Source: Coriobacteriia bacterium (lineage in GTDB: Bacteria > Actinomycetota > Coriobacteriia > Coriobacteriales > UBA8131). Taken from it: DNA of 64,000 nucleotides. The notes below the pieces were generated by a model, which had not been told where the DNA came from, searched no databases, and saw only the letters and a list, made by a program, of their open reading frames with translations. Both the position numbers and the translations under genes were made by a program. Shown here in pieces: positions 1 to 64,000 of this stretch (position 1 is its first letter; each line of letters opens with the position of its first letter). The DNA lies in contig WRHU01000006.1 in assembly GCA_009783085.1 (NCBI GenBank), forward strand, positions 1 through 64,000. Reading direction: 5' to 3'.

Positions 1-180
1 GGCGAAAAAAAAAAAAAAAAAATTCAAACCGGGGGGGTAACCCGCGGGCGAACCCGGGCCCCTCAGGGCGAAGAAGGAAAAAAAAAAAAGATATAAGTTT
101 GTTTTGTGGGGGGGCTTGTTCAAGGAAAAAGCCGGGGCCCCCCGCCTCGGTTTTTCTCGACAAGCACCACAGTAGCAAAG
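1..180. other. Low-quality contig end, no gene
   Basis: The first 180 bases are unlike the rest: long A runs, G and C runs of six or seven, and no open frame that makes sense. A GC-rich stretch near 131-156 followed by T's could be a terminator hairpin, but the homopolymers make it unreliable. I read it as error-prone assembly or read end sequence. Confidence 0.5.
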
Positions 181-185
181 CTTTT

Positions 186-1028
186 TTACAAGCTTAGTTC
201 CGCAACAATTTTCTCAAACTTCTTGTCGGACAAAATCTCGTTGGTAACAAAACTGCCGCTATAAAACAGGCTGTAGGAAGTAAAGGGCGACGGTGCACTC
301 TGAGCTTGGGCAGCTGTTTCAAAACGTACTGCCTTGAAGGGAAGCTGCTTGGCTTTGGCAAGCTCCTCAATAAGCGGAACATATTTTGCGGTAAAGGGGC
401 ACTGGTGGGCGTAATACAGCACAAAACCGTGCTCGTCGCCTCGCAGGGCTTTGGCGCTTTTGGCACAGGGCTTGAAGCGGGGTTTGAGCGTGTTGGCATT
501 CTCATTGGCAGCAGCGCTCCCAGCACCAGCACCCTCAGCGGCATCGCGCTCAGTAAGATCATCAGCACCAGCACCGCCAAAAGGCAGGTACAGCAGCTCG
601 AAATAGGGCTTGGCGCTATCCGCTACGAGAAAGCCTTTGTATTTCAAATACTTTGGATCTGAGAGAAAGGGACGTTTCTTGTCTGAGGACACAATACACA
701 GCCCTCGCTTATTTTTCTCTTTACTATCCCGTATACATTCGTCAAGCAGCAGATTTGAGTTGCCGTGCCCTTTGAATTGTCCCGAAACCCAAAGGCAGTT
801 TATGAACATATAGTTCTCTGCTTCAATGGGACACCATGCCTTTTCTGCGGGCATATACTCTATAAAACATTTGCCTCGCACGTCACCTTTTTTGAAAACA
901 AGTCCATCGGCAAAGCGGCTGGCAAGCCACGATTTTTTTGCTGAAACCTGACAATCCTTGTTGTTTGAAATAGCACAACAGATGTGTTCTTGCTCGAGGT
1001 TTTCTGGCGTAAGCGTTACGATGTTCAT
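186..1028 (-). CDS. YoaP-like GNAT family acetyltransferase
   Basis: The 280-residue protein matches the pattern I know for YoaP-type N-acetyltransferases: an N-terminal GNAT-like fold with the motif INCLWVSGQFKGHGNS around residue 76, which would hold the acetyl-CoA loop, then a C-terminal YoaP-type domain (YLPFGG near residue 150, and LYYAHQCPFTAKYVP near residue 205). A low-complexity Gly/Ala/Asn stretch sits between the domains, about residues 152-180. The ATG is preceded by AAGGAG at good spacing. The substrate is not known. The gene lies next to the damaged contig end, but its own frame is intact. It is likely transcribed with or just after the small gene at 1141-1335. Confidence 0.75.
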   Translation of the reverse strand: MNIVTLTPENLEQEHICCAISNNKDCQVSAKKSWLASRFADGLVFKKGDVRGKCFIEYMPAEKAWCPIEAENYMFINCLWVSGQFKGHGNSNLLLDECIRDSKEKNKRGLCIVSSDKKRPFLSDPKYLKYKGFLVADSAKPYFELLYLPFGGAGADDLTERDAAEGAGAGSAAANENANTLKPRFKPCAKSAKALRGDEHGFVLYYAHQCPFTAKYVPLIEELAKAKQLPFKAVRFETAAQAQSAPSPFTSYSLFYSGSFVTNEILSDKKFEKIVAELSL

Positions 1029-1140
1029 GGCTGCTCCTTAGGCTTAAAGCGTTGTCTGCTTATCAGGGGTACATCAGATTTTAGCACTTGCTTTAATCTT
1101 GGTGAGGTGGCTGAGATTTTGGAGCAACATCGCAACAATG

Positions 1141-1335
1141 TCAACGATGATTGTTTGCTGCAGTAAGTTGCTCGTTTTCGGCTACCAGCATCTCGTTTTC
1201 TTTAGCAAGCTGCTCGATAAAGGTAGCCACATCAGCAAATTGCTCAGCCGCGTGTTTGAAACCCGTTTTATTGGCAAGCATTTGTCGGTTTGCTTCCAAA
1301 AAGCTCAACACTTCATCTTTTGTTTTAAGCGCCAT
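1141..1335 (-). CDS. Small hypothetical coiled-coil protein
   Basis: This is a 64-residue acidic protein that I do not recognise. It is almost certainly helical: the C-terminal half has ENEMLVAENEQL, a heptad-like run typical of short coiled coils. The ATG has AGAGG seven bases upstream (GAAAGAGGCAAAATG), which supports real translation. It is on the same strand as the acetyltransferase gene, 112 bases upstream of it. No membrane segment, signal peptide or catalytic motif is visible. The function is unknown, and the call rests only on the ribosome-binding site and sensible composition. Confidence 0.5.
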   Translation of the reverse strand: MALKTKDEVLSFLEANRQMLANKTGFKHAAEQFADVATFIEQLAKENEMLVAENEQLTAANNHR

Positions 1336-1541
1336 TTTGCCTCTTTCTTTGGTTTACGGGGAACGGTACGATTTTGTCGCATTTTCTGCCTGCGCACTGT
1401 TGCAAGTGCTCAACTTCATTCATACAATCTCTTCAAAAAAATCATAGCAAAAATTTCCCAAAAAATCTTTGAAATCTCACTCCCGAGCCCTCACAAGCCT
1501 GTTACAATAAATACGAACAAATGTTTGATTAGGAGGATATA

Positions 1542-2384
1542 ATGGCAACCAGAATGAATGAGATAATTACCGTGCGCGGCAGAGAGGTGGCTCTCTATAA
1601 GACGAAGACAGAGGATTACCTTTCGTTGACTGATATAGCAAGGTACAGAAACGGTTCCGAACCGTCCTCAGTTATTAACGCATGGATGCGCAACTATGCA
1701 ACAGTGGAGTTTATTGGTTTATGGGAAACAGTAAACAACCCAGATTTTAAACCTATCGAATTCGAGAGGTTTAAAGCGGAGGCTGGGCGACATTATTTTG
1801 CCCTCTCTCCACAAAGGTGGATAAAGACTACCAATGCTGTTGGAATCATTTCAAAGTCAGGACGCTATGGCGGCGGTACCTTTGCCCACAGTGAAATTGT
1901 TTTTGAATTTGCCACTTGGGTATCGTCAGAATTTAAGCTCTATCTCATTACCGAATTCAAGCGTCTTAAAACTGAGGAGCAACAACGCCTTTCCCTTGAA
2001 TGGAATCTCCAACGTACGCTTGCCAAGATAAATTATCGTGTTCATACCGATGCCATTAAGGAACGAATAATCCCACCTGAGGTTACTAAGGAACAAGCAA
2101 GCAGCATCTATGCCTCAGAAGCTGATTTGCTCAATGTAGCTCTCTTTGGCAAGACAGCTGCTGAGTGGCGGGCAGCAAGCCCTGAAGTCACAGGTAATGT
2201 CCGCGATGAAGCAACGCTTGAGCAGCTTGTTGTTTTGTCCAATATGGAAAGCATAAACGCCGTGCTTATTCGGGAGGGCTTAGAACAAAGCGAGCGTCTT
2301 ATCAAACTCAACCAAGTGGCCATAACGCAGCTTACTTCGCTACTAGGTAATGAACATATTAAGAGGCTTGGAACGGCTGGCTAG
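1542..2384 (+). CDS. KilA-N domain protein
   Basis: The 280-residue protein begins with a KilA-N domain, about residues 8-140: the opening ITVRGREVALYKT, the block YLSLTDIARYRN, and the later WIKTTNAVGIISKSGRYGGG and FEFATWVSSEFKLYLI. KilA-N domains bind DNA and are common in large DNA viruses, phages and bacterial islands. The C-terminal half is mostly helical and probably mediates self-association. AGGAGG stands at ideal spacing before the ATG, and a TGTTACAAT extended -10 lies upstream near 1500. No integrase, other phage gene or toxin-antitoxin partner is adjacent, so it is a solitary copy. It may regulate transcription; its targets are unknown. Confidence 0.85.
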   Translation: MATRMNEIITVRGREVALYKTKTEDYLSLTDIARYRNGSEPSSVINAWMRNYATVEFIGLWETVNNPDFKPIEFERFKAEAGRHYFALSPQRWIKTTNAVGIISKSGRYGGGTFAHSEIVFEFATWVSSEFKLYLITEFKRLKTEEQQRLSLEWNLQRTLAKINYRVHTDAIKERIIPPEVTKEQASSIYASEADLLNVALFGKTAAEWRAASPEVTGNVRDEATLEQLVVLSNMESINAVLIREGLEQSERLIKLNQVAITQLTSLLGNEHIKRLGTAG

Positions 2385-2523
2385 AACAATAGGAAGGCTT
2401 TACTGTTTTCTTGCCACCTTGCACCTATCGCTTGCCCCACCACCTCCTGCCCCTTCCCCAATCTTAAAGAAATCTTAGCTTTTTCTTTCTCGTATGTTTG
2501 TTTTTGAGGGCGAGAATGTATTT

Positions 2524-2557
2524 AAGCGCACAAAGTAAGCGCACGAAGTAAGCACGC
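2524..2557. repeat. 13-bp direct repeat in spacer
   Basis: The 264-base gap between the KilA-N gene and the carboxypeptidase gene contains two and a half copies of the unit AAGCGCACAAAGT, the second with one substitution. It is one of many short tandem repeats in the spacers of this window. I see no clear promoter or coding frame in the rest of the gap. Confidence 0.6.
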
Positions 2558-2648
2558 ATATTTGGCGCACAGAGCGTGCAAGAACAGCAAGGCTCTTATC
2601 AGCAAGACGCACGCCGGCGAAAACAAGCGCACAAGAAAGTGAGCAACA

Positions 2649-3713
2649 ATGAGCTACCAGCGAGAACACTACCAAAGAAGTCGCTATAACTATAATAACT
2701 ATAGCTCTGCAGGAACGCAGCGAGCGAGCCGTGCGCCCAGAAGCCGTGTTCCTAGAAACCGCATTTCCAAAAAGGTTCTCGTTGTTGTTGCCATACTAGT
2801 AGTGGCTGCCGTTATCTGGTTGCAGGCACCGTGGAAAAACTTTGGCTTCCCACAACCACTTGAGCCGTTTGCTGGACAAGCTGCTGGACAAACTGCAGGA
2901 CACACCACCGGTCAACCAGCAGAGCAGGCAGCAGGGCAGGCAGCCACAAGCGGGCAGCCCACGCTACAGACACAAGCTCCTCTCGACACCTCATTTTTTA
3001 CCGCCGTCATCAACACGGCGGACGTAACAGACACACAGTTCCTTGCCTTGGTAAACCGCGACCATGCCATTAACACCCTAGCAGACCCCGACCTTGTCAA
3101 CGCAATAGATACCGTACCCATTCTCAATAGCAGCGTTTTCTTGCACCCCAAAACATTTGCGGCAACAGAGAGCCTTTTGCAAGCTGCGCAAGTGGCCAAC
3201 ATCACCAATCTGTGCGTAAGCAGTGGGTGGCGAAGTTACGAGGCGCAAGAGCGTCTCTACGCCGAGGCTACCGATAAATCTCTGGTACAAAAGCCTAATC
3301 ACAGCGAGCATCAAACTGGTCTTGCCGCAGACATCGTTGTAGCGCATCTCACGCAAAAAGAGATGGCTCGCTCGCATGAGGCAAAATGGCTTGCCGAGAA
3401 CTCTTGGAAGTACGGCTTGGTGGTGCGCTACGCAAAAGACAAGAAGGACATAACGCACATTGCCAGCGAGCCGTGGCATTTTAGGTACGTTGGCAAACTG
3501 CATGCGTGGTATTGCTGGAGCAACAATCTGTGCCTCGAGGAGTACCTGGAGCTCCTGCAAGAAACGGGTGGCTACCACGCTACCTTTGAGGGCACTAGCT
3601 ACACCGTGGTGTATGAGGAGCCAGAAAATGGGAAGCTTCGTGTTCCGCCTGGCACAAACTATATTGTTTCCAGTGATAATATGGGTGGATATATCGTAAG
3701 CAGTTGGGAGTAG
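2649..3713 (+). CDS. VanY-like D-alanyl-D-alanine carboxypeptidase
   Basis: This is a membrane-anchored peptidase of the M15B (VanY/DacB) family that trims the terminal D-Ala of peptidoglycan stem peptides. Its 354 residues comprise a basic, Tyr/Arg-rich cytoplasmic start, one membrane segment at about 42-60, a flexible linker rich in AGQ units at about 75-103, and the catalytic domain from about residue 110. The zinc site is visible as HSEHQTGLAADIV (about 218-230) and EPWHFRYVG (about 273-281). The neighbours downstream are a response regulator and a histidine kinase, a common grouping for cell-wall stress regulation. No vanH, vanA or vanX homologue is nearby, so glycopeptide resistance is not implied. 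Confidence 0.88.
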   Translation: MSYQREHYQRSRYNYNNYSSAGTQRASRAPRSRVPRNRISKKVLVVVAILVVAAVIWLQAPWKNFGFPQPLEPFAGQAAGQTAGHTTGQPAEQAAGQAATSGQPTLQTQAPLDTSFFTAVINTADVTDTQFLALVNRDHAINTLADPDLVNAIDTVPILNSSVFLHPKTFAATESLLQAAQVANITNLCVSSGWRSYEAQERLYAEATDKSLVQKPNHSEHQTGLAADIVVAHLTQKEMARSHEAKWLAENSWKYGLVVRYAKDKKDITHIASEPWHFRYVGKLHAWYCWSNNLCLEEYLELLQETGGYHATFEGTSYTVVYEEPENGKLRVPPGTNYIVSSDNMGGYIVSSWE

Positions 3714-4646
3714 ATGGTGAACAATTCTGTGAACAACCTAACAAGCACCAGCGGAGCAGCAGGCACGGGCAGCGCAAAAAATGCCGGCGACAGCGCAGGT
3801 GACAGCGCAGCCTACCAGCCAAACTATACTGTTTTAATCTGCGATGACGACCCAGATATTCTTACCGCCCTTGAGATTTACCTCAAACAGGAGGGATACC
3901 GAGTGCTCCAAGCTCAAAATGGGGCGGAGGCGGTGCGTGCCGTCGAAAAAGAGTCGATACACCTTATTGTGCTTGACGTGATGATGCCTAAGATGGACGG
4001 CATTACCGCAGCGGTCAAAATCCGAGAAACCAGCAATGCTCCCATTTTGTTTCTCAGCGCAAAAAGCGAGGATACCGACCGTGTTTTGGGGCTTAACATG
4101 GGTGGCGACGACTACATCACTAAACCGTTTAATCCCGTTGAGCTCTTAGCACGCATTAAAGCTGCCTTGCGGCGCTATGCTCGTTTGGGTGGACTGCAAA
4201 CTGAGCAGGCCGAACAAGCAGGGTCTGGCAACAAAAGTACAAAGACCTCCACGGCAGGAGCGCAGACAGCAGGACAGGCAGCTGCGCAGACAGGAGCGCA
4301 AGCAGCAGGACAGACAACATCACAGGCAACGGCACCCGCCAACCTCTACGAAACAGGCGGCCTTATCCTTGATGACAGGCAAAAACGGGTAACCATTGAT
4401 GGCGATGAAGTCCTGCTCACCGCTCTTGAATACAACATTCTTAAGTTGCTCATGGGCAACATGGACTGCGTCTATACTTCGGCACAAATATATGAGGCTG
4501 TCTGGGACGAGCCTGCGCTGCAGGTGCCCAAAACAGTTTCGGTTCACATCAGGCATATCCGCGAAAAAATTGAAATCAATCCCAAGGAACCACGGTATCT
4601 CAAAGTTATCTACGGTCTTGGCTATAAGGTGGTGAAACTCAAATGA
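3714..4646 (+). CDS. OmpR/VanR-type response regulator
   Basis: This is a DNA-binding response regulator. The receiver domain is at about residues 36-150; the phospho-acceptor lies in LIVLDVMMPKMDG (Asp about 88), with DDD upstream and the conserved Lys in YITKPFNPVELL. The winged-helix output domain is at about 230-308 (LLTALEYNILKLL, VSVHIRHIREKI). A long linker of about 60 residues, rich in Ala, Gly, Gln and Thr, separates the two and resembles the linker in the carboxypeptidase just upstream. The first 35 residues are also low-complexity. The ATG directly follows the TAG of the upstream gene, and its 3' end overlaps the kinase start by four bases, so the three genes form one operon. Confidence 0.9.
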   Translation: MVNNSVNNLTSTSGAAGTGSAKNAGDSAGDSAAYQPNYTVLICDDDPDILTALEIYLKQEGYRVLQAQNGAEAVRAVEKESIHLIVLDVMMPKMDGITAAVKIRETSNAPILFLSAKSEDTDRVLGLNMGGDDYITKPFNPVELLARIKAALRRYARLGGLQTEQAEQAGSGNKSTKTSTAGAQTAGQAAAQTGAQAAGQTTSQATAPANLYETGGLILDDRQKRVTIDGDEVLLTALEYNILKLLMGNMDCVYTSAQIYEAVWDEPALQVPKTVSVHIRHIREKIEINPKEPRYLKVIYGLGYKVVKLK

Positions 4647-6259
4647 GCGACAATAAGAACTCTCACACAAATACAGGTACGGGCTCCGGCATGAGTGCGA
4701 ATGCAGACTCCGGCGTTAACTCGGACACAAATTTTGTAGTAAAAGTCCTTCACTCCACCACAACAAAAGTTGTTGCGCTGACACTCGGTTTTTTTGCGGC
4801 GGTTGCTCTCGTGCGCTGGCTGAGCATCAGTTATGATTCTTATATGTCATGGGCGTTTGGAAAGTTTTTGGAGCTGCCTCTACCAGTTGCCCTTTTTTCA
4901 TTTGTAGCCTGCGCTGCAGTTTTCTTTGTTTCAGTTTGGCTAGGACAACGTGGGCCTAAGAGAGAAGCACCCTCTCCCCTCTGGCGTAAATATGACGTGT
5001 TTGCGCTGGCGGTCTTAGCCTATTCAGTAATTATTTTTTCTCGCACATTCGTAATGATAGGCGGAGTGTATGGCTTTTCACCATTTGCGCTCACAGCCTT
5101 GTCGTTGTTGTCCTACGCAGTGGTTATGTTTCTTTTGAGCAATCTGCTTGCCAACGTTCGAAACAAACGGCTTCAACAAACCTTTTACTGGCTACGCTTT
5201 TTTAAGCTCTACACACTTGAGAAACCCATAGGAATACTTATGGCATTGCTCTTGGTGATAAGCCTTATCCTCCATTTCCATTTTAGTCCTTTTAATGTCA
5301 TCGGAGATTTTACTGCGCTTGATTTTGGCGGAAATATTGGCTTGAGGACTGCACCTCTTATGCTTTATTTTGTCATTATGACGTTTGTGATTTTGGCCCT
5401 CAGCTATGTGGCTATGTATTTGGTACACAGCCAAGAAAAACATGAATTGGAACACACCAAGCTTTTGGCAGAATATGACAAAGCGAACGAGGAGAAGCTG
5501 CAGGCTGAACGCTTTAAGACCGAGCTCATTACCAATGTTTCCCACGACATTAAAACACCTCTGACCTCGCTGGTCAATTACATAGATTTGATGAAAGGGC
5601 TACCCGTTGACAACAATGACTTTGACACCTACCTTGACGTGCTTGACCGAAAATCCGTCCGCCTCAAGACTCTCATTGACGATTTAATGGAGGCAACAAA
5701 GGCAGGCACGGGCAGCCTAAGAGTTAATCTAGAAGCACTTGATTTGACAGAAATAGTCGGACAAATTGTTGGAGAGTTTGAGGAGCCTTTTGCCGAGCGA
5801 CATTTGACTCTTGCCTCTGCCACCTCACAATCGCAGCCCGTTATGGTGCAGGCAGACAGCAGGCATCTCTGGCGTGTTTTGGAAAACATTTTTAGCAATG
5901 TGTCAAAATATGCGTTGCCCAAAACCCGTGTGTTTGTGGAGATAGTGCCCCCTACTGGCGGTAAAACATACGGAGAAGCTGGCGTTGAAACTGGTGGAGG
6001 TGCCAGTGGGGTTTTTGCAGAGGCGACTCTTAAGAACAGCACGAGCATCATTTTGCGCAACACCTCAGAAGTTCCCATTGACTTGCCGAGCGATGCGCTC
6101 ACTGAGCAGTTCATTCGGGGCGATCGAGCACGCAAAACCGAAGGCAGTGGGCTCGGGCTCTACATTGCTAAAAGCCTCATGGAGTTGATGGGCGGCGAGT
6201 TGGTCATTCGTGCCGTCGGTGATTTGTTTGAAGTTGAGCTGCTCTTTGATGAAGCGTAG
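4643..6259 (+). CDS. Sensor histidine kinase, VanS-like
   Basis: This 538-residue membrane kinase pairs with the regulator encoded just upstream (ATGA overlap). The N-terminal 265 residues contain about six hydrophobic segments. There follows a short coiled-coil linker and the dimerisation box NVSHDIKTPLTSL with the phospho-accepting His at about residue 300. The ATPase domain shows the N box (ENIFSNVSKYA) and the G box (GSGLGLYIAKSLMELMGG). A low-complexity insert (GGKTYGEAGVETGGGASG) sits between the N and G boxes. The many membrane passes with little extracellular sequence suggest sensing within or at the membrane, perhaps of wall precursors or wall-active drugs. A terminator follows at 6327. 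Confidence 0.9.
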   Translation: MSDNKNSHTNTGTGSGMSANADSGVNSDTNFVVKVLHSTTTKVVALTLGFFAAVALVRWLSISYDSYMSWAFGKFLELPLPVALFSFVACAAVFFVSVWLGQRGPKREAPSPLWRKYDVFALAVLAYSVIIFSRTFVMIGGVYGFSPFALTALSLLSYAVVMFLLSNLLANVRNKRLQQTFYWLRFFKLYTLEKPIGILMALLLVISLILHFHFSPFNVIGDFTALDFGGNIGLRTAPLMLYFVIMTFVILALSYVAMYLVHSQEKHELEHTKLLAEYDKANEEKLQAERFKTELITNVSHDIKTPLTSLVNYIDLMKGLPVDNNDFDTYLDVLDRKSVRLKTLIDDLMEATKAGTGSLRVNLEALDLTEIVGQIVGEFEEPFAERHLTLASATSQSQPVMVQADSRHLWRVLENIFSNVSKYALPKTRVFVEIVPPTGGKTYGEAGVETGGGASGVFAEATLKNSTSIILRNTSEVPIDLPSDALTEQFIRGDRARKTEGSGLGLYIAKSLMELMGGELVIRAVGDLFEVELLFDEA

Positions 6260-6326
6260 TTTTATGTTGTTTGGAGCCCAATATATGCGCAGTTTCTCAT
6301 AGTACCTATCTATAGTACCTATCTGA

Positions 6327-6350
6327 CAGCCCTTTTTTGGGCTGCCTTTC
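6327..6350 (+). terminator. Rho-independent terminator of the carboxypeptidase/two-component operon
   Basis: CAGCCC and GGGCTG pair across a six-T loop and are followed by CCTTTCT. It lies 67 bases after the kinase stop codon. A direct repeat, AGTACCTATC, stands twice immediately before it (from about 6300). Confidence 0.75.
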
Positions 6351-6412
6351 TATCAAATAGCAAGGCTTCTCTACTAATAAAAATAAAACTAAAAATAAAT
6401 ACAATTTTCCTA

Positions 6413-6441
6413 TTGACTTTAATTTTATTTAAGTTTATATT
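6413..6441 (+). promoter_or_regulatory. Sigma-70 type promoter of the DUF2089 pair
   Basis: TTGACT and TATATT are separated by exactly 17 bases, in a markedly AT-rich stretch (about 6355-6465). The start of translation lies about 60 bases downstream. This is among the best consensus promoters in the window. Confidence 0.75.
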
Positions 6442-6503
6442 GAATAAAGTTAAATCTGCGCAGGATTTCGCTGGATCGAACAATGACAAGAAAGGAGTAC
6501 AAC

Positions 6504-6809
6504 ATGACAACCGACATGGTCCCTGAGTGGCTAGCCGACCTTGAGGAAGAGGACGTGAGTTTCATAAAAAAGTTTTTGCTCGCATCTGGCTCACTCAAAG
6601 AAATGGCAAAGCAATACGGTGTTACCTATCCCACGGTGCGCCTGAGGCTCGACAAGCTCATACAAAAGATTGAAATAAGCGAAAGTACGTCAAGTGAACC
6701 GTATGTGGCACTCATCAAGCGTTTGGCTGTTAGCGACAAACTTGATTTTGGCACAGCAAAAATTTTAATTTCTGAATACAAAAAAATGGAGGGCAGCAAC
6801 AATGATTAG
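6504..6809 (+). CDS. DUF2089 family protein
   Basis: This small protein of 101 residues has the DUF2089 pattern: PEWLADLEEEDVSFIKKFLLASGSLKE, then a helix-turn-helix-like block (MAKQYGVTYPTVRLRLDKL) and an acidic C-terminus. I place the start at 6504 because AAAGGAG lies seven bases before that ATG; an ATG 21 bases further upstream would make the Shine-Dalgarno sequence part of the gene. The family usually also has an N-terminal zinc ribbon, which is lacking here. It overlaps the following membrane-protein gene by eight bases. DUF2089 proteins with a small membrane partner resemble regulator/anti-regulator pairs, but that role is inferred. Confidence 0.85.
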   Translation: MTTDMVPEWLADLEEEDVSFIKKFLLASGSLKEMAKQYGVTYPTVRLRLDKLIQKIEISESTSSEPYVALIKRLAVSDKLDFGTAKILISEYKKMEGSNND

Positions 6810-7125
6810 CGCAATAAACGCCATTGGAATCTTTCTTTTATTCATCGGTTCCTTTGTTTTGCAATTCTTTCTTTCAAAGAGTGAGAGCCGGTGGCCGGGG
6901 CTCGTACTACCCCTTTTGAACTTTATGTTTTCTTTGTTTTATATCACAATTTTTACTGTCGCCGTTCCAGAAGGTGGCGGTGGTTTTGGCTTGCCTGAGG
7001 CAATCATACTCTTTCTCGTCTACAACGTCACAACGGTTATTTTTATGACAATCTATGGATCATGCAGAGGTAAACGCCGCAAGCAACAAGCTCTCGACAA
7101 AATGACCGTGCAAGACCTTGAGTAA
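6802..7125 (+). CDS. Small membrane protein, partner of the DUF2089 protein
   Basis: The 107-residue protein has three hydrophobic segments, about 5-23, 32-53 and 66-90, and a basic tail (CRGKRRKQQ). I cannot assign it to a named family beyond its place next to DUF2089 genes. It overlaps the upstream gene by eight bases, so translation of the two is coupled. The short loops leave no room for an enzyme domain, and a role as a membrane anchor or sensor for the DUF2089 protein is a reasonable guess. It converges on the next gene, whose stop is only four bases away on the other strand. Confidence 0.7.
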   Translation: MISAINAIGIFLLFIGSFVLQFFLSKSESRWPGLVLPLLNFMFSLFYITIFTVAVPEGGGGFGLPEAIILFLVYNVTTVIFMTIYGSCRGKRRKQQALDKMTVQDLE

Positions 7126-7128
7126 TGC

Positions 7129-7485
7129 TTAGCGTTTGGCAAGATGCCGCAGGGCGGCAATAGGATGTTTCTTGAGCATACGGGGACCGGAATACCGCAT
7201 AACCGCCCGTATGCTCTCTCTTTTTGCAGGGTCATAGCAGTGGTTGCCGCATTCCTCACAGGTTGTTTTAATGTCCATGCTGCGGCAGCGCTCGGTACGC
7301 TTGATAGCATATTCATCAAGCACAAGACACTCGCTGCATAAAGCCTCGCCACAAAACGCACGCTCAAAACGCTCGCTGGCAGCGTGAGCATCTGCACAAT
7401 AAAGAGCAACCATTTGTGAGATAGTTTGCTTCTCGCGCAGCCGTTTTTTGTGTATTTTGGGAGTATCCTCCATGCCGCTTTCCAC
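7129..7485 (-). CDS. Nitrous-oxide-stimulated promoter (YgbA) family protein
   Basis: This 118-residue protein is rich in Cys and His. It has the family pattern: an opening helix (REKQTISQMVALYC), CSECLVLDEYAIKRTERC in the middle, and TTCEECGNHCYDP near residue 75, followed by IRAVMRYSGPRML. The spaced cysteines suggest a metal centre. In gamma-proteobacteria the family member ygbA is induced by NO; the biochemical role is not known to me. The start is GTG at 7485 with GAGG five bases before it. It is separated from coaBC by a spacer filled with a 30-bp tandem repeat. Confidence 0.82.
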   Translation of the reverse strand: MESGMEDTPKIHKKRLREKQTISQMVALYCADAHAASERFERAFCGEALCSECLVLDEYAIKRTERCRSMDIKTTCEECGNHCYDPAKRESIRAVMRYSGPRMLKKHPIAALRHLAKR

Positions 7486-7504
7486 TCAAGCCTCAGTTTG
7501 TTGC

Positions 7505-7575
7505 TACACTACACTGCACTACGCCACACTGCACTATGCTACACTGCACTACGCCACACTGCACTACGCCACGCC
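7505..7575. repeat. Tandem repeat in spacer, 30-bp period with 10-bp sub-units
   Basis: The block ACACTGCACTACGCC starts at 7511 and again at 7541, and shorter CACTGCACTA units fill the space between them. It ends just before the coaBC stop codon. It looks like slippage or unequal recombination in a neutral spacer. Confidence 0.7.
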
Positions 7576-7581
7576 GCAGCA

Positions 7582-8811
7582 TCAAAGCTTTTTTGCAATG
7601 CGGTCGAGTATCTGACGAGCAAGCTCACGTTTGGTAATAACCTCCGAAGTTTCGGTTTTCTCGGCATCAACAAAAAGCACTTGGTTGTAGTCGCTGGCAA
7701 AACCAAGCCCGGGCTTAGACACGTCGTTGCCAATAACGAGGTCAGCGTTTTTGCTTACCAGCTTTGCTTGTGCCGCAGCCTCAACATCTTCAGTTTCGGC
7801 AGCAAAACCAACAACATAGACGGGCTTACCGCTTGCCGTTTGTGCCTTGTTTGCCGCCAAGGTGGCAAGAATATCGGGGTTGGGAGTAAGCTCAAGCGTT
7901 GTGGGAGCATCGGCGGCAACATCACGACCCTTTTTTATCTTGCTCACCGCAGGGTCAGTAGGCCTAAAGTCAGAAACCGCGGCCGTAAAAATGGCAGCTT
8001 GAGCTTCACCAAACACAGGGGTAGCCGCCTCGAGCATCTCAGCGGCGGTTTGAACACGCTTTACCGTAACGTCAAAGGGGTCGGGCAGGGTAACGGGGCC
8101 AGTAACAAGCGTAACCTCTGCTCCCCTACGTGCTGCCTCTCCTGCAATAAGAAAGCCTGTCAATCCACTTGAGGGCGAGGAAATAAAACGCACGGGGTCT
8201 AAGGGCTCACGTGTAGGGCCTGCAGTAACGAGCATTTTTACCCCCTCAAAATCACGCGCTCTGCCAAGCTCGCCCATAATTGCCTCAACAATAGTATCAA
8301 CCGAGGCAAGCCGCCCTTCTCCCTCGTCACCGCAAGCAAGAATACCGCACTCTGGCTCGATAATCTCAATACCCCGTGCTTGCAAAGCCGCCAAAGAAGC
8401 CTGCGTGGGCTCAGCACGCCACATCTGCGTGTTCATTGCGGGAGCTACTATCAAAGGAGCGGTAGCGGCAAGGGCCGTGGTAGTGAGCAAATCGTCAGCC
8501 ACACCATTTGCTAGTTTATTTAGCACATTTGCGGTGCAGGGTGCAATGCAAAACACGTCTGCTTCTTGCGCCAAAGAAATATGATGAATAGGAGCGCCCG
8601 GTTCGTCAAAAAGCGGACAGGCAACCGGCTCATTGGTAAGAGCCTTAAAGGTTGCCGCACCAACAAACTCGGTGGCGTGCTCGGTCATAACAACCTTAAC
8701 CCGAGCGCCTTGTTTTTGAAGCCCACGCACTATCTCGCACGCTTTGTAGGCGGCAATTCCGCCGGTTATGCCTAATAGTACCGTAGGCTCAAAGGTTTTA
8801 GCTGCGTTCAT
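7582..8811 (-). CDS. coaBC: Phosphopantothenoylcysteine decarboxylase / phosphopantothenate-cysteine ligase
   Basis: This bifunctional enzyme of coenzyme A synthesis joins cysteine to 4'-phosphopantothenate and decarboxylates the product to 4'-phosphopantetheine. The N-terminal flavin domain shows GITGGIAAYKACEIV, the His in PIHHISLAQEAD, and APAMNTQMW. The C-terminal ligase domain starts at about residue 195 with VTAGPTREPLDPVRFISSPSSG and continues to a Lys-rich loop near residue 300. The length of 409 residues is normal. I choose the ATG at 8811 because AGGAG precedes it and it lies nine bases after the upstream stop codon; longer frames overlap the upstream gene. It appears to be co-transcribed with the RNase H-QueD gene. 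Confidence 0.95.
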   Translation of the reverse strand: MNAAKTFEPTVLLGITGGIAAYKACEIVRGLQKQGARVKVVMTEHATEFVGAATFKALTNEPVACPLFDEPGAPIHHISLAQEADVFCIAPCTANVLNKLANGVADDLLTTTALAATAPLIVAPAMNTQMWRAEPTQASLAALQARGIEIIEPECGILACGDEGEGRLASVDTIVEAIMGELGRARDFEGVKMLVTAGPTREPLDPVRFISSPSSGLTGFLIAGEAARRGAEVTLVTGPVTLPDPFDVTVKRVQTAAEMLEAATPVFGEAQAAIFTAAVSDFRPTDPAVSKIKKGRDVAADAPTTLELTPNPDILATLAANKAQTASGKPVYVVGFAAETEDVEAAAQAKLVSKNADLVIGNDVSKPGLGFASDYNQVLFVDAEKTETSEVITKRELARQILDRIAKKL

Positions 8812-8819
8812 AAGAACTC

Positions 8820-9767
8820 CTAGTCGCGTGTGTAACTTAAGCGGGCAATGGGCGACTCCCACACCGCAACCTCTTTGAGGTCGATGTGAGCGGGCAAGCC
8901 GGGTTCAAGCTGCTCAAATATCACTCGTGCCAAGTTCTCAGCCGTTGCGTTTAGTTCATTAAACGGCGGAATATCATTGAGAAACTTATGGTCAAAGGTG
9001 TCCAAAATGGCCTTGAGCGCACTTTTGATGTCCTTAAAATCATAGACAATCCCCACCTCGTCAAGCTGCGTACCGCACACGCTCACCTCTATATCCCAAG
9101 TGTGCCCGTGCAGGTTTTTGCACTCCCCCGGATACCCAACAAGCGCATGAGCCGCATCAAAATGGTCTTTTACCGTAAGCGTATACATAGGTGTACCTTT
9201 CTCTTTTGCCTGGCGAGCAGCAGGAGCAACGCCCTCATTTGTTTTTGTTTCTCTTGGCATGGCTGAGGAGCTAGAGCTTATCTCATCAAAAAGCGTACCC
9301 GACAAATACGGAACACAATAATCCCCTACCTGTTCACGAGTGTCCATCGCCTCATTCGCAAGGGCGTCGGCAGCAGCGTTCTCCTCGCGCAAAACATGGT
9401 TTACTGTGTAAGACTCAAACGCTCCGAGCAGGGCACGGGCTTGTGCATAAAGCGGCTTAATGCCTTCGTTTTTAACTTTGTATTCACCGTTGAGCTGCTT
9501 GATCACAAGCTCGCTATCAGCGTAAACGTCGATAATTTTCACGTCCGACTCAAGCGCATTACGTAAGCCCCAGATAAGCGCCTGATATTCCGCGTGATTA
9601 TTGGTCGCAACGCCAATATAGGCTCCCCCCGAACACAGGGGCACAAGTTGGTCGCCGTCGGCGGCAGCAAGCGCAAAGCCAATCCCGCTGATGCCAGGAT
9701 TGCCCCGAGAACCACCGTCGGTGTTAAGCACCGCTCGATGAGGTTTTATAGCTTTGGTATTGCTCAT
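8820..9767 (-). CDS. RNase HI fused to 6-carboxytetrahydropterin synthase (QueD)
   Basis: One 315-residue protein carries two unrelated enzymes. Residues about 8-145 are an RNase H domain: NTDGGSRGNPG, NNHAEYQAL, YADSELVIKQL and ENAAADALANEA supply the acidic catalytic residues. A Ser/Glu/Lys-rich linker follows. Residues about 200-315 are a 6-pyruvoyl-tetrahydropterin synthase family domain: FDAAHAL and LHGHTW give the zinc histidines, Cys in GECKNLHGH is the catalytic thiol, and DHKFLND follows. QueD makes 6-carboxy-tetrahydropterin for queuosine; RNase H removes RNA from RNA-DNA hybrids. No other que gene is in the window. The ATG at 9767 has AAAGGA ten bases upstream. The second domain starts with a Met that could allow separate translation. 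Confidence 0.9.
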   Translation of the reverse strand: MSNTKAIKPHRAVLNTDGGSRGNPGISGIGFALAAADGDQLVPLCSGGAYIGVATNNHAEYQALIWGLRNALESDVKIIDVYADSELVIKQLNGEYKVKNEGIKPLYAQARALLGAFESYTVNHVLREENAAADALANEAMDTREQVGDYCVPYLSGTLFDEISSSSSAMPRETKTNEGVAPAARQAKEKGTPMYTLTVKDHFDAAHALVGYPGECKNLHGHTWDIEVSVCGTQLDEVGIVYDFKDIKSALKAILDTFDHKFLNDIPPFNELNATAENLARVIFEQLEPGLPAHIDLKEVAVWESPIARLSYTRD

Positions 9768-9789
9768 GCCAGAATAATCCTTTCGTTCT

Positions 9790-9895
9790 TGCCTCGTGTT
9801 GCTCAATTAGTTCATGCTACGTTGCTGCTCAATTAGTTCTTATCTCGTTGTTGCTCGCTTAGTTCTTACCTCGTTGCTGTTCACGCGCCTTTTTT
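9790..9895. repeat. Imperfect tandem repeat in spacer
   Basis: Three to four diverged copies of a unit of about 27-29 bp, each containing GTTGCT and TTAGTTC, fill the gap between the RNase H-QueD gene and the zinc-ribbon gene. No coding potential is visible. Confidence 0.55.
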
Positions 9896-9900
9896 AGTCC

Positions 9901-10617
9901 TTAGCGCTTCGTCACTAGCAAGCGGTGACAATGCGGACACTCTGCGAGCTCTCCACTACTTTTTAGCTGCATAAGTTGGCCCTCGGCATACGGCATTCTA
10001 CACGCACTACAGTGGTCATCCTCAATGTAGGCAGCGCCAATGCCGCCCTTTGCCACCACGGCTTTTTCGTAGCGCTTGAGCAAAGAGTCCGAGAGGTGCG
10101 TTGCACGTTTTTCACGCAAAGTTGTTTCATGCAGTACGGCGTTTTGAAGCTCGGAGCCATTCTTTTTGAAATCCTCAACCGTTTCTGCTTCTTGCTCTTG
10201 GAGCCTTACGAGCGCAGCTTTTGCCTGCACAATAATCTCGTTTATCTTATCAAGTTTTTCCATCTGCTTGAGCGTTTCAAACTCGATTTTCTCAATTTTT
10301 TTGACCGCTGCCTCAAGCTCTCGGGTAAGCGCACCCGTTTCTTTATAATCAGAGCTTTCGTCAATCTTGCTTTGCGTTTCTTTGCGATGCGCTATAGCTC
10401 GCTCCTCATCGTCCTGCAAAAGACGTATGGTGTTCTCGTTTTCTGCACGCAAGCTACCTACCTGTTCAATTTTTTCCTCAACCTCACGCTGCTTGTGCCG
10501 CAGGTCAAGTATTTTGGCACGCTGAGGTAGCTCGTCAAGCTGCTTTTTAAGCTGCCGGAGCTTGAAGTCGCTTTCTTGTAAGGCCAGCAAAAACTCAGCT
10601 TCGCTTGGAGTAGTCAC
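9901..10617 (-). CDS. Coiled-coil protein with C-terminal C4 zinc ribbon
   Basis: This 238-residue protein belongs to a widespread family with a long antiparallel coiled coil (about 1-180) and a C-terminal zinc ribbon formed by CSACRMPYAEG and ECPHCHRLL. The family often neighbours Nif3-like genes, as it does here, and is thought to bind nucleic acid or act as a tether; its exact role is not established. I favour the GTG at 10617 as start because GGAGG lies eight bases before it; an ATG 15 bases upstream (10632) has no Shine-Dalgarno. A duplicated initiation region lies just upstream. Confidence 0.8.
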   Translation of the reverse strand: MTTPSEAEFLLALQESDFKLRQLKKQLDELPQRAKILDLRHKQREVEEKIEQVGSLRAENENTIRLLQDDEERAIAHRKETQSKIDESSDYKETGALTRELEAAVKKIEKIEFETLKQMEKLDKINEIIVQAKAALVRLQEQEAETVEDFKKNGSELQNAVLHETTLREKRATHLSDSLLKRYEKAVVAKGGIGAAYIEDDHCSACRMPYAEGQLMQLKSSGELAECPHCHRLLVTKR

Positions 10618-10708
10618 AACTCTGTCCTCCATGGTTGCTTGTGGTTTCTTGCGCTTTTAGCTATCCTGTCCGCTCTGCTCATCACAACTCTGTCCTCCAC
10701 GGTTGCCA
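10614..10708 (-). repeat. 68-bp offset duplication of a translation start region
   Basis: The sequence TGGAGGACAGAGTTGTGA occurs twice, 68 bases apart, at the end of the Nif3-like gene and at the start of the zinc-ribbon gene. The copies create a 22-codon mini-frame (10682 to 10614) whose ATG overlaps the Nif3 stop codon. Its own last codons repeat the Nif3 C-terminus (QPWRTEL), and its TGA overlaps the GTG start of the zinc-ribbon gene. Confidence 0.7.
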
Positions 10709-11698
10709 CCAAGAAACCAGTGGCTCGATGATAAAAATACGTTCCTGCGCTATTTTTTGCTTGAGCAAAGCGTCACGCAGATAAAAACGATACGGAAGCT
10801 CCGAGCGGTCATGCCCGAGTTCTATAAGCGCCACGCCCGCCGCTGCAAGTTCCAACGCTTCATGATAGCGCACTTCGCCCGTTACGTAGCAGCTTGCGCC
10901 ACTTGCAATAACCCGACGCACCAGTTCGCCACCGCCACCGGAACACGTTGCCAACACCTCTATGGGCATATCCTCATCGCCCCACACACGAGCAACCGCT
11001 CCAAAAACCTCCTCGTAGCGCTGGGCGAGTTCTTTAAGCGTAGGCGTTTGGGGTTGGGCTGGGGCTGGAGATTTCGCTTTGCACGGCACACCCAACTGTC
11101 CCAAACCAGCAACGGGTTTACTTGCGCCAGAGCCACTGCGCACTAAGTTCCATTTGGCACGAGCACTCTTCTTTGCGTCTGCTGCATCTGCCAGTTCAGA
11201 AAGTTCCCGACCAAGCTCGGCTGGATAGGCAAGCGGAGCACGGTATTCATATCCCACCGGCTCAAGCAGCATGCCTGCCGCAGCCGGCGCACAGTCAAGA
11301 TTGGTGTGCATGCCGATAAGCGCCACACCTTGTTCTGCCGCACGATAGACGGCAGCAGCTTCGGCAGAACCTGCTGGTGAGCAAGCACTCGCCTCACGCA
11401 AAAACACCGAGGGCGCGTTCCAAAACACCGGGTGATGCGTTACCAAAACATTGCAGCCATACGTCGCAGCTACTTCTATGGCATCTACCGAAGCATCAAG
11501 CGCAAGGGCAATAGAGCCAACCTGCGCATGTGCTTCTCCCACCAGCAGACCAATACGATCGTCTTCTAGGGCGTCGGTAGCGGGAAACGCTGCAAACAAA
11601 AGTTGCTCAAGCTCACGAACCGTAAGCTCTGCATTTTTGCTATTGGATTTTTTTTGAGAACTGCGGATAGAAGTAACATTGTTTGTGCGGGCACTCAT
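10682..11698 (-). CDS. Nif3-like dinuclear metal centre hexameric protein
   Basis: This 338-residue protein is of the Nif3/YbgI (DUF34) family. The metal ligands are visible in VTHHPVFW (near residue 85), GMHTNLD (near 132) and, toward the C-terminus, LGHDRSELPYR. A Pro/Ala/Lys-rich insert (residues about 185-225) separates the two halves. The family has been linked to GTP cyclohydrolase-like folds, but no reaction is certain. The ATG has GGAG six bases before it, and a TGGTATAAT extended -10 stands about 30 bases upstream. Its stop is joined to the zinc-ribbon gene through a small duplication, so the two are likely one operon. Confidence 0.9.
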   Translation of the reverse strand: MSARTNNVTSIRSSQKKSNSKNAELTVRELEQLLFAAFPATDALEDDRIGLLVGEAHAQVGSIALALDASVDAIEVAATYGCNVLVTHHPVFWNAPSVFLREASACSPAGSAEAAAVYRAAEQGVALIGMHTNLDCAPAAAGMLLEPVGYEYRAPLAYPAELGRELSELADAADAKKSARAKWNLVRSGSGASKPVAGLGQLGVPCKAKSPAPAQPQTPTLKELAQRYEEVFGAVARVWGDEDMPIEVLATCSGGGGELVRRVIASGASCYVTGEVRYHEALELAAAGVALIELGHDRSELPYRFYLRDALLKQKIAQERIFIIEPLVSWWQPWRTEL

Positions 11699-11729
11699 AC
11701 TATCTCCAATCAGATACGTGTTATAGGAG

Positions 11730-11738
11730 ATTATACCA
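11730..11738 (-). promoter_or_regulatory. Extended -10 (TGGTATAAT) before the Nif3-like gene
   Basis: Read on the - strand, TGG is followed directly by the consensus hexamer TATAAT, about 32 bases before the start codon. It matches the same element before prfB, the RodZ-like gene, rpmE, ftsE and ftsK. No clear -35 is seen, as expected for extended -10 promoters. Confidence 0.55.
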
Positions 11739-11834
11739 ACTATAAGCCCAACTCACGTTCAGCCTCATCAAGAGTATGCGTAATCGGATTTTTATCAAAC
11801 TCAGCCTTTGCTTGCCGATAAAGACGCAAATCTG

Positions 11835-12329
11835 CTACGTCGAGGCGCGATCAACAAGGGCTTTCATGCCGTCGCTCTCAAGGCGATGCCCTACCCACTC
11901 TCCTTGTATTGCTGCGCCAAGCGACTGATAAAACGCAAGGCTCGGTTCGTTCCAGTCAAGGCAATTCCACTCAAGACGTTTATAACCACGCTCAAGTGTA
12001 ATGCGCGCCAGCTCGGTGAGAAGCGCAAGTCCAACGCCGTTTCCGCGGACACTTTTGCTCACCACTAAATCCTCAAGAAAAATACCCGGAACACCCTCCC
12101 ACGTGCTAAAGCTCGTAAAAAACAGAGCTATGCCGCAGGGTTTTGCGTCAAGGCTGCCGATAAGACACTCGGCCTTTTTCTCGTCAAAGATCCATTTTTG
12201 CAGTAGTTGGTTGGTGGCCTTAACCTCATCGAGAGCGTTTTCATACTCGGCAAGCTCAGAAATCATCTGGAGAATAAACGTAACGTCCTCAGGCGTCGCA
12301 AAACGAATGTCTATGCGTTCTCTGTTGAT
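11835..12329 (-). CDS. GNAT family N-acetyltransferase, apparent non-AUG start
   Basis: The protein has the GNAT core: AECLIGSLDAKPCGIALFF, then FLEDLVVSKSVRGNGVGLALL with the acetyl-CoA loop R-G-N-G-V-G, and WNCLDWNEPSLAFYQSLGA. It resembles the diamine/polyamine acetyltransferase-like branch. The first in-frame ATG, at 12266, would cut off the usual first strand and helix; upstream the frame stays open and encodes DIRFATPEDVTFILQ, which fits the family start well. There is no ATG, GTG or TTG in that stretch. GAGGAG lies five bases before an ATC codon at 12329, which I take as the likely start. The upstream zinc-ribbon gene ends 25 bases before it. The substrate is unknown. Confidence 0.7.
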   Translation of the reverse strand: MNRERIDIRFATPEDVTFILQMISELAEYENALDEVKATNQLLQKWIFDEKKAECLIGSLDAKPCGIALFFTSFSTWEGVPGIFLEDLVVSKSVRGNGVGLALLTELARITLERGYKRLEWNCLDWNEPSLAFYQSLGAAIQGEWVGHRLESDGMKALVDRAST

Positions 12330-12354
12330 TTTTGCTCCTCGTTTCCTTTTGCCC

Positions 12355-12720
12355 CTAGCCTATTGGCTGTTCTCTATCCCATCGGCGTAAAATCTGCGGA
12401 GGTGTTTGTGGTGCATTTACCGTCCCCTCTTCAAAGGCGCTCTCGTCAAGCAGATGCGAAACGGCAACCTCGAGCATTTTGCTCGTAGGACAGTGGTCAA
12501 TAAAGGCACCGTTTTTTAGGCAAAATCCACAATAGGTTCTACTTTTAAGACCATCGTCGGCAGCTGGCAAAGTGGTAACAAGCGAAACGGCAGACGTTGC
12601 ACAGGTGGCAGGTGCAGCAGCTCCAGCACCCTCACCAGCAGCAGTTGTAACAAGTTTTGCCTTGCACTCGCCACGAAGGTTTGCAGGCACTCTACACTTT
12701 CGGCAAAATCTCTCGTCCAT
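12355..12720 (-). CDS. Putative zinc-ribbon protein (zinc_ribbon_2 type)
   Basis: The 121-residue protein has FCRKC near the N-terminus and YCGFCLKNGAFIDHCPT near residue 65, followed by a helix with SKMLEVAVSHLL. This matches the layout of a family whose members have an N-terminal CxxCxxP and a later YCxxC-GxF, about 80 residues in all. Here a spacer of Ala, Gly, Thr and Val (about residues 28-55) has expanded the gap between the two cysteine pairs. AGAGG stands seven bases before the ATG. It precedes the GNAT gene closely and probably shares its transcript. The function is unknown. Confidence 0.65.
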   Translation of the reverse strand: MDERFCRKCRVPANLRGECKAKLVTTAAGEGAGAAAPATCATSAVSLVTTLPAADDGLKSRTYCGFCLKNGAFIDHCPTSKMLEVAVSHLLDESAFEEGTVNAPQTPPQILRRWDREQPIG

Positions 12721-12814
12721 AACATGACCTCTCCCACCAATGTCTGAGAAAATGCTCCGCCTTGCTCAAATTCACCAATAAAACAAACAATCGACTCTCA
12801 TAAACGACACTTTG

Positions 12815-13813
12815 CTAAAGTTGCTTAACTCTATTGTAGATGGCTTGGGCATCAAGCGCAAACTCGGCAAAAAGCTCGTCAAAATCTCCCGAAGTACCAA
12901 AGCGATCCTGCACGCCAATACGCTGTAAGGGCTTGCGGAGAAGCACGCTTGCATCGGGCTGCTCAACAAGCAATTCTGCAACCGCAGAACCCAACCCGCC
13001 AATAACCGAATGTTCCTCGCAGGTTACTACCGCACCTGTTTTGCGCACGCTTTCCAGAATAGTTTTTTCGTCCAGAGGTTTTATTGAGAATGCGTCGATG
13101 ACCTCGGCACTTACGCCATCGGCTGCCAAAAGCTCAGCTGCTTGCAGAGCTTGGTCAACCTCAACACCACAGGCAACAAGCGTAACATCGCTGCCCTCGC
13201 GCACCACGCGCGCCGTGCCAAGATTTAGAGTTGACGCAGTGGTGACAGGCGATGAGTCATCGTAAATAATGGGCACATTTGAGCGACCCATTCTCACGTA
13301 CACGGGACCAGAGGTTTGCGCGGCTAAACGCAGAGCGGCTTTGGCGCTCGGATAATCTGCCGGCACCAGAACCCGCATATTGGGGAGCGCACGCATGAGT
13401 GCGATGTCCTCAACCATCTGATGGCTGCCGCCGTCGGCGCACACGCTAATACCTGCGTGCGTAGGGGCAATCTTGACGTTAAGTTGGGCGTAACACACCG
13501 TGTTTCTAATTTGGTCATAGGCGCGACCCGTACCAAATACTGCAAACGAGCCAGTAAAGGCAGTTTTTCCTGCCAGAGAAAGTCCTGCCGCCACGCAAAT
13601 CATATTTTGCTCAGCAATGCCGACATTAAAATGACGTTCTGGGGCAACTTTTGCCAGTTTGGCAGTGGTGGTCGAACCACTGAGGTCGGCATCAACCGCA
13701 ACAACGTCAATGCCCTCATTAAGCAACTCGATAAGAGTTTCTCCGTAGGCAGCACGGGTGGCTTTTTTTTCAATTTTTTGGTCGGCCGTTTTATCCGTTT
13801 TTAGCTCAGCCAT
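12815..13813 (-). CDS. Transketolase, C-terminal subunit
   Basis: This is the second half of a split transketolase, with the pyrimidine-binding and C-terminal domains in 332 residues. Visible are the thiamine-site Glu in FNVGIAEQNMICVAAGLSL, GGSHQMVEDIALMRALPNM, and the C-terminal domain with VVTCEEHSVIGGLGSAVAE. Together with the N-terminal subunit encoded one base upstream it should form the alpha2-beta2 enzyme that moves two-carbon units between sugar phosphates in the pentose phosphate pathway. 1-deoxyxylulose-5-phosphate synthase is related, but the split arrangement and motifs favour transketolase. Its N-terminus has extra Lys and Asp residues. Confidence 0.93.
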   Translation of the reverse strand: MAELKTDKTADQKIEKKATRAAYGETLIELLNEGIDVVAVDADLSGSTTTAKLAKVAPERHFNVGIAEQNMICVAAGLSLAGKTAFTGSFAVFGTGRAYDQIRNTVCYAQLNVKIAPTHAGISVCADGGSHQMVEDIALMRALPNMRVLVPADYPSAKAALRLAAQTSGPVYVRMGRSNVPIIYDDSSPVTTASTLNLGTARVVREGSDVTLVACGVEVDQALQAAELLAADGVSAEVIDAFSIKPLDEKTILESVRKTGAVVTCEEHSVIGGLGSAVAELLVEQPDASVLLRKPLQRIGVQDRFGTSGDFDELFAEFALDAQAIYNRVKQL

Positions 13814-13814
13814 C

Positions 13815-14744
13815 TTATGCCCCCAACTCTTCTAAGGCTTGCGTCTTTTGTTCTTTTGAGGGAGCGACGCCATGCCAGTCAGCCTTGTTCTCCATAAAAC
13901 TTACCCCTTTGCCTTTGACGGTGTTAAACACAATGACCGTTGGAGCTGGGCTGCTGGGCTCGCCCTGTGCGAGAGCCTTCAGCGCACGTTCTCGTGCCTC
14001 GTCAAGCACGGCTTTAATTTCCTCAACATCATGTCCGTTTTTACACGTAAGCACCTGCCAGTTAAACGCCTTGAACTTCTCTTCGATACTGTACGGGCTG
14101 TTGACCTCGGCAAGCTCCCCGTCAATTTGCAGATTATTGTTGTCGATAAGGGCAATAAGGTTGCCGAGTTTTTGCTGAGCGGCAAACATGGCTGCCTCCC
14201 AAACCTGGCCTTCCTGCAGTTCGCCATCGCCAAGAAGCGCATAGACAAAGGGGATTTTTGAGGAGTTGGCGCCTGTGGAGGGGTCGGTGTCTGTGGAGGA
14301 GTCGACGTCTGTAGCGGAGTCGCCATTGGCGGCGGCAAGCTTAAGCCCCGCAGCCAGACCCGTCGCAACAGAAATACCTTGCCCGAGCGAGCCTGTAGAA
14401 ACCTCCACGCCGGGTAATTTGCGAGAATCGGGGTGTCCTTGCAAGCGCGAGCCAAACTTACGCAGTGTTGCAAGCTCCTTGCGGTCAAAATAACCTGCCT
14501 GTGCCAACGCAGCATAGAGTACGGGAGCTGCGTGTCCTTTGCTGAGAATAAAGCGGTCGCGCTCCTGCCAAGTTAGATTGTTGGCATCATAGTTGAGAAC
14601 CTCACCAAAATAGAGGGTTGCCATAATATCAGTCGCAGAAAGTGACCCGCCAGGGTGCCCACTGCCTGCCTCGGTTATCATGTCAACAATGTCGCGGCGC
14701 ATCTTAAGCGCACGCTGCCGTACTTGTTCTGCGTTAAACGCCAT
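13815..14744 (-). CDS. Transketolase, N-terminal subunit
   Basis: This is the thiamine-pyrophosphate half of the split enzyme, 309 residues. GHPGGSLSATDIMATLYFG, SKGHAAPVLYAAL, STGSLGQGISVATGLA and the diphosphate motif GDGELQEGQVWEA...LIDNNN are present. Between the last two lies an insert of about 25 residues rich in Asp, Ser and Thr, encoded by a short DNA repeat (GTCTGTGGAGGAGTC type). The insert falls just before the strand leading to the GDGE motif, where most homologues are tight. The ATG at 14744 is chosen because GGAAGGA precedes it by three bases; a longer frame lacks such a site. It is one operon with the C-terminal subunit. Confidence 0.93.
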   Translation of the reverse strand: MAFNAEQVRQRALKMRRDIVDMITEAGSGHPGGSLSATDIMATLYFGEVLNYDANNLTWQERDRFILSKGHAAPVLYAALAQAGYFDRKELATLRKFGSRLQGHPDSRKLPGVEVSTGSLGQGISVATGLAAGLKLAAANGDSATDVDSSTDTDPSTGANSSKIPFVYALLGDGELQEGQVWEAAMFAAQQKLGNLIALIDNNNLQIDGELAEVNSPYSIEEKFKAFNWQVLTCKNGHDVEEIKAVLDEARERALKALAQGEPSSPAPTVIVFNTVKGKGVSFMENKADWHGVAPSKEQKTQALEELGA

Positions 14745-14790
14745 GTTCCTTCCCTTTCTCAACACGTGCCCCACACCTTACTCGGCGCTG

Positions 14791-14830
14791 TGCTCTACAC
14801 TCGTCAACCCTGCTCTACACTCATCAAACA
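14791..14830. repeat. 20-bp direct repeat in spacer
   Basis: TGCTCTACACTCGTCAACCC is followed at once by a second copy with three changes. The gap of 153 bases between prfB and the transketolase genes otherwise shows only a weak GAGCC/GGCTC hairpin near 14870, without a T tract. Confidence 0.65.
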
Positions 14831-14897
14831 TCTTGCCCAACACTTTGCTTGGGCAGTTTAACTGGAGCCTTTTCCGGCTCTTACTCCTTGCCAGCCC

Positions 14898-16007
14898 TTA
14901 TTCTTTGCCAACCCCCACCCGCCAACGATGATACGCAACAACAAAGGGGTCAAGCTCGCCGTCGGCTAACACACCATCAACATTGCCCGTTTCAACGCCC
15001 GTGCGCACATCTTTAATAAGCTGGTACGGGTACAACACATAGTTACGTATTTGGTTTCCCCACGAAGCCTCGGTTTTGGTGCCACGCAGCTCGGCAAGCT
15101 CGGCATCACGTTTTGCCTGCTCAAGCTCAAAAAGACGGGCACGTAAAATCTTCTTGGCAGCTTCACGGTTTTGTGTCTGGGATTTCTCATTTTGACACGT
15201 CACCACAGTGCCCGTTGGCACGTGCGTAATGCGCACCGCAGAATCCGTAGTATTCACACTTTGCCCGCCAGGACCGCTTGCGCGATACACATCAATACGC
15301 AAATCGCTTTCGTCCATTGCAACTTCAATGTCATCGGGCAACACGGGCAGCACTTCAACACCAGCAAACGTGGTTTGTCTGCGTTTTTTTTCATCAGTGG
15401 GAGAAATACGCACGAGCCGATGCGTGCCCTGCTCTGCTTGGAGCATGCCATAGGCGTTGCGTCCGCTTACGATAAACGTTGCATGGTCAATACCAATGAC
15501 TTCGCCGGCAGGTGCGTCCAGCACCTCAACGCCCCAACCGTGATTTTGAGCATAGCGCATATACATCTTAAAGAGCATATCAGCCCAGTCCTGCGCCTCA
15601 AGCCCACCTTGTCCAGGGTTGACCGAAACTATTGCATCTCCGTGGTCGTATTCACCGGTGAACCATGAGCTCAGCTCAATCGCATCTAGGGCACCAGCAA
15701 GCTCAGTGCAGGCCGCCGCTGCCTCGGCTGCCAAGGTTTCATCGTTTTCCATAAGAGCAAGCTCGTTTGCCGTCTGCGCCTCATCGCACAAGGCAGCGGC
15801 GGCCTCAAAATCGCTAATCTCAGCACGCAAGTCAGCTGCTTGTTTGGAAAGTTTTTGAGCGCGATTTTGGTCGTCCCAAAAACCGGGTTCAGTAAAAATC
15901 TGCTCAAGGTTGGAAAGCTCAGTGCGCTTATCCTCAAGACGCAAATAACTCCGCGCCTCATCAAGGCGCACGCGCAGGGGCTCGAGCTGTTGGCTTATAT
16001 CTTCCAT
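14898..16007 (-). CDS. prfB: Peptide chain release factor 2
   Basis: This factor releases the peptide at UGA and UAA codons. It is 369 residues long with the catalytic GGQ in ASGPGGQSVNTTDSAVRI and the class I fold. There is no in-frame stop or +1 frameshift near codon 25, unlike E. coli prfB: the frame runs straight through SYLRLEDKRTEL. The recognition loop is unusual: RISPTDEKKRRQTTF, that is Ser202-Pro203-Thr204 where RF2 proteins usually have Ser-Pro-Phe. I set the start at ATG 16007 because a TGGTATCAT extended -10 ends seven bases before it, so the mRNA is probably leaderless. ATGs at 16016 and 16034 are alternatives without a Shine-Dalgarno. Confidence 0.93.
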   Translation of the reverse strand: MEDISQQLEPLRVRLDEARSYLRLEDKRTELSNLEQIFTEPGFWDDQNRAQKLSKQAADLRAEISDFEAAAALCDEAQTANELALMENDETLAAEAAAACTELAGALDAIELSSWFTGEYDHGDAIVSVNPGQGGLEAQDWADMLFKMYMRYAQNHGWGVEVLDAPAGEVIGIDHATFIVSGRNAYGMLQAEQGTHRLVRISPTDEKKRRQTTFAGVEVLPVLPDDIEVAMDESDLRIDVYRASGPGGQSVNTTDSAVRITHVPTGTVVTCQNEKSQTQNREAAKKILRARLFELEQAKRDAELAELRGTKTEASWGNQIRNYVLYPYQLIKDVRTGVETGNVDGVLADGELDPFVVAYHRWRVGVGKE

Positions 16008-16014
16008 CTCAAGC

Positions 16015-16023
16015 ATGATACCA
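16015..16023 (-). promoter_or_regulatory. Extended -10 (TGGTATCAT) before prfB
   Basis: The hexamer TATCAT lies seven bases before the start codon, which places the transcription start at or next to the A of ATG. No Shine-Dalgarno is present. This is the arrangement of leaderless actinobacterial genes (TANNNT about seven bases before the start). Confidence 0.5.
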
Positions 16024-16179
16024 TGACGACCCATTCTTGATGCGGTCGTTCATAAGATTGGCACAAGATTTTTGCAAGAGATGCCACAAATTTGACGATG
16101 ACGCCTGCCGAAGCCTCGTACACAAAATCACGCAAAATTCTCGAGGAAAAACAACGTGCAGGAGTACCATCTGGGCGAA

Positions 16180-16815
16180 CTAGCGGATAAGCTCAATGCC
16201 CTCTCGCAACGTGCTCTCATCCAAAGCACCCTGCTGCACAGCAACAAGGCAACCGTCCTTGTCAATAAGAACGGTAGCTGGAATCGCTCGGACGTTGTAC
16301 GCTATAGCCCCCTCTTGCTGCACATCAAAATACACGGGAAAGCTGTATCCTTGCGACTCCACAAATCCAAGTGCATCGCCTTGTGTCTCTTCTTCGTCAA
16401 GCAGGCAAAGCATCACAATCTGGACTTCGCTGCCAAGTTCCTCATACACTGCATTAAACCCAGGCATCTCGCCTTTGCATGGTGGACACCAGCTCGCCCA
16501 AAAGTTCAAAACCACGGGCTTTCCTCGCAGGTCAGAGAGTTTTACCTTCTTGCCCTTGCTGTCGGTCATAACAAAATCAGGTGCAAGCTCAAGCGGAGGG
16601 TCGGCTTCAGCGTTGTTTGCAGCGGAAGCACTATCGTTGCCCTCATCGACCGAGGAGCTTGTCTCATCTGCGCCCTCGGCATTTTGCTCCTGCCCTTCAG
16701 GCACAAACGCATTGTTTGGACTCACATTTTTGCCCAGCAGGGCGTAGGTCACCGAAGCCCCAACGAGAAGCACGACCAAAACGGCTGCCAGAATAATGAC
16801 TTTTTTCTTGTCCAT
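16180..16815 (-). CDS. TlpA/ResA-like membrane thiol-disulfide oxidoreductase
   Basis: The protein is 211 residues: an N-terminal membrane anchor or signal at about 5-24, a Ser/Glu/Asn-rich linker, and a thioredoxin-fold domain from about 75. The redox site is WCPPC in FWASWCPPCKGEMPG, and the cis-proline follows in NVRAIPATVLIDKDG. Such proteins reduce disulfides outside the membrane, for example in cytochrome c haem ligation or in repairing exported proteins. The CcdA-like electron carrier gene lies 85 bases downstream on the same strand, so the two form one pathway. AAAGGA precedes the ATG at 16815 by six bases. Confidence 0.92.
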   Translation of the reverse strand: MDKKKVIILAAVLVVLLVGASVTYALLGKNVSPNNAFVPEGQEQNAEGADETSSSVDEGNDSASAANNAEADPPLELAPDFVMTDSKGKKVKLSDLRGKPVVLNFWASWCPPCKGEMPGFNAVYEELGSEVQIVMLCLLDEEETQGDALGFVESQGYSFPVYFDVQQEGAIAYNVRAIPATVLIDKDGCLVAVQQGALDESTLREGIELIR

Positions 16816-16850
16816 GAAAAATCCTTTCGCCACTGCGTGCACTCAGGCCA

Positions 16851-16890
16851 TCTCAACCCATCTCAGACCATCTCAACTTATCTCAACTCA
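16851..16890. repeat. 10-bp tandem repeat in spacer
   Basis: Four contiguous decamers of the form TCTCAACCCA (variants in the last bases) fill the gap between the TlpA-like gene and ccdA. Confidence 0.7.
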
Positions 16891-16900
16891 CTTTGATCCA

Positions 16901-17566
16901 TCAAACCGCCAGTGCGTGAACAACTCTGTCCATAAGTCCCGTAACCATAAGCAAGCCAACCACAATAAGCAGTACGCCCGAGATTATGTTAATAATCTTA
17001 TAGTTTCGTTTGATGAAGTCAAATGCTCCTTTTATTTGGTCTATGAGCAGGGCGCTTGCAATAAAGGGAATGCCCAAACCGAGAGAAAACACCAGCAACA
17101 TAAACGCTCCCACTACCATGCTTCCTTGCTGCGAAGCCAGCATCAAAGCTGAGCCCAAAAAGGCACCAACACAGGGCGTCCAACCTATGGAAAACACAAT
17201 ACCAAAAAGAATAGATGAAAAAAGGTTCAGGTTTCTGGTATCAGTCTGCCTCCCTATGGTGCGGTTCAAAAAACCAATCTTAATAACGCCGAGAAAATTG
17301 AGTCCAAACACTATAACGATGCAACCAGCCACCACGCCAATAGGAAAACCATATTCAACGAGAAACTTACCCAATGTTCCAGCAAACGCTCCCAGCAGCA
17401 CAAATACCAGGCTAAAGCCTAAGACAAACCCGAAAGCATTAACAAGCGTTGCGCGCGTATCCGCCTTACCAGCGGCAAAAAAGGAAAGATAGGCCGGCAG
17501 CAAAGGCAAAAGGCAGGGCGAAATAAAGGCAATAACTCCCTCTAAAAACACGAGTACATACTGCAT
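16901..17566 (-). CDS. ccdA: CcdA-type thiol-disulfide transporter
   Basis: This is a polytopic membrane protein of 221 residues with six hydrophobic segments. The two redox cysteines are in the conserved places: GVIAFISPCLLPLLPAYLSF near residue 18 and FSIGWTPCVGAFLGSAL near residue 130. It passes electrons from cytoplasmic thioredoxin across the membrane to the TlpA-like protein encoded nearby. The AGGAAATCC stretch before the ATG is a fair ribosome-binding site. On the - strand it is transcribed before the TlpA-like gene, after the tandem-repeat spacer at 17583. Confidence 0.92.
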   Translation of the reverse strand: MQYVLVFLEGVIAFISPCLLPLLPAYLSFFAAGKADTRATLVNAFGFVLGFSLVFVLLGAFAGTLGKFLVEYGFPIGVVAGCIVIVFGLNFLGVIKIGFLNRTIGRQTDTRNLNLFSSILFGIVFSIGWTPCVGAFLGSALMLASQQGSMVVGAFMLLVFSLGLGIPFIASALLIDQIKGAFDFIKRNYKIINIISGVLLIVVGLLMVTGLMDRVVHALAV

Positions 17567-17582
17567 GGATTTCCTGCCTCGC

Positions 17583-17658
17583 CTCTCTAGCGGACACTTA
17601 ACTCTCTAGCGGACACTTAACTCTCTGGCGGACACTTAACTCTCTGGCGGACACTTCC
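17583..17658. repeat. 19-bp tandem repeat, four copies
   Basis: The unit CTCTCTAGCGGACACTTAA is repeated four times without gap. Copies three and four share an A-to-G change, and the last ends in CC. It lies between secA and ccdA. There are no unique spacers, so this is not a CRISPR array. Confidence 0.85.
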
Positions 17659-17725
17659 TAGCCGAGCCACCTCGTCTGATTGAGCTTTGACCAACCCACC
17701 GCCGAGCACGCCTGTCATAAACTCT

Positions 17726-20455
17726 CTAGCCAGCATTCATGCCGTGACATTTTTTATACTTTTTGCCACTGCCACACGGACACAAATCATTGCGTCCTAC
17801 CGTCGCATACGGGTCATTTTTGTCCTTGACAACCGTTGCCGTTTTGCGCTGTGCTTGGCCAGAAACAGCCTGCATTTGTGCAGCAGCACGTGCCTCGTCC
17901 ATAAGAGAAGAGCCCTCACTCGGGTCAGACGGCCCAGAATACTGTGCGCTACTCAGTTGCTCGGAGGATTCCTCCTCTTGTATAACCTGAATACGCAAAA
18001 TGGTACGCAAGTAATCCTCATACATGGTGTTGCGCAACTCACCAAACGCAGCGTGCGCTTCGCTTTTATACTCAGTAAGTGGGTCACGTTGTCCCATAGC
18101 ACGCAGGCCAATACCCATCTTGAGATAGTCCATCTCTTGCATGTGGTTCATCCAGCGATTATCCATAATGCGGAGCATAACCTGAGCCTCAAGCTTGCGC
18201 AGCTGCTCAGTGCCAATAACTTCCTCTTTTTTAACAAACGCCTGCTCAATATGCTTGAGCAAAGCAGGTTCAAAATCCTGCTCTCGGTTGTAATCCTCAA
18301 TAAGATTGTGCGGGTCAAAGTCCTCAATGCCCGTAAGCTCCTCAAGCCACTTGCTCAAGCCCTCCCAATCCCAGTCGTCAATAACTCCATCGCAGTATTC
18401 AGACATGGCTCGCTCGACAGTTTCTTCCATAATGTCAAGCGCACGATCGTGAATATCCTTGCCGTCCAAAATAGCATTGCGCTCCTTATAGATGGCATCA
18501 CGCTGAAGATTCATCACATCGTCATACTCCAAAACGTGTTTACGAGAATCAAAGTGCATCGCCTCAACTTGCCGCTGCGCACCCTCGATAGCCTTGGTAA
18601 CCATCGAGCTTTCAATGGGCGTTTCCTCGTCCATATCGGTGCGAGCCATGAGCCCAGCAATACGATCCATGCGTGAGCCGCCAAACAGGCGCATAAGGTC
18701 ATCTTCAAGAGAGAGATAAAACTGCGTGCAGCCAGGGTCACCTTGACGGCCAGAACGTCCACGAAGCTGATTATCAATACGGCGCGACTCATGACGCTCG
18801 GTACCGATAACCGCCAAACCACCCGCCTTTACCACCAGCTCGTGTTCGGCAGCGCAGGTACCTTTTGCCTGATCAAGCGCACGGTTGCGAAGCGTATCGC
18901 TTATCTCCTCCTCGTCAATTCCTTGGCCTAACAAAAGCTCCTCAGCCAAAAACTCAGGATTACCACCGAGCAAAATATCAGTACCACGACCCGCCATATT
19001 GGTTGCAATAGTCACCGCACCAGCACGTCCAGCCTGTGCAACAATATGCGCCTCTCGCTCGTGGTGCTTAGCATTTAGCACCTCATGCGGAATACCACGC
19101 TTTTCGAGCAAGCGCGAAAGCTTTTCGGAGTTCTCGATAGAAACCGTACCCACCAACGAGGGTTGCCCCGCGTGGTGACGCCTGGCAATGTCGTCGGCAA
19201 CGGCAGAGTACTTGGAGTCAATGGTGCGATAAATAAGGTCAACTTGGTCATCACGAGCAACGGGACGGTTAGGAGGAATTGCCATAACGGGAAGCTTGTA
19301 AATCTGACGAAACTCAGAGTCCTCCGTCATAGCAGTACCGGTCATGCCGCTGAGTTTTTTATACAAACGGAAATAGTTTTGTAGCGTAATGGTCGCAAGC
19401 GTTTGGTTCTCCTCACGCACCAACACTCGCTCTTTTGCCTCAAGTGCTTGGTGCAGGCCCTCGCTGTAACGGCGACCTTCCATAATGCGTCCCGTAAACT
19501 CATCAACAATTTTTACTTCTCCGTCGATAACTACATAATCAACGTCCTTTTTGAACAGGAACTGGGCACGCAAAGCTTGTTGGAGATGATTGACCAGCTG
19601 CCCCGACGGATCAGCATACAAGTCATCGAGAGAAAGCAGTGTTTCAATCTTATGAAGTCCGCCCTCGGTGGCATAAATAGTGCGCTTTGCCTCATCTTTC
19701 ACAAAGTCTGCACCCTCCCGCATATTGGGAATTGCACGAGCAAAACGGTTGTAGGTGTCTGCTGCGCGCGTGCCAATGCCGCTGATAATAAGCGGGGTAC
19801 GAGCCTCGTCGATAAGAATGGAGTCAACCTCATCAACAATGGCATAGGCGTGTCCACGCTGCACACGGTCGCTTGCGCGGTTGACCATGTTGTCGCGCAG
19901 ATAGTCAAAACCAAACTCCGCATTAGTTCCATAGGTGATGTCGGCAGCGTAGGAGGGCAGCTTGCTTTCTGGCCTCATGCCAGATTGGATAAGCCCAACG
20001 TCCATGCCGAGAAAACGGTAAATGCGCCCCATCCACTCGCTATCGCGCTTGGCAAGGTAGTCATTGACGGTAACAATATGCACGCCCGTGCTTGGAATAG
20101 CATTGAGATAGCCAGCCAGCGTTGAAACAAGCGTCTTACCTTCACCCGTTTTCATCTCAGCGATTTGTCCGGCGTTAAGCGCCATGCCGCCCACAAGCTG
20201 CACGTCAAAGTGGCGCATACCAAGCGCACGTACCGATGCCTCACGCACCGTTGCAAAGGCCTCCGGCAAAAGGCTCTCAAGAGATTCCTTTGCTTCATGG
20301 CGCTTGCGAAACGCAGCAGTTTGTGCCTGCAATTCCTCGTCTGAGCGTGCCTGCATTTTGGGCTCAAGCTCGTTAATCTCATTTACGATGCCTTCGAACT
20401 TCTTAAGTTGCTTGCCCTCGCCCGTGCTGAGGAGCTTTTCAAAAATCCCTGCCAT
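17726..20455 (-). CDS. secA: Preprotein translocase ATPase SecA
   Basis: This is the motor of the Sec export path, pushing unfolded preproteins through SecYEG. It has 909 residues, a normal length. Visible are Walker A (AEMKTGEGKTLVSTL), the DEAD-like box (YAIVDEVDSILIDEARTPLI), the preprotein cross-linking domain, the second helicase half with NMAGRGTDILLGGNPEFLAEE and GRSGRQGDPG, and the C-terminal SEC-C zinc motif CPCGSGKKYKKCHG. AAGGAA precedes the ATG. secY lies in the same window, in the ribosomal cluster. No second SecA is visible here. Confidence 0.98.
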   Translation of the reverse strand: MAGIFEKLLSTGEGKQLKKFEGIVNEINELEPKMQARSDEELQAQTAAFRKRHEAKESLESLLPEAFATVREASVRALGMRHFDVQLVGGMALNAGQIAEMKTGEGKTLVSTLAGYLNAIPSTGVHIVTVNDYLAKRDSEWMGRIYRFLGMDVGLIQSGMRPESKLPSYAADITYGTNAEFGFDYLRDNMVNRASDRVQRGHAYAIVDEVDSILIDEARTPLIISGIGTRAADTYNRFARAIPNMREGADFVKDEAKRTIYATEGGLHKIETLLSLDDLYADPSGQLVNHLQQALRAQFLFKKDVDYVVIDGEVKIVDEFTGRIMEGRRYSEGLHQALEAKERVLVREENQTLATITLQNYFRLYKKLSGMTGTAMTEDSEFRQIYKLPVMAIPPNRPVARDDQVDLIYRTIDSKYSAVADDIARRHHAGQPSLVGTVSIENSEKLSRLLEKRGIPHEVLNAKHHEREAHIVAQAGRAGAVTIATNMAGRGTDILLGGNPEFLAEELLLGQGIDEEEISDTLRNRALDQAKGTCAAEHELVVKAGGLAVIGTERHESRRIDNQLRGRSGRQGDPGCTQFYLSLEDDLMRLFGGSRMDRIAGLMARTDMDEETPIESSMVTKAIEGAQRQVEAMHFDSRKHVLEYDDVMNLQRDAIYKERNAILDGKDIHDRALDIMEETVERAMSEYCDGVIDDWDWEGLSKWLEELTGIEDFDPHNLIEDYNREQDFEPALLKHIEQAFVKKEEVIGTEQLRKLEAQVMLRIMDNRWMNHMQEMDYLKMGIGLRAMGQRDPLTEYKSEAHAAFGELRNTMYEDYLRTILRIQVIQEEESSEQLSSAQYSGPSDPSEGSSLMDEARAAAQMQAVSGQAQRKTATVVKDKNDPYATVGRNDLCPCGSGKKYKKCHGMNAG

Positions 20456-20516
20456 TGAGTTTCCTTACTGATAGATAATTAACTCCTATAAGGATACATT
20501 ATAGTCTGCAGCGAAA

Positions 20517-21284
20517 CTACCAGACCCGAGCAACAGTTGCAACACGGATTTCGACCTTTTGGGGAGGGTTTTGAGCAGCCCCCGCCAGCTTGAGAGCACC
20601 TGCTGCTGCATTGAGCGTGGCACCCGTGGTAAAGACATCGTCTATGAGAATAAGTCTGATTTCTGAACGTGCGAACAAGGAGAGCGGGAGAGCTTTTACG
20701 CGAAACGCTCCCGCAAGATTTTGAAAACGTGCCTCTCTGCCTAAGTTTCGCTGATCGTCGGTCGCGGCTTTTTCGAGCAGGCTTAAAAGAGGAAGGCTTA
20801 TTTTTGGAGCAAGGAGTGTTGCAATCTGCTCAATATGGTCAAAACCACGCTTTCGTTGTGCGCTGGGCTGGGCGGGAATAAAAGTAAGTGCGTCTGCCCA
20901 CATAAGCCAAGCAGGCGGAAGAGCCGCCGCAAGGCATGAGGCGAGCAAGCACGCAACGCGGCGCTCACCTTGGTCTTTATAGCCCCTGATGAGCCGTCCA
21001 ACGGTTTCGTCGAAGCTCAGCGCACAGACCGCCGCATCAAAGTTGAAGAATTCTGGCCCTGTTCTGCTATAACACTCCGTACAGATGAGTTTTCCATAGG
21101 GCGCACCACACCGTTGGCAAGCAGTGGCTGAGTCAATCCACATCAGCCTGCTTGCGCATGCCGTGCACAACAAAACTCCCCGTTTTTCGCAGCCCAAACA
21201 GCGGGTAGGATACACCAGCTCAAGCAGGTTATCGATGGTCTGCTGGGCAGTGCTGGAGCTGTTTGTTAGCGTTTGGGCGCACAT
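20517..21284 (-). CDS. comF: ComF family protein
   Basis: The 255-residue protein has an N-terminal zinc-binding part with three Cys pairs (CLGCEKRGVLLCTAC, CQRCGAPYGKLICTEC) and a C-terminal phosphoribosyltransferase-like domain with LILIDDVFTTGATLNAAAG. ComF-type proteins are needed for DNA uptake in competent bacteria, probably pulling single-stranded DNA in the cytoplasm. No other competence gene is adjacent. I take ATG 21284 because TGC-TAGAGT stands seven bases before it, suggesting a leaderless mRNA; a GTG at 21293 is the alternative. Neither has a Shine-Dalgarno. A sequence element shared with the rpsF-ssb upstream region lies at 21341-21383. Confidence 0.9.
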   Translation of the reverse strand: MCAQTLTNSSSTAQQTIDNLLELVYPTRCLGCEKRGVLLCTACASRLMWIDSATACQRCGAPYGKLICTECYSRTGPEFFNFDAAVCALSFDETVGRLIRGYKDQGERRVACLLASCLAAALPPAWLMWADALTFIPAQPSAQRKRGFDHIEQIATLLAPKISLPLLSLLEKAATDDQRNLGREARFQNLAGAFRVKALPLSLFARSEIRLILIDDVFTTGATLNAAAGALKLAGAAQNPPQKVEIRVATVARVW

Positions 21285-21340
21285 AGCAAGCACTCTAGCA
21301 CGAGATTCTGTACGGACTCTGTACGGATTCTTAACCCAGC

Positions 21341-21383
21341 CTGTATTTTTTCTTACTTTTTTATTAGCTGGTTCTTACTTTGG
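21341..21383. repeat. Dispersed element, copy A (upstream of comF)
   Basis: CTGTATTTTTTCTTAC, then TTTTTTATTAGCTGGTTC and TTACTTTGG. It matches 44411-44464 nearly base for base, apart from an 11-base gap. Two CCGTACAGA units (- strand) stand between it and comF. Confidence 0.75.
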
Positions 21384-21424
21384 CAAAGGGGGCGTTGGAC
21401 AGGTGGACAAAGGAGACGGCTTGG

Positions 21425-22711
21425 CTAGCGACCTGCGCCATCAACTCCGTCCTCGGTAATAATCCCGGTAATAAGTTCAGCGGGGGTTATGTCAAAGCAG
21501 GGGTTATAAATCTGAACACCAGAGGGCGTGGTGGCAAACCAAGCATCAAAGGCGTATGCACCGCCTTTGCGCTCAAGAGCAAGCTGCTGACCGTTACGCA
21601 GCGTTAGTTCGCATAAGCCAGCTTCTGTGAGTATGTCAAAGGCGGTTGTTTGTTGGGCGTTTTGTGGCAAGATAACCCCCGTTGCGGTAAAGCCTGCAAG
21701 TTCTCGAGGGTCGCGCTGCTCAATATCTACCTCTGCGCCCGTTTTAGTTTCTGCGTCAATGGTAGAACTTGGCGCACACACGTAAAAAGGAATGTTGTGG
21801 TGTTTTGCCAAAATCGCTAGGCTCAAGGTTCCAATCTTGTTTGCCACGTCTCCATTGGCACAGATGCGGTCTGCTCCCACAAACACGGCATCAACCCAGC
21901 CCTTTGCCATAACCGAGGCAGCCATGCTGTCAGAAATAAGCGTGTAGGGCACACCAGCAGTCGCTAACTCCCAAGCCGTTAGCCGGGAACCCTGATTAAC
22001 GGGGCGGGTTTCGCACACCCAAACGTGCTCAAGTTTTTCCTGTGCGCTGGCGGTGTAGACAACTCCCAGCGCCGTACCAATAGAGCCCGTTGCCAAAGCC
22101 CCCGTATTGCAAATAGTAAGAACTTTTGCGCCTTTCTTAAGCAGGGTGGCACCCGCCTTACCAATGGCCTTGCAGTGCGCCTCATCAGTTTTGGCTATGC
22201 TCAAGGCGTGTTTTAACACAGCTTCTTTGAGCTCATCAAGAGAGCTCGTTTTTGGAGCAGCTTTGGCAACAAACTCGTGTGCAAATACAACAAGCCTTTG
22301 TGCCTCTCGCTGCAAGTTTACCGCCGTGGGACGTGCAGAGGCTATGCGTTCGGCTGCCGTTTCAAGAGCGACCAAATAGCCCTGAGGTTCTGTTTCGGTA
22401 CATTCATTAAAACTCCACACAGCCAGCGCCAAACCAGCAGCAATTCCTAGGGCTGGGGCTCCTCGTACGGCAAGAGTCTTGATAGCAGTTTCTACCGCTT
22501 CAAGCGTGCGACAACACAGAACATCGCCTTGCATAGGCAGGCGTGTTTGGTCGATAATGCGTACTTCCGCCACCCCGCTCGTGGCATCGCGTTCAAACCA
22601 GATGGCTTTAGGGAGCGCATCGAGATTGACTTTGGAAACCGAACTTTCTGCTTGCGGAGCTGCTATGTTGCCCACGGCTGGCTCTTCGCTTATGGCTGAC
22701 TCGTCGTTCAT
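21425..22711 (-). CDS. mtnA: S-methyl-5-thioribose-1-phosphate isomerase
   Basis: This enzyme converts 5-methylthioribose-1-phosphate to methylthioribulose-1-phosphate in methionine salvage. Motifs include VRGAPALGIAAGLALA, ICNTGALATGSIGTALGVV (catalytic Cys), ETRPVNQGSRLTAWEL, and VFVGADRICANGDVANKIGT with the catalytic Asp. At 428 residues it is longer than the usual 340-360, through an N-terminal extension of about 30 residues and looser loops. Its ATG follows the yajQ stop by two bases. Related translation-factor eIF2B subunits and ribose-1,5-bisphosphate isomerases share the fold, but these motifs favour MtnA. No other salvage gene is in the window. Confidence 0.93.
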   Translation of the reverse strand: MNDESAISEEPAVGNIAAPQAESSVSKVNLDALPKAIWFERDATSGVAEVRIIDQTRLPMQGDVLCCRTLEAVETAIKTLAVRGAPALGIAAGLALAVWSFNECTETEPQGYLVALETAAERIASARPTAVNLQREAQRLVVFAHEFVAKAAPKTSSLDELKEAVLKHALSIAKTDEAHCKAIGKAGATLLKKGAKVLTICNTGALATGSIGTALGVVYTASAQEKLEHVWVCETRPVNQGSRLTAWELATAGVPYTLISDSMAASVMAKGWVDAVFVGADRICANGDVANKIGTLSLAILAKHHNIPFYVCAPSSTIDAETKTGAEVDIEQRDPRELAGFTATGVILPQNAQQTTAFDILTEAGLCELTLRNGQQLALERKGGAYAFDAWFATTPSGVQIYNPCFDITPAELITGIITEDGVDGAGR

Positions 22712-22713
22712 GC

Positions 22714-23214
22714 TTAGCGATAATTCACAAACTGAAGGGGCTGACCGTAGTCCTTCTCTTTCAAAAAGTTGATAACCTCTTGCAGGGTGTCACGCGATGG
22801 CGACGAAGCCCTGAGCTTGTCCCCCTCAATTTGAACTTTGAGATTTTTGTACTTCTCAGCCTTGATGTCTTTGTTAATTTTTGAGGCAGTATCTTTGTCG
22901 ATACCTGCAATAACGTCGCCAAAAAAGCGTACCGACATACCCGTAGCAGCCTGAGGCTCAGACCAACGCAGTGCCTTGAGGTCTATCTTGCGGTGCACCA
23001 GCTTACTGTTAAGCACGTCAATGACCTGCTTGCCCACAAAATCGCTCGGCGCATTAAGCGTAAAACGCCCCGCTCCCTTATCAAGCTCCAGCGTAGCACC
23101 ACAATCCTTAAGGTCGTAGCGTTGCGTAAGCTCCTTGCGCGCCTGCTGATACGCGTTGTCAATTTCTTGCATATCAACTTCTGAAACGATGTCAAAACTA
23201 TTGTCTTTTGCCAT
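22714..23214 (-). CDS. yajQ: YajQ family nucleotide-binding protein
   Basis: The 166-residue protein matches YajQ from end to end: MAKDNSFDIVSEVDMQEIDNA at the start (shown split: MAKDNSFDIVSEV, DMQEIDNA), RYDLKDCGATLEL, and the terminal block KEKDYGQPLQFVNYR. Family members bind nucleotides, and cyclic di-GMP binding has been shown for some. Two ferredoxin-like halves are expected. AGGAG stands before the ATG. It is directly upstream of mtnA with a two-base gap. Confidence 0.95.
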   Translation of the reverse strand: MAKDNSFDIVSEVDMQEIDNAYQQARKELTQRYDLKDCGATLELDKGAGRFTLNAPSDFVGKQVIDVLNSKLVHRKIDLKALRWSEPQAATGMSVRFFGDVIAGIDKDTASKINKDIKAEKYKNLKVQIEGDKLRASSPSRDTLQEVINFLKEKDYGQPLQFVNYR

Positions 23215-23299
23215 TATTCTCCTACTTTCTTATCATTGCAGAGTATATTCTGCGCACTCTCGCATATTGCAGCGTAGCTAAGTTACCTATCTAAGCTAC

Positions 23300-24334
23300 C
23301 TATTCACCGGCGGTCGACTTCTTGGCTTTCAATTCGAGGCTCCCTGTTCCGCTGTCGCCGACGTTAAGCTTAACCTGTTTTCCGTCGCGGAATACCTTAA
23401 CGCTGTTTGGCGCACCAACAATAAGTTCTGCGCCCTCCTCAACCGTATACTTTTCTTTCCAAGGACCATTGTATACCTGAGCAAGCACCGTTTCTCCATC
23501 TACCGAAAGCTGGAGCCACGATGCCCCACCCTCGGCTATCTCGATTCTTAATTCAAAACTCTTGGGCTGAGGGTTTTGATCATCGCCAATTTGATTGCTG
23601 GGAACCGCGTCTGCGACGGTCGCACCATCTACGCCATAATCCGTAGAGTCTGCCGAGGCCCCTGTTGCGGGCAGCGTTCCTGTATCTGATTGCGTGCACT
23701 GGTTAGCCAAAAACGCCCAGCCAATCAAGATAGCCACCAGAATAACAACCAAAGCCCCAATAACCAAAATAGGGTGACGCAGAATAGAAGGGCCTTTTAC
23801 CTGCGAGCGGCTGGCTACATAACTTGGAGTTACGGCAGGCGCATCTTGCTCAGAGGCAAGTCTGCGAACAGAACGTCTTGCATTTGAGGAGCGTGTAGCG
23901 GTTTGCTCCATGGAGCGGTTAAGCGTGGCAGGGTCAGCCGTATCCCAATAGGAGCGCGTACCTTTATTGCGCTGCGAAACGCCAATGCGCGCGCGCTCGG
24001 TACCTCGTTGGCCATAGTAGCCACCTTCACCAGCACGATCGCTCTCTGCTGGAGCGCTTGACGAGTGCTGATTACGGCTTTTTAGGCTCTCGAACTCATG
24101 ATATTCGCGGAGGAATTGCTCGGTAAGTTCAGTAGAGGGTAAGCCCACATAGCGCGCAAAAGACGAAACCATATTGCGGGAATAGCCCTTTAGTGGCATA
24201 TTTTGGAAGTCGCATCGTTCGAGGGCGTTGATAATAGAGGCACGAATGCGCAGGGCATCAGAGACCTGCTCAATGCTCAGGCCTTTTCGTTGGCGTGCAG
24301 CTGCAAGCCGTTCACCAAAGCTTTCGCCTGCCAA
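23300..24334 (-). CDS. RodZ-like helix-turn-helix membrane protein
   Basis: The protein has 344 residues. The N-terminal HTH domain (about 1-75) opens with FGERLAAARQRKGLSIEQV and contains the typical KGYSRNMVSSFARYVGL. A charged region follows, then one membrane segment at about 193-218 (HPILVIGALVVILVAILIGW) and an extracytoplasmic DUF4115-like domain (SWLQLSVDGETVLAQVY, ELIVGAPNSVKV). RodZ links MreB to the wall synthesis machinery; without mreB in the window the role in cell shape is inferred. The start codon is TTG with GAGGAGG five bases upstream. A TGGTATCAT extended -10 lies 53 bases before it. ftsK is the next gene upstream. Confidence 0.9.
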   Translation of the reverse strand: MAGESFGERLAAARQRKGLSIEQVSDALRIRASIINALERCDFQNMPLKGYSRNMVSSFARYVGLPSTELTEQFLREYHEFESLKSRNQHSSSAPAESDRAGEGGYYGQRGTERARIGVSQRNKGTRSYWDTADPATLNRSMEQTATRSSNARRSVRRLASEQDAPAVTPSYVASRSQVKGPSILRHPILVIGALVVILVAILIGWAFLANQCTQSDTGTLPATGASADSTDYGVDGATVADAVPSNQIGDDQNPQPKSFELRIEIAEGGASWLQLSVDGETVLAQVYNGPWKEKYTVEEGAELIVGAPNSVKVFRDGKQVKLNVGDSGTGSLELKAKKSTAGE

Positions 24335-24386
24335 TCAAACCTCCTCAGCTTCCTCAATTAAGCAAATCGTACCATATTATCAGGCA

Positions 24387-24395
24387 TGATACCAT
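24387..24395 (-). promoter_or_regulatory. Extended -10 (TGGTATCAT) before the RodZ-like gene
   Basis: It is identical to the elements before prfB, rpmE and ftsE. A second candidate, TGGTACGAT, lies 20 bases closer to the gene (24367-24375). Both sit in the short gap between ftsK and the RodZ-like gene. Confidence 0.55.
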
Positions 24396-24420
24396 GAGCT
24401 ACGGTTAAAACTATCGCTAT

Positions 24421-27400
24421 CTATGCGCTCTCAAAAGCCTTGAGCGTTTCAAGGTCTAATACGTCATCTATGAGCACCTCGCGGGGTTTACTCCCATTTG
24501 GAGGTCCTACAATGCCCTTCATTTCAAGCATGTCCATAATGCGCCCAGCGCGGGCATAACCCACTTTAAGACGTCGTTGTAGGGTCGAAGTCGAGCCAAG
24601 GCCACTAGAAACCACTATGTCAGCCGCTTCCCACATGAGGGGGTCGTCGTCGCCAGCATCCCCACTAGTTCCAATTCCAGCAGCGCTTAAGCCAGGTGAT
24701 GAGGTAAAGAGAATGTCCTCGTGGTAGTCGGGCTCACCTTGGCTGCGCAAAAACTCAACCGCCGTTTCGATTTCTGGCTCGCTTACAAAGCATCCTTGTA
24801 TGCGCATAGGTTTGCTGTACTCAGGTCTGCCAAAGAGCAAGTCGCCCAGACCGATAAGATCCTCTGCGCCCGGCGTGTCGAGAATAACGCGCGAGTCGAT
24901 GCCTGATGCAACGGTAAACGCAATGCGGTTGACGATGTTTGCCTTGATGAGACCCGTAATAACGTTGGTCGAGGGACGCTGCGTTGCAACAATAAGATGC
25001 AGACCAGCTGCACGTGCAAGCTGGGCAAGACGGCTAATAGATGCCTCAACCTCTTTGCCCGCGACCATCATAAGGTCGGCAAGCTCGTCGATTACTATAA
25101 CGATATAGGGCATGGTAGCAGCAAGTTCCTCTTGCAAGACTGCTTCTGATTTTTGCTCAGCTGCAGCTGCTGCAGCTGCCGAGGCTGAGGCGCTTGCTGA
25201 GTTTTCTGAGCCATTTGCTTGCTGGGAACTGCTCATTGGCTCGCCAAACTCGTCAAGTTCGTCAAGCTCGCTGCTCGCGCTTGGGCTAACGGCAGCCTCA
25301 GCAGCCTTGGCAGCAGCTTTTGCCTCCTCGGCAGCCCTGCGCTCAAGTTCGGCAGTAACTTTGACATTAAACTGACGAATATTTTTAACTGCGTGTTTTT
25401 CAAAGACCTTAAGACGGCGTTCCATCTCAAGCACCGCCCAGGCAAGCGCACTCGCTGCTTGTGCGGGGTCGGTAATAACCGGCACGTACAAATGAGGAAT
25501 GCCGTTGTAGAGCGAAAGCTCAACACGTTTGGGGTCGATAAGAATCATGCGCACGTCGCGCGGGGTTGCACGCATAAGCACACTCATAATAATGGAGTTA
25601 ATTGCCACCGATTTACCCGAACCCGTTGTACCACCAATAAGCAGATGAGGCATGGTGGTGAGGTCGGCAGTAATGGCATCTCCTTCAACATCTTTACCAA
25701 TGGCGAGCTGCAGAGGCCCTGGTTGCGATGCAGGCAAAACGTCGCCAAGAAGCACCGTATTGCGGGTATCATTGGGAACTTCAATGCCCACCAGCGAAGT
25801 GCCCGGTATAGGAGCAACAATACGAACCGCAAGTGCGGCAAGTGCGAGCTGAATATCGTCTTGCAAGTTGGTAACGCGGTTCAAGCGCACACCTTCGCCC
25901 AAAGAAATCTTATAAAGCGTGACCGTTGGGCCTGCTATCCAGCCAATAACCTCGCCATCAACACCAAACTCCTCAAGCGTAGCTTGGAGGCGGGCGGCAG
26001 TTGTTTTAAGTTCGCTGATGCCTGCCTTGGTGGTAGCCTTTTCGCGAGAAACACGCAAAATGCGCTCGTCGGGCAGTTTGAAATTATCGAGAAGCGCACT
26101 TGCACTGCTGACGCTGGCTGAAGCAGCGGCAATTTTGCCCGCTGAGCCATTTGAACCTCGAGTGCTGGTCTTTGCACTGCCCTTTGAGTTGCGAGCGCTG
26201 CGACTTGTTGTTCCGCTTGCCTCGCCTCTGCCCTCTCTGCCCTCTCTACCCTCTCTGCTTGTGCTTGCGCCGTCCTCAAAATCAAGGCTTTCAACCGACA
26301 ACCTCCCTCGATTAACTCCCGTTGGCGTAAGCACACTCGCTCCCTGCGACGCAGAAAGACGGCGCGTTGAGCCAAGGTCTGCCGTTGCAGAAAGCGGCAG
26401 CTTACCCTGTGGACCATCAAGGTAGCTCTCCTCATACAAAGCTTCGTCATAGAGATTTTCGGTCGCATACGGAGTTTTACGCAAGCGCGTAGGGTTCATG
26501 AAGGCAGCGGCATTGGGGTCTGTGCCGTTTGGGCCCAGCATATACGCACCCTGAAACGACGGCAGCTCAACGGCGTTTTCTTCCTGCCTTGTTTTTATGA
26601 AAGTAACAACACGCTCGATAAGACCAGTAATAGAAAAACCAATGAGCATGGCACCTGCAATTATCAGAGCCACAAAAATGATGTTAGTTGGAATCAGACC
26701 AATAGAACTCAAACCCGCCCATGCCAGCGCACCGCCAAGGTATCCGCCCTGACTCATGGCGGCATCGGGCTGCAAAATGGCCTCAGGATCTGCCGCAGCA
26801 CCCGGTGTTGACGAGCCCAAAAGGGAGATAACACCGAGGAAAATGAGCGAGAGACCCAGCACAAAACGCAGGGGCGCATAGGTGAGTCGCTTTTTAATAA
26901 AAAAGGTTAAACCCCACAAAATTACGATAAAGGGCAAAAGGAAGGTGCCGAGCCCAATAAATAAATGCACCGTATCGCTTAAAACGCGGGCGACAATAGC
27001 CTCTCCCGGTGCCAAGATGACCACAAGGAGCACGATGCCTATGACCGTAATTGCTAATCCGATGACATCGTTTTTGACTGTTTCGCTGAGGAGCGGGGCC
27101 TTAGGGATAAACTCTTCTTCTGGCACAACCGCAGTTTTGCGTTGGTTTTTAGCAGGTGCTGAGTTGCGCGCGCCGCCACGACTGTTACTGCGTGTGTTGT
27201 TGGCAGCTCCGCCGCGTGTGTTGCTGGCAGCTCCGCCGCGCGGTTTGCTTGCTTGCCCACCCCGTGCGCTGTTGCGAGCGTTGCTTGTGTTTTTTTGCGC
27301 ACCGGCACGGGCAGCTGGACGAGCCTTGCTGCTGCCTTTTTTCGCAGTGCTGGCGCCTGCGCGCGCTGACGTTGCGCGCGGCTTTGCTTTGCTCTGCGGA

Positions 27401-27492
27401 CTGCGTTGCGCGCTCAGTTGCGCACTGTGTGCGGTGCTGCACGCGCTACCGCGCGCAGCAGGTTTTGAAGCTCTTCTTTGCTTGGTGTTCAA
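24421..27492 (-). CDS. ftsK: DNA translocase FtsK/SpoIIIE
   Basis: This division-site DNA pump clears and resolves chromosomes during septation. Of 1023 residues, the first 125 are a basic Ala/Arg/Gly/Ser-rich tail; about four membrane segments follow (about 140-300); then a linker and the RecA-like motor with Walker A (GGTTGSGKSVAINS, about 617-630) and Walker B (IVIVIDELADLMM, about 795). The C-terminal gamma winged helix (STLQRRLKVGYARAGRIMD), which reads KOPS-like sequences, is intact. Between Walker A and B lies a low-complexity insert of about 65 residues (Ala, Ser, Glu), unusual inside the motor. The start codon is TTG with CCGGAGG upstream; an ATG is absent nearby. Confidence 0.97.
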   Translation of the reverse strand: MNTKQRRASKPAARGSACSTAHSAQLSAQRSPQSKAKPRATSARAGASTAKKGSSKARPAARAGAQKNTSNARNSARGGQASKPRGGAASNTRGGAANNTRSNSRGGARNSAPAKNQRKTAVVPEEEFIPKAPLLSETVKNDVIGLAITVIGIVLLVVILAPGEAIVARVLSDTVHLFIGLGTFLLPFIVILWGLTFFIKKRLTYAPLRFVLGLSLIFLGVISLLGSSTPGAAADPEAILQPDAAMSQGGYLGGALAWAGLSSIGLIPTNIIFVALIIAGAMLIGFSITGLIERVVTFIKTRQEENAVELPSFQGAYMLGPNGTDPNAAAFMNPTRLRKTPYATENLYDEALYEESYLDGPQGKLPLSATADLGSTRRLSASQGASVLTPTGVNRGRLSVESLDFEDGASTSREGREGREGRGEASGTTSRSARNSKGSAKTSTRGSNGSAGKIAAASASVSSASALLDNFKLPDERILRVSREKATTKAGISELKTTAARLQATLEEFGVDGEVIGWIAGPTVTLYKISLGEGVRLNRVTNLQDDIQLALAALAVRIVAPIPGTSLVGIEVPNDTRNTVLLGDVLPASQPGPLQLAIGKDVEGDAITADLTTMPHLLIGGTTGSGKSVAINSIIMSVLMRATPRDVRMILIDPKRVELSLYNGIPHLYVPVITDPAQAASALAWAVLEMERRLKVFEKHAVKNIRQFNVKVTAELERRAAEEAKAAAKAAEAAVSPSASSELDELDEFGEPMSSSQQANGSENSASASASAAAAAAAEQKSEAVLQEELAATMPYIVIVIDELADLMMVAGKEVEASISRLAQLARAAGLHLIVATQRPSTNVITGLIKANIVNRIAFTVASGIDSRVILDTPGAEDLIGLGDLLFGRPEYSKPMRIQGCFVSEPEIETAVEFLRSQGEPDYHEDILFTSSPGLSAAGIGTSGDAGDDDPLMWEAADIVVSSGLGSTSTLQRRLKVGYARAGRIMDMLEMKGIVGPPNGSKPREVLIDDVLDLETLKAFESA

Positions 27493-27549
27493 GTAAAGAC
27501 CTCCGGGTTCGTTTAGGTTATTACTAAGGTCTTTTGTAATTTTTTTATT

Positions 27550-27558
27550 ATTTTACCA
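27550..27558 (-). promoter_or_regulatory. Extended -10 (TGGTAAAAT) before ftsK
   Basis: The element lies about 58 bases before the TTG start in an AT-rich gap (27493-27698). It fits the TGG-TANNAT pattern seen at five other genes here. Confidence 0.5.
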
Positions 27559-27698
27559 TTTGTATCTCAATAAGGCTAGAAAAATTAGCAATTTTATAAC
27601 TTTTTTGGCTTTTGGTCATTTTTGAGCAAACAAACGGCTCCAGAATACGCCGAACAAACATAACCGCTGGTCAGAATGCGCACAGGATAAAACAAAAT

Positions 27699-27727
27699 GC
27701 AACAGGCGACTCAAGGAAGCCTGTTGC
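27699..27727 (-). terminator. Rho-independent terminator after the DUF4190-like gene
   Basis: GCAACAGGC and GCCTGTTGC pair across an 11-base loop. On the - strand the stem is followed by ATTTTGTTTTA. It lies 42 bases past the stop codon of the gene at 27769. Confidence 0.85.
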
Positions 27728-27768
27728 ATTAGTTCCGTACTTAGTTTTGTACTTTGTTTAGTTTTGCT

Positions 27769-28416
27769 TTATTGCGCTGTCAGCCCAAGAGCAAAAAGAA
27801 GCAGCCAGATTGACAAGCCAACTATTGAGGTCACAAGACCTGCGGTTGCTCTTGCTGTGAGGCCTCCAACTTTGTGGGCTGTGTTTCGTCCAATAATGCC
27901 CAGCACCAAGCCGATAATACCAGCAATAATACCGCCGAACATCAGCAGGGGAAGAAGGGCAAGACCCCCTCCCAAAGAGGCAAGAGCTGCCTCAGGGTTA
28001 TCTAAAATTGCTGGACCTGCAGATGCAACTAGTGCTATTGTCACAACAAAGAAGAGCGGTACCGAAACCACACAAATAATACCAAGAATGAGCGAAGCTA
28101 GACCCATGCCACTTCCAGCGCTGCGGGGCAAGGGAGCCGCATAACCTTGTTGCACTTGGCCATACACAGGCTGACTGTAGCCCACCTGTCCCATTCCTTC
28201 TCCCTGCGAAGGTTGTGACTGAAAAGTCTCACCTTGGCTGACCGGCTGTGCATAGGTAGGCGGAGTATAGGCTTCTTGGACAACAGGCTGGACAACAGGC
28301 TGGACATCTGCCTGCGCTGCTACAGCGCCAGCCGCTTCAACAGCTACATCAGCTCCACAAAACGGACAAAAAGCTGCGTCACCTTCAAAGGACATTCCAC
28401 ATTTTTTACATACCAT
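27769..28416 (-). CDS. Zinc-ribbon, DUF4190-like membrane protein
   Basis: The 215-residue protein starts with a zinc ribbon (CKKCGMSFEGDAAFCPFCGAD), followed by a long Gln/Pro/Val/Tyr-rich linker (about 30-105) and a C-terminal membrane domain with about three hydrophobic segments. The pattern LASLILGIICVVSVPLF and VLGIIGRNTAHKVGG is typical of DUF4190-type domains. The ATG at 28416 has AAAGG seven bases upstream. Family members have no known function; the zinc ribbon and linker suggest an adaptor role in the membrane. A similar zinc-ribbon membrane protein lies at 32496-32966. It is a single-gene unit closed by its own terminator. Confidence 0.75.
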   Translation of the reverse strand: MVCKKCGMSFEGDAAFCPFCGADVAVEAAGAVAAQADVQPVVQPVVQEAYTPPTYAQPVSQGETFQSQPSQGEGMGQVGYSQPVYGQVQQGYAAPLPRSAGSGMGLASLILGIICVVSVPLFFVVTIALVASAGPAILDNPEAALASLGGGLALLPLLMFGGIIAGIIGLVLGIIGRNTAHKVGGLTARATAGLVTSIVGLSIWLLLFALGLTAQ

Positions 28417-28572
28417 GTTTCTACCTTTCTCTTGTGTGCGGCTCCTTAATGAAATCTTGCAGAGGAGTGGCACGGGGGATTGCGTGCGGCATACAAGCTC
28501 ATAATTCAAACACATATTTCTCTCTAAGCATTTTAGCGCACTTTAAGAAAAACTATGCGCTCACAGACAAGC

Positions 28573-29607
28573 TTAGGCAAGATTGGTGAACCAGTAGTAC
28601 CACCAACCAGGAATCTCTCGAAACAAGGTAAAAGGTGCGGGCAAGCCAGCTTTGGGGTCATCGGCAGGAACAGTGCTCACATCTAAGCCCTCCGCTAGAT
28701 AGAGCATTTTGACGCGTGCAAGATGATAGAAATTGCTTATTGTACTAACACTTTCGAATCCAGCAGATTTTATCATTTCAACCGTGTTGGCAGCAGATTC
28801 CTGCGTATTATCTCCGTGTTCGTCAACAAGAATGTCCTCTTCGGCAACCCCATGTGCAACGGCATAGTCATACATCGCCCACGCCTCATTGGTACCGTCA
28901 GAATCGATGCCGCCACTCATAATGAGAACTTGCGTGCGCCCCTGCTCATAAAGCTCAATCGCCTTGTCAAGCCGGTCTTGTAAGGTGAGCGAGGGGGTTC
29001 CGTTAGGAAATACATGGGCACCAAGCACCACAGCCGCATCTGTCTTGTTGATGTATTCCGTTGTGCCAAAACAAAGCATTTGCCCTAAGGGAAATAGCAC
29101 GCCAACCACACAAACGGTGAGCGCCACAGCAACAGCAGTTGCCAAGCGCGATGGACGGTTGGCACGGCGTACCAGCGATGCACCAAAAAGTATCGCTGCC
29201 GCAAGCAGCACAAAACCTATCGCAATAAAAAGTGAAAACGGAAGGGGAAAGCCTAACTTAATATCGCCCTGTAGTGCTGCTCCATACACTCCACCCATAT
29301 TTTGGAAGGCAAAAAGAGCGAACAAAGCACTTGGTACGGCCTCGACAATACGAAGTACAAGCCCTCGGGGAATACGTATCGCAAAAGCGTACAGCGAAAC
29401 GATGAGCGCAAACTGCAAAATAAGCCTGAGCGCAAACGGCATGAAGCTCAAGTCAATCCACCAGACATTTTGGTTATAGGTATTACCGAGTGCAGCTGCC
29501 ACCAAACTCAGAAGCGAGTAGCTCGCAAAAAAGAGTGCGAGGCCACGAGCGCAGGTAACAAGCAACCAAACAAAGGGGTTGGTCGATTGCCGACGTCCAG
29601 AACTCAT
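28573..29607 (-). CDS. YdcF/SanA-type DUF218 membrane protein
   Basis: Of 344 residues, the N-terminal 185 contain about five membrane segments. The C-terminal DUF218 domain shows DAAVVLGAHVFPNGTPSLTL, QVLIMSGGIDSDGTNEAW, VDEHGDNTQESAANTVEM and STISNFYHLARVKMLY. These match the ElyC/SanA/YdcF group, which is tied to envelope integrity and the handling of lipid-linked wall or polysaccharide intermediates. Its ATG overlaps the stop of the DUF1385 gene (ATGA), so these genes and thyX form a translationally coupled trio. The substrate is unknown. Confidence 0.87.
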   Translation of the reverse strand: MSSGRRQSTNPFVWLLVTCARGLALFFASYSLLSLVAAALGNTYNQNVWWIDLSFMPFALRLILQFALIVSLYAFAIRIPRGLVLRIVEAVPSALFALFAFQNMGGVYGAALQGDIKLGFPLPFSLFIAIGFVLLAAAILFGASLVRRANRPSRLATAVAVALTVCVVGVLFPLGQMLCFGTTEYINKTDAAVVLGAHVFPNGTPSLTLQDRLDKAIELYEQGRTQVLIMSGGIDSDGTNEAWAMYDYAVAHGVAEEDILVDEHGDNTQESAANTVEMIKSAGFESVSTISNFYHLARVKMLYLAEGLDVSTVPADDPKAGLPAPFTLFREIPGWWYYWFTNLA

Positions 29608-30950
29608 GCACCCTCCGCAGCTGGAACGTTAGGCCCGTTGGTATCCTTGCCCTGCTCGGCAGCCTCTTTTTGCTCGCGCCGCAACACGCAAAGCATAGCT
29701 TCTATTGCACATTCCAGCATGCCATCGTCGGGCTCGTTGGTGGTAAGACGCTGCAACTGCATGCCAGGCCACAGGATAATGCGCACGAGCGGATTATTGG
29801 GGCGGCTGCCCGCCCACTTAACCGTAACCTCATAACTAAAGCCAGCGATAAGCGGCAAGAGAATAATGCGCGAAATAATAACCAGAATAAGACGGAAAAC
29901 GCCATTTTCAACGCCAAGCCCGTCAATAAGCAACTGTACGGGAACGAGCGTAAATACGAGAATGGCAATAATCATGGTCATGAGCATAAAGGCCGTGCCG
30001 CAACGTACGTGCAGCGTGGGGAAACGACGGGCGTTAGGTACCGTCAAATCAAGGCCGTGTTCATAGCAATGAATGGTTTTGTGTTCGGCACCATGATAGG
30101 CAAACATTCGCTGAATGTCGTTCATGCGCCCGATAAGCCAGATATAAAACACAAAAATCGCAACACGTAAAAAACCGTCAACGATATTCCACAAAATAGT
30201 GCGGTCACCATAATCGCCCACAATAAGATTGGTGACAATCGCCGGAAGCACCACAAAAATACCAATGCCGAGCAAAATGCCCATAATCATGGTTGCCGTC
30301 ATAACAGGTTTGGGGAGAATGCTTTCGGGGGCATCATCTTGGGAGTTATCTGGGGTGTCTTGGGCGGCTTTTGCAACTGCGGTGTCTGCAGCGTCTGCCG
30401 CATCTGCAGCTACCGCGTCTGCCGCATCTGCAGCGTCTGCGGTGACGCTCAGCTTGGCTTCAGTCTTGAGTTCGACCTTGGTGTCGCTCTCAGCCTCGCC
30501 CTCGGCTTTGCTTTCAGCAAGCTTTTTGGCTTCATTTTCCTCGTATTCAAGACCCTCAAAAGCATACTGCGTTGCAATCTCAAGTGCCTTGTATCCAAGC
30601 ATCAAAGACTCAACCAGTGCCGTACAGCCACGAACAACGGGCTTGTACATCCAAGAGTTTTTGTCCTTGCCACTTTCGAGGTCATGTTCCTCAACGTGCA
30701 TAGTTTCATCGGGCTTGCGCACCGCAAGTGCCCAGTTGTATTTGCCGCGCATCATAATGCCCTCGATGAGAGCCTGCCCGCCCACGTGCGTACGACAAAC
30801 TACGCCTGTTTCATCAACGGCACGAGCCATCTCGCTGGGAGCTGCAAGCGGTTGCTCAAGAGCTTGCTCTTGGGAGAAATCAAGCTTCCGAGCAGCTTCA
30901 ACGTTTACTCCGCCGTCAATGACCTTACTAGTTTTTACTTTGGTGGTCAT
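29604..30950 (-). CDS. DUF1385 family membrane protein
   Basis: The protein has 448 residues. The family marks are GGQALIEGIMMRGKYNWALAV near residue 56 (split here: GGQALIEGIMM, RGKYNWALAV) and AYHGAEHKTIHCYEHG near residue 288, with about four membrane segments between 215 and 400. Between residues 140 and 200 lies an insert of Ala, Asp and Glu with ADAADAADAVAADAADAADT, encoded by an obvious GCATCTGCAGCGTCTGC-type DNA repeat. DUF1385 (YqhQ-like) genes are common in Gram-positive bacteria, often beside prfA or rpmE; no function is proven. It overlaps thyX upstream and ydcF-like downstream by four bases each. Confidence 0.88.
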   Translation of the reverse strand: MTTKVKTSKVIDGGVNVEAARKLDFSQEQALEQPLAAPSEMARAVDETGVVCRTHVGGQALIEGIMMRGKYNWALAVRKPDETMHVEEHDLESGKDKNSWMYKPVVRGCTALVESLMLGYKALEIATQYAFEGLEYEENEAKKLAESKAEGEAESDTKVELKTEAKLSVTADAADAADAVAADAADAADTAVAKAAQDTPDNSQDDAPESILPKPVMTATMIMGILLGIGIFVVLPAIVTNLIVGDYGDRTILWNIVDGFLRVAIFVFYIWLIGRMNDIQRMFAYHGAEHKTIHCYEHGLDLTVPNARRFPTLHVRCGTAFMLMTMIIAILVFTLVPVQLLIDGLGVENGVFRLILVIISRIILLPLIAGFSYEVTVKWAGSRPNNPLVRIILWPGMQLQRLTTNEPDDGMLECAIEAMLCVLRREQKEAAEQGKDTNGPNVPAAEGA

Positions 30951-31639
30951 GCTCTCACCGCCTTATCAAAGGGGTCGCCACACGTCATTTTGCCCTCAGG
31001 GCACGCACCCCTCACGCACGGGGCTCCTGCGTCCATAAAAATGTAGGGGGCTGTTGGAACGCATAGTTCAAGCATGCGGTTTCCCAGCTCTTGTATCTCC
31101 CATTGCGCGCGGCGACAACAACGGAGCGAAAAGAAGTGCAGCAGCTCGCGAATATTCATTGTAACCACAATTTTGCTTATGCAGGCGTTGGGCAGCACAT
31201 AGCGTGCGTCCTCGGCAGGAATGCCCGCTTCTACGAGCGCGGCATACGTTTGATACGTGTTTTCTATTGCCGCATCAAATACCGATTTTAACTCGGCGTT
31301 TGTTTCTACGGAAGGTGGTGTTACAATCTCTGGCTTGGCAGAATAGGTAACGTAGCGTTGGCTTTGCTGGTTAAAACTTGCAAGACGATGGCGCACGAGC
31401 TGGTGGGTAAGCGCGCGGCTCACACCGTCGATAGCAAAGGTGTATGAGGCGTGTTCTAAGGCGGAATGATGTCCGCTTTTCATAATGGTCGCCAACACTT
31501 TGTTGACTTGTTCTTCGGTCATGCTCTCCATAAGCTCAGCGGCTCCGAGGGGGGCATAACAAAGTCGTGCTGCCGTGGCGATAGCTCGCTCGGGGTCAGC
31601 CGTATGATTTAGCAGTGTGACGCTCAAAGACGTGTTCAT
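30947..31639 (-). CDS. thyX: Flavin-dependent thymidylate synthase
   Basis: This enzyme makes dTMP from dUMP with FAD and NADPH, using methylenetetrahydrofolate only as the carbon donor. The signature RHRLASFNQQSQRY (RHRxxSxNxxSxR) lies near residue 83, and the C-terminal flavin/substrate region has MNIRELLHFFSLRCC. At 230 residues it is a normal length. I choose ATG 31639, with GAGGAG four bases before it, over an ATG 12 bases upstream that would contain part of that site. It is coupled to the DUF1385 gene through an ATGA overlap. No thyA is visible. Confidence 0.95.
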   Translation of the reverse strand: MNTSLSVTLLNHTADPERAIATAARLCYAPLGAAELMESMTEEQVNKVLATIMKSGHHSALEHASYTFAIDGVSRALTHQLVRHRLASFNQQSQRYVTYSAKPEIVTPPSVETNAELKSVFDAAIENTYQTYAALVEAGIPAEDARYVLPNACISKIVVTMNIRELLHFFSLRCCRRAQWEIQELGNRMLELCVPTAPYIFMDAGAPCVRGACPEGKMTCGDPFDKAVRA

Positions 31640-31686
31640 GAAACTCCTCATTTGCCCTCGGCTATATGTATGCTCTTATAATAAAC

Positions 31687-31719
31687 GATGAGCCAGACAC
31701 ACGCAGCGTCCGGCTCATC
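31687..31719 (-). terminator. Rho-independent terminator of rpmE
   Basis: GATGAGCC and GGCTCATC pair across a 17-base loop, followed on the - strand by GTTTATTAT. It lies 26 bases past the rpmE stop codon. Confidence 0.75.
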
Positions 31720-31744
31720 AGTATCCCTTGTTGTTACGCGTGCG

Positions 31745-32284
31745 TTACTCAGCGGTTTCGCTCGCTGCTTCGGGGGCTTCCTCAGAAGCGCTTTCGGCAG
31801 CTTCGGCAGCCTCGGCGGTTCCCTCAGCAGGAGCCTCTACAGCAGCATCGGCGTTCTCGGTAGCCTCAGCGGTTTCAGCACCATCAGCACCTTCAACAGC
31901 CTCAGTTGCCTCCTCAGCGGGAGCTTCTTTAGAAGCTTTGGGAGCTTTTTCTGCATATTTAGCAGCCTTGGCGGCCTTAGCAGCAGCTTTCTCCTCGCGC
32001 GCAGCCTTAGCAGCAGCCTCAGATGCCTCAGAAGCGGCCTGCTTAGCAGCCTTCTTGTCAGCCTCACGCTGAGCAACTGAACTTGCCGCAGAGCCAAACT
32101 TATCCGCAAAACGCTGAACGCGTCCACCGGTATCTACAAACTTCTGTTGACCAGTGTAAAACGGGTGACAAACATTGCAAAGCTCCAAGCGAAGCTCTGG
32201 TTTGGTTGCTCGTGTTTGGAAGGTATTGCCGCATGAACAGTGCACGGTGCACTCAACATAATCGGGGTGAATTCCCTTTTTCAT
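31745..32284 (-). CDS. rpmE: 50S ribosomal protein L31 with acidic Ala/Glu tail
   Basis: Residues 1-70 are a standard L31 with zinc-type cysteines: [35 protein letters not shown] and [12 protein letters not shown]. The usual length is about 65-75; here the protein runs to 179 because of a C-terminal tail made almost wholly of Ala, Glu, Lys, Asp and Thr. The tail is first Lys/Ala-rich and later acidic. The frame is intact with no stop until 31745. The ATG at 32284 has AAGGAGAAGAG upstream, and an extended -10 lies at 32345. A single-gene unit with its own terminator. Confidence 0.93.
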
Positions 32285-32344
32285 TCTCTTCTCCTTAAGC
32301 GTCTTGGTTACCGACCAAGACAGGTGTTGGGTCAAACTCAAGTA

Positions 32345-32353
32345 TGATACCAC
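32345..32353 (-). promoter_or_regulatory. Extended -10 (TGGTATCAT) before rpmE
   Basis: TATCAT preceded by TGG lies about 62 bases before the start codon. A TTGCTC at 19 bases spacing could serve as a weak -35. Confidence 0.6.
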
Positions 32354-32407
32354 AAAATGAGCGTTTTTGAGCAAAAAAGTTGAAACTATTTGATGTGAAA
32401 ATAATTA

Positions 32408-32436
32408 GCAGGCGCGCCGCAATGCGGCGCGCCTGC
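32408..32436 (-). terminator. Strong GC-rich terminator hairpin
   Basis: GCAGGCGCGCCGC and GCGGCGCGCCTGC pair perfectly around a three-base loop. On the - strand the stem is followed by TAATTATTTTC. It lies 60 bases past the stop of the gene at 32496. Confidence 0.85.
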
Positions 32437-32495
32437 CTCTTCATAAACGTATTGGCAGCTTCTCAACTCAGTAAAAAGCTGCACCACCGTATCCG

Positions 32496-32966
32496 CTATT
32501 TTGTTTTTGCCCTTATAAAGGCCGTATCACGAGCCCAGTTCAAAACGAACAAAATGCTTGCCGTTGCCGTAAAGACGAAAAATATGCCCAAGGCCAACAG
32601 GATAACTGCGCCAATGAGGGAACCAAAAATCAGACCAATGCCAGCACCAGCGTCACCGTAACCCATGAGGCCTGCTCCGCCAGCAAAACCAGAGATTAGA
32701 ACCGAAATGGCACCAAGACATACGCCTACAACACCTACCCAGAAAAGGATAACTGCCAAGGTGCGCAGCCAGTTTATCCAAAGGATAGAATCGGCGACCT
32801 CTTCTGGAGCATCAGCGTCGCGGAACTTAAGTGCATCAAAAAAGCTACCGACGCCCTTCTTGAGAGCAGCCTGTTGAGCACCAGCGACAACGCCATCTCT
32901 TGAAGCGCCGCAAGCTGGACAAAACTGACCATCTCCCATATCAACACCACATTTTACACAATGCAT
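32496..32966 (-). CDS. Zinc-ribbon membrane protein
   Basis: This 156-residue protein begins with MHCVKCGVDMGDGQFCPACGAS, a CxxC-CxxC zinc ribbon (quoted here in part as CVKC and CPAC). After a short helix two or three hydrophobic segments follow: about 65-90 and 102-140. It resembles the other zinc-ribbon membrane protein of the window in plan but not clearly in sequence. AGGAGG stands eight bases before the ATG. I do not recognise a named family for the membrane part. It stands alone between rnr and rpmE and has its own terminator. Confidence 0.7.
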   Translation of the reverse strand: MHCVKCGVDMGDGQFCPACGASRDGVVAGAQQAALKKGVGSFFDALKFRDADAPEEVADSILWINWLRTLAVILFWVGVVGVCLGAISVLISGFAGGAGLMGYGDAGAGIGLIFGSLIGAVILLALGIFFVFTATASILFVLNWARDTAFIRAKTK

Positions 32967-33095
32967 AACAACCTCCTAATCATGGAATGAACACTGCATT
33001 GCTTCATTATACACAAACAACATAAAAAGTAGGATTAAATTGCTCACTCAAAAACAGGTTCTTTTTTTAGAGAGTTTATGGAGGATCCAAAAGGG

Positions 33096-35405
33096 CTAAG
33101 AGGAGGTCTTGAGCCTAAACTGCATCTCTGAGCGAGCGAGGTTTACAGAAACAAGTTCTACGGCAACCATCTGCCCCAGCCGATACGCCTTGTTAGTGTC
33201 ATGGTCAGCCCAGCGAAAGCGAGCCGCCTCATACACGCAGCCCTCATCAAGGGTGTCGCGCTGCACAAAACCTTCTGCGTGTGTGGCACTCTCTCGCACA
33301 TAAAAACCGTAGCTGTTCACCCCACTGATAATGCCCTCATAGTTCTTGCCAACCTGCGAAGCAAAGTATTCGCACAGCTTAAGCTTTATCGCCTCAGACG
33401 TAGCTTGCTCAGCCTCACGCTCTTGCTCGGAGCAATGCTCACATATCCAGTCAAGTTGCTTGAGCGTGCTTGCCACACTCGATGCATCAAGCGTGCTTGA
33501 AGGTTCAAGGTGAGTCGCGCTCTTTGGTGTGTTCTTTGGTGTGCTCTTTGGCAGGCTCTCATACAGTTCTTTTGTCGAGGCAAAACCTTGTTGCTCAGCC
33601 AGCAGACGAAGCTTTAACAACCGATGCACCATTAAATCGGGATAGCGCCGAATAGGCGAGGTAAAATGCGTATACGCCGTCGAAGCAAGTCCAAAATGCG
33701 TAGAAAACACCGTGTGGTACTGGGCACGCTTCATGGCGCGAAGCAACAAGGTGCTGATAAGATCGTACTCTGGCTTGCCCTTGCACGCAGTCAAAATCTC
33801 TTGTACCTCAGACGAACTTTGCGGAGCACCCTGCAGAGCATACCCAAACTCCTGCAGCGTAGGCACCAGCTCCTCAAGCGTGCTTTGTAAAGGCTCGTCA
33901 TGAATACGATAGGCACAGGGTTCTTTTCGCTCAAGGAGGTAGGCGGCAACGGTTTCGTTAGCAAGAATCATTGCCTCCTCTACCAGAGAGGTCGCATCGG
34001 TTTTCTTACGGAGAAACACGTCAACCGGTGCGCCCTGCTCGTCAAGAACAACCCGAGATTCCGCACGATCAAAGTCAATGGCACCCCGCGCACTGCGAGC
34101 AGATACCCGTTTTTTGGCGAGTTCATGTAGCTGTTTGAGTTTGCCTGAAAGGGTTTCTTTTTCTGCCTCGCCAAGCTGCGGCTCCTTTACGCGCAAACCC
34201 TCACCTTCAAGCAGCTCTTGTGCCTGCTCGTAACTCAAGCGCGCAGCCGAGTGGATATATGACGGATAAAACTCCGCACTTTCCACCACGCCATCTTTGC
34301 GTACATACATATCAACAGTAAACGCACGCCGGTCGCAGTGCGGACGCAAAGAGCAGAGATCGTCGGAAAGAGCGGCGGGCAACATAGGGATAACACGATC
34401 GGGCAGATACACGCTCGTAGCACGACGGCGCGCCGTAAGGTCAAGGGCGCTATCCCATGCAACATAGGCAGAAACATCGGCAATATGCACGCCAAGCCTG
34501 AGGTTTCCGTCCACATAATCAACGGAGAGCGCGTCGTCAAAATCTCGTGCATCGGCTGGGTCAATGGTAAACACAAAGCGTTCGCGTATGTCGCGTCGCT
34601 CTAGCTCCTCAAAAGTAAGGGGGCCTGCGCTGGCAACCACGCCCGAAGCTTCCTCAGCCCCGTGCGCAGCCAGTTCCTCAGCGCCGCACACAGCTGCAGC
34701 CCCCTGTTCAGCAAACTCCCCAGCCCCATTAGCAGCCGCCAGCTCCTCCGCCTCCGCAAGAACTGCCGCACTAAACTCCACCTCAAGCCCGTGCTTGCGG
34801 ATAATAACTTCCATATCCACACCGCGCTCGTCCTCATGTCCAATTATTTCTTCAACAATACCTTGGGCAGGTGCAGTTTTGCCCGGATAGGTGGTTATGC
34901 GCACCACAACCACATCTCCGTCTTTGACAGCACGCTCCCGCGAACGACCAAGGAATATATCTCGGGTAACACGCTCATCGTCAGGAACAACTACATAAAG
35001 CCCCTCGGCTTCTCGCACTACTCCCACAAGCGTAGTATGAGCCCGCTCCACCACACGTTTTACCGAACCCAAAAGCTCAGTGCCCTGCTGCTCACCCAAA
35101 GAGTTTGAACCCTCAGCAGCTCGCTTGCCCCCCGTAACCCTAAGCTGCTGCGCACTCGTTTTTTGCATATTGTTGCGACGCTCGGCCTCAAGCCGCCTTA
35201 GCCGCACCACCTCAACCAAATCGCCATGCATCGCACCATGCAAATACCCCCGCAAGATGAAATACTCACCTTCGGGGGTATTAACAAAAGCATATCCTTT
35301 TCGGGCAACGCTAATAACACCAACACTTACCGGCGTTTTGCCATACCGCTTGCCACGACTACGAGAGCGTGACCGAGAACGTGAACGCGACGACTTGCGA
35401 CTCAT
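33096..35405 (-). CDS. rnr: Ribonuclease R
   Basis: This 3'-to-5' exoribonuclease degrades structured RNA and helps in quality control of rRNA and tmRNA-tagged messages. Of 769 residues, the order is: a short RS-dipeptide tail (SRSRSRSRSRSRG), cold-shock OB domains to about 200, the RNB catalytic domain with DPADARDFDDALSV holding the catalytic aspartates, and a C-terminal S1 domain (YEGIISGVNSYGFYV). A Glu/Ala/Gly-rich insert of about 45 residues lies before the catalytic domain, and a Thr/Pro/Ser-rich one (LPKSTPKNTPKSATHLEPS) before the S1 domain. GGGGAAG precedes the ATG. No smpB is adjacent. Confidence 0.94.
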   Translation of the reverse strand: MSRKSSRSRSRSRSRSRGKRYGKTPVSVGVISVARKGYAFVNTPEGEYFILRGYLHGAMHGDLVEVVRLRRLEAERRNNMQKTSAQQLRVTGGKRAAEGSNSLGEQQGTELLGSVKRVVERAHTTLVGVVREAEGLYVVVPDDERVTRDIFLGRSRERAVKDGDVVVVRITTYPGKTAPAQGIVEEIIGHEDERGVDMEVIIRKHGLEVEFSAAVLAEAEELAAANGAGEFAEQGAAAVCGAEELAAHGAEEASGVVASAGPLTFEELERRDIRERFVFTIDPADARDFDDALSVDYVDGNLRLGVHIADVSAYVAWDSALDLTARRRATSVYLPDRVIPMLPAALSDDLCSLRPHCDRRAFTVDMYVRKDGVVESAEFYPSYIHSAARLSYEQAQELLEGEGLRVKEPQLGEAEKETLSGKLKQLHELAKKRVSARSARGAIDFDRAESRVVLDEQGAPVDVFLRKKTDATSLVEEAMILANETVAAYLLERKEPCAYRIHDEPLQSTLEELVPTLQEFGYALQGAPQSSSEVQEILTACKGKPEYDLISTLLLRAMKRAQYHTVFSTHFGLASTAYTHFTSPIRRYPDLMVHRLLKLRLLAEQQGFASTKELYESLPKSTPKNTPKSATHLEPSSTLDASSVASTLKQLDWICEHCSEQEREAEQATSEAIKLKLCEYFASQVGKNYEGIISGVNSYGFYVRESATHAEGFVQRDTLDEGCVYEAARFRWADHDTNKAYRLGQMVAVELVSVNLARSEMQFRLKTSS

Positions 35406-35432
35406 TAACGCTTCCCCACACCTAAACTTCTA

Positions 35433-36338
35433 TTACACCTTAAGATAGCGACGCATTGCCCACACCGATCCAAAAAGACCGATGATAAGCCCTACAACGA
35501 GCAGCAACGCATACACGAGCCACAGCTCTGAGCCATCATACTTAAGCTGTAAGAACGAGAATGCCGAACCTATCTGCGGCACAAATTGAGCGGAAAGTCC
35601 CCAGACTACCAAGATGGCAAGCCCGGCTCCAACAAGTGCCTGCAGCGCACCTTCCATAACAAAAGGCCCGCGGATAAAGCCGTTCGACGCACCCACAAGA
35701 CGCATGATAGCAATCTCCTTGCGACGCGCAAGAATAGCCAAGCGAATGGTGTTGTTGATAAAAACAAGTGCCACAAAAATCAACATAACAACAAGCACTA
35801 TACACACAAGGCGTGTTGCGTTGGCAAACGCAAAGAGCTTGTCAATAACCTGCTGCCCAAACGCCAAAGAGTCATCTGGCTTCTCAGGTTTTTCTGCAAC
35901 ACTATTAAACTTGCTGTGTTTTTTGATTTGCTCGGCAATCGATTTTACTTGCTCAGGATTTTTGAGCTCTATCGACAAAGATGCCGGCAGCGGATTGCCC
36001 TCAAGTTGGTCAACAATGTCAGCCGTGGACATCTCTTTGAAGCGCTCAAGTGCCTCCTCTTTGCTTATGAAGGTCACGCTTGCAACATCAGGCAAATTGG
36101 TAATGTACACCTGAATTTCAGAAATATCTTCTTCTGCGGCGTCATCGTTAAGGAAGAATTGAATGTTAACTTCGCTTTCAACACCTTCAACAAGATGATT
36201 TACCAAGATGCTGCCAACCATAAAAATACCAATAACCAACAGCGAGAGGAAAATAGTAACCACTGCACCAAAGGTTGTGCCAAAGTTTTTCTTAGAATTG
36301 CTGAGTGCTTCTCTTATGAAATATAATATACTACGCAT
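35433..36338 (-). CDS. ftsX: Cell division protein FtsX
   Basis: FtsX is the membrane partner of FtsE; the complex controls cell-wall hydrolases at the septum. The 301-residue protein starts MRSILYFIREALSNSKKN, has a first membrane segment at about 22-45, an extracytoplasmic domain of about 120 residues, and three more membrane segments in the C-terminal half (VCIVLVVMLIFVALVFINN and two following). The cytoplasmic loop ARRKEIAIMRLVGASNGFI is the conserved coupling motif. The ATG at 36338 overlaps the ftsE stop by eight bases. Family length is about 300. Confidence 0.95.
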   Translation of the reverse strand: MRSILYFIREALSNSKKNFGTTFGAVVTIFLSLLVIGIFMVGSILVNHLVEGVESEVNIQFFLNDDAAEEDISEIQVYITNLPDVASVTFISKEEALERFKEMSTADIVDQLEGNPLPASLSIELKNPEQVKSIAEQIKKHSKFNSVAEKPEKPDDSLAFGQQVIDKLFAFANATRLVCIVLVVMLIFVALVFINNTIRLAILARRKEIAIMRLVGASNGFIRGPFVMEGALQALVGAGLAILVVWGLSAQFVPQIGSAFSFLQLKYDGSELWLVYALLLVVGLIIGLFGSVWAMRRYLKV

Positions 36339-37455
36339 CTTCGCCATACACCCCCTTGTGCTGGTCGCGCACGAGATAACCGTTCTCCAGAGCCATAACG
36401 CGCTTGCGCATGGAATCCACCATTTCGCGGTCATGCGTGGCAACAAGAATAGTAGTTCCGGTGCGGTTAATGCGGTCAAGCAAACGCATAATGCCGAGTG
36501 ACGTTTGCGGATCAAGATTACCCGTTGGCTCATCGCAAATGAGCAAAGGTGGGCGGTTTACGATAGCACGCGCAATAGAAACACGCTGCTGCTCACCACC
36601 CGAGAGCTGATCGGGGTATTTGTCGATTTTGTCTTCAAGACCCACCAGACGCAAAACCTCGGGTACCTGTGTGCGAATAATGTGCCTTGACTTGCCAATA
36701 ACCTTTAAGGCAAAGGCAACATTCTCAAAAGCAGTTTTGTTAGGGAGCAACTTAAAATCCTGGAAAACGCAGCCGATGTTGCGCCTAAGATACGGCACGC
36801 GCCAGCGGTGCATCTTTACCAGATTCTCCCCTGCCACAAAAAGCTTGCCCGATGTAGCAACAAACTCGCGGTTGATAAGGCGGATAAAAGTCGATTTACC
36901 TGAGCCAGAATGTCCCACCAAAAAGACGAACTCGCCCGGATATATCTCAAGCGATACACCATTGAGTGCGGGACGACGCTGCTGCGCCTTATAGGTTTTG
37001 GTAATGTTTTCAAAAACGATGACGGGGTTTGCGCCCGGCACGCGATTTGGATTTTGCGCAGGCGAAGCGATTGCTCCTGGCAAAACGGTGGGCTGTTGGC
37101 CACTTTGCCCCGCGCCAACAGCGACGAACTGTCCACTTTGATTGGGGGCGACAGCGACGAACTGTCCACTTTGGCCTGGTGCAACAGCAACAAATTGTCC
37201 GCTCTGCCCGGGCGCTACCGCAACAAATTGTCCGCTTTGCGAAGCAGCCACCGCGGCAAACTGTCCACTTTGGGAAGCCAGCTGCTGTGGGGTTAGCGCT
37301 GCGTGTTGCGCAAGCGGTATGTTAGATGCGGGTTGAGCCGATTGGGCTGCGGCAGCTGCCTGTGCTTCTGCCAGTTGAGATGCTGTAGGAACAGCACCAC
37401 TTTGAGCATGTCGAGGAATTTTTCCATCTCCCCATTGCCCTTGTTTGTCTACCAC
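36331..37455 (-). CDS. ftsE: Cell division ATP-binding protein FtsE with N-terminal repeat extension
   Basis: The ABC domain (about residues 143-374) is complete: Walker A GHSGSGKSTF, signature LSGGEQQRVSIARAI, Walker B LLICDEPTGNLD, and the H-loop ATHDRE. FtsE proteins are usually about 225 residues. Here about 140 extra residues precede the ABC domain: an Ala/Gln-rich part and six tandem 11-residue repeats of the form QSGQFVAVAPG (about 62-127). I chose GTG 37455 as start because GGAG lies five bases upstream and a TGGTATCAT -10 lies at 37507; the frame upstream would start before the promoter. It is one operon with ftsX. Confidence 0.92.
   Translation of the reverse strand: MVDKQGQWGDGKIPRHAQSGAVPTASQLAEAQAAAAAQSAQPASNIPLAQHAALTPQQLASQSGQFAAVAASQSGQFVAVAPGQSGQFVAVAPGQSGQFVAVAPNQSGQFVAVGAGQSGQQPTVLPGAIASPAQNPNRVPGANPVIVFENITKTYKAQQRRPALNGVSLEIYPGEFVFLVGHSGSGKSTFIRLINREFVATSGKLFVAGENLVKMHRWRVPYLRRNIGCVFQDFKLLPNKTAFENVAFALKVIGKSRHIIRTQVPEVLRLVGLEDKIDKYPDQLSGGEQQRVSIARAIVNRPPLLICDEPTGNLDPQTSLGIMRLLDRINRTGTTILVATHDREMVDSMRKRVMALENGYLVRDQHKGVYGEDA
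37075..37272 (-). repeat. 33-bp coding tandem repeat in ftsE (six copies)
   Basis: Six 33-bp units encode QSGQF-A/V-AVA-x-x. The middle copies are almost identical in DNA, so the array is probably young. The last copy has drifted (QSGQQPTVLPG). Confidence 0.85.
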
Positions 37456-37506
37456 GTTCACTCCATTCGTTTTGACTGCATTTAAGCTACGTTTCAGTAT
37501 GCCCTT

Positions 37507-37515
37507 ATGATACCA
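37507..37515 (-). promoter_or_regulatory. Extended -10 (TGGTATCAT) before ftsE
   Basis: The hexamer lies about 52 bases before the chosen GTG start. A TTGTCT 15 bases further upstream may act as a -35. Confidence 0.6.
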
Positions 37516-37642
37516 CAGCTTTCCATCAGACAAGAAACGCTTTGTTTTCGAGCCCGGTAGCACGTAACGCTTTGTTTTCGCCCCTTGTGCGGGGAGAAAA
37601 CGTTATGCGCCCTCTGTTCCCGCTACGCGCCCTCTGTGCGCC

Positions 37643-40477
<2,835 letters not shown>

Positions 40478-40590
40478 GTGAGTGGTGGGCGGCGGCGAGT
40501 GAAGCGAGGCTGTTAAGGTTCAGGTGCGCAAGGCTTGCGCCGAGTGCGGGCAAGCGAGCAAGTAGATGGGCGCGCGGCGAGCAAGGTGGG

Positions 40591-41943
40591 TTAGTGATCT
40601 TTATGAAGATCGCGGAAGCTCGTAAACTCAGAATCAAAGCGTAGCTCAATATCGCGCGTTGCGCCATTACGGTTTTTGCCCACAATAAGACGCCCCACAC
40701 CAAGGTCAGGACGCTTGTTGCTTAACGCCTCCTCCTCGCTCATAGAACGGTCGATAAACATAACTACGTCGGCGTCTTGCTCGATAGAACCAGACTCACG
40801 CAAGTCAGAGAGCTGCGGGCGCTTATCACCACGGGTTTCCACCGAGCGCGAAAGCTGAGCAATGGCAAGAATGGGAACCTCAAGCTCTTTGGCAAGCATC
40901 TTAAGACCACGCGATATCTCCCCTACCTCAACATAACGATCGCGCACCTGCGAAGTGGGCGAGGTCATAAGCTGGAGGTAATCTACCACGATAAGCCCTT
41001 TGCCTTTCTCGGCATGACGGAGTTGACGGCGCGCCTTTGCTCTCAATTCTAGAATGGTAAGACCGGGCGAATCGTCAATAGCAAAACTGCATTTGTGCAA
41101 GCGCTCGCTTGCTTGAATGATGTCGTGAAAGTCCGCCTCGCGCAGCTTGCCCGTACGCATTTTATGGCTGTCAATTTTTGCCTCGGCAGAAAGTATACGT
41201 TGCGTAAGTTGTACCGAGGGCATTTCAAGAGAGAAAAATGCAATGGGTATGTTCGCCTTGGCAGCGTTGATGGCAATGTTAAGAGCAAACGAGGTTTTAC
41301 CCACACCAGGACGTGCCGCCAAGATGAGCAAATCGCCCGCACGCATGCCACCCAATAAATCGTCTAAATCTCTAAAGCCCGTTGGAACACCAAACAAGTG
41401 GGCTTTATTTGTAGCCATTTTTTCGAGAATGTCGATGGACTCGCTCATCAAATCATCTATGGGCCTAAAGCTCGAAGAAACTCGCTTGTTGGTGACCTCA
41501 AAGAGCAAGCGCTCTGCCTCCTCGACAACCATTGGTGCGTCATCGGTAGAGCTTGAGCCGAGCGAAAGGATATGCTGAGCTGCCTTGATGAGCTCTCTCA
41601 GCAGGGCATCGTTTCTGATAATGTCTATGTGAGTTGCCCAGTTGGCAAGGGCAAACGAGTTGCTTGCCAAATCAAGAATGTATGCCTTGCCGCCTATTTG
41701 GTCAAGCTCGCCACGAGCATCAAGCCTATCGGCAAGAGTAAGCTGGTCAACGGGAATGTGGTCGGTATTAAGCTCGGCGATGGCAGCAAATATCTTTTGG
41801 TGCGCTGGCCTAAAAAAGGCATCGCCAGATACAGAAGCTAAGGCTTCCTCAACAATGTCCTTATCTAAAATCATGGCAGCAAGCACCGCTTGCTCGGCAT
41901 CAAGATTATGCGGTAAGGTTACGTTGAGTGTTTGTTCAGACAT
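40591..41943 (-). CDS. dnaB: Replicative DNA helicase DnaB
   Basis: This is the ring helicase that opens the replication fork. The 450-residue protein shows an N-terminal helical domain (LPHNLDAEQAVLAAMILDKD), Walker A in AARPGVGKTSFALNIA, Walker B in GLIVVDYLQLM, and the C-terminal DVVMFIDRSMS with KNRNGATRDIELRFD. No intein or insert is seen. It follows rplI on the same strand with a strong terminator between, so it likely has its own promoter, which I could not identify with confidence. The Shine-Dalgarno is weak (AAGAAAG). Confidence 0.96.
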   Translation of the reverse strand: MSEQTLNVTLPHNLDAEQAVLAAMILDKDIVEEALASVSGDAFFRPAHQKIFAAIAELNTDHIPVDQLTLADRLDARGELDQIGGKAYILDLASNSFALANWATHIDIIRNDALLRELIKAAQHILSLGSSSTDDAPMVVEEAERLLFEVTNKRVSSSFRPIDDLMSESIDILEKMATNKAHLFGVPTGFRDLDDLLGGMRAGDLLILAARPGVGKTSFALNIAINAAKANIPIAFFSLEMPSVQLTQRILSAEAKIDSHKMRTGKLREADFHDIIQASERLHKCSFAIDDSPGLTILELRAKARRQLRHAEKGKGLIVVDYLQLMTSPTSQVRDRYVEVGEISRGLKMLAKELEVPILAIAQLSRSVETRGDKRPQLSDLRESGSIEQDADVVMFIDRSMSEEEALSNKRPDLGVGRLIVGKNRNGATRDIELRFDSEFTSFRDLHKDH

Positions 41944-41998
41944 CTGCTGTTTGCTTTCTTAAAACGGAAACGATACAAAACTAAAAGGTAAAACTAAA

Positions 41999-42025
41999 GG
42001 GCTGCACCATAAAATGGTGCAGCCC
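41999..42025 (-). terminator. Terminator of the rpsF-ssb-rpsR-rplI operon
   Basis: GGGCTGCACCAT and ATGGTGCAGCCC pair perfectly around a short A-rich loop. T's follow on both strands. It lies about 100 bases after the rplI stop. Confidence 0.9.
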
Positions 42026-42128
42026 TTTATTCTACACAACCGCAACGCAAGATGTAAGCCTTACCAGCAATCTATTTTGCTTTTTTTCGCTTGCGCCTCA
42101 GGTTGTGCTTTGTTTGTGCTTGTAGTGC

Positions 42129-42944
42129 CTACTCGTCTGCTTTTTCTACAGCATCCTCGGTAGCTTCAGCAACGGCTTCATCTACTGCTTCATCTACTGC
42201 TTCAGCAACAGCCTCAACCGCTTCGTCAACGGCGTCAGCTTTTTCAGAAACAGCGTCCTCAACAGCTTCAACGGCCTCTTCGGTTGCCTCGGCAACAGCC
42301 TCAACAACCTCGTCAGCAGCCTCGTCGGCAGCCTCGGCAATCTCCGCAACGACCTCATCAGCAGCCTCGGCGGCAACCTCAGTCACCGTATCAATACCAG
42401 CCTCAGCATTTGCCACCTCGGCAGCCAACTCAGCTACCAGCTCGGGGTTAGCGCCATCAACATCAGCGGCAGCATCCGCAGCAACTTCCTCAGGCGTGCG
42501 CTCGTCAATAACATTAACGGTCACAACGGCCTTTATCTCGCGATACACCGCAATGCTTACCGTGTGCTCGCCTGCCGTCTTAATCGCAGAGCGAATGTCA
42601 ATCTTTCTACGGTCAACTTCTGCGCCATACTGCTCAAGCAGTGCCTCAGCAATCTGCGGTGCGGTAATAGAACCAAAAAGCTGGCCCTCCTCGCCCACAC
42701 GGGCACGCACCGTAACAACCTTTTCATTAAGAGCAGCAAAAATCTTGTCTGCCGTGTCAAGGCGCTCAGCCTCACGCTTGGCAATGTTGTGTTTGCGAAG
42801 CTCAAGCTGCTTGAGGTTTCCTTTGGTAGCCTCGATAGCAATTTTTCTGGGGAACAAGAAGTTGACAGCGTGACCACGGGTCACCTCAACAACATCTCCC
42901 TCTCCACCTTTGCCTTTAAGCTCTTGTAACAATATAACTTTCAT
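42129..42944 (-). CDS. rplI: 50S ribosomal protein L9 with acidic Ala/Glu tail
   Basis: L9 binds 23S rRNA at the base of the L1 stalk. The first 150 residues are a complete L9: KVILLQELKGKGGEGDVVEV, the connecting helix, and the C-terminal domain with LFGSITAPQIAEALL. The protein continues to 271 residues with a tail of about 115 residues that is nearly all Ala, Glu, Asp and Val and includes EAVEAVAEAVDEAVDE. The frame is open without interruption. The bulk of the tail is encoded by a GCCTCGGCAACnn-like repeat. L31 in this genome carries a similar tail. It is the last gene of the rpsF-ssb-rpsR-rplI cluster. Confidence 0.93.
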   Translation of the reverse strand: MKVILLQELKGKGGEGDVVEVTRGHAVNFLFPRKIAIEATKGNLKQLELRKHNIAKREAERLDTADKIFAALNEKVVTVRARVGEEGQLFGSITAPQIAEALLEQYGAEVDRRKIDIRSAIKTAGEHTVSIAVYREIKAVVTVNVIDERTPEEVAADAAADVDGANPELVAELAAEVANAEAGIDTVTEVAAEAADEVVAEIAEAADEAADEVVEAVAEATEEAVEAVEDAVSEKADAVDEAVEAVAEAVDEAVDEAVAEATEDAVEKADE

Positions 42945-42950
42945 AATGTG

Positions 42951-43220
42951 CTAAACCTCCCTACCACGCTTGCGGTCTGAACGACCGCTCACCACTGAAA
43001 CCACATAGGGAAGCAGTGCCATCTCGCGCGCGCGCTTTACGGCAACGGCGAGTTCGTGTTGATGCTGCGTGCAGGTTCCCGTAACGCGGCGTGGTTTAAT
43101 TTTGCCTCGATCGGTCACATATTTACGCAGCAGGTTGATTTCCTTAAAGTCGATATATTCAACCTCGTCTTTGCAAAACTGACAATATTTCTTACGAGGC
43201 TGGCTAACGTATTCGGCCAT
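42951..43220 (-). CDS. rpsR: 30S ribosomal protein S18
   Basis: S18 sits at the platform of the 30S subunit next to S6. The 89-residue protein has [20 protein letters not shown] and [19 protein letters not shown]; the CxxC and the later Cys and His point to the zinc-binding form of S18. The tail is basic (SDRKRGREV). It is six bases upstream of rplI. GGAGG precedes the ATG. Confidence 0.96.
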
Positions 43221-43265
43221 AAGGACCTCCTCTCTTTTACTCTTTAGTCTTTGCGCGGCACTCCC

Positions 43266-43712
43266 TTAAAAGGGAATGTCCTCGTCGTAGACAGTAATCT
43301 CGGGTGCTGCAGGAATATCCTCTGCACGAGGAGCAGAAGCGCTTGCTGAGCTTGCGCTGCCACCACCTGCACCAGAACCACTGTCACGTGATGTCATAAA
43401 CTCAATTTCGTCAACGATAACTTCAATTTTTGAACGCTTTTGACCCTCACGCTCCCACTGGCTCCAGCGCAATTTACCTTCGATTGCAACTTTTGAGCCC
43501 TTGGACAAAAAGCGAGAAACGCTTTCTGCACGTGCGCCAAACATCGTACAGTCAATGAAGTTTGGATAATCCTCCCACTCGCCCGTGGTTGGATTTTTGC
43601 GGCGATCATTTACGGCTATACCCATTCCTAAAACGGGCATTCCCGATGCGGTAGAACGCAGCTCGGGGTCGCGCGTAAGATTGCCACTAATAAGCACTCT
43701 GTTGATACTCAT
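43266..43712 (-). CDS. ssb: Single-stranded DNA-binding protein
   Basis: The OB fold covers about residues 1-105 (MSINRVLISGNLTRDPEL, FIDCTMFGARAESVSRFL, GKLRWSQWEREGQKRSKIEV). A short Ser/Gly/Ala-rich linker follows, and the protein ends in the acidic tip YDEDIPF that recruits partner proteins. At 148 residues it is a little shorter than usual. It lies between rpsF and rpsR as in most Gram-positive bacteria and would be co-transcribed with them. Confidence 0.96.
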   Translation of the reverse strand: MSINRVLISGNLTRDPELRSTASGMPVLGMGIAVNDRRKNPTTGEWEDYPNFIDCTMFGARAESVSRFLSKGSKVAIEGKLRWSQWEREGQKRSKIEVIVDEIEFMTSRDSGSGAGGGSASSASASAPRAEDIPAAPEITVYDEDIPF

Positions 43713-43811
43713 GTTCTTTCACCTATCCGTTCTGGCTTGCCCAGCTGGACAGCCTGTTGGAGTGCGTTTGCTTTGCACGCAAGGTGCTGCAAACGTCAAG
43801 CACCCAATGCA

Positions 43812-44105
43812 CTAGGCGCAATCTTTACGACGTACAATGATAAACCGCTCAATGGCATCAGTGATGCGCAGGATACGGTCAATCTCTGCAATGTTCGTTG
43901 GCTCAGCGTGAAACTCGATGAGAGTATAATCGCCATCGGTCAACTTGTTGATTTCATAGGTGAGCTTGCGCTTTCCCCATTCGTCAATGTTGTCAACCGT
44001 GCCACCCTGTGAAGTAATGGCAGAGTCAATTCTTTTGCTCAGCGCAGTGCGAGCGTCTTCTTCTAGTGCAGGATTAACGAAGAACAACAGTTCATAAGCC
44101 TTCAT
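43812..44105 (-). CDS. rpsF: 30S ribosomal protein S6
   Basis: The 97-residue protein matches S6: MKAYELLFFVNPALEEDAR, INKLTDGDYTLIEFHAEPTNIAEIDR and DAIERFIIVRRK. It binds S18 on the 30S platform. AGGAGG stands seven bases before the ATG. It heads the rpsF-ssb-rpsR-rplI operon. The 495-base gap upstream (44106-44600) contains no gene that I can support, only a dispersed repeat and a hairpin. Confidence 0.96.
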   Translation of the reverse strand: MKAYELLFFVNPALEEDARTALSKRIDSAITSQGGTVDNIDEWGKRKLTYEINKLTDGDYTLIEFHAEPTNIAEIDRILRITDAIERFIIVRRKDCA

Positions 44106-44410
44106 ATTTCACCTCCTCTGGTCTTTAGCGGCTCAGGTCATGAAGGCAAGACCCAAGCAGGATTTGAACTTGATAGTCTACCATGCCTTTTGCGGTAAAG
44201 CAACTGCACAAAGACTATGAGCTCACTTTGCAATGCCTGCGTGCCGAGAGCGCATCGACTGCGTCTTGCCACGCAAACCTCACTTTTGAGCTACCATACA
44301 AGAAACGATACAAAACCCGCTTTGTACAATCTGTGCCATACATCTAAGCCACACATCTTCGTTGTACGCGCAATAATCTCATACGATTCTTGCTGGGTTC
44401 TGTACCGTTT

Positions 44411-44464
44411 CTGTATTTTTTCTAACTTTTCTCTTACTTTTTTATTAGCCGGTTCTTACTTTGG
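44411..44464. repeat. Dispersed element, copy B (upstream of rpsF-ssb)
   Basis: CTGTATTTTTTCTAAC, then TTTTCTCTTAC and TTTTTTATTAGCCGGTTC, ending TTACTTTGG. It matches copy A at 21341-21383. GTAAGA/GTTAGA units recur within it on the - strand. Confidence 0.75.
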
Positions 44465-44540
44465 GTGATTTTTTACCACTTTTTGCTTCTCACACGCTGC
44501 TGACCAGCTCTTTTGCATTTACTCTCATTTTTCTTGTTTC

Positions 44541-44577
44541 GAGCAGGCTTTGTGCGATTCCTGCGCAAAGCCTGCTC
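44541..44577 (-). terminator. Hairpin after trpB, probable terminator
   Basis: GAGCAGGCTTTG and CAAAGCCTGCTC pair with an inner GCG/TGC step. The hairpin begins 24 bases beyond the trpB stop. No T tract follows, so it may be a weak terminator or an mRNA-stabilising stem. Confidence 0.55.
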
Positions 44578-44600
44578 GTTCGCTCGCTTGTACTTCTCTT

Positions 44601-45980
44601 TTATGCTCCTGGCACGGTTGGAATGGTCGCAAAACCACGCTCCAAGTCCTCGTCAGTAGGAACATAATCGGTCATGGTGCCCTCGTTATACTGCTGATAC
44701 GCACCCAAATCAAAGTAACCGTTGCCCGTAAGGCCAAACAAGATGGTCTTTTTCTCGCCACTTTCTTTGCAGGCAAGCGCCTCGTCAATGGCAGCACGAA
44801 TCGCATGGGCAGACTCCGGCGCAGGCAGCGTTCCCTCAGATTTTGCAAAAAGCTCTGCTGCTTCAAATACGGCAGATTGCTCAACAGCACGTGCCTCGTC
44901 CAAAAAGCCATCATGGTACAGCTGGCTCAAAATAGGACTCATACCGTGATAGCGCAGGCCACCCGCATGATTAGCAGACGGAATAAAACCATTGCCAAGC
45001 GTATACATCTTAGCGAGCGGCGTCACTTGACCAGTGTCGCAGAAGTCATACGCAAAACGTCCTCGTGTCATTGAGGGGCAAGAAGCAGGCTCAACCGCAA
45101 TAAAATAGGGAGCCTGGCGTCCCGCAAGGCGCTCCGCCATAAACGGTGCCATCAAGCCACCAAGATTTGAGCCGCCGCCAGCGCAGCCAATAACAATATC
45201 AGGAGTAACCTCGAGCTTATCAAGGGCAGCCTTTGCCTCAAGCCCAATAATAGACTGGTGGATAAGCACCTGATTAAGCACGCTGCCGAGCACGTAGCGA
45301 GTGTTCTCGCTCGTAACCGCAACCTCAACCGCCTCGCTAATGGCAGTGCCAAGGCTACCGGTGTTGTCAGGAAACTCAGCGAGCATCTTTTTGCCCACCT
45401 GTGTGGTGTCGCTCGGCGAAGGAATAACTTGTGCTCCGTAGGTTTCCATAACTGCCTTGCGATACGGTTTTTGCTCGCAAGAAACTTTGACCATGTAAAC
45501 TTTTAGGTCAAGTCCAAAATAGCAGCACGCCATTGAAAGCGCCGTGCCCCATTGGCCAGCACCGGTTTCGGTGGTAAGAGAGGTCAAGCCCTGCTGCTTG
45601 GCATAATACGCCTGAGCAATAGCAGAATTGAGCTTATGACTGCCACTGGTGTTGTTGCCCTCATACTTGTAGTAAATGTGAGCCGGAGTGTCCAACGCCT
45701 TTTCAAGATACGTGGCACGAATCAAAGGTGAGGGGCGATACATCTTGTAAAAGCTTCGCACCTCATCTGGAATGTCGATAAAGCGATCCGTGGTGTTGAG
45801 TTCTTGCTTGGCGAGCTCGGTGCAAAAGACGGGCTCAAGGTCGGCAACAGACATTGGCTCGCCCGTGCCCGGATTAAGTATGGGCGCGTGCGCAGTTTCC
45901 ATGTCTGCCCGGACGTTATACCATTGCTTAGGTATCTCGTCCTCGGTAAGGTAGGTCTTGTACGGTACGTTCGTTTCCAT
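44601..45980 (-). CDS. trpB: Tryptophan synthase beta-like PLP enzyme (TrpB2 type)
   Basis: This PLP enzyme joins indole and serine to tryptophan. It is 459 residues, longer than standard TrpB (about 400), as is usual for the TrpB2 branch, with its extended start (YLTEDEIPKQWYNVRADM). The PLP lysine lies in NNTSGSHKLNSAIAQAYY, the phosphate loop is GCAGGGSNLGG, and ETGAGQWGTALSMAC is conserved. No trpA or other trp gene is adjacent, so the cell may use free indole or place the rest elsewhere. Expression is probably controlled by the T-box just upstream, which reads a UGG specifier. AAAGGA precedes the ATG. Confidence 0.94.
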   Translation of the reverse strand: METNVPYKTYLTEDEIPKQWYNVRADMETAHAPILNPGTGEPMSVADLEPVFCTELAKQELNTTDRFIDIPDEVRSFYKMYRPSPLIRATYLEKALDTPAHIYYKYEGNNTSGSHKLNSAIAQAYYAKQQGLTSLTTETGAGQWGTALSMACCYFGLDLKVYMVKVSCEQKPYRKAVMETYGAQVIPSPSDTTQVGKKMLAEFPDNTGSLGTAISEAVEVAVTSENTRYVLGSVLNQVLIHQSIIGLEAKAALDKLEVTPDIVIGCAGGGSNLGGLMAPFMAERLAGRQAPYFIAVEPASCPSMTRGRFAYDFCDTGQVTPLAKMYTLGNGFIPSANHAGGLRYHGMSPILSQLYHDGFLDEARAVEQSAVFEAAELFAKSEGTLPAPESAHAIRAAIDEALACKESGEKKTILFGLTGNGYFDLGAYQQYNEGTMTDYVPTDEDLERGFATIPTVPGA

Positions 45981-46016
45981 TGCTGTTCCTTTCTACTTTT
46001 CTGGGATAAGGACAAC

Positions 46017-46062
46017 AAAAAAAGCCCTTGTACCCAACGACATTTCTGCTGGGACAAGAGCT
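46017..46062 (-). terminator. T-box terminator hairpin
   Basis: AGCTCTTGTCCCA pairs with TGGGTACAAGGGCT (one bulge), followed on the - strand by seven T's. It forms when the T-box does not bind an uncharged tRNA. Confidence 0.9.
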
Positions 46063-46306
46063 GAACTCCTGCGGTGCCACCCGGCTTGGTGTTTTACCAC
46101 CCACTCACGCATACAAACATATGCTGGCTTTTGATTACGGAAAGCCACTCCCGTCTTACCTACTTGGCATCGTGCGCAAGCGCACAGCCTTTTGGTTCGC
46201 CCTCAGGAGGCCATTCTTCGCTGTTCCTGTATCGCGCTCACACTGTCCGCGACTCTCTGAAACATTCTGCAGCGAGTACTACTCTCCCTCAACGGTTTCG
46301 CAGGCT
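46017..46306 (-). promoter_or_regulatory. T-box riboswitch, Trp specifier likely, controls trpB
   Basis: On the - strand the leader has the T-box core GGGTGGCACCGCAGG (46068-46082), which pairs with the tRNA acceptor end, followed by the terminator hairpin. Further upstream is a stem I with AGAGTAGTACTCGCTGC and a stretch GCGAAGAATGGCCTCC; the UGG in GAAUGGCC is placed as a specifier codon, matching tryptophan. The gene behind it is trpB, which agrees. Binding of uncharged tRNA-Trp should stabilise the antiterminator and allow transcription. Confidence 0.9.
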
Positions 46307-46335
46307 ATTGTGCAACATAAAACAAAACTTGTCAA
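46307..46335 (-). promoter_or_regulatory. Promoter of the T-box-trpB transcript
   Basis: TTGACA and CACAAT are separated by exactly 17 bases. Transcription would start near 46300, directly before stem I of the T-box. Confidence 0.75.
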
Positions 46336-46393
46336 GGGGTGATTTTTCACCGCCGTCGCAATACGAGTTCCAGCTTAAAATGCAACAGCCCTC

Positions 46394-47146
46394 CTACTCC
46401 TTAGTAAGAATAACTATCCCTTCGGAGGTGAGCGCAACAGTGTGTTCAAAGTGGGCTGAGAGGCTGCCGTCGGCGGTAAACACTGTCCAGCGGTCTTCAA
46501 AGGGGCCTTTGGTGGCATAATCGCCGGCGTTAATCATGGGCTCAATGGCAATAACCAGCCCTGCCTTAAGTTTTGGGCCTTTGCCTCGGGTGCCAAAATT
46601 GGGAACACTGGGAGATTCATGCATGGCGCGCCCAATGCCGTGGCCCACATATTCACGCACCACACCAAAATCGGCTGCCTCGGCGACCTCTTGAATGGCG
46701 GCACCAATATCGCCTAACGTGCCGCCCACTTGCAGGGCTTCTATGCCCGCCCACAAAGATTCCTCGGTTACGTCAAGCAAGCGCTGGGCATCGGGGCTAA
46801 TGGCACCTACGGCAAAGGTGGCGGCGTTATCCCCTACCCAGCCACCAACAATGGCGCCGGTGTCGATAGAAATAATATCGCCCTCTTGTAAAATAGCATC
46901 GCTTGAAGGAATACCGTGCACAATTTGGTCGTTGATTGACGAGCAAATACTGCCCGTAAAGCCCCCATAACCGAGAAAGGCGGGAATGCCGCCTTCCATA
47001 CGGATAAGATTTTCTGCAAACTTATTAAGTTCGAGTGTTGAGATGCCGGGGCGAACAAGCTCGCCCGTTTTGCGAAGCGCCTTCGCACTCACGCGACCGG
47101 CTTCGTTCATTGCGTCAATCTCAGCTGGTTTCTTAAGACGAATCAT
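46394..47146 (-). CDS. map: Methionine aminopeptidase, type I
   Basis: This enzyme removes the N-terminal Met from nascent proteins using two metal ions. The metal ligands lie in SIDTGAIVGGWVGDNAATF, REYVGHGIGRAMHESPSVPNF and VIAIEPMIN. The 250-residue protein is the short form without an N-terminal zinc finger. It follows adk on the same strand, as in many spc operons. The usual next genes, infA and rpmJ, are missing: the transcript would run into the T-box region. Confidence 0.96.
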   Translation of the reverse strand: MIRLKKPAEIDAMNEAGRVSAKALRKTGELVRPGISTLELNKFAENLIRMEGGIPAFLGYGGFTGSICSSINDQIVHGIPSSDAILQEGDIISIDTGAIVGGWVGDNAATFAVGAISPDAQRLLDVTEESLWAGIEALQVGGTLGDIGAAIQEVAEAADFGVVREYVGHGIGRAMHESPSVPNFGTRGKGPKLKAGLVIAIEPMINAGDYATKGPFEDRWTVFTADGSLSAHFEHTVALTSEGIVILTKE

Positions 47147-47182
47147 AGCAATTCTCTGCTCCCCACCAGCACGCCTCCAAAC

Positions 47183-47806
47183 CTAGGCTAAAACACTCTT
47201 TATGTCGGCGAATACCTCGTCTACCGGGCGGTCGCCGTCAATATCGGCGAGTAAGTCGGCGCCGCGATAATACTCAATAAGCGGAGCGGTTGACTTCTCA
47301 TAGACATCAAGACGGTTGCGCACGGTATCTTTGGCGTCATCGGGACGCTGGTACATCTCGCCTGAACATTTTGGACACTGAGCGTCATCGGCAGTGCCAA
47401 TATAACCGCACGCACGGCACAGGCGACGTGAAGCCAGACGATTAACAATAACCTCAGAGTCAACCGTAAGGGCAACAGCAGCGTCGATATTGCGACCCAG
47501 CTCACCCAGCTCAGTGCTGAGGGCAACAGCTTGGGTGGTAGTACGAGGAAAGCCGTCAAGAATGAAGCCTTTCTCGGTATCTTTTTCTTGCAAGCGCTCC
47601 TTAACCAAGCCGATAACCACGGTATCGGGCACCAGCTCGCCTTTATCCATATATGATTTTGCTTCAAGACCGAGCGGAGTTTCTGCCTTTACCGCAGCGC
47701 GCAAAATGTCACCTGTGGAGATATGAGCAATGTCATACTCGGCAATAAGTTTGGCAGCTTGCGTGCCTTTGCCAGCGCCAGGAGCGCCCAATAAAACAAT
47801 ATTCAT
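47183..47806 (-). CDS. adk: Adenylate kinase
   Basis: It balances ATP, ADP and AMP. Of 207 residues the P-loop is GAPGAGKGTQAAKL, the NMP-binding domain has STGDILRAAVK, and FILDGFPRTTTQ follows. The LID is the zinc form with four cysteines: CRACGYIGT and CPKCSGEMYQRPDD. I chose ATG 47806, with AAAGGAGG seven bases before it; the upstream frame overlaps secY. It lies between secY and map. Confidence 0.96.
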   Translation of the reverse strand: MNIVLLGAPGAGKGTQAAKLIAEYDIAHISTGDILRAAVKAETPLGLEAKSYMDKGELVPDTVVIGLVKERLQEKDTEKGFILDGFPRTTTQAVALSTELGELGRNIDAAVALTVDSEVIVNRLASRRLCRACGYIGTADDAQCPKCSGEMYQRPDDAKDTVRNRLDVYEKSTAPLIEYYRGADLLADIDGDRPVDEVFADIKSVLA

Positions 47807-47822
47807 AGCGTGACCTCCTTTG

Positions 47823-49091
47823 TCACTTAAAGAAGCCGTCGTAGTGATGCTGCTTGAGTTGACTTTCAACCTTGCTCATCGTATCAAGTGCAACACCAAC
47901 CATAATGAGGATAGAAGTACCACCAAAGGTTGAGATGAGTGGGTCGTTGGTAAACATAAACAGTATGCTTGGAACAACGGCGATAAGCGCGATGTAGATA
48001 CCACCCGGCAAGGTGATACGGTTAATCACGTTTTTAATGTATTGAACGGTTGCAGTACCGGGGCGCACGCCGGGGATAAAACCACCTTGCTTGCGCAGGT
48101 TGTCGCCCGTGTCCTCTGGATTAAAGACCATAGAGGTATAAAAGAAGCAGAAAAACACGATGAGCGTAAAGGTAACAACCCAGTTTACTGGGCCACGCGA
48201 AAGCGCATTGGAAAACGCAGAAAGCCACTCAACGTTAAAGAACACCGCAAGCTGCAAAGGAAAATACACCAGCGAGCTTGCAAAGATGATGGGGATAACG
48301 CCAGCACCGTTGACCTTAAGCGGAATATACGTTGACTGACCGCCCATAACACGGCGACCCTGAATACGCTTAGCATAATTGACAGGAATACGACGCTGCG
48401 CGCGCTCCACCAAAACGATACCCGGGATAACCAGCAGCACCACGATAAAAATGAGAACCGTTAATGCAAGGTTTTGATCCCAAGATTGCAGGATAACATT
48501 GGGGAAGCCAGCAATAATGTTTGCAAAGATGATGAGTGACATACCGTTACCTACACCACGCTGGGTGATAAGCTCGCCCATCCACATGATGAAGCCTACG
48601 CCTGCTACCAAGGTCAAAACGATGATGCAGCTCGTAAGAAACTCCATGCCCTGCGGAAGCACGAGGCCATATTGCTTAGACTGGAACATAAACAGATACC
48701 CTACGGCGTTGATAAAACCAAGCCCCAAACACAAGTAGCGGGTAATCTGCGTAATACGCTTGCGACCACTTTCGCCCTCGCGTGCCATGCGCTGCAGCGA
48801 AGGAATAACACCTTGCATCAGCTGCATGATAATCGACGCGGTAATGTAGGGCATGATACCCAGCGAGAATACCGAGAAGTTTGACAGCGCATTGCCAGAA
48901 AAGATGTTAAGCATCAGCATGGCAGGGTTATCGCCCATCGACTTTGAGAACGCCTCGCCAAGACCTGCAGCATCAACACCGGGAACCGGTACGTATGAAC
49001 CCAAACGGTACAGAGCAATAATAAACAGCGTAAAGAATATTTTCCTGCGAAGATCGGGAACGCGGAAAGCATTTATGAGTGCGCTTAACAC
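47823..49091 (-). CDS. secY: Preprotein translocase subunit SecY
   Basis: This is the channel subunit of the Sec translocon, 422 residues with ten expected membrane helices. Characteristic sequences include RKIFFTLFIIALYRLGSYVP, ITQRGVGNGMSLIIFANI and QGRRVMGGQSTYIPLKVNGAGV (parts). The plug domain sequence SGNALSNFSVFSLGIMPYI is present. Its ATG overlaps the rplO end by seven bases. SecA is encoded elsewhere in the window. Confidence 0.97.
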   Translation of the reverse strand: MLSALINAFRVPDLRRKIFFTLFIIALYRLGSYVPVPGVDAAGLGEAFSKSMGDNPAMLMLNIFSGNALSNFSVFSLGIMPYITASIIMQLMQGVIPSLQRMAREGESGRKRITQITRYLCLGLGFINAVGYLFMFQSKQYGLVLPQGMEFLTSCIIVLTLVAGVGFIMWMGELITQRGVGNGMSLIIFANIIAGFPNVILQSWDQNLALTVLIFIVVLLVIPGIVLVERAQRRIPVNYAKRIQGRRVMGGQSTYIPLKVNGAGVIPIIFASSLVYFPLQLAVFFNVEWLSAFSNALSRGPVNWVVTFTLIVFFCFFYTSMVFNPEDTGDNLRKQGGFIPGVRPGTATVQYIKNVINRITLPGGIYIALIAVVPSILFMFTNDPLISTFGGTSILIMVGVALDTMSKVESQLKQHHYDGFFK

Positions 49092-49534
49092 GGGGATTCC
49101 ACCTTTCCTCCGGCAGAGTTTATCTTTTCTGCCGCCGTGGTCGATACTTTGTCGACCCTGACCGTAAGGCTCTTAGAAAGCGAGCCATCGCCAAGCACCT
49201 TAACCAGTGCCTTTGAGCTTTTAATTATACCTTTGTCTGCCAAAGAAGCACCGTCAACAACGTCGCCGTCTTTGAAAAAGGTATCAAGACGTCCTACGTT
49301 GACGGGCACATACTCAACACGGTTGATGTTTCTAAAGCCAGGCAACTTAGGAAGCCTGCGAGCGAGCGGTGTTTGTCCACCCTCAAAGCCAGCACCCTTT
49401 GCGCCACCAGCGCGAGATTTTTGACCGTTATAACCACGTGTTGCAGTTTTGCCATGCCCTGAGCCCGGCCCGCGACCAACACGCTTGCGTTCCTTTTTTG
49501 AGCCCGGCACGGGAGCTAAATCATGAAGCTGCAT
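49085..49534 (-). CDS. rplO: 50S ribosomal protein L15
   Basis: The 149-residue protein has the Gly-rich basic start (LAPVPGSKKERKRVGRGPGS, KTATRGYNGQKSRAG) and the C-terminal block RVDKVSTTAAEKINSAGG. L15 binds 23S rRNA early in 50S assembly. It sits between rpmD and secY, and its last seven bases overlap the secY start. Confidence 0.97.
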   Translation of the reverse strand: MQLHDLAPVPGSKKERKRVGRGPGSGHGKTATRGYNGQKSRAGGAKGAGFEGGQTPLARRLPKLPGFRNINRVEYVPVNVGRLDTFFKDGDVVDGASLADKGIIKSSKALVKVLGDGSLSKSLTVRVDKVSTTAAEKINSAGGKVESPC

Positions 49535-49747
49535 TTAGATCTCCTCCACTTTTACCAGATGTTTAACCTTAAAAATCATTCCACGGACGGCTGGGTTGTC
49601 AACTTGGTCGATAGTCGAGTTGATTTTGCCCAGACCCAGCGCACGAATAGTTCTCCCTTGATCCTCAGGAAAACCAATAGTGCTGCGTATCTGTGTTAAT
49701 CTCAATGAACGTTTCACGTCTTTTCTCTTTCTTTTTCTTGCAGACAT
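49535..49747 (-). CDS. rpmD: 50S ribosomal protein L30
   Basis: The 70-residue protein contains the L30 core [20 protein letters not shown] and [16 protein letters not shown]. It has an extra basic start ([12 protein letters not shown]). I chose ATG 49747 because AAGGAG lies seven bases before it; an upstream start would run into rpsE. Its stop abuts the start of rplO. Confidence 0.95.
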
Positions 49748-49751
49748 GAGC

Positions 49752-50264
49752 CTACTCCTTCCAACCGTAAATCTTTGCAACACTCAGATCACGGCGTTGT
49801 GCAACGTCTTCGGGGCTTGAGAGGCTTTTAAGACCCTCGGCTGCCGCCTTGACGATATTCATAGCATTGTTTGTGCCCAGCGACTTTGAGAGTACGTTCT
49901 TAACTCCCGCAAGCTCCATGAGCGCACGCACAGGACCACCAGCGATAACACCAGTACCAGGCGTTGCTGGGCGCAAAAGTACCTTACCTGCCCCAAAAAC
50001 ACCCAATATCTCATGCGGCAGCGTACCCTCTTTGGTCAAAGGCACATCAAACATATTTTTCTTGGCGTCTTCGACACCTTTTTTGATGGCGATGGGCACC
50101 TCAGTGCTTTTGCCCATACCCACACCAACACGACCTGCTCCGTCGCCAACAACTACCAGTGCGGTCAGCGCAAAACGGCGACCACCCTTAACAACCTTAG
50201 AAACACGGTTGATATAAACGACTCGCTCCTGCAGTTCAGGAACCGGTGCTTTTACTCTTGGCAT
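49752..50264 (-). CDS. rpsE: 30S ribosomal protein S5
   Basis: The 170-residue protein shows [20 protein letters not shown] and [20 protein letters not shown], then [22 protein letters not shown]5 contributes to decoding accuracy and to the mRNA entry helicase. It lies between rplR and rpmD. Confidence 0.97.
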
Positions 50265-50279
50265 CTACAACCACCTTTC

Positions 50280-50648
50280 CTAAAACTCAAGACCGGCGCT
50301 ACGTGCACCGTCTGCCAGAGCTTTGACGCGACCATGATAGAGATGTCCGCCGCGATCAAAAACAATTTTCTTGATCTTGGCAGCTTTTGCACGCTTGCCC
50401 ACGAGCTCGCCCACAACCGCAGCACCCTCTACCGTAGCACCGCTTTTGCCTTCCTTTTTGAAATCAGCATCGAGTGAGGAGGCAGCAGCCAGTGTTTGAC
50501 CTGCCACATCGTCGATAAGCTGAGCATAAATGTTTCCATTTGAACGAGTAACACGCAGGCGAGGAACCTCTGCCGTCCCGTTGATTTTGCCGCGAACACG
50601 CGTCTGGCGACGCTTGAGGCTTGCAGCTTTTACTTTGAGTTTATCCAT
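50280..50648 (-). CDS. rplR: 50S ribosomal protein L18
   Basis: The 122-residue protein has [32 protein letters not shown] and [20 protein letters not shown]. It binds 5S rRNA with L5. It is separated from rplF by 21 bases, and the ATG has AAAGGAG upstream. Confidence 0.97.
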
Positions 50649-50669
50649 GAATATGCTCCTTTATTCGCC

Positions 50670-51209
50670 CTAGTTACCGGCAGCTTTGCCCAGTTTACGG
50701 CGGACGTACTCGCCTTCATAACGCACACCCTTGCCCTTATAAGGCTCTGGTTTACGCCATTTGCGTATATCTGCGGCGATTTGTCCCACCTTTTGCTTGT
50801 CAATACCACGCACGGTAATCTGCGTAGGACTGGGCACCTCAAAGCTAATGCCTTCAGGAGCTTCGATAAGCACGGGGTGAGAAAATCCAAGCTGCATCTC
50901 AAGATTTTTGCCTTTAAGAGCAGCACGATAACCAACGCCGATAATTTCAAGATTCTTGTGAAATCCCTCGCTCACGCCCACCACCATGTTAGAAAGCAGC
51001 GTGCGAGAAAGTCCGTGTGCGCTTCGAGCCTCACGGCTCTCGTCAACACGCTCAACGATAAGCTCCTCGCCCTCTTGCTTGATGGTAACTTCATCTAAGA
51101 ACGTGTGCGTAAGCTCACCTTTTGAACTTTTTGCGGTGACCGTCTGTCCTTTAATGGTCACTTCTACTCCGGCAGGTACCGGAACAGGTTGTTTGCCAAT
51201 ACGTGACAT
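50670..51209 (-). CDS. rplF: 50S ribosomal protein L6
   Basis: The 179-residue protein has the family start [20 protein letters not shown] and the C-terminal block [20 protein letters not shown] (with [20 protein letters not shown]). L6 lies near the GTPase centre. Standard position between rpsH and rplR. Confidence 0.97.
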
Positions 51210-51230
51210 TTTCTCCCTCTCTTTCCGGCT

Positions 51231-51629
51231 CTACCAAATATAGGCGATGACTTCGCCGCCTACGCCCGCCTTGCGAGCGTCACGGTCGGTCATTACGCCG
51301 TTGGACGTTGATATAACAGCAGTGCCAAGACCACCAAGTACCCGTGGCAAATCATCTTTGCCCGCATAGACACGCAAGCCAGGTTTTGAGATGCGCTTGA
51401 GGCCTCGAATCGTCTTTTCTTTTTTAGCACCATATTTCAAGGTAACCGAAAGCGTGCCAACAGGCACACCTGAGATTACTTCGTAGTCGATGATGTAGCC
51501 CTCCTCTTTGAGGATGCGGGCAATTTCAACGAGCTTCTTGCTCGTTGGCATCGAAACAGTTTCTTTGCTTGCAGAGTTTGCGTTGCGTATCCGCGTAAGC
51601 ATATCTGCGATGGGGTCTGTCATAGACAT
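51231..51629 (-). CDS. rpsH: 30S ribosomal protein S8
   Basis: The 132-residue protein shows [17 protein letters not shown] and the C-terminal [21 protein letters not shown]8 is a primary 16S rRNA binder and, in E. coli, represses the spc operon. A long imperfect hairpin lies just upstream of its start (51662-51713) and may matter for that. Confidence 0.97.
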
Positions 51630-51661
51630 TGTGTTACTCCTTCATTCTTTGTTTGAGATGA

Positions 51662-51713
51662 GCTTTCAAGCTGGTTCACCTTCACCCATGATGAGGGTGC
51701 CTGGCTTCAAAGC
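51662..51713 (-). promoter_or_regulatory. Imperfect hairpin upstream of rpsH
   Basis: GCTTTGAAGCCAGG...CACCC pairs with GGGTG...CCAGCTTGAAAGC around TCATCAT (- strand, partly mismatched). It fills much of the 120-base gap between rpsZ and rpsH, which is long for this cluster. A translational control site is possible but inferred. Confidence 0.4.
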
Positions 51714-51749
51714 CTCCCGTACGTCGCCTCAGCGGTAGGCCTAGTAGCC

Positions 51750-51935
51750 CTACCAGCTTGCCTTTTTGACGCCGGGCAGTTCGCCTCGACTAGCCATTTC
51801 TCTCAAGCAGATGCGGCACAAACCAAACTGACGGTAGTAGGCGCGTGGGCGTCCACAGCGGGTGCAGCGGTTGTGTTCACGTGTTGAGAACTTCGCTTGG
51901 CGTTTTGCCTTGGCTATCATCGACTTCTTTGCCAT
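51750..51935 (-). CDS. rpsZ: 30S ribosomal protein S14, zinc type
   Basis: This is the short, 61-residue form of S14 with the zinc ribbon [20 protein letters not shown]. Its basic start ([15 protein letters not shown]) is typical. It lies in the normal place between rplE and rpsH. The zinc-free, longer S14 paralogue is not in this window. Confidence 0.97.
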
Positions 51936-51949
51936 GAAATCTCCTTAAC

Positions 51950-52495
51950 CTAATTTCTCTTAAAGGGAAAGCCCAGTGCCTCAAAAAGCGCCTTGGCTTC
52001 CTCATCGGTCTTTGCAGAGGTAACAAAGGTAATGTCCATACCACGGGTACGGTCAACCTTATCGTAATCAATCTCAGTAAAGATAAGCTGCTCGGTAACA
52101 CCCATCGAGTAGTTGCCACGTCCGTCAAAGCTCTCGGCTGAGATGCCTCTAAAGTCGCGAACACGAGGAATTGCCATGGCAAGCAGGCGGTCCAAAAACT
52201 CCCACATACGCTCGCCACGCAAGGTTACCTTTGCACCGATAGGCATACCGGCACGCAGCTTGAAGTTTGCGATAGACTTTTTGGCACGACAAATCATCGG
52301 CTGCTGGCCGGTAATGAGGCGTAAATCCTCAACGGCAGCGTTGATGAGCTTGCTGTCTTGTGCAGCTGCGCCAACACCCATGTTGACAATAATCTTCTCA
52401 AGCGTGGGAATCTCGTTGACGTTGCCAATGCCCAGCTGGTCTTTAATCGCCGGAGCAACTTCGCTTTTATACTTCTCTTTAAGCCGTGCTGTCAT
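51950..52495 (-). CDS. rplE: 50S ribosomal protein L5
   Basis: The 181-residue protein includes [39 protein letters not shown] and [21 protein letters not shown]5 binds 5S rRNA and helps form the central protuberance. I chose ATG 52495, which abuts the rplX stop (one base between them); GGAG lies ten bases before it. Confidence 0.96.
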
Positions 52496-52496
52496 A

Positions 52497-52820
52497 CTAA
52501 TCAATCTCCTTACCGCATTTTTTACAGATGCGGACCTTCTTGCCCTCTTCAACCTTCATACCAACACGAGTTGACTTGCTGCACTTAGGGCAAACAAGCA
52601 TAACGGTTGAAACATGAATGGGTCTTTCAACCTGCATGATGCCACCTTGGGGGTTGTCACGTGTGGGGCGTTGCGCCTTTTTAGCAACAGCGACCTTTTC
52701 TACAACCACCTTGCGGCTTTCTGGAATAGCGCGCATAACAGAGGATTTAACACCCTTGTCTTTGCCACTGATGACCTCAACGGTGTCACCCTTTTTTATA
52801 CGCATCTTGTTGTTAGACAT
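52497..52820 (-). CDS. rplX: 50S ribosomal protein L24
   Basis: The 107-residue protein has the KOW segment [18 protein letters not shown] and, near the end, [19 protein letters not shown] with CKKCG, a zinc-type pair. L24 starts 50S assembly. It follows rplN with a gap of 46 bases. Confidence 0.96.
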
Positions 52821-52866
52821 AAAACTTACTCCTTATAGCTGTTCTACTGGCACAAAGAGTGCCAGC

Positions 52867-53235
52867 CTACAGTGTTTCCGGCGCAAGCGAAACAATTTTC
52901 ATGTAACGCTTGTCACGCAACTCACGGGCAACCGGGCCAAAGATACGAGTTCCTCGAGGGGCTCCTGCAGTATCGATAACCACGGCGGCATTTTGGTCAA
53001 ACTTGATATAGCTGCCGTCTTTGCGACGCACCTCTTTTTTGACACGCACAATAACGCAGCGGACAACTTCGCCCTTTTTGACATTGCCGTTTGGCGTTGC
53101 CTCTTTAACGGCGCACACGATAGTATCGCCAAGACTTGCATAGCGGCGCTTTGAGCCACCTAATACCTTGATGCACTGTACTTTACGTGCACCTGAGTTA
53201 TCGGCGACGGTAAGCATGCTTTCTACTTGAATCAT
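52867..53235 (-). CDS. rplN: 50S ribosomal protein L14
   Basis: The 122-residue protein opens with [20 protein letters not shown] and has [19 protein letters not shown] and [16 protein letters not shown]14 lies at the subunit interface. It is nine bases after rpsQ. Confidence 0.97.
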
Positions 53236-53244
53236 CTACGCCTC

Positions 53245-53505
53245 CTACTTGGCTTTCTCAACGATTTCGAGCAATCTCCATCGTTTTAGTTTCGAGATAG
53301 GACGAGTTTCCATGATTTGCACGGTATCGCCTAAACCAGCGGTGTTTTGCTCGTCATGGGCATGAAGTTTTTTGGTACGAGTCATCATCTTGCCGTAAAT
53401 AGGGTGCGGTTTGCGCTCTTTAATCTCAACAACACAGGTTTTGTCGCCCTGTGCAGAAACAACTACGCCCTGACGTACCTTACGGCGGTTACGCTCTTCA
53501 GTCAT
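53245..53505 (-). CDS. rpsQ: 30S ribosomal protein S17
   Basis: The 86-residue protein has [20 protein letters not shown] and [21 protein letters not shown] chose ATG 53505, preceded by GAGAGGACGGAAAG; the longer frame would overlap rpmC. S17 is an early 16S rRNA binder. Confidence 0.96.
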
Positions 53506-53527
53506 TATCGTCTTTCCGTCCTCTCGC

Positions 53528-53740
53528 CTAGCTCGTCTGCTCAACAACAAGGTTGAGTTCACGGGCACGAATCTCAGTAAGGAGTCGTGCGGTATCTTTC
53601 TTTACTTCCTTGATGCGACCGGTGTTATCAAGCTGGCTTGTTGCCATTTGAAAACGCAGGTTAAACAGCTCGGTACGTCCGTCTTTGAGCTTTTGCTTAA
53701 GATCGTCGTTGCTCAGGTCGCGTATTTCTTTTGCTTTCAT
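53528..53740 (-). CDS. rpmC: 50S ribosomal protein L29
   Basis: The 70-residue helical protein has the L29 pattern [33 protein letters not shown] and [10 protein letters not shown]. Its ATG abuts the stop of rplP. L29 is near the nascent chain exit. Confidence 0.96.
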
Positions 53741-54166
53741 CTAAACCTCCCCGTCCTTTACCTCACGGGACACTATCTTGCACTTGATGGGCAGTTTTTG
53801 AATTGCAAGACGCAAAGCCTCAACAGCAAGCTCATGTTCGACATCAGCAATCTCAAACATAATGCGTCCTGGTTTTACCACTGCTACCCATTCCTCGGGG
53901 TTACCCTTACCAGAACCCATGCGAGTTTCGGCAGGTTTTTTAGTAATTGGTTTGTCGGGGAAGATGTTAATCCACACCCGACCGCCACGCTTCATGTGAC
54001 GAGTCATCGCAACACGAGCAGCCTCAATTTGGCGGTTGGTAATCCAATGCGGCTCAAGAGCCTGAATACCATAGGTGCCAAAGTTAAGCTGCGTGCCGCC
54101 CTTGGCCTTGCCTTTCATAGAACCGCGCTGCACCTTACGATGCTTGACGCGCTTAGGTATAAGCAT
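53741..54166 (-). CDS. rplP: 50S ribosomal protein L16
   Basis: The 141-residue protein starts [20 protein letters not shown] and includes GYNG-like [20 protein letters not shown] and [20 protein letters not shown]16 supports tRNA binding at the peptidyl transferase centre. It is two bases after rpsC. Confidence 0.97.
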
Positions 54167-54168
54167 TT

Positions 54169-54870
54169 CTATTTTCTCCCTTCACCACGACGGGGACGAG
54201 CAGGACGCGATGAGCCCTCAAGTGCTGGCTCAGGCGTTGGTTGGCCCGGAAGTCGCTCGCCGTGATAGACCCAAACTTTAACGCCGATAGAACCCATCGT
54301 TGTAGCTGCAGTAGCAAAACCGTAGTCGATTTTTGCACGCAGGGTATGCAAAGGCACCCGACCCTCACGATACCACTCACGACGGCTCATCTCGGCACCG
54401 CCCAAACGTCCGGAGCATTGGATACGAATACCCTTTGCGCCACTTTTGATGGCGGATTGAACAGCCTTGCGCATCGCACGTCTAAACGCCACACGACCCT
54501 CAAGCTGCTCAGCAACTGACTGAGCGATAAGCGCTGCATCAAGCTCAGGGCGCTTAATTTCAATAACGTCAACGCTCACCTTGCCGTTGGCAATTTTTTC
54601 AAGATCCTTGCGCAACTCATCTATCTCGGCACCCTTTTTACCAATAACGATACCAGGGCGTGCCGTGGTGATGATGACACGTATCTTGTCGCCAGCGCGC
54701 TCTATCTCAATTTTAGAAACGGCAGCACGAGCAAGACGCTTATCAAGGTACTTGCGCAATGCGATGTCGTTTTCAAGATTGACTGCATACTCTCTGCCTG
54801 CATACCAGCGGCTGCGCCAATTCTCAGTAACTCCCAGACGAAATCCGGTAGGATAAACTTTTTGACCCAT
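54169..54870 (-). CDS. rpsC: 30S ribosomal protein S3
   Basis: The 233-residue protein shows [19 protein letters not shown], the KH domain [20 protein letters not shown], and [21 protein letters not shown]3 forms part of the mRNA entry channel. Its tail is basic and Pro/Arg-rich. It starts three bases after rplV. Confidence 0.97.
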
Positions 54871-54873
54871 GTG

Positions 54874-55212
54874 CTAGTTCTCCTCTCGTGTGCCAACGAT
54901 AACCGTGATATGGCTCGTACGCTTTAAGATGCGTGATGCCGAGCCCTTTGCACGAGGACGAATGCGCTTCATGGTAGGCCCTTCGTCGGCATAGGTCGCT
55001 TTGACCACAAGGTTTTCTTCTTTTACACCCTCACGCTCAGCGTTAGCAACGGCACTGTTTAAGACCTTCTCGACAACTTCTGCTACGTTGCGCTCAGAGA
55101 ATTGAAGAATCTCGCGGGCGCGAACAATCTGCTTGCCACGAATAAGGTCAATGACCATGCGTGCTTTGCGCGGAGAAACCCGAACGTAACGGGCAACTGC
55201 TCTTGCTTCCAT
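54874..55212 (-). CDS. rplV: 50S ribosomal protein L22
   Basis: The 112-residue protein has [20 protein letters not shown] and the hairpin loop [20 protein letters not shown] that lines the exit tunnel, ending [11 protein letters not shown]. Its ATG abuts the rpsS stop. Confidence 0.97.
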
Positions 55213-55488
55213 TTACTTCTTGCCTTTCTTGTCTGCCGCGTGACCGCGGAACGTGCGGGTTACGGCGAACTCGCCAAGCTTGTGACCAACCATGCTCTCC
55301 GTTACATACACCGGAACGTGTTTGCGTCCGTCGTGAACGGCGATGGTATGACCAACCATCTCAGGAAAAATCGTTGAGGCGCGCGACCACGTTTTAATCA
55401 CGTTTTTCTCGCCCGCATCGTTCATTTTGTTGATGCGACCGAGCAAGCGCGGCTCTACGAAGGGTCCTTTTTTAAGACTTCTGCTCAT
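55213..55488 (-). CDS. rpsS: 30S ribosomal protein S19
   Basis: The 91-residue protein includes [40 protein letters not shown] and [21 protein letters not shown]19 sits in the 30S head. It follows rplB by 43 bases. Confidence 0.97.
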
Positions 55489-55531
55489 GTATATCCTTAC
55501 TCCTCACAGTGGGTTTCACAAACGTGAACCA

Positions 55532-56362
55532 CTATTTTTTACGCCTACGAATAATCAAGCGGCTCGATGCCTTCTTTTTATTGCGCGTACGGTGACCCTT
55601 GGTAGGAACACCCCACGGCGTAACAGGGTGACGGCCAGCAGATTTGTTCTTGCCTTCGCCGCCGCCATGCGGGTGGTCAACCGGATTCATAACCGTACCA
55701 CGCACCGTTGGGCGCACGCCCATCCAGCGCTTGCGTCCAGCCTTGCCAATCTTGATGTTGGCGTGCTCAGCATTACCAACCTCGCCTACCGTAGCACGGC
55801 AGGTGATAAGCACACGACGCATCTCATGAGAAGGCATACGCAAAACAGCATACTTACCCTCTTTAGCCATGAGCTGGATAGATGAGCCAGCGCTACGAGC
55901 AAGAGCAGCGCCCTTGCCTGGCTGAAGCTCAACCGCATGAACGGTGGTACCCACGGGGATATCCTTAAGCTGCAAAGCGCAACCCGGTTTAATGTCTGAT
56001 TCAGAACCGCTGGTTATTACATCGCCCACCTTCAAGCCACGAGGGTGCAAGATGTAGCTCTTGGCTCCATCGGCATAATGCAACAGCGCAATGCGAGCTG
56101 AGCGGTTGGGGTCGTACTCAACCGTTGCAACCTTAGCGGGCACGCCATCTTTGGTGCGCTTAAAGTCAATAATGCGATACTTGCGCTTGTGCCCACCGCC
56201 TTGGTGGCGAGTAGTAATACGACCGTTGTTGTTGCGTCCTGCCTTTTTGGGCAAAGGGCGCAGCAGCGTCTTCTCGGGCGTGCTGGTAGTGATTTCGGCA
56301 AAATCCGAAACCGTCTGGAAGCGACGTCCGGGGGAAGTAGGTTTGTACTGTTTAATTCCCAT
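55532..56362 (-). CDS. rplB: 50S ribosomal protein L2
   Basis: The 276-residue protein shows [20 protein letters not shown] and the conserved [20 protein letters not shown] near the peptidyl transferase centre. L2 helps join the subunits. The gap to rplW (109 bases) contains a short CCTTCAAAA-type tandem repeat. Confidence 0.97.
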
Positions 56363-56471
56363 GGTCTTTCTTATCTCCTTACACGGTGCCGGGCGTGTCC
56401 TTTGTGCCTAACGCTTTGAGAACGCAACCCGTCTGGTTCCTTCAAAACCTTCAAAATCCTTCTAAACGGTA

Positions 56472-56756
56472 TTAGATGCCAAATGCCTCTATAGTTTCGC
56501 CTTCAGCCACCGTAACAATGGCCTTTTTCCACGAACGAGTTGTACCCTTTGCATAACGTACCCGCTTGGGCTTACCCGTAACACGCATCGTATTAACCTT
56601 GAGAACCGTAACGCCAAAAATCTCTTCGACGGCTTGACGAATCTCAATCTTGCTTGCCTGCTTGGCAACCTCAAAGGTATAACGATTGTCGTTGATGAGG
56701 TCGTAGCTCCGCTCCGAAACAATGGGGCGTAAAATGACCTGTCGAACATCTTTCAT
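56472..56756 (-). CDS. rplW: 50S ribosomal protein L23
   Basis: The 94-residue protein has VILRPIVSERSYDLINDNRY, EVAKQASKIEIRQAVEEIF and KPKRVRYAKGTTRSWKKAIV. L23 is the docking site for trigger factor and SRP. Its ATG overlaps the rplD stop by one base. Confidence 0.96.
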   Translation of the reverse strand: MKDVRQVILRPIVSERSYDLINDNRYTFEVAKQASKIEIRQAVEEIFGVTVLKVNTMRVTGKPKRVRYAKGTTRSWKKAIVTVAEGETIEAFGI

Positions 56757-57379
56757 TATTTCAGCACCTCCTCAATGCGCTTGAGTGAGGCACTGGTAAA
56801 CACCAAAGTGCCGTTGTCAATCAAATCATGTGCGTTTGCTTCTGAAACAAAAATCACCCGCACGGTTGGAATGTTATTAAATGATAAAAAGGCGTTTGCG
56901 TTGTCATCGTCAAGTACGATGGTAGTGCGCCCTGTTACCTTAAGCGCCTCTAAAGCAGCTACTGCTTGCTTGGTTGAGGGCTTCTCAAAGGCAAACTCAT
57001 CAACAACGAGCAGCACACCTTCTGCGGCTTTTGCAGAAAGCGCCGAGCGCATTGCGAGCTTAACCTCTTTGTTGTTAACCTTAAACGCATAGCTGCGTGC
57101 ATGAGGTCCAAAAACCACACCACCACTGCGATAGTGGGGAGCGCTTACGGTACCTTGACGTGCACGACCGGTGCCCTTTTGGCGATACGGCTTTCTGCCA
57201 CCGCCGGCAACTTGCCCACGTGTTTTGGTTTCATGCGTACCGGCACGGCGTGCTGCAAGTTGCGAGCGCACCACTTCGTGCATGACATGGATATTGGGAG
57301 CAACGCCAAAGACGGCATCGGAAAGCTCGGCCGTGCCGACCTTCTTTCCTCCCTTATCTTTAATCTCTACCTTAGCCAT
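56756..57379 (-). CDS. rplD: 50S ribosomal protein L4
   Basis: The 207-residue protein includes GVAPNIHVMHEVVRSQLAAR and GGGRKPYRQKGTGRARQGTV, the loop that reaches the tunnel. In E. coli L4 represses the S10 operon; no such leader is evident to me here. It lies between rplC and rplW. Confidence 0.97.
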   Translation of the reverse strand: MAKVEIKDKGGKKVGTAELSDAVFGVAPNIHVMHEVVRSQLAARRAGTHETKTRGQVAGGGRKPYRQKGTGRARQGTVSAPHYRSGGVVFGPHARSYAFKVNNKEVKLAMRSALSAKAAEGVLLVVDEFAFEKPSTKQAVAALEALKVTGRTTIVLDDDNANAFLSFNNIPTVRVIFVSEANAHDLIDNGTLVFTSASLKRIEEVLK

Positions 57380-57430
57380 TGTTAGTCTATCTCCTAAAGC
57401 TTTATTTCCTCGTGTTAATTACGGCTGCAA

Positions 57431-58051
57431 TTACACGGTACGGACACTAACGAGCGCACCCTTGCCACCGGGTACTGCGCCTTTAACGAGCAACAAGTTT
57501 TGCTCGGCATCAACTTTTACCACCTCAAGGTTTTTAACGGTCACCTTGTCAACACCCATGTGTCCCGGAAGGCGCAGGCCTTTGAAAACACGTGAGGGAG
57601 TAGCGCACTGGCCAACAGAACCTGGAGCACGGTGGAAGTGAGAACCGTGTCCACCCGGACCACCCTTAAAGTTGTAACGCTTCATAACACCGGCAAAGCC
57701 CTTACCTTTTGAAACGCCAGAAACGTCCACTTTTTTAGTTTCGGCAAATTGCTCAACCGTTATCTCTTGACCAAGCTCATAGTTAGCAGCATCGTCAACG
57801 CGAACCTCACGCAAAACCTTTGAGGGCTCTACGTTTGCTTTGCTAAAGTGACCAGCCATAGGTTTGTTGAGCTTTTTAGCCTTAAGCTCGCCAAAACCAA
57901 TTTGAACGGCACTATAGCCTTCTTTTTCATCGGTCTTTATCTGCGTCACCACGCACGGACCCGCTTGTATAACCGTAACCGGCACAAGCTGGTCGTCGTC
58001 TGACCAGACCTGGGTCATGCCCAGTTTGCGACCTAAAATCGTATTGCACAT
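57431..58051 (-). CDS. rplC: 50S ribosomal protein L3
   Basis: The 206-residue protein has [20 protein letters not shown] and [20 protein letters not shown], then [21 protein letters not shown]3 starts 50S assembly. The gap upstream of it (58052-58137) contains a small CAGCAAG/CTTGCTG hairpin. Confidence 0.97.
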
Positions 58052-58137
58052 AACAAAACCTCTATCTTTCTCGGTCGTAGCACCTTACAGCAAGCCCTTC
58101 TTGCTGCCGCCAGCGGACCGAACGAACACAAATAAAC

Positions 58138-58446
58138 TTACAGCTTAATCTCAATATCTACGCCAGCGGGCAAATCAAGTCGCATGAGCGAGTCCACCGT
58201 GTTAGGCGTGGGCTCCAAGATGTCGATAAGACGCTTGTGCGTACGCATCTCAAACTGCTCACGACTATCCTTGTCTTTGTGAGGCGAGCGGATAACGCAA
58301 TACAAATTGCGCTCAGTAGGAAGCGGCACGGGGCCAGAAACCTTTGCGCCCGTCTTTTGCGCGGTGTCCACAATAAGCTTGGTGGACTGATCCACTATCT
58401 CATGGTCGTAGCCTTTGAGGCGGATTCTGATTTTTTGACTTGCCAA
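58138..58446 (-). CDS. rpsJ: 30S ribosomal protein S10
   Basis: The 102-residue protein has [40 protein letters not shown] and [21 protein letters not shown]10 also serves as NusE in antitermination. The start is TTG at 58446, with AAGGAG six bases before it; no ATG is closer than 39 bases upstream. No tuf gene lies between fusA and rpsJ, unlike many genomes. Confidence 0.95.
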
Positions 58447-58574
58447 CTTTTTCTCCTTAAAAACTTCTAAAGCTTGGTGCTTCATAAAACTTTGCTTTAC
58501 AACGTGCTGCTCGAGGCTCGACTCGCTTAGCAGGCGCTCACTTTGCAGGCACTCGCCTTGCAGGCGCTTGCTTG

Positions 58575-60662
58575 CTAGGCGTTGCCTCCTACTTTGGATA
58601 CAATCTCTTCTGCCACACTCTTAGGTACGGGCTCATAAGAAGAGAACTGCATGGTGTACGATGCCCTACCCTGTGTTGACGAACGCAGGTCGGTTGCATA
58701 TCCAAACATCTCAGAAAGCGGTACGAGCGATTTAACAACCTTAGCTCCGCCTCTATCCTCCATGCCTTGAATCTGACCACGACGTGATGAAAGGTTACCC
58801 ATAACATCACCCATGTAATCCTCGGGAGTTTCAACTTCAACAGACATCATAGGCTCAAGCAGCACCGGGCCACTCTTGCGCAAGGCATCTTTAATAGCCA
58901 TTGAACCAGCAATCTTAAAGGCTGACTCTGAGGAGTCCACCTCATGGTACGAACCATCGACCAGCTCAACTTTGATGTCCACAACGGGGAAGCCTGCCAA
59001 AACGCCGCTTGCCAGTGCCTCTTGAATACCTTTGTCAACGGGCGAGATGTATTCCTTAGGAATAACGCCACCCACGATTTTATTGTCAAACTCATAACCC
59101 TTTGCAGGTTCTTGTGGGTTCATGTTGATAACCACATGACCATACTGACCACGACCACCACTCTGGCGAACAAACTTGCCCTCCACACCGTCAACTGCTT
59201 TGCCCGCTGTTTCGCGGTAGGCAACCTGAGGCTTACCAACATTTGCTTCAACCTTAAACTCACGAAGCAAACGGTCGACGATAATCTCAAGGTGCAACTC
59301 GCCCATACCAGCAATAACCGTCTGTCCCGTTTCTTGATTGGTAGAAACGCGGAAGGTTGGATCTTCCTCGGCAAGTTTTTGAAGAGCGGTTCCCAGCTTA
59401 TCTTGCTCAGCCTTGGTCTTTGGCTCAATAGCAATATCGATAACAGGGTCGGGGAATACCATGGACTCCAAAATTACTGGAGCGTTCTCAACGCACAGCG
59501 TGTCGCCGGTTGACGTATCTTTAAGGCCAACGGCGGCAACAATGTCGCCCGCAGAAACAGACTCAATATCCTCACGGGAGTTTGAGTGCATCTCAAGCAA
59601 GCGACCAACACGCTCTTTTTTATCTTTGGTTGCATTGAGAACATAGGAGCCGGCACTCAGCGTACCGGAATACACACGAAAGTAGGTCAAACGACCAACG
59701 TGTGGGTCAGTCATAATCTTAAAAGCAAGCGCAGCAAAGGGTTCTTTTTCGTCTGCTTTGCGCTCAACTTCTTTTTCGGTCTTAACATCTATACCTTGGA
59801 TAGCGGGAATATCAAGTGGTGAGGGGAGATAATTTACAACGGTATCGAGCAGCTGCTGAATACCTTTGTTCTTAAATGAAGCACCACAAACAACCGGTGT
59901 AATCTCGCAAGCGATGCAACCTTTGCGCAAAGCTGCGATAACTTCTTCTTCGGTATACGCTTCGCCCTCTAAAACTTTCATCATCAGTTCATCGTCAAAC
60001 TCAGTGGCAACTTCTACCAACTCATCGTGGTACTGCTTTGCCTTGTCGGCGTAATCGGCAGGAACCTCAGCGTCGGTGGGATAAATCATGCCCTTGTCGT
60101 CCTCATTAAAAAGCTGAGCTTTCATAGAGATGAGGTCGATGAGTCCGTCAAACTGTGCCTCGGCACCAATGGGAAGCTGGAGCACTACCGTGCGTGTTTC
60201 GAGGCGGTCTTGCATCTGCTCAATAACAGAGTAGAAATCCGCGCCCGTGCGATCCATCTTGTTGATGAACGCCATGCGAGGAACATTGTAGCGATGCGCC
60301 TGACGCCAAACAGTTTCTGACTGAGGCTGCACGCCACCAACCGCACAAAATACGGCGACCGTTCCATCAAGCACACGCAAAGAACGCTCAACCTCTGCGG
60401 TAAAGTCAACGTGGCCCGGCGTGTCGATAATCTGGATACGGTGATCGTTCCAGTAACAGGTAGTAGCAGCACTCGTAATAGTAATGCCACGCTCTTGCTC
60501 TTGCGCCATCCAGTCCATCGTGGCTGCGCCCTCATGTACCTCACCAATCTTGTAGTTCTTACCGGTGTAGTACAAAATGCGCTCGGTGGTCGTGGTTTTA
60601 CCGGCGTCGATGTGAGCCATGATGCCGATGTTGCGCGTATCTTTTAGCGGTGTCTTAGCCAT
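58575..60662 (-). CDS. fusA: Elongation factor G
   Basis: EF-G drives translocation. The 695-residue protein has the G1 motif [19 protein letters not shown], the Thr of switch I ([14 protein letters not shown]), the G3 motif [14 protein letters not shown] (G4), and domain IV with [13 protein letters not shown]. It is a single standard EF-G. I chose ATG 60662 since the family start is [26 protein letters not shown] lies 13 bases upstream, rather far. It follows rpsG by 25 bases. Confidence 0.97.
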
Positions 60663-60687
60663 TGTTGTGTTCTCAGTCCTCTTTGCT

Positions 60688-61158
60688 CTACCAACGATAA
60701 TGCGAGAAAGCTCGGTTAGCTTCCGCCATCTTGAAAATATCCTCACGTTTCTTTACTGAGGAACCCGTGCCGTTAGCGGCATCGAGAATCTCAGAGGCCA
60801 AACGCTCAGCCATTGTTTTTTCTTTGCGGCTCCGTGAATAGTCAACCATCCAGCGGATAGCAAGCGTTGTTGCACGACGAGAGTTAACCTCCATCGGAAC
60901 CTGATAGGTTGCGCCACCAACACGCTTAGGTTTGACCTCAAGGGTTGGACGCACATTGTCCATTGCCTTCTTGAAAACAGAAAGCGGGTCTTGTCCGCTT
61001 TTCTCCTCAACAATGTCAAAGGAGCCATAGACAATGGCTTCTGCGATGGACTTCTTACCATCAAGCAAGACCTTGTTGATGAGCTGGGTCACCAAACGGT
61101 TGTTGTACACAGCGTCCGGGCTTATCTCCCGACGAACTGCTGCTGCTCTACGAGGCAT
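60688..61158 (-). CDS. rpsG: 30S ribosomal protein S7
   Basis: The 156-residue protein starts [20 protein letters not shown] and includes [20 protein letters not shown] and [20 protein letters not shown]7 starts assembly of the 30S head. GGAAGG stands before its ATG, with a hairpin directly upstream that could be a site for autoregulation. Confidence 0.97.
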
Positions 61159-61175
61159 ATCGTTTCCTTCCTTGT

Positions 61176-61200
61176 GCAGCCCTTTATGCCGAGGGGCTGC
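61176..61200 (-). promoter_or_regulatory. Hairpin upstream of the rpsG ribosome-binding site
   Basis: GCAGCCC and GGGCTGC pair across an 11-base loop in the rpsL-rpsG gap. The stem ends a few bases before the Shine-Dalgarno sequence of rpsG. In E. coli S7 binds the rpsL-rpsG intergenic mRNA; a comparable role here is inferred. There is no T tract on the - strand. Confidence 0.5.
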
Positions 61201-61278
61201 CGCTTTACATCACGTTTGTTTCTACTACCAAACAGGAAAAAAGACGCAAGCAATGCGCGCCTTTCTTTTTATAGTGTG

Positions 61279-61650
61279 TTACTTAGGCTTCTTAGCGCCA
61301 TAGCGGCTGCGGGCTTGCTTGCGGTCGCTCACGGCAGCGCAATCCAGTGCTGCACGGATAACCTTGTAGCGCACACCCGGCAGGTCTTTTACACGACCGC
61401 CACGAATGAGAATCATCGAGTGCTCTTGCAGGTTGTGACCAATACCAGGAATGTAGGCGGTCACCTCCATGCCGTTTACCAAACGCACACGACAAACCTT
61501 ACGCAAGGCAGAGTTTGGTTTTTTTGGCGTAACCGTATACACGCGAGTACACACTCCACGCTTCTGCGGGTTGCCCTTGAGTGCCGGCGTCTTTTTCTTG
61601 GCGACGGTCTTTTCGCGGCCCTTGCGGACCAGTTGGTTAATAGTAGGCAC
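61279..61650 (-). CDS. rpsL: 30S ribosomal protein S12
   Basis: The 123-residue protein starts [19 protein letters not shown]. The decoding-site loops are wild type: [17 protein letters not shown] (Lys at the streptomycin position) and [20 protein letters not shown]. The start codon is GTG at 61650 with GAAAGGAA upstream. It opens the str operon, under the strong promoter at 61759-61787. Confidence 0.97.
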
Positions 61651-61758
61651 TGTATAAGTTCCTTTCGTCAGTTTGCCTAGTACTATAGAGTTGGTGTGTA
61701 TTGAGAAAACAGTTCTACGCACACAAAAACTCAGCGACCAAAAAAGTCGCGAAGTGGA

Positions 61759-61787
61759 ATAATATCAGTGTCTTTGGGGCTTGTCAA
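61759..61787 (-). promoter_or_regulatory. Strong promoter of the str ribosomal operon
   Basis: TTGACA and TATTAT are 17 bases apart, giving a transcription start near 61752 and a leader of about 100 bases before rpsL. The -35 lies within a small GGGG/CCCC stem. Confidence 0.85.
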
Positions 61788-61804
61788 ACCCCAGTATACT
61801 AAAA

Positions 61805-61855
61805 GCAACGCCCCCGGGCGTATCCATAGTTTAGGAAACACACCGAGGGCATTGC
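61805..61855 (-). terminator. Terminator of the Ig-like protein gene
   Basis: GCAATGCCC pairs with GGGCGTTGC (one G-T pair) across a loop of about 33 bases, followed on the - strand by TTTTAGTAT. It lies 15 bases past the stop codon. Confidence 0.65.
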
Positions 61856-61869
61856 AATATCTGAAACTT

Positions 61870-63504
61870 CTACTTAATTTTCTTGCTCGTCTTAGTCTTG
61901 CTCCACGCACTGTAATACTTGACGCTACCAACCGTTTTGTAGCTACGAACCTGTACTTGGTACTTGCTGTTTGTCTTTAGTTTTTTGATAGTCGCAGAGC
62001 CCTTGGAAGCAGCAAAGGTCTTGGTTTTCCATTTGGTAGTACCTGCTATTCTATAGCGCACCTGATACTTGGTAACCTTTTGTGCTTTTGAAACCTTAGC
62101 CCACGTTACTTTCATCTGCTTAGAGCCTGCAGTTATGCTTTTTATCGAGTTCTTTTTGGGAACTATCTTAAAGGTGCCAAGGCTAAGGTTTTTTGTACTG
62201 TTGTATTGTGAGCCCGCAGCAACATCAACCGTTACTGCATACGAACCAATAGCTTTAGGAGCAGTTTTTGATTTGGTGTACTTGGTACCACTTACACCCG
62301 TGTAATAGATTGCCATTACACTCCCCGCCCCTGCCTTGGGCGTTACCGCAACACTGATGCCCTTGCCCGTATAAGGCTTGCTGGCAAGGTTGTAGGTGTA
62401 TTGAGCTTTGGTGGGAGCAACAAGCGCTGCGCTCACCGTTACCACACAGCGTGCCGTTTTGAGCCCATCAACCGTAGTAGCTGTAATGGTTGCTGTGCCC
62501 GCCGCCCGAGCAGTGACCTTTCCTGTTGCATCTACCGAGGCAACCGCAGCGTTACTGCTTGACCACGTTACCGCCTTATTGTCTGCATCTGCTGGGCTTA
62601 TTGTTGGGACAAGAGTTTCTGCCTTACCCACCTGCAAGCTTGTTGCAGCCTTAAGGCTTATGCCCGTGACGTTGACATAGCCTGCTTGGACGGTAAACAC
62701 GCCCATGAGATCTCTGCGTGCCCAGTTTTTGTAGCAATCTTCTGCATCTACTTGTGCATTACAGGAACCATTGAAAGCAATGTCTGAAATGGTGCAGGTT
62801 CCCATATAGACATCAGTGTCACCTTTCCGATAAAGATCGGCGTAAGCCACAGGGTTATTGTTTGTCGTGCTATATATGTTGACCCTGACTAATGAGATTT
62901 CTGATTCGTCTGTAACTTCTACGCTTACCGTTATTTCTTGTCCAGGTGACACAATTATTCCTTGTTCTGGCACCGCAATCTGAGAGTTAATTATTAAATC
63001 ACCAATTACTGGCGGGTCGAGGTCTGTCAGCATGCTACCTGAGATGGTAAACACGCCCATGAGATCTCTGCGTGCCCAGTTTTTGTAGCAATCTTCTGCA
63101 TCTACTTGTGCATTACAGGAACCATTGAAAGCAATGTCTGAAATGGTGCAGGTTCCCATATAGACATCAGTGTCACCTTTCCGATAAAGATCGGCGTAAG
63201 CCACAGGGTTATTGTTTGTCGTGCTATATATGTTGACCCTGACTAATGAGATTTCTGATTCGTCTGTAACTTCTACGCTTACCGTTATTTCTTGTCCAGG
63301 TGACACAATTATTCCTTGTTCTGGCACCGCAATCTGAGAGTTAATTATTAAATCACCAATTACTGGCGGGTCGAAATCTTGTCCGTCCGCATAGGCATTG
63401 CTATGGGAGGGAGGGACAAGCATGAAGCACAATGCTGCCGTTAGAAACAGAGCAAGAAACCGTTGAGCTTTTTTAAGTTGGGGTTTTGAGGTTTGCGTTT
63501 TCAT
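61870..63504 (-). CDS. Secreted Ig-like repeat protein with fibronectin-type C-terminus
   Basis: This 544-residue surface protein has a signal peptide (about 1-40, LALFLTAALCFMLVPPSHSN then AYA), two identical 110-residue units starting DPPVIGDLIINSQIAVPEQG (about 43-153 and 161-271), a bacterial Ig-like (Big2) domain at about 275-355 (AVTWSSSNAAVASVDATGKV), an MBG-like domain at about 355-450 and a C-terminal fibronectin type III-like domain (YQVRYRIAGTTKWKTKTF). No LPxTG anchor or transmembrane end is seen, so it is released or held by other means. AAAGGA precedes the ATG. A leader of about 126 bases precedes the gene. The function is unknown; adhesion is a guess. Confidence 0.85.
   Translation of the reverse strand: MKTQTSKPQLKKAQRFLALFLTAALCFMLVPPSHSNAYADGQDFDPPVIGDLIINSQIAVPEQGIIVSPGQEITVSVEVTDESEISLVRVNIYSTTNNNPVAYADLYRKGDTDVYMGTCTISDIAFNGSCNAQVDAEDCYKNWARRDLMGVFTISGSMLTDLDPPVIGDLIINSQIAVPEQGIIVSPGQEITVSVEVTDESEISLVRVNIYSTTNNNPVAYADLYRKGDTDVYMGTCTISDIAFNGSCNAQVDAEDCYKNWARRDLMGVFTVQAGYVNVTGISLKAATSLQVGKAETLVPTISPADADNKAVTWSSSNAAVASVDATGKVTARAAGTATITATTVDGLKTARCVVTVSAALVAPTKAQYTYNLASKPYTGKGISVAVTPKAGAGSVMAIYYTGVSGTKYTKSKTAPKAIGSYAVTVDVAAGSQYNSTKNLSLGTFKIVPKKNSIKSITAGSKQMKVTWAKVSKAQKVTKYQVRYRIAGTTKWKTKTFAASKGSATIKKLKTNSKYQVQVRSYKTVGSVKYYSAWSKTKTSKKIK
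62692..63020 (-). repeat. 329-bp direct repeat, second copy in the gene
   Basis: Every stretch I compared is identical in sequence with 63046-63374. The spacing of 354 bp (118 codons) keeps the frame. The copies are separated by 25 bp encoding SGSMLTDL-like residues. Confidence 0.95.
63046..63374 (-). repeat. 329-bp direct repeat, first copy in the gene
   Basis: This is the partner of 62692-63020. The two copies appear to be the same base for base, so the duplication is recent or maintained by gene conversion. Confidence 0.95.
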
Positions 63505-63630
63505 GGGACTTCCGTCCTTTCAAAGAGGGCTGCCGGAAAATAGAGTAAGCGTCAGAAAATAGTAATAATCAGGCAGGCTTATCCAAGTTAGACGTCTTGC
63601 ACCACCCCACGTCTTTACCTGCGTTGCTAT
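63505..63630 (-). promoter_or_regulatory. Long structured leader of the Ig-like protein gene
   Basis: The leader contains GCAGG...CCTGC (outer pair) enclosing AGACGT...ACGTCT, and later CCGGCAGCCC near the Shine-Dalgarno. The layout suggests a regulatory RNA, but I cannot match it to a known riboswitch class. Confidence 0.4.
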
Positions 63631-63636
63631 CTCTGC

Positions 63637-63665
63637 AGTATACGCCCCTAAAATGCAATGTGCAA
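63637..63665 (-). promoter_or_regulatory. Promoter of the Ig-like protein gene
   Basis: TTGCAC and TATACT are separated by 17 bases. Transcription would start near 63630. Confidence 0.7.
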
Positions 63666-63757
63666 GCCCCTACAGCAAAAAAGATAACTATTTTTATAGG
63701 CAAAACAAAGATCGTAGGTCGCCTTCTTACGACATGCTGGGCTTATAGGACAAAAAG

Positions 63758-63798
63758 GAAGCGCCTGCGGTAGGCACACTGTGCCGTGCAAGCGCTTC
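63758..63798 (-). terminator. Nested hairpin, probable terminator
   Basis: GAAGCGC pairs with GCGCTTC, and inside GGCACA pairs with TGTGCC. On the - strand it is followed by CCTTTTTG; the + strand has AACTTTT. The rest of 63666-64000 shows no gene. Confidence 0.65.
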
Positions 63799-63924
63799 AA
63801 CTTTTATCATGTTATCAAGGTTTTGGCAATCTAGCAACTTGCACTACTCTCTCGCACTGGGCAACACGGATTGTGCAGCCAAAGGAGTGCTCCTTCTTGT
63901 TTTGCTAAGCCGCAAACACGCAAA

Positions 63925-63953
63925 AACCAGCTGAACATAAACGTTGGCTGGTT
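63925..63953 (-). terminator. Terminator hairpin of a gene beyond the right edge
   Basis: AACCAGC and GCTGGTT pair across a 15-base loop; on the - strand the stem runs into TTTTTG. It would end a - strand transcript that enters from beyond base 64000. Confidence 0.65.
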
Positions 63954-64000
63954 CTTGCTGAGCAATCGCTCATGGGTAACTACTTTTTAATCATTTAGTA

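What the first reader, a model, noticed from the sequence alone, without database searches (positions are those of the whole stretch)
8820..9767. RNase HI fused to the queuosine enzyme QueD
One frame encodes a complete RNase H and a complete 6-carboxytetrahydropterin synthase, joined by a Ser/Glu-rich linker. Both have their catalytic residues. I know of no shared pathway for RNA-DNA hybrid removal and tRNA queuosine synthesis. It may be an accident of fusion that stuck, or a real link between tRNA-related work and RNA handling.
Basis: partly seen in the sequence, partly recalled or inferred. Interest (0 to 1): 0.6.

Follow-up and report, generated by a model that had tools for sequence, protein, structure and literature searches.

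The report
RNase H fused to a pterin enzyme
A gut actinobacterium encodes one protein that joins an enzyme that clears RNA from DNA to a pterin-making enzyme; the join is real and common in its class, probably arose by merging neighbouring genes, and the pterin half more likely serves folate (vitamin B9) synthesis than the tRNA modification its name suggests.

Summary
The fusion is real. On the minus strand, window 8820-9767 encodes 315 aa: an RNase HI domain closest to mycobacterial Rv2228c, a disordered linker, and a PTPS/QueD-family domain, all catalytic residues present. It is not a sequencing error: 36 distinct fused proteins occur across Coriobacteriia, 33 with both active sites intact. 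Deeper relatives carry the two genes separately and adjacent in a nif3-cdsZ-rnh-ptps operon, so fusion came from neighbouring genes. The closest precedent is mycobacterial RNase HI-CobC. The queuosine reading is not supported: QueC and QueE are absent, TGT is present. Instead FolE, FolP and FolK are present, FolB is absent, and this is the only PTPS. In 151 genomes of the order FolB and PTPS never co-occur (35 FolB-only, 108 PTPS-only). Where a second PTPS with the folate-capable CExxHGH motif exists, the fused PTPS is dead in three of four genomes. So the PTPS half probably bypasses FolB, although its CxxxHGH motif is the QueD type and E. coli QueD does not do this. Each domain can die, be deleted or split off alone, so they act largely independently. 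Many members, including this one, keep an internal ribosome site and ATG before the PTPS.

The parts
8820..9767 (-). fused gene: RNase HI, linker, PTPS (QueD-like); 315 aa, ATG 9767-9765, stop TAG 8822-8820
9318..9737 (-). RNase HI domain, residues 11-150 (D17, E60, D84, H124, D134), Rv2228c type
9294..9299 (-). LF dipeptide (residues 157-158) at the end of the RNase H part, conserved in split and fused relatives; clamp-binding-like QxxLF in several
9189..9317 (-). 43-residue linker, mostly disordered, hypervariable in relatives (30-228 aa)
9186..9200 (-). internal SD-like AAAGG (9200-9196) and in-frame ATG (9188-9186) just before the PTPS domain
8823..9188 (-). PTPS domain, residues 194-315 (H207, C216, H220, H222, D259, H260, E304; motif CKNLHGH = CxxxHGH)
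9901..10632 (-). cdsZ-like zinc-ribbon protein, upstream neighbour
10682..11698 (-). Nif3-family protein, upstream neighbour
7582..8811 (-). coaBC, downstream neighbour; likely ATG 8811-8809, SD TAGGAG overlaps the PTPS stop

Best explanation
This is a genuine, lineage-conserved bifunctional protein made by fusing two neighbouring genes of a conserved nif3-cdsZ-rnhA-ptps operon in Coriobacteriia. The N-terminal domain works as an ordinary RNase HI, cutting RNA in RNA-DNA hybrids (inferred from fold and residues). The C-terminal PTPS domain acts on dihydroneopterin triphosphate made by FolE. It most probably supplies 6-hydroxymethyl-dihydropterin to FolK, so bypassing the missing FolB, rather than making queuosine precursor. 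The tether itself probably does little: the domains are catalytically independent and the fusion persisted because it was harmless or kept the two co-expressed. An internal start may also give some free PTPS. Shown by computation: the fusion, its spread, separate adjacent relatives, intact sites, gene presence and absence, and independent loss of each domain. Inferred: the folate role, the RNase H role and the neutrality of the join.
For: Fusion in 36 distinct proteins, 33 with every catalytic residue in both domains. Separate adjacent genes in deep Coriobacteriia, in the same nif3-cdsZ context, with a tree that favours a split ancestor. FolE, FolP and FolK present, FolB absent, a single PTPS. 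QueC and QueE absent. FolB versus PTPS in 151 genomes: 0 both, 35 FolB only, 108 PTPS only, 8 neither. PTPS of the fused locus dead only where a CExxHGH PTPS is present. Domains lost separately: RNase H deleted in G069, G073 and G108, dead in L142, unlinked in G025. Linker 30-228 aa and hypervariable. The mycobacterial analogue was shown to be functionally dissociated (PMC7466739).
Against: The PTPS active site is the PTPS-I/QueD type (CxxxHGH, never Glu after Cys in this family). PTPS-III folate enzymes are defined by ExxHGH (PMC5041015), and E. coli PTPS/QueD did not make 6-hydroxymethyl-dihydropterin (PMC2229834). FolB-less organisms may use an enzyme unknown to me. FolB presence is clustered (one family plus one genus), so the anticorrelation rests on few independent events. 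One genome (G073) has both PTPS types intact. Double-dead fusions apparently kept under purifying selection hint that the fused protein has a role beyond two independent enzymes.
Confidence: 0.6

Rival explanations
1. The PTPS domain is a true QueD making 6-carboxytetrahydropterin, feeding queuosine or another 7-deazapurine through partner enzymes not recognised here.
For: CxxxHGH motif and the QueD equivalog TIGR03367 above cut-off; TGT present.
Against: No QueC in G000 or most fused genomes while G093 gives 5.8e-57; no QueE beyond weak radical-SAM hits; a published survey found queuosine made by almost no Actinobacteria (PMC6593275); perfect exclusion with FolB is unexplained.
Confidence: 0.15
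2. The fusion is functional as a unit: the PTPS fold oligomerises and displays several RNase H domains, or couples pterin state to hybrid removal, so the architecture is kept even when active sites die.
For: Fused proteins with dead PTPS (L159) or with both domains dead (L122, L123) keep the frame and the recognisable domains; L122 and L123 differ most at third codon positions (0.62-0.66 versus 0.32-0.43). PTPS enzymes are hexamers (own knowledge).
Against: RNase H deleted, split or unlinked in several lineages with PTPS intact; very variable linkers; the mycobacterial counterpart showed almost no functional coupling in vivo (PMC7466739). Few dead members are known.
Confidence: 0.15
3. Two products are made: full-length fusion and free PTPS from the internal start, so the gene is effectively still two cistrons.
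For: ATG within 30 codons of PTPS in 26 of 36; SD energy at these ATGs -4.8 versus -1.8 kcal/mol at ATGs inside domains (p about 4e-8); window ATG 9188 with AAAGG.
Against: 10 of 36 members have no internal ATG (three of these have GTG with strong SD); no proteomics. Compatible with the best explanation rather than exclusive.
Confidence: 0.4
4. Sequencing or assembly artefact joining neighbouring genes.
For: Adjacent separate genes in relatives make such an error conceivable.
Against: Dozens of independent assemblies and an isolate genome carry the one-frame fusion with linkers of different length.
Confidence: 0.01

Closest known systems
Mycobacterial RNase HI-CobC fusion (Rv2228c / MSMEG_4305; NCBIfam PRK07238)
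   Same: N-terminal RNase HI is the best PDB and NCBIfam match; variable linker; C-terminal cofactor-pathway enzyme; that mycobacteria have the same nif3-zinc ribbon-RNase H gene order is from my own knowledge, not tested.
   Different: C-terminal partner is PTPS, not CobC; Coriobacteriia, where the cited paper reports no homologs; folate rather than cobalamin inferred.
QueD / PTPS-I, 6-carboxytetrahydropterin synthase (TIGR03367)
   Same: CxxxHGH motif, all catalytic residues, fold.
   Different: Fused to RNase H; no QueC or QueE in the genome.
PTPS-III and PTPS-I/III, FolB-bypass enzymes of folate synthesis
   Same: Genome context: FolE, FolP, FolK without FolB, single PTPS; replaced by CExxHGH paralogs in sister genomes.
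   Different: Lacks the defining Glu of ExxHGH.

Membership tests
RNase HI | RNase H fold with DEDD catalytic carboxylates | tested here: met
   D17, E60, D84, D134; Pfam RVT_3 6e-24; 3hst TM-score 0.90 by target
RNase H-CobC bifunctional family (PRK07238) | C-terminal CobC/acid phosphatase domain and score over cut-off | tested here: not met
   131.9 bits versus cut-off 326, only the RNase H part matched
QueD / PTPS-I | CxxxHGH motif and Zn/catalytic residues | tested here: met
   CKNLHGH, H207, D259, H260, E304; TIGR03367 106 bits over 89.25
QueD / PTPS-I | queuosine/preQ0 pathway partners QueE and QueC in the genome | tested here: not met
QueD / PTPS-I | forms 6-carboxytetrahydropterin | not testable with these tools
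   needs an assay
PTPS-III (FolB bypass) | ExxHGH motif | tested here: not met
   Lys at that position here; never Glu in the family
PTPS-III (FolB bypass) | folate pathway present with FolB missing | tested here: met
PTPS-III (FolB bypass) | makes 6-hydroxymethyl-dihydropterin / rescues folB deletion | not testable with these tools
   needs an assay

The most novel reading that the evidence does not exclude
A PTPS with a pure QueD-type active site (CxxxHGH, no Glu) has taken over the FolB step of folate synthesis across a class of bacteria while fused to RNase HI, and the fused protein has gained a non-catalytic role that is kept under selection even after both active sites die.
Probability: 0.2. 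Interest if true: 0.7.

Novelty: new variant of a known kind. Interest (0 to 1): 0.5.

Why it matters
It shows that two actinobacterial lineages tacked different cofactor enzymes onto the same type of RNase HI, giving a natural series (separate, split, fused, one domain dead, both dead, one deleted) for asking when a gene fusion is neutral. It also points to a misannotation: a protein that databases would call a queuosine enzyme sits in genomes without that pathway and is probably the missing folate enzyme of many Coriobacteriia. That would mean the PTPS signature motif rule for telling folate from queuosine enzymes is incomplete, which a simple complementation test can decide.

Tried and rejected
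Chance or frameshift artefact: rejected. Queuosine role: looked for QueC, QueE and TGT; only TGT found. PTPS-III by motif: rejected. A general RNase HI-PTPS pairing, suggested by an rnhA gene directly after family-B PTPS in G093 and G044: found directly adjacent in no other of about 50 loci examined, apart from a partial rnhA match about 1.5 kb away in G144, so treated as incidental. Phage origin: phage hits listed match the PTPS half only, at most 46% of the query. A search for a published RNase H-QueD fusion found none in the held library. PTPS tree: groups poorly resolved, not used.

Full report
WHAT IS THERE. The frame lies on the minus strand, ATG 9767 to stop 8820, 315 aa. Pfam finds an RNase H domain and a PTPS domain. 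NCBIfam gives the mycobacterial 'bifunctional RNase H/acid phosphatase' model as the best match for the first half, essentially over its RNase H part, and QueD TIGR03367 above cut-off for the second. The best solved structure for the first half is Rv2228c. AlphaFold2 shows two confident domains and a disordered linker at residues 158-190; Foldseek gives 3hst and QueD/PTPS entries. Neighbours on the same strand are nif3 and cdsZ upstream and coaBC downstream; the likely coaBC ATG (8811) has its ribosome site overlapping the PTPS stop.

HOW WIDE. One scan of genome contigs returned the fusion in 16 loci of Coriobacteriia, including the isolate Raoultibacter timonensis. In 151 genomes of the order, most genomes of the window's own family carry it in one open frame. 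From all loci I collected 36 distinct fused proteins; 33 keep all catalytic residues of both domains; linkers run from 30 to 228 aa.

ORIGIN. In seven deep-branching loci (L024-L030) the two are separate, adjacent genes in the same nif3-cdsZ setting, 1-17 bases apart and out of frame with each other. In L012, L016, L017 and L068 they are separate but in frame, divided by one stop codon and a short spacer. A tree of both domains favours a split root, and parsimony needs several fusions or fissions whatever the weights. L072 and L073 look like secondary splits inside the fused clade. This fits fusion by loss of a stop codon between neighbours, in one or several steps.

INTERNAL START. 26 of 36 fused genes keep an ATG within 30 codons of the PTPS domain. 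Those ATGs have much stronger Shine-Dalgarno pairing than ATGs inside the domains (mean -4.8 versus -1.8 kcal/mol, Mann-Whitney p about 4e-8) and than other codons of the same stretch. In the window it is AAAGG-7 nt-ATG at 9188, -4.6 kcal/mol against -5.4 at the gene's start. The other ten have no ATG there, although three of them (L014, L015, L018) have a GTG with strong pairing. A free PTPS product is therefore possible here but not general.

WHICH PATHWAY. In the window's genome (91% complete) QueC is absent: the best hits are 19 bits, against 5.8e-57 in G093. QueE gives only generic radical-SAM matches. TGT is present, which fits salvage of queuine or preQ1. A published survey reports that queuosine is not made by most Actinobacteria (PMC6593275). 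FolE, FolP and FolK lie together on C2, FolB is missing, and the fused PTPS is the only PTPS. Across the same 151 genomes, FolB occurs in 35 (33 of one family, 2 of one genus) and PTPS in 108, never together; 8 have neither, 6 of them quite incomplete. FolK is in 143. So PTPS and FolB replace each other. Genomes without the RNase H-linked PTPS have a different, standalone PTPS with CENLHGH, the PTPS-I/III signature that can serve folate; in seven genomes it sits beside queC.

NATURAL EXPERIMENTS. In G093, G044 and G008 both kinds occur and the fused PTPS has lost its Cys and HxH; only G073 keeps both intact. PTPS intact or dead against second PTPS absent or present: 35/1 and 0/3, Fisher p 4e-4, about two independent events. 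Conversely, in G069, G073 and G108 the RNase H part is missing and, where read (G069, G073), a linker remnant and an intact PTPS follow cdsZ directly. In L142 the RNase H site is dead and PTPS intact. In G025 the two are intact and unlinked. The domains are thus lost and kept separately, as expected for independent functions. In G093 and G044 both domains are dead, yet the frame persists, and the two differ by 0.39/0.34/0.62 (RNase H) and 0.43/0.32/0.66 (PTPS) at codon positions 1/2/3. This suggests purifying selection after loss of PTPS catalysis; two sequences are not enough to settle it.

THE CATCH. By motif this PTPS is PTPS-I (CxxxHGH) and never has the Glu of PTPS-III. E. coli PTPS (QueD) did not make the folate intermediate (PMC2229834). 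Either this family reached the FolB bypass by another route, or it makes something else and FolB is replaced by an unknown enzyme. I prefer the first because of the strict exclusion with FolB and the decay when the CExxHGH enzyme is present, but it is an inference.

KNOWN OR NEW. RNase HI fused to a cofactor enzyme is known from mycobacteria, where the domains were found to be functionally dissociated and the fusion was judged to be fixed by drift (PMC7466739). That paper found the family only in Actinomycetales, so a Coriobacteriia fusion with PTPS is a new variant. No paper in the held library describes it; absence there is not proof.

Noticed in passing
L202:1115-2758 (G000:C2, folate cluster); also L096: FolK is fused in one frame to the 16S rRNA methyltransferase RsmI with a Ser/Pro/Lys-rich linker; a second fusion of unlike neighbours in this genome, seen also in G099.
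   Followed up: partly
window 9294-9299; L025, L027, L068, L122, L123, L199: A short LF motif ends the RNase H part in split and fused forms (24 of 36 fused have LF in the first 20 linker residues, none in 1592 later positions). Several read QxxLF (QGTLF, QVSLF, QDTLF), like beta-clamp-binding motifs, and it survives in the double-dead proteins.
   Followed up: partly
L120:1489-2364, L114:1042-1917: In G093 and G044 a canonical rnhA follows the family-B PTPS gene directly, in just the two genomes whose fused RNase H-PTPS is dead in both domains.
   Followed up: partly
L122:862-1779, L123:1471-2361: Full-length RNase H-PTPS proteins with both active sites destroyed but the frame and domains kept; possible pseudoenzyme.
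   Followed up: partly
L167, L168, L169, L172, L173, L174, L176: Family-B PTPS (CENLHGH) next to queC, so some members of the order do seem to make queuosine de novo.
   Followed up: partly
window 8809-8822: The mechanical ORF for coaBC starts at GTG 8862 inside the PTPS gene; the real start is probably ATG 8811.
   Followed up: yes
L199 and L200 (G025): In one family member RNase H stands alone on one contig and PTPS-coaBC on another; the pair has come apart.
   Followed up: yes
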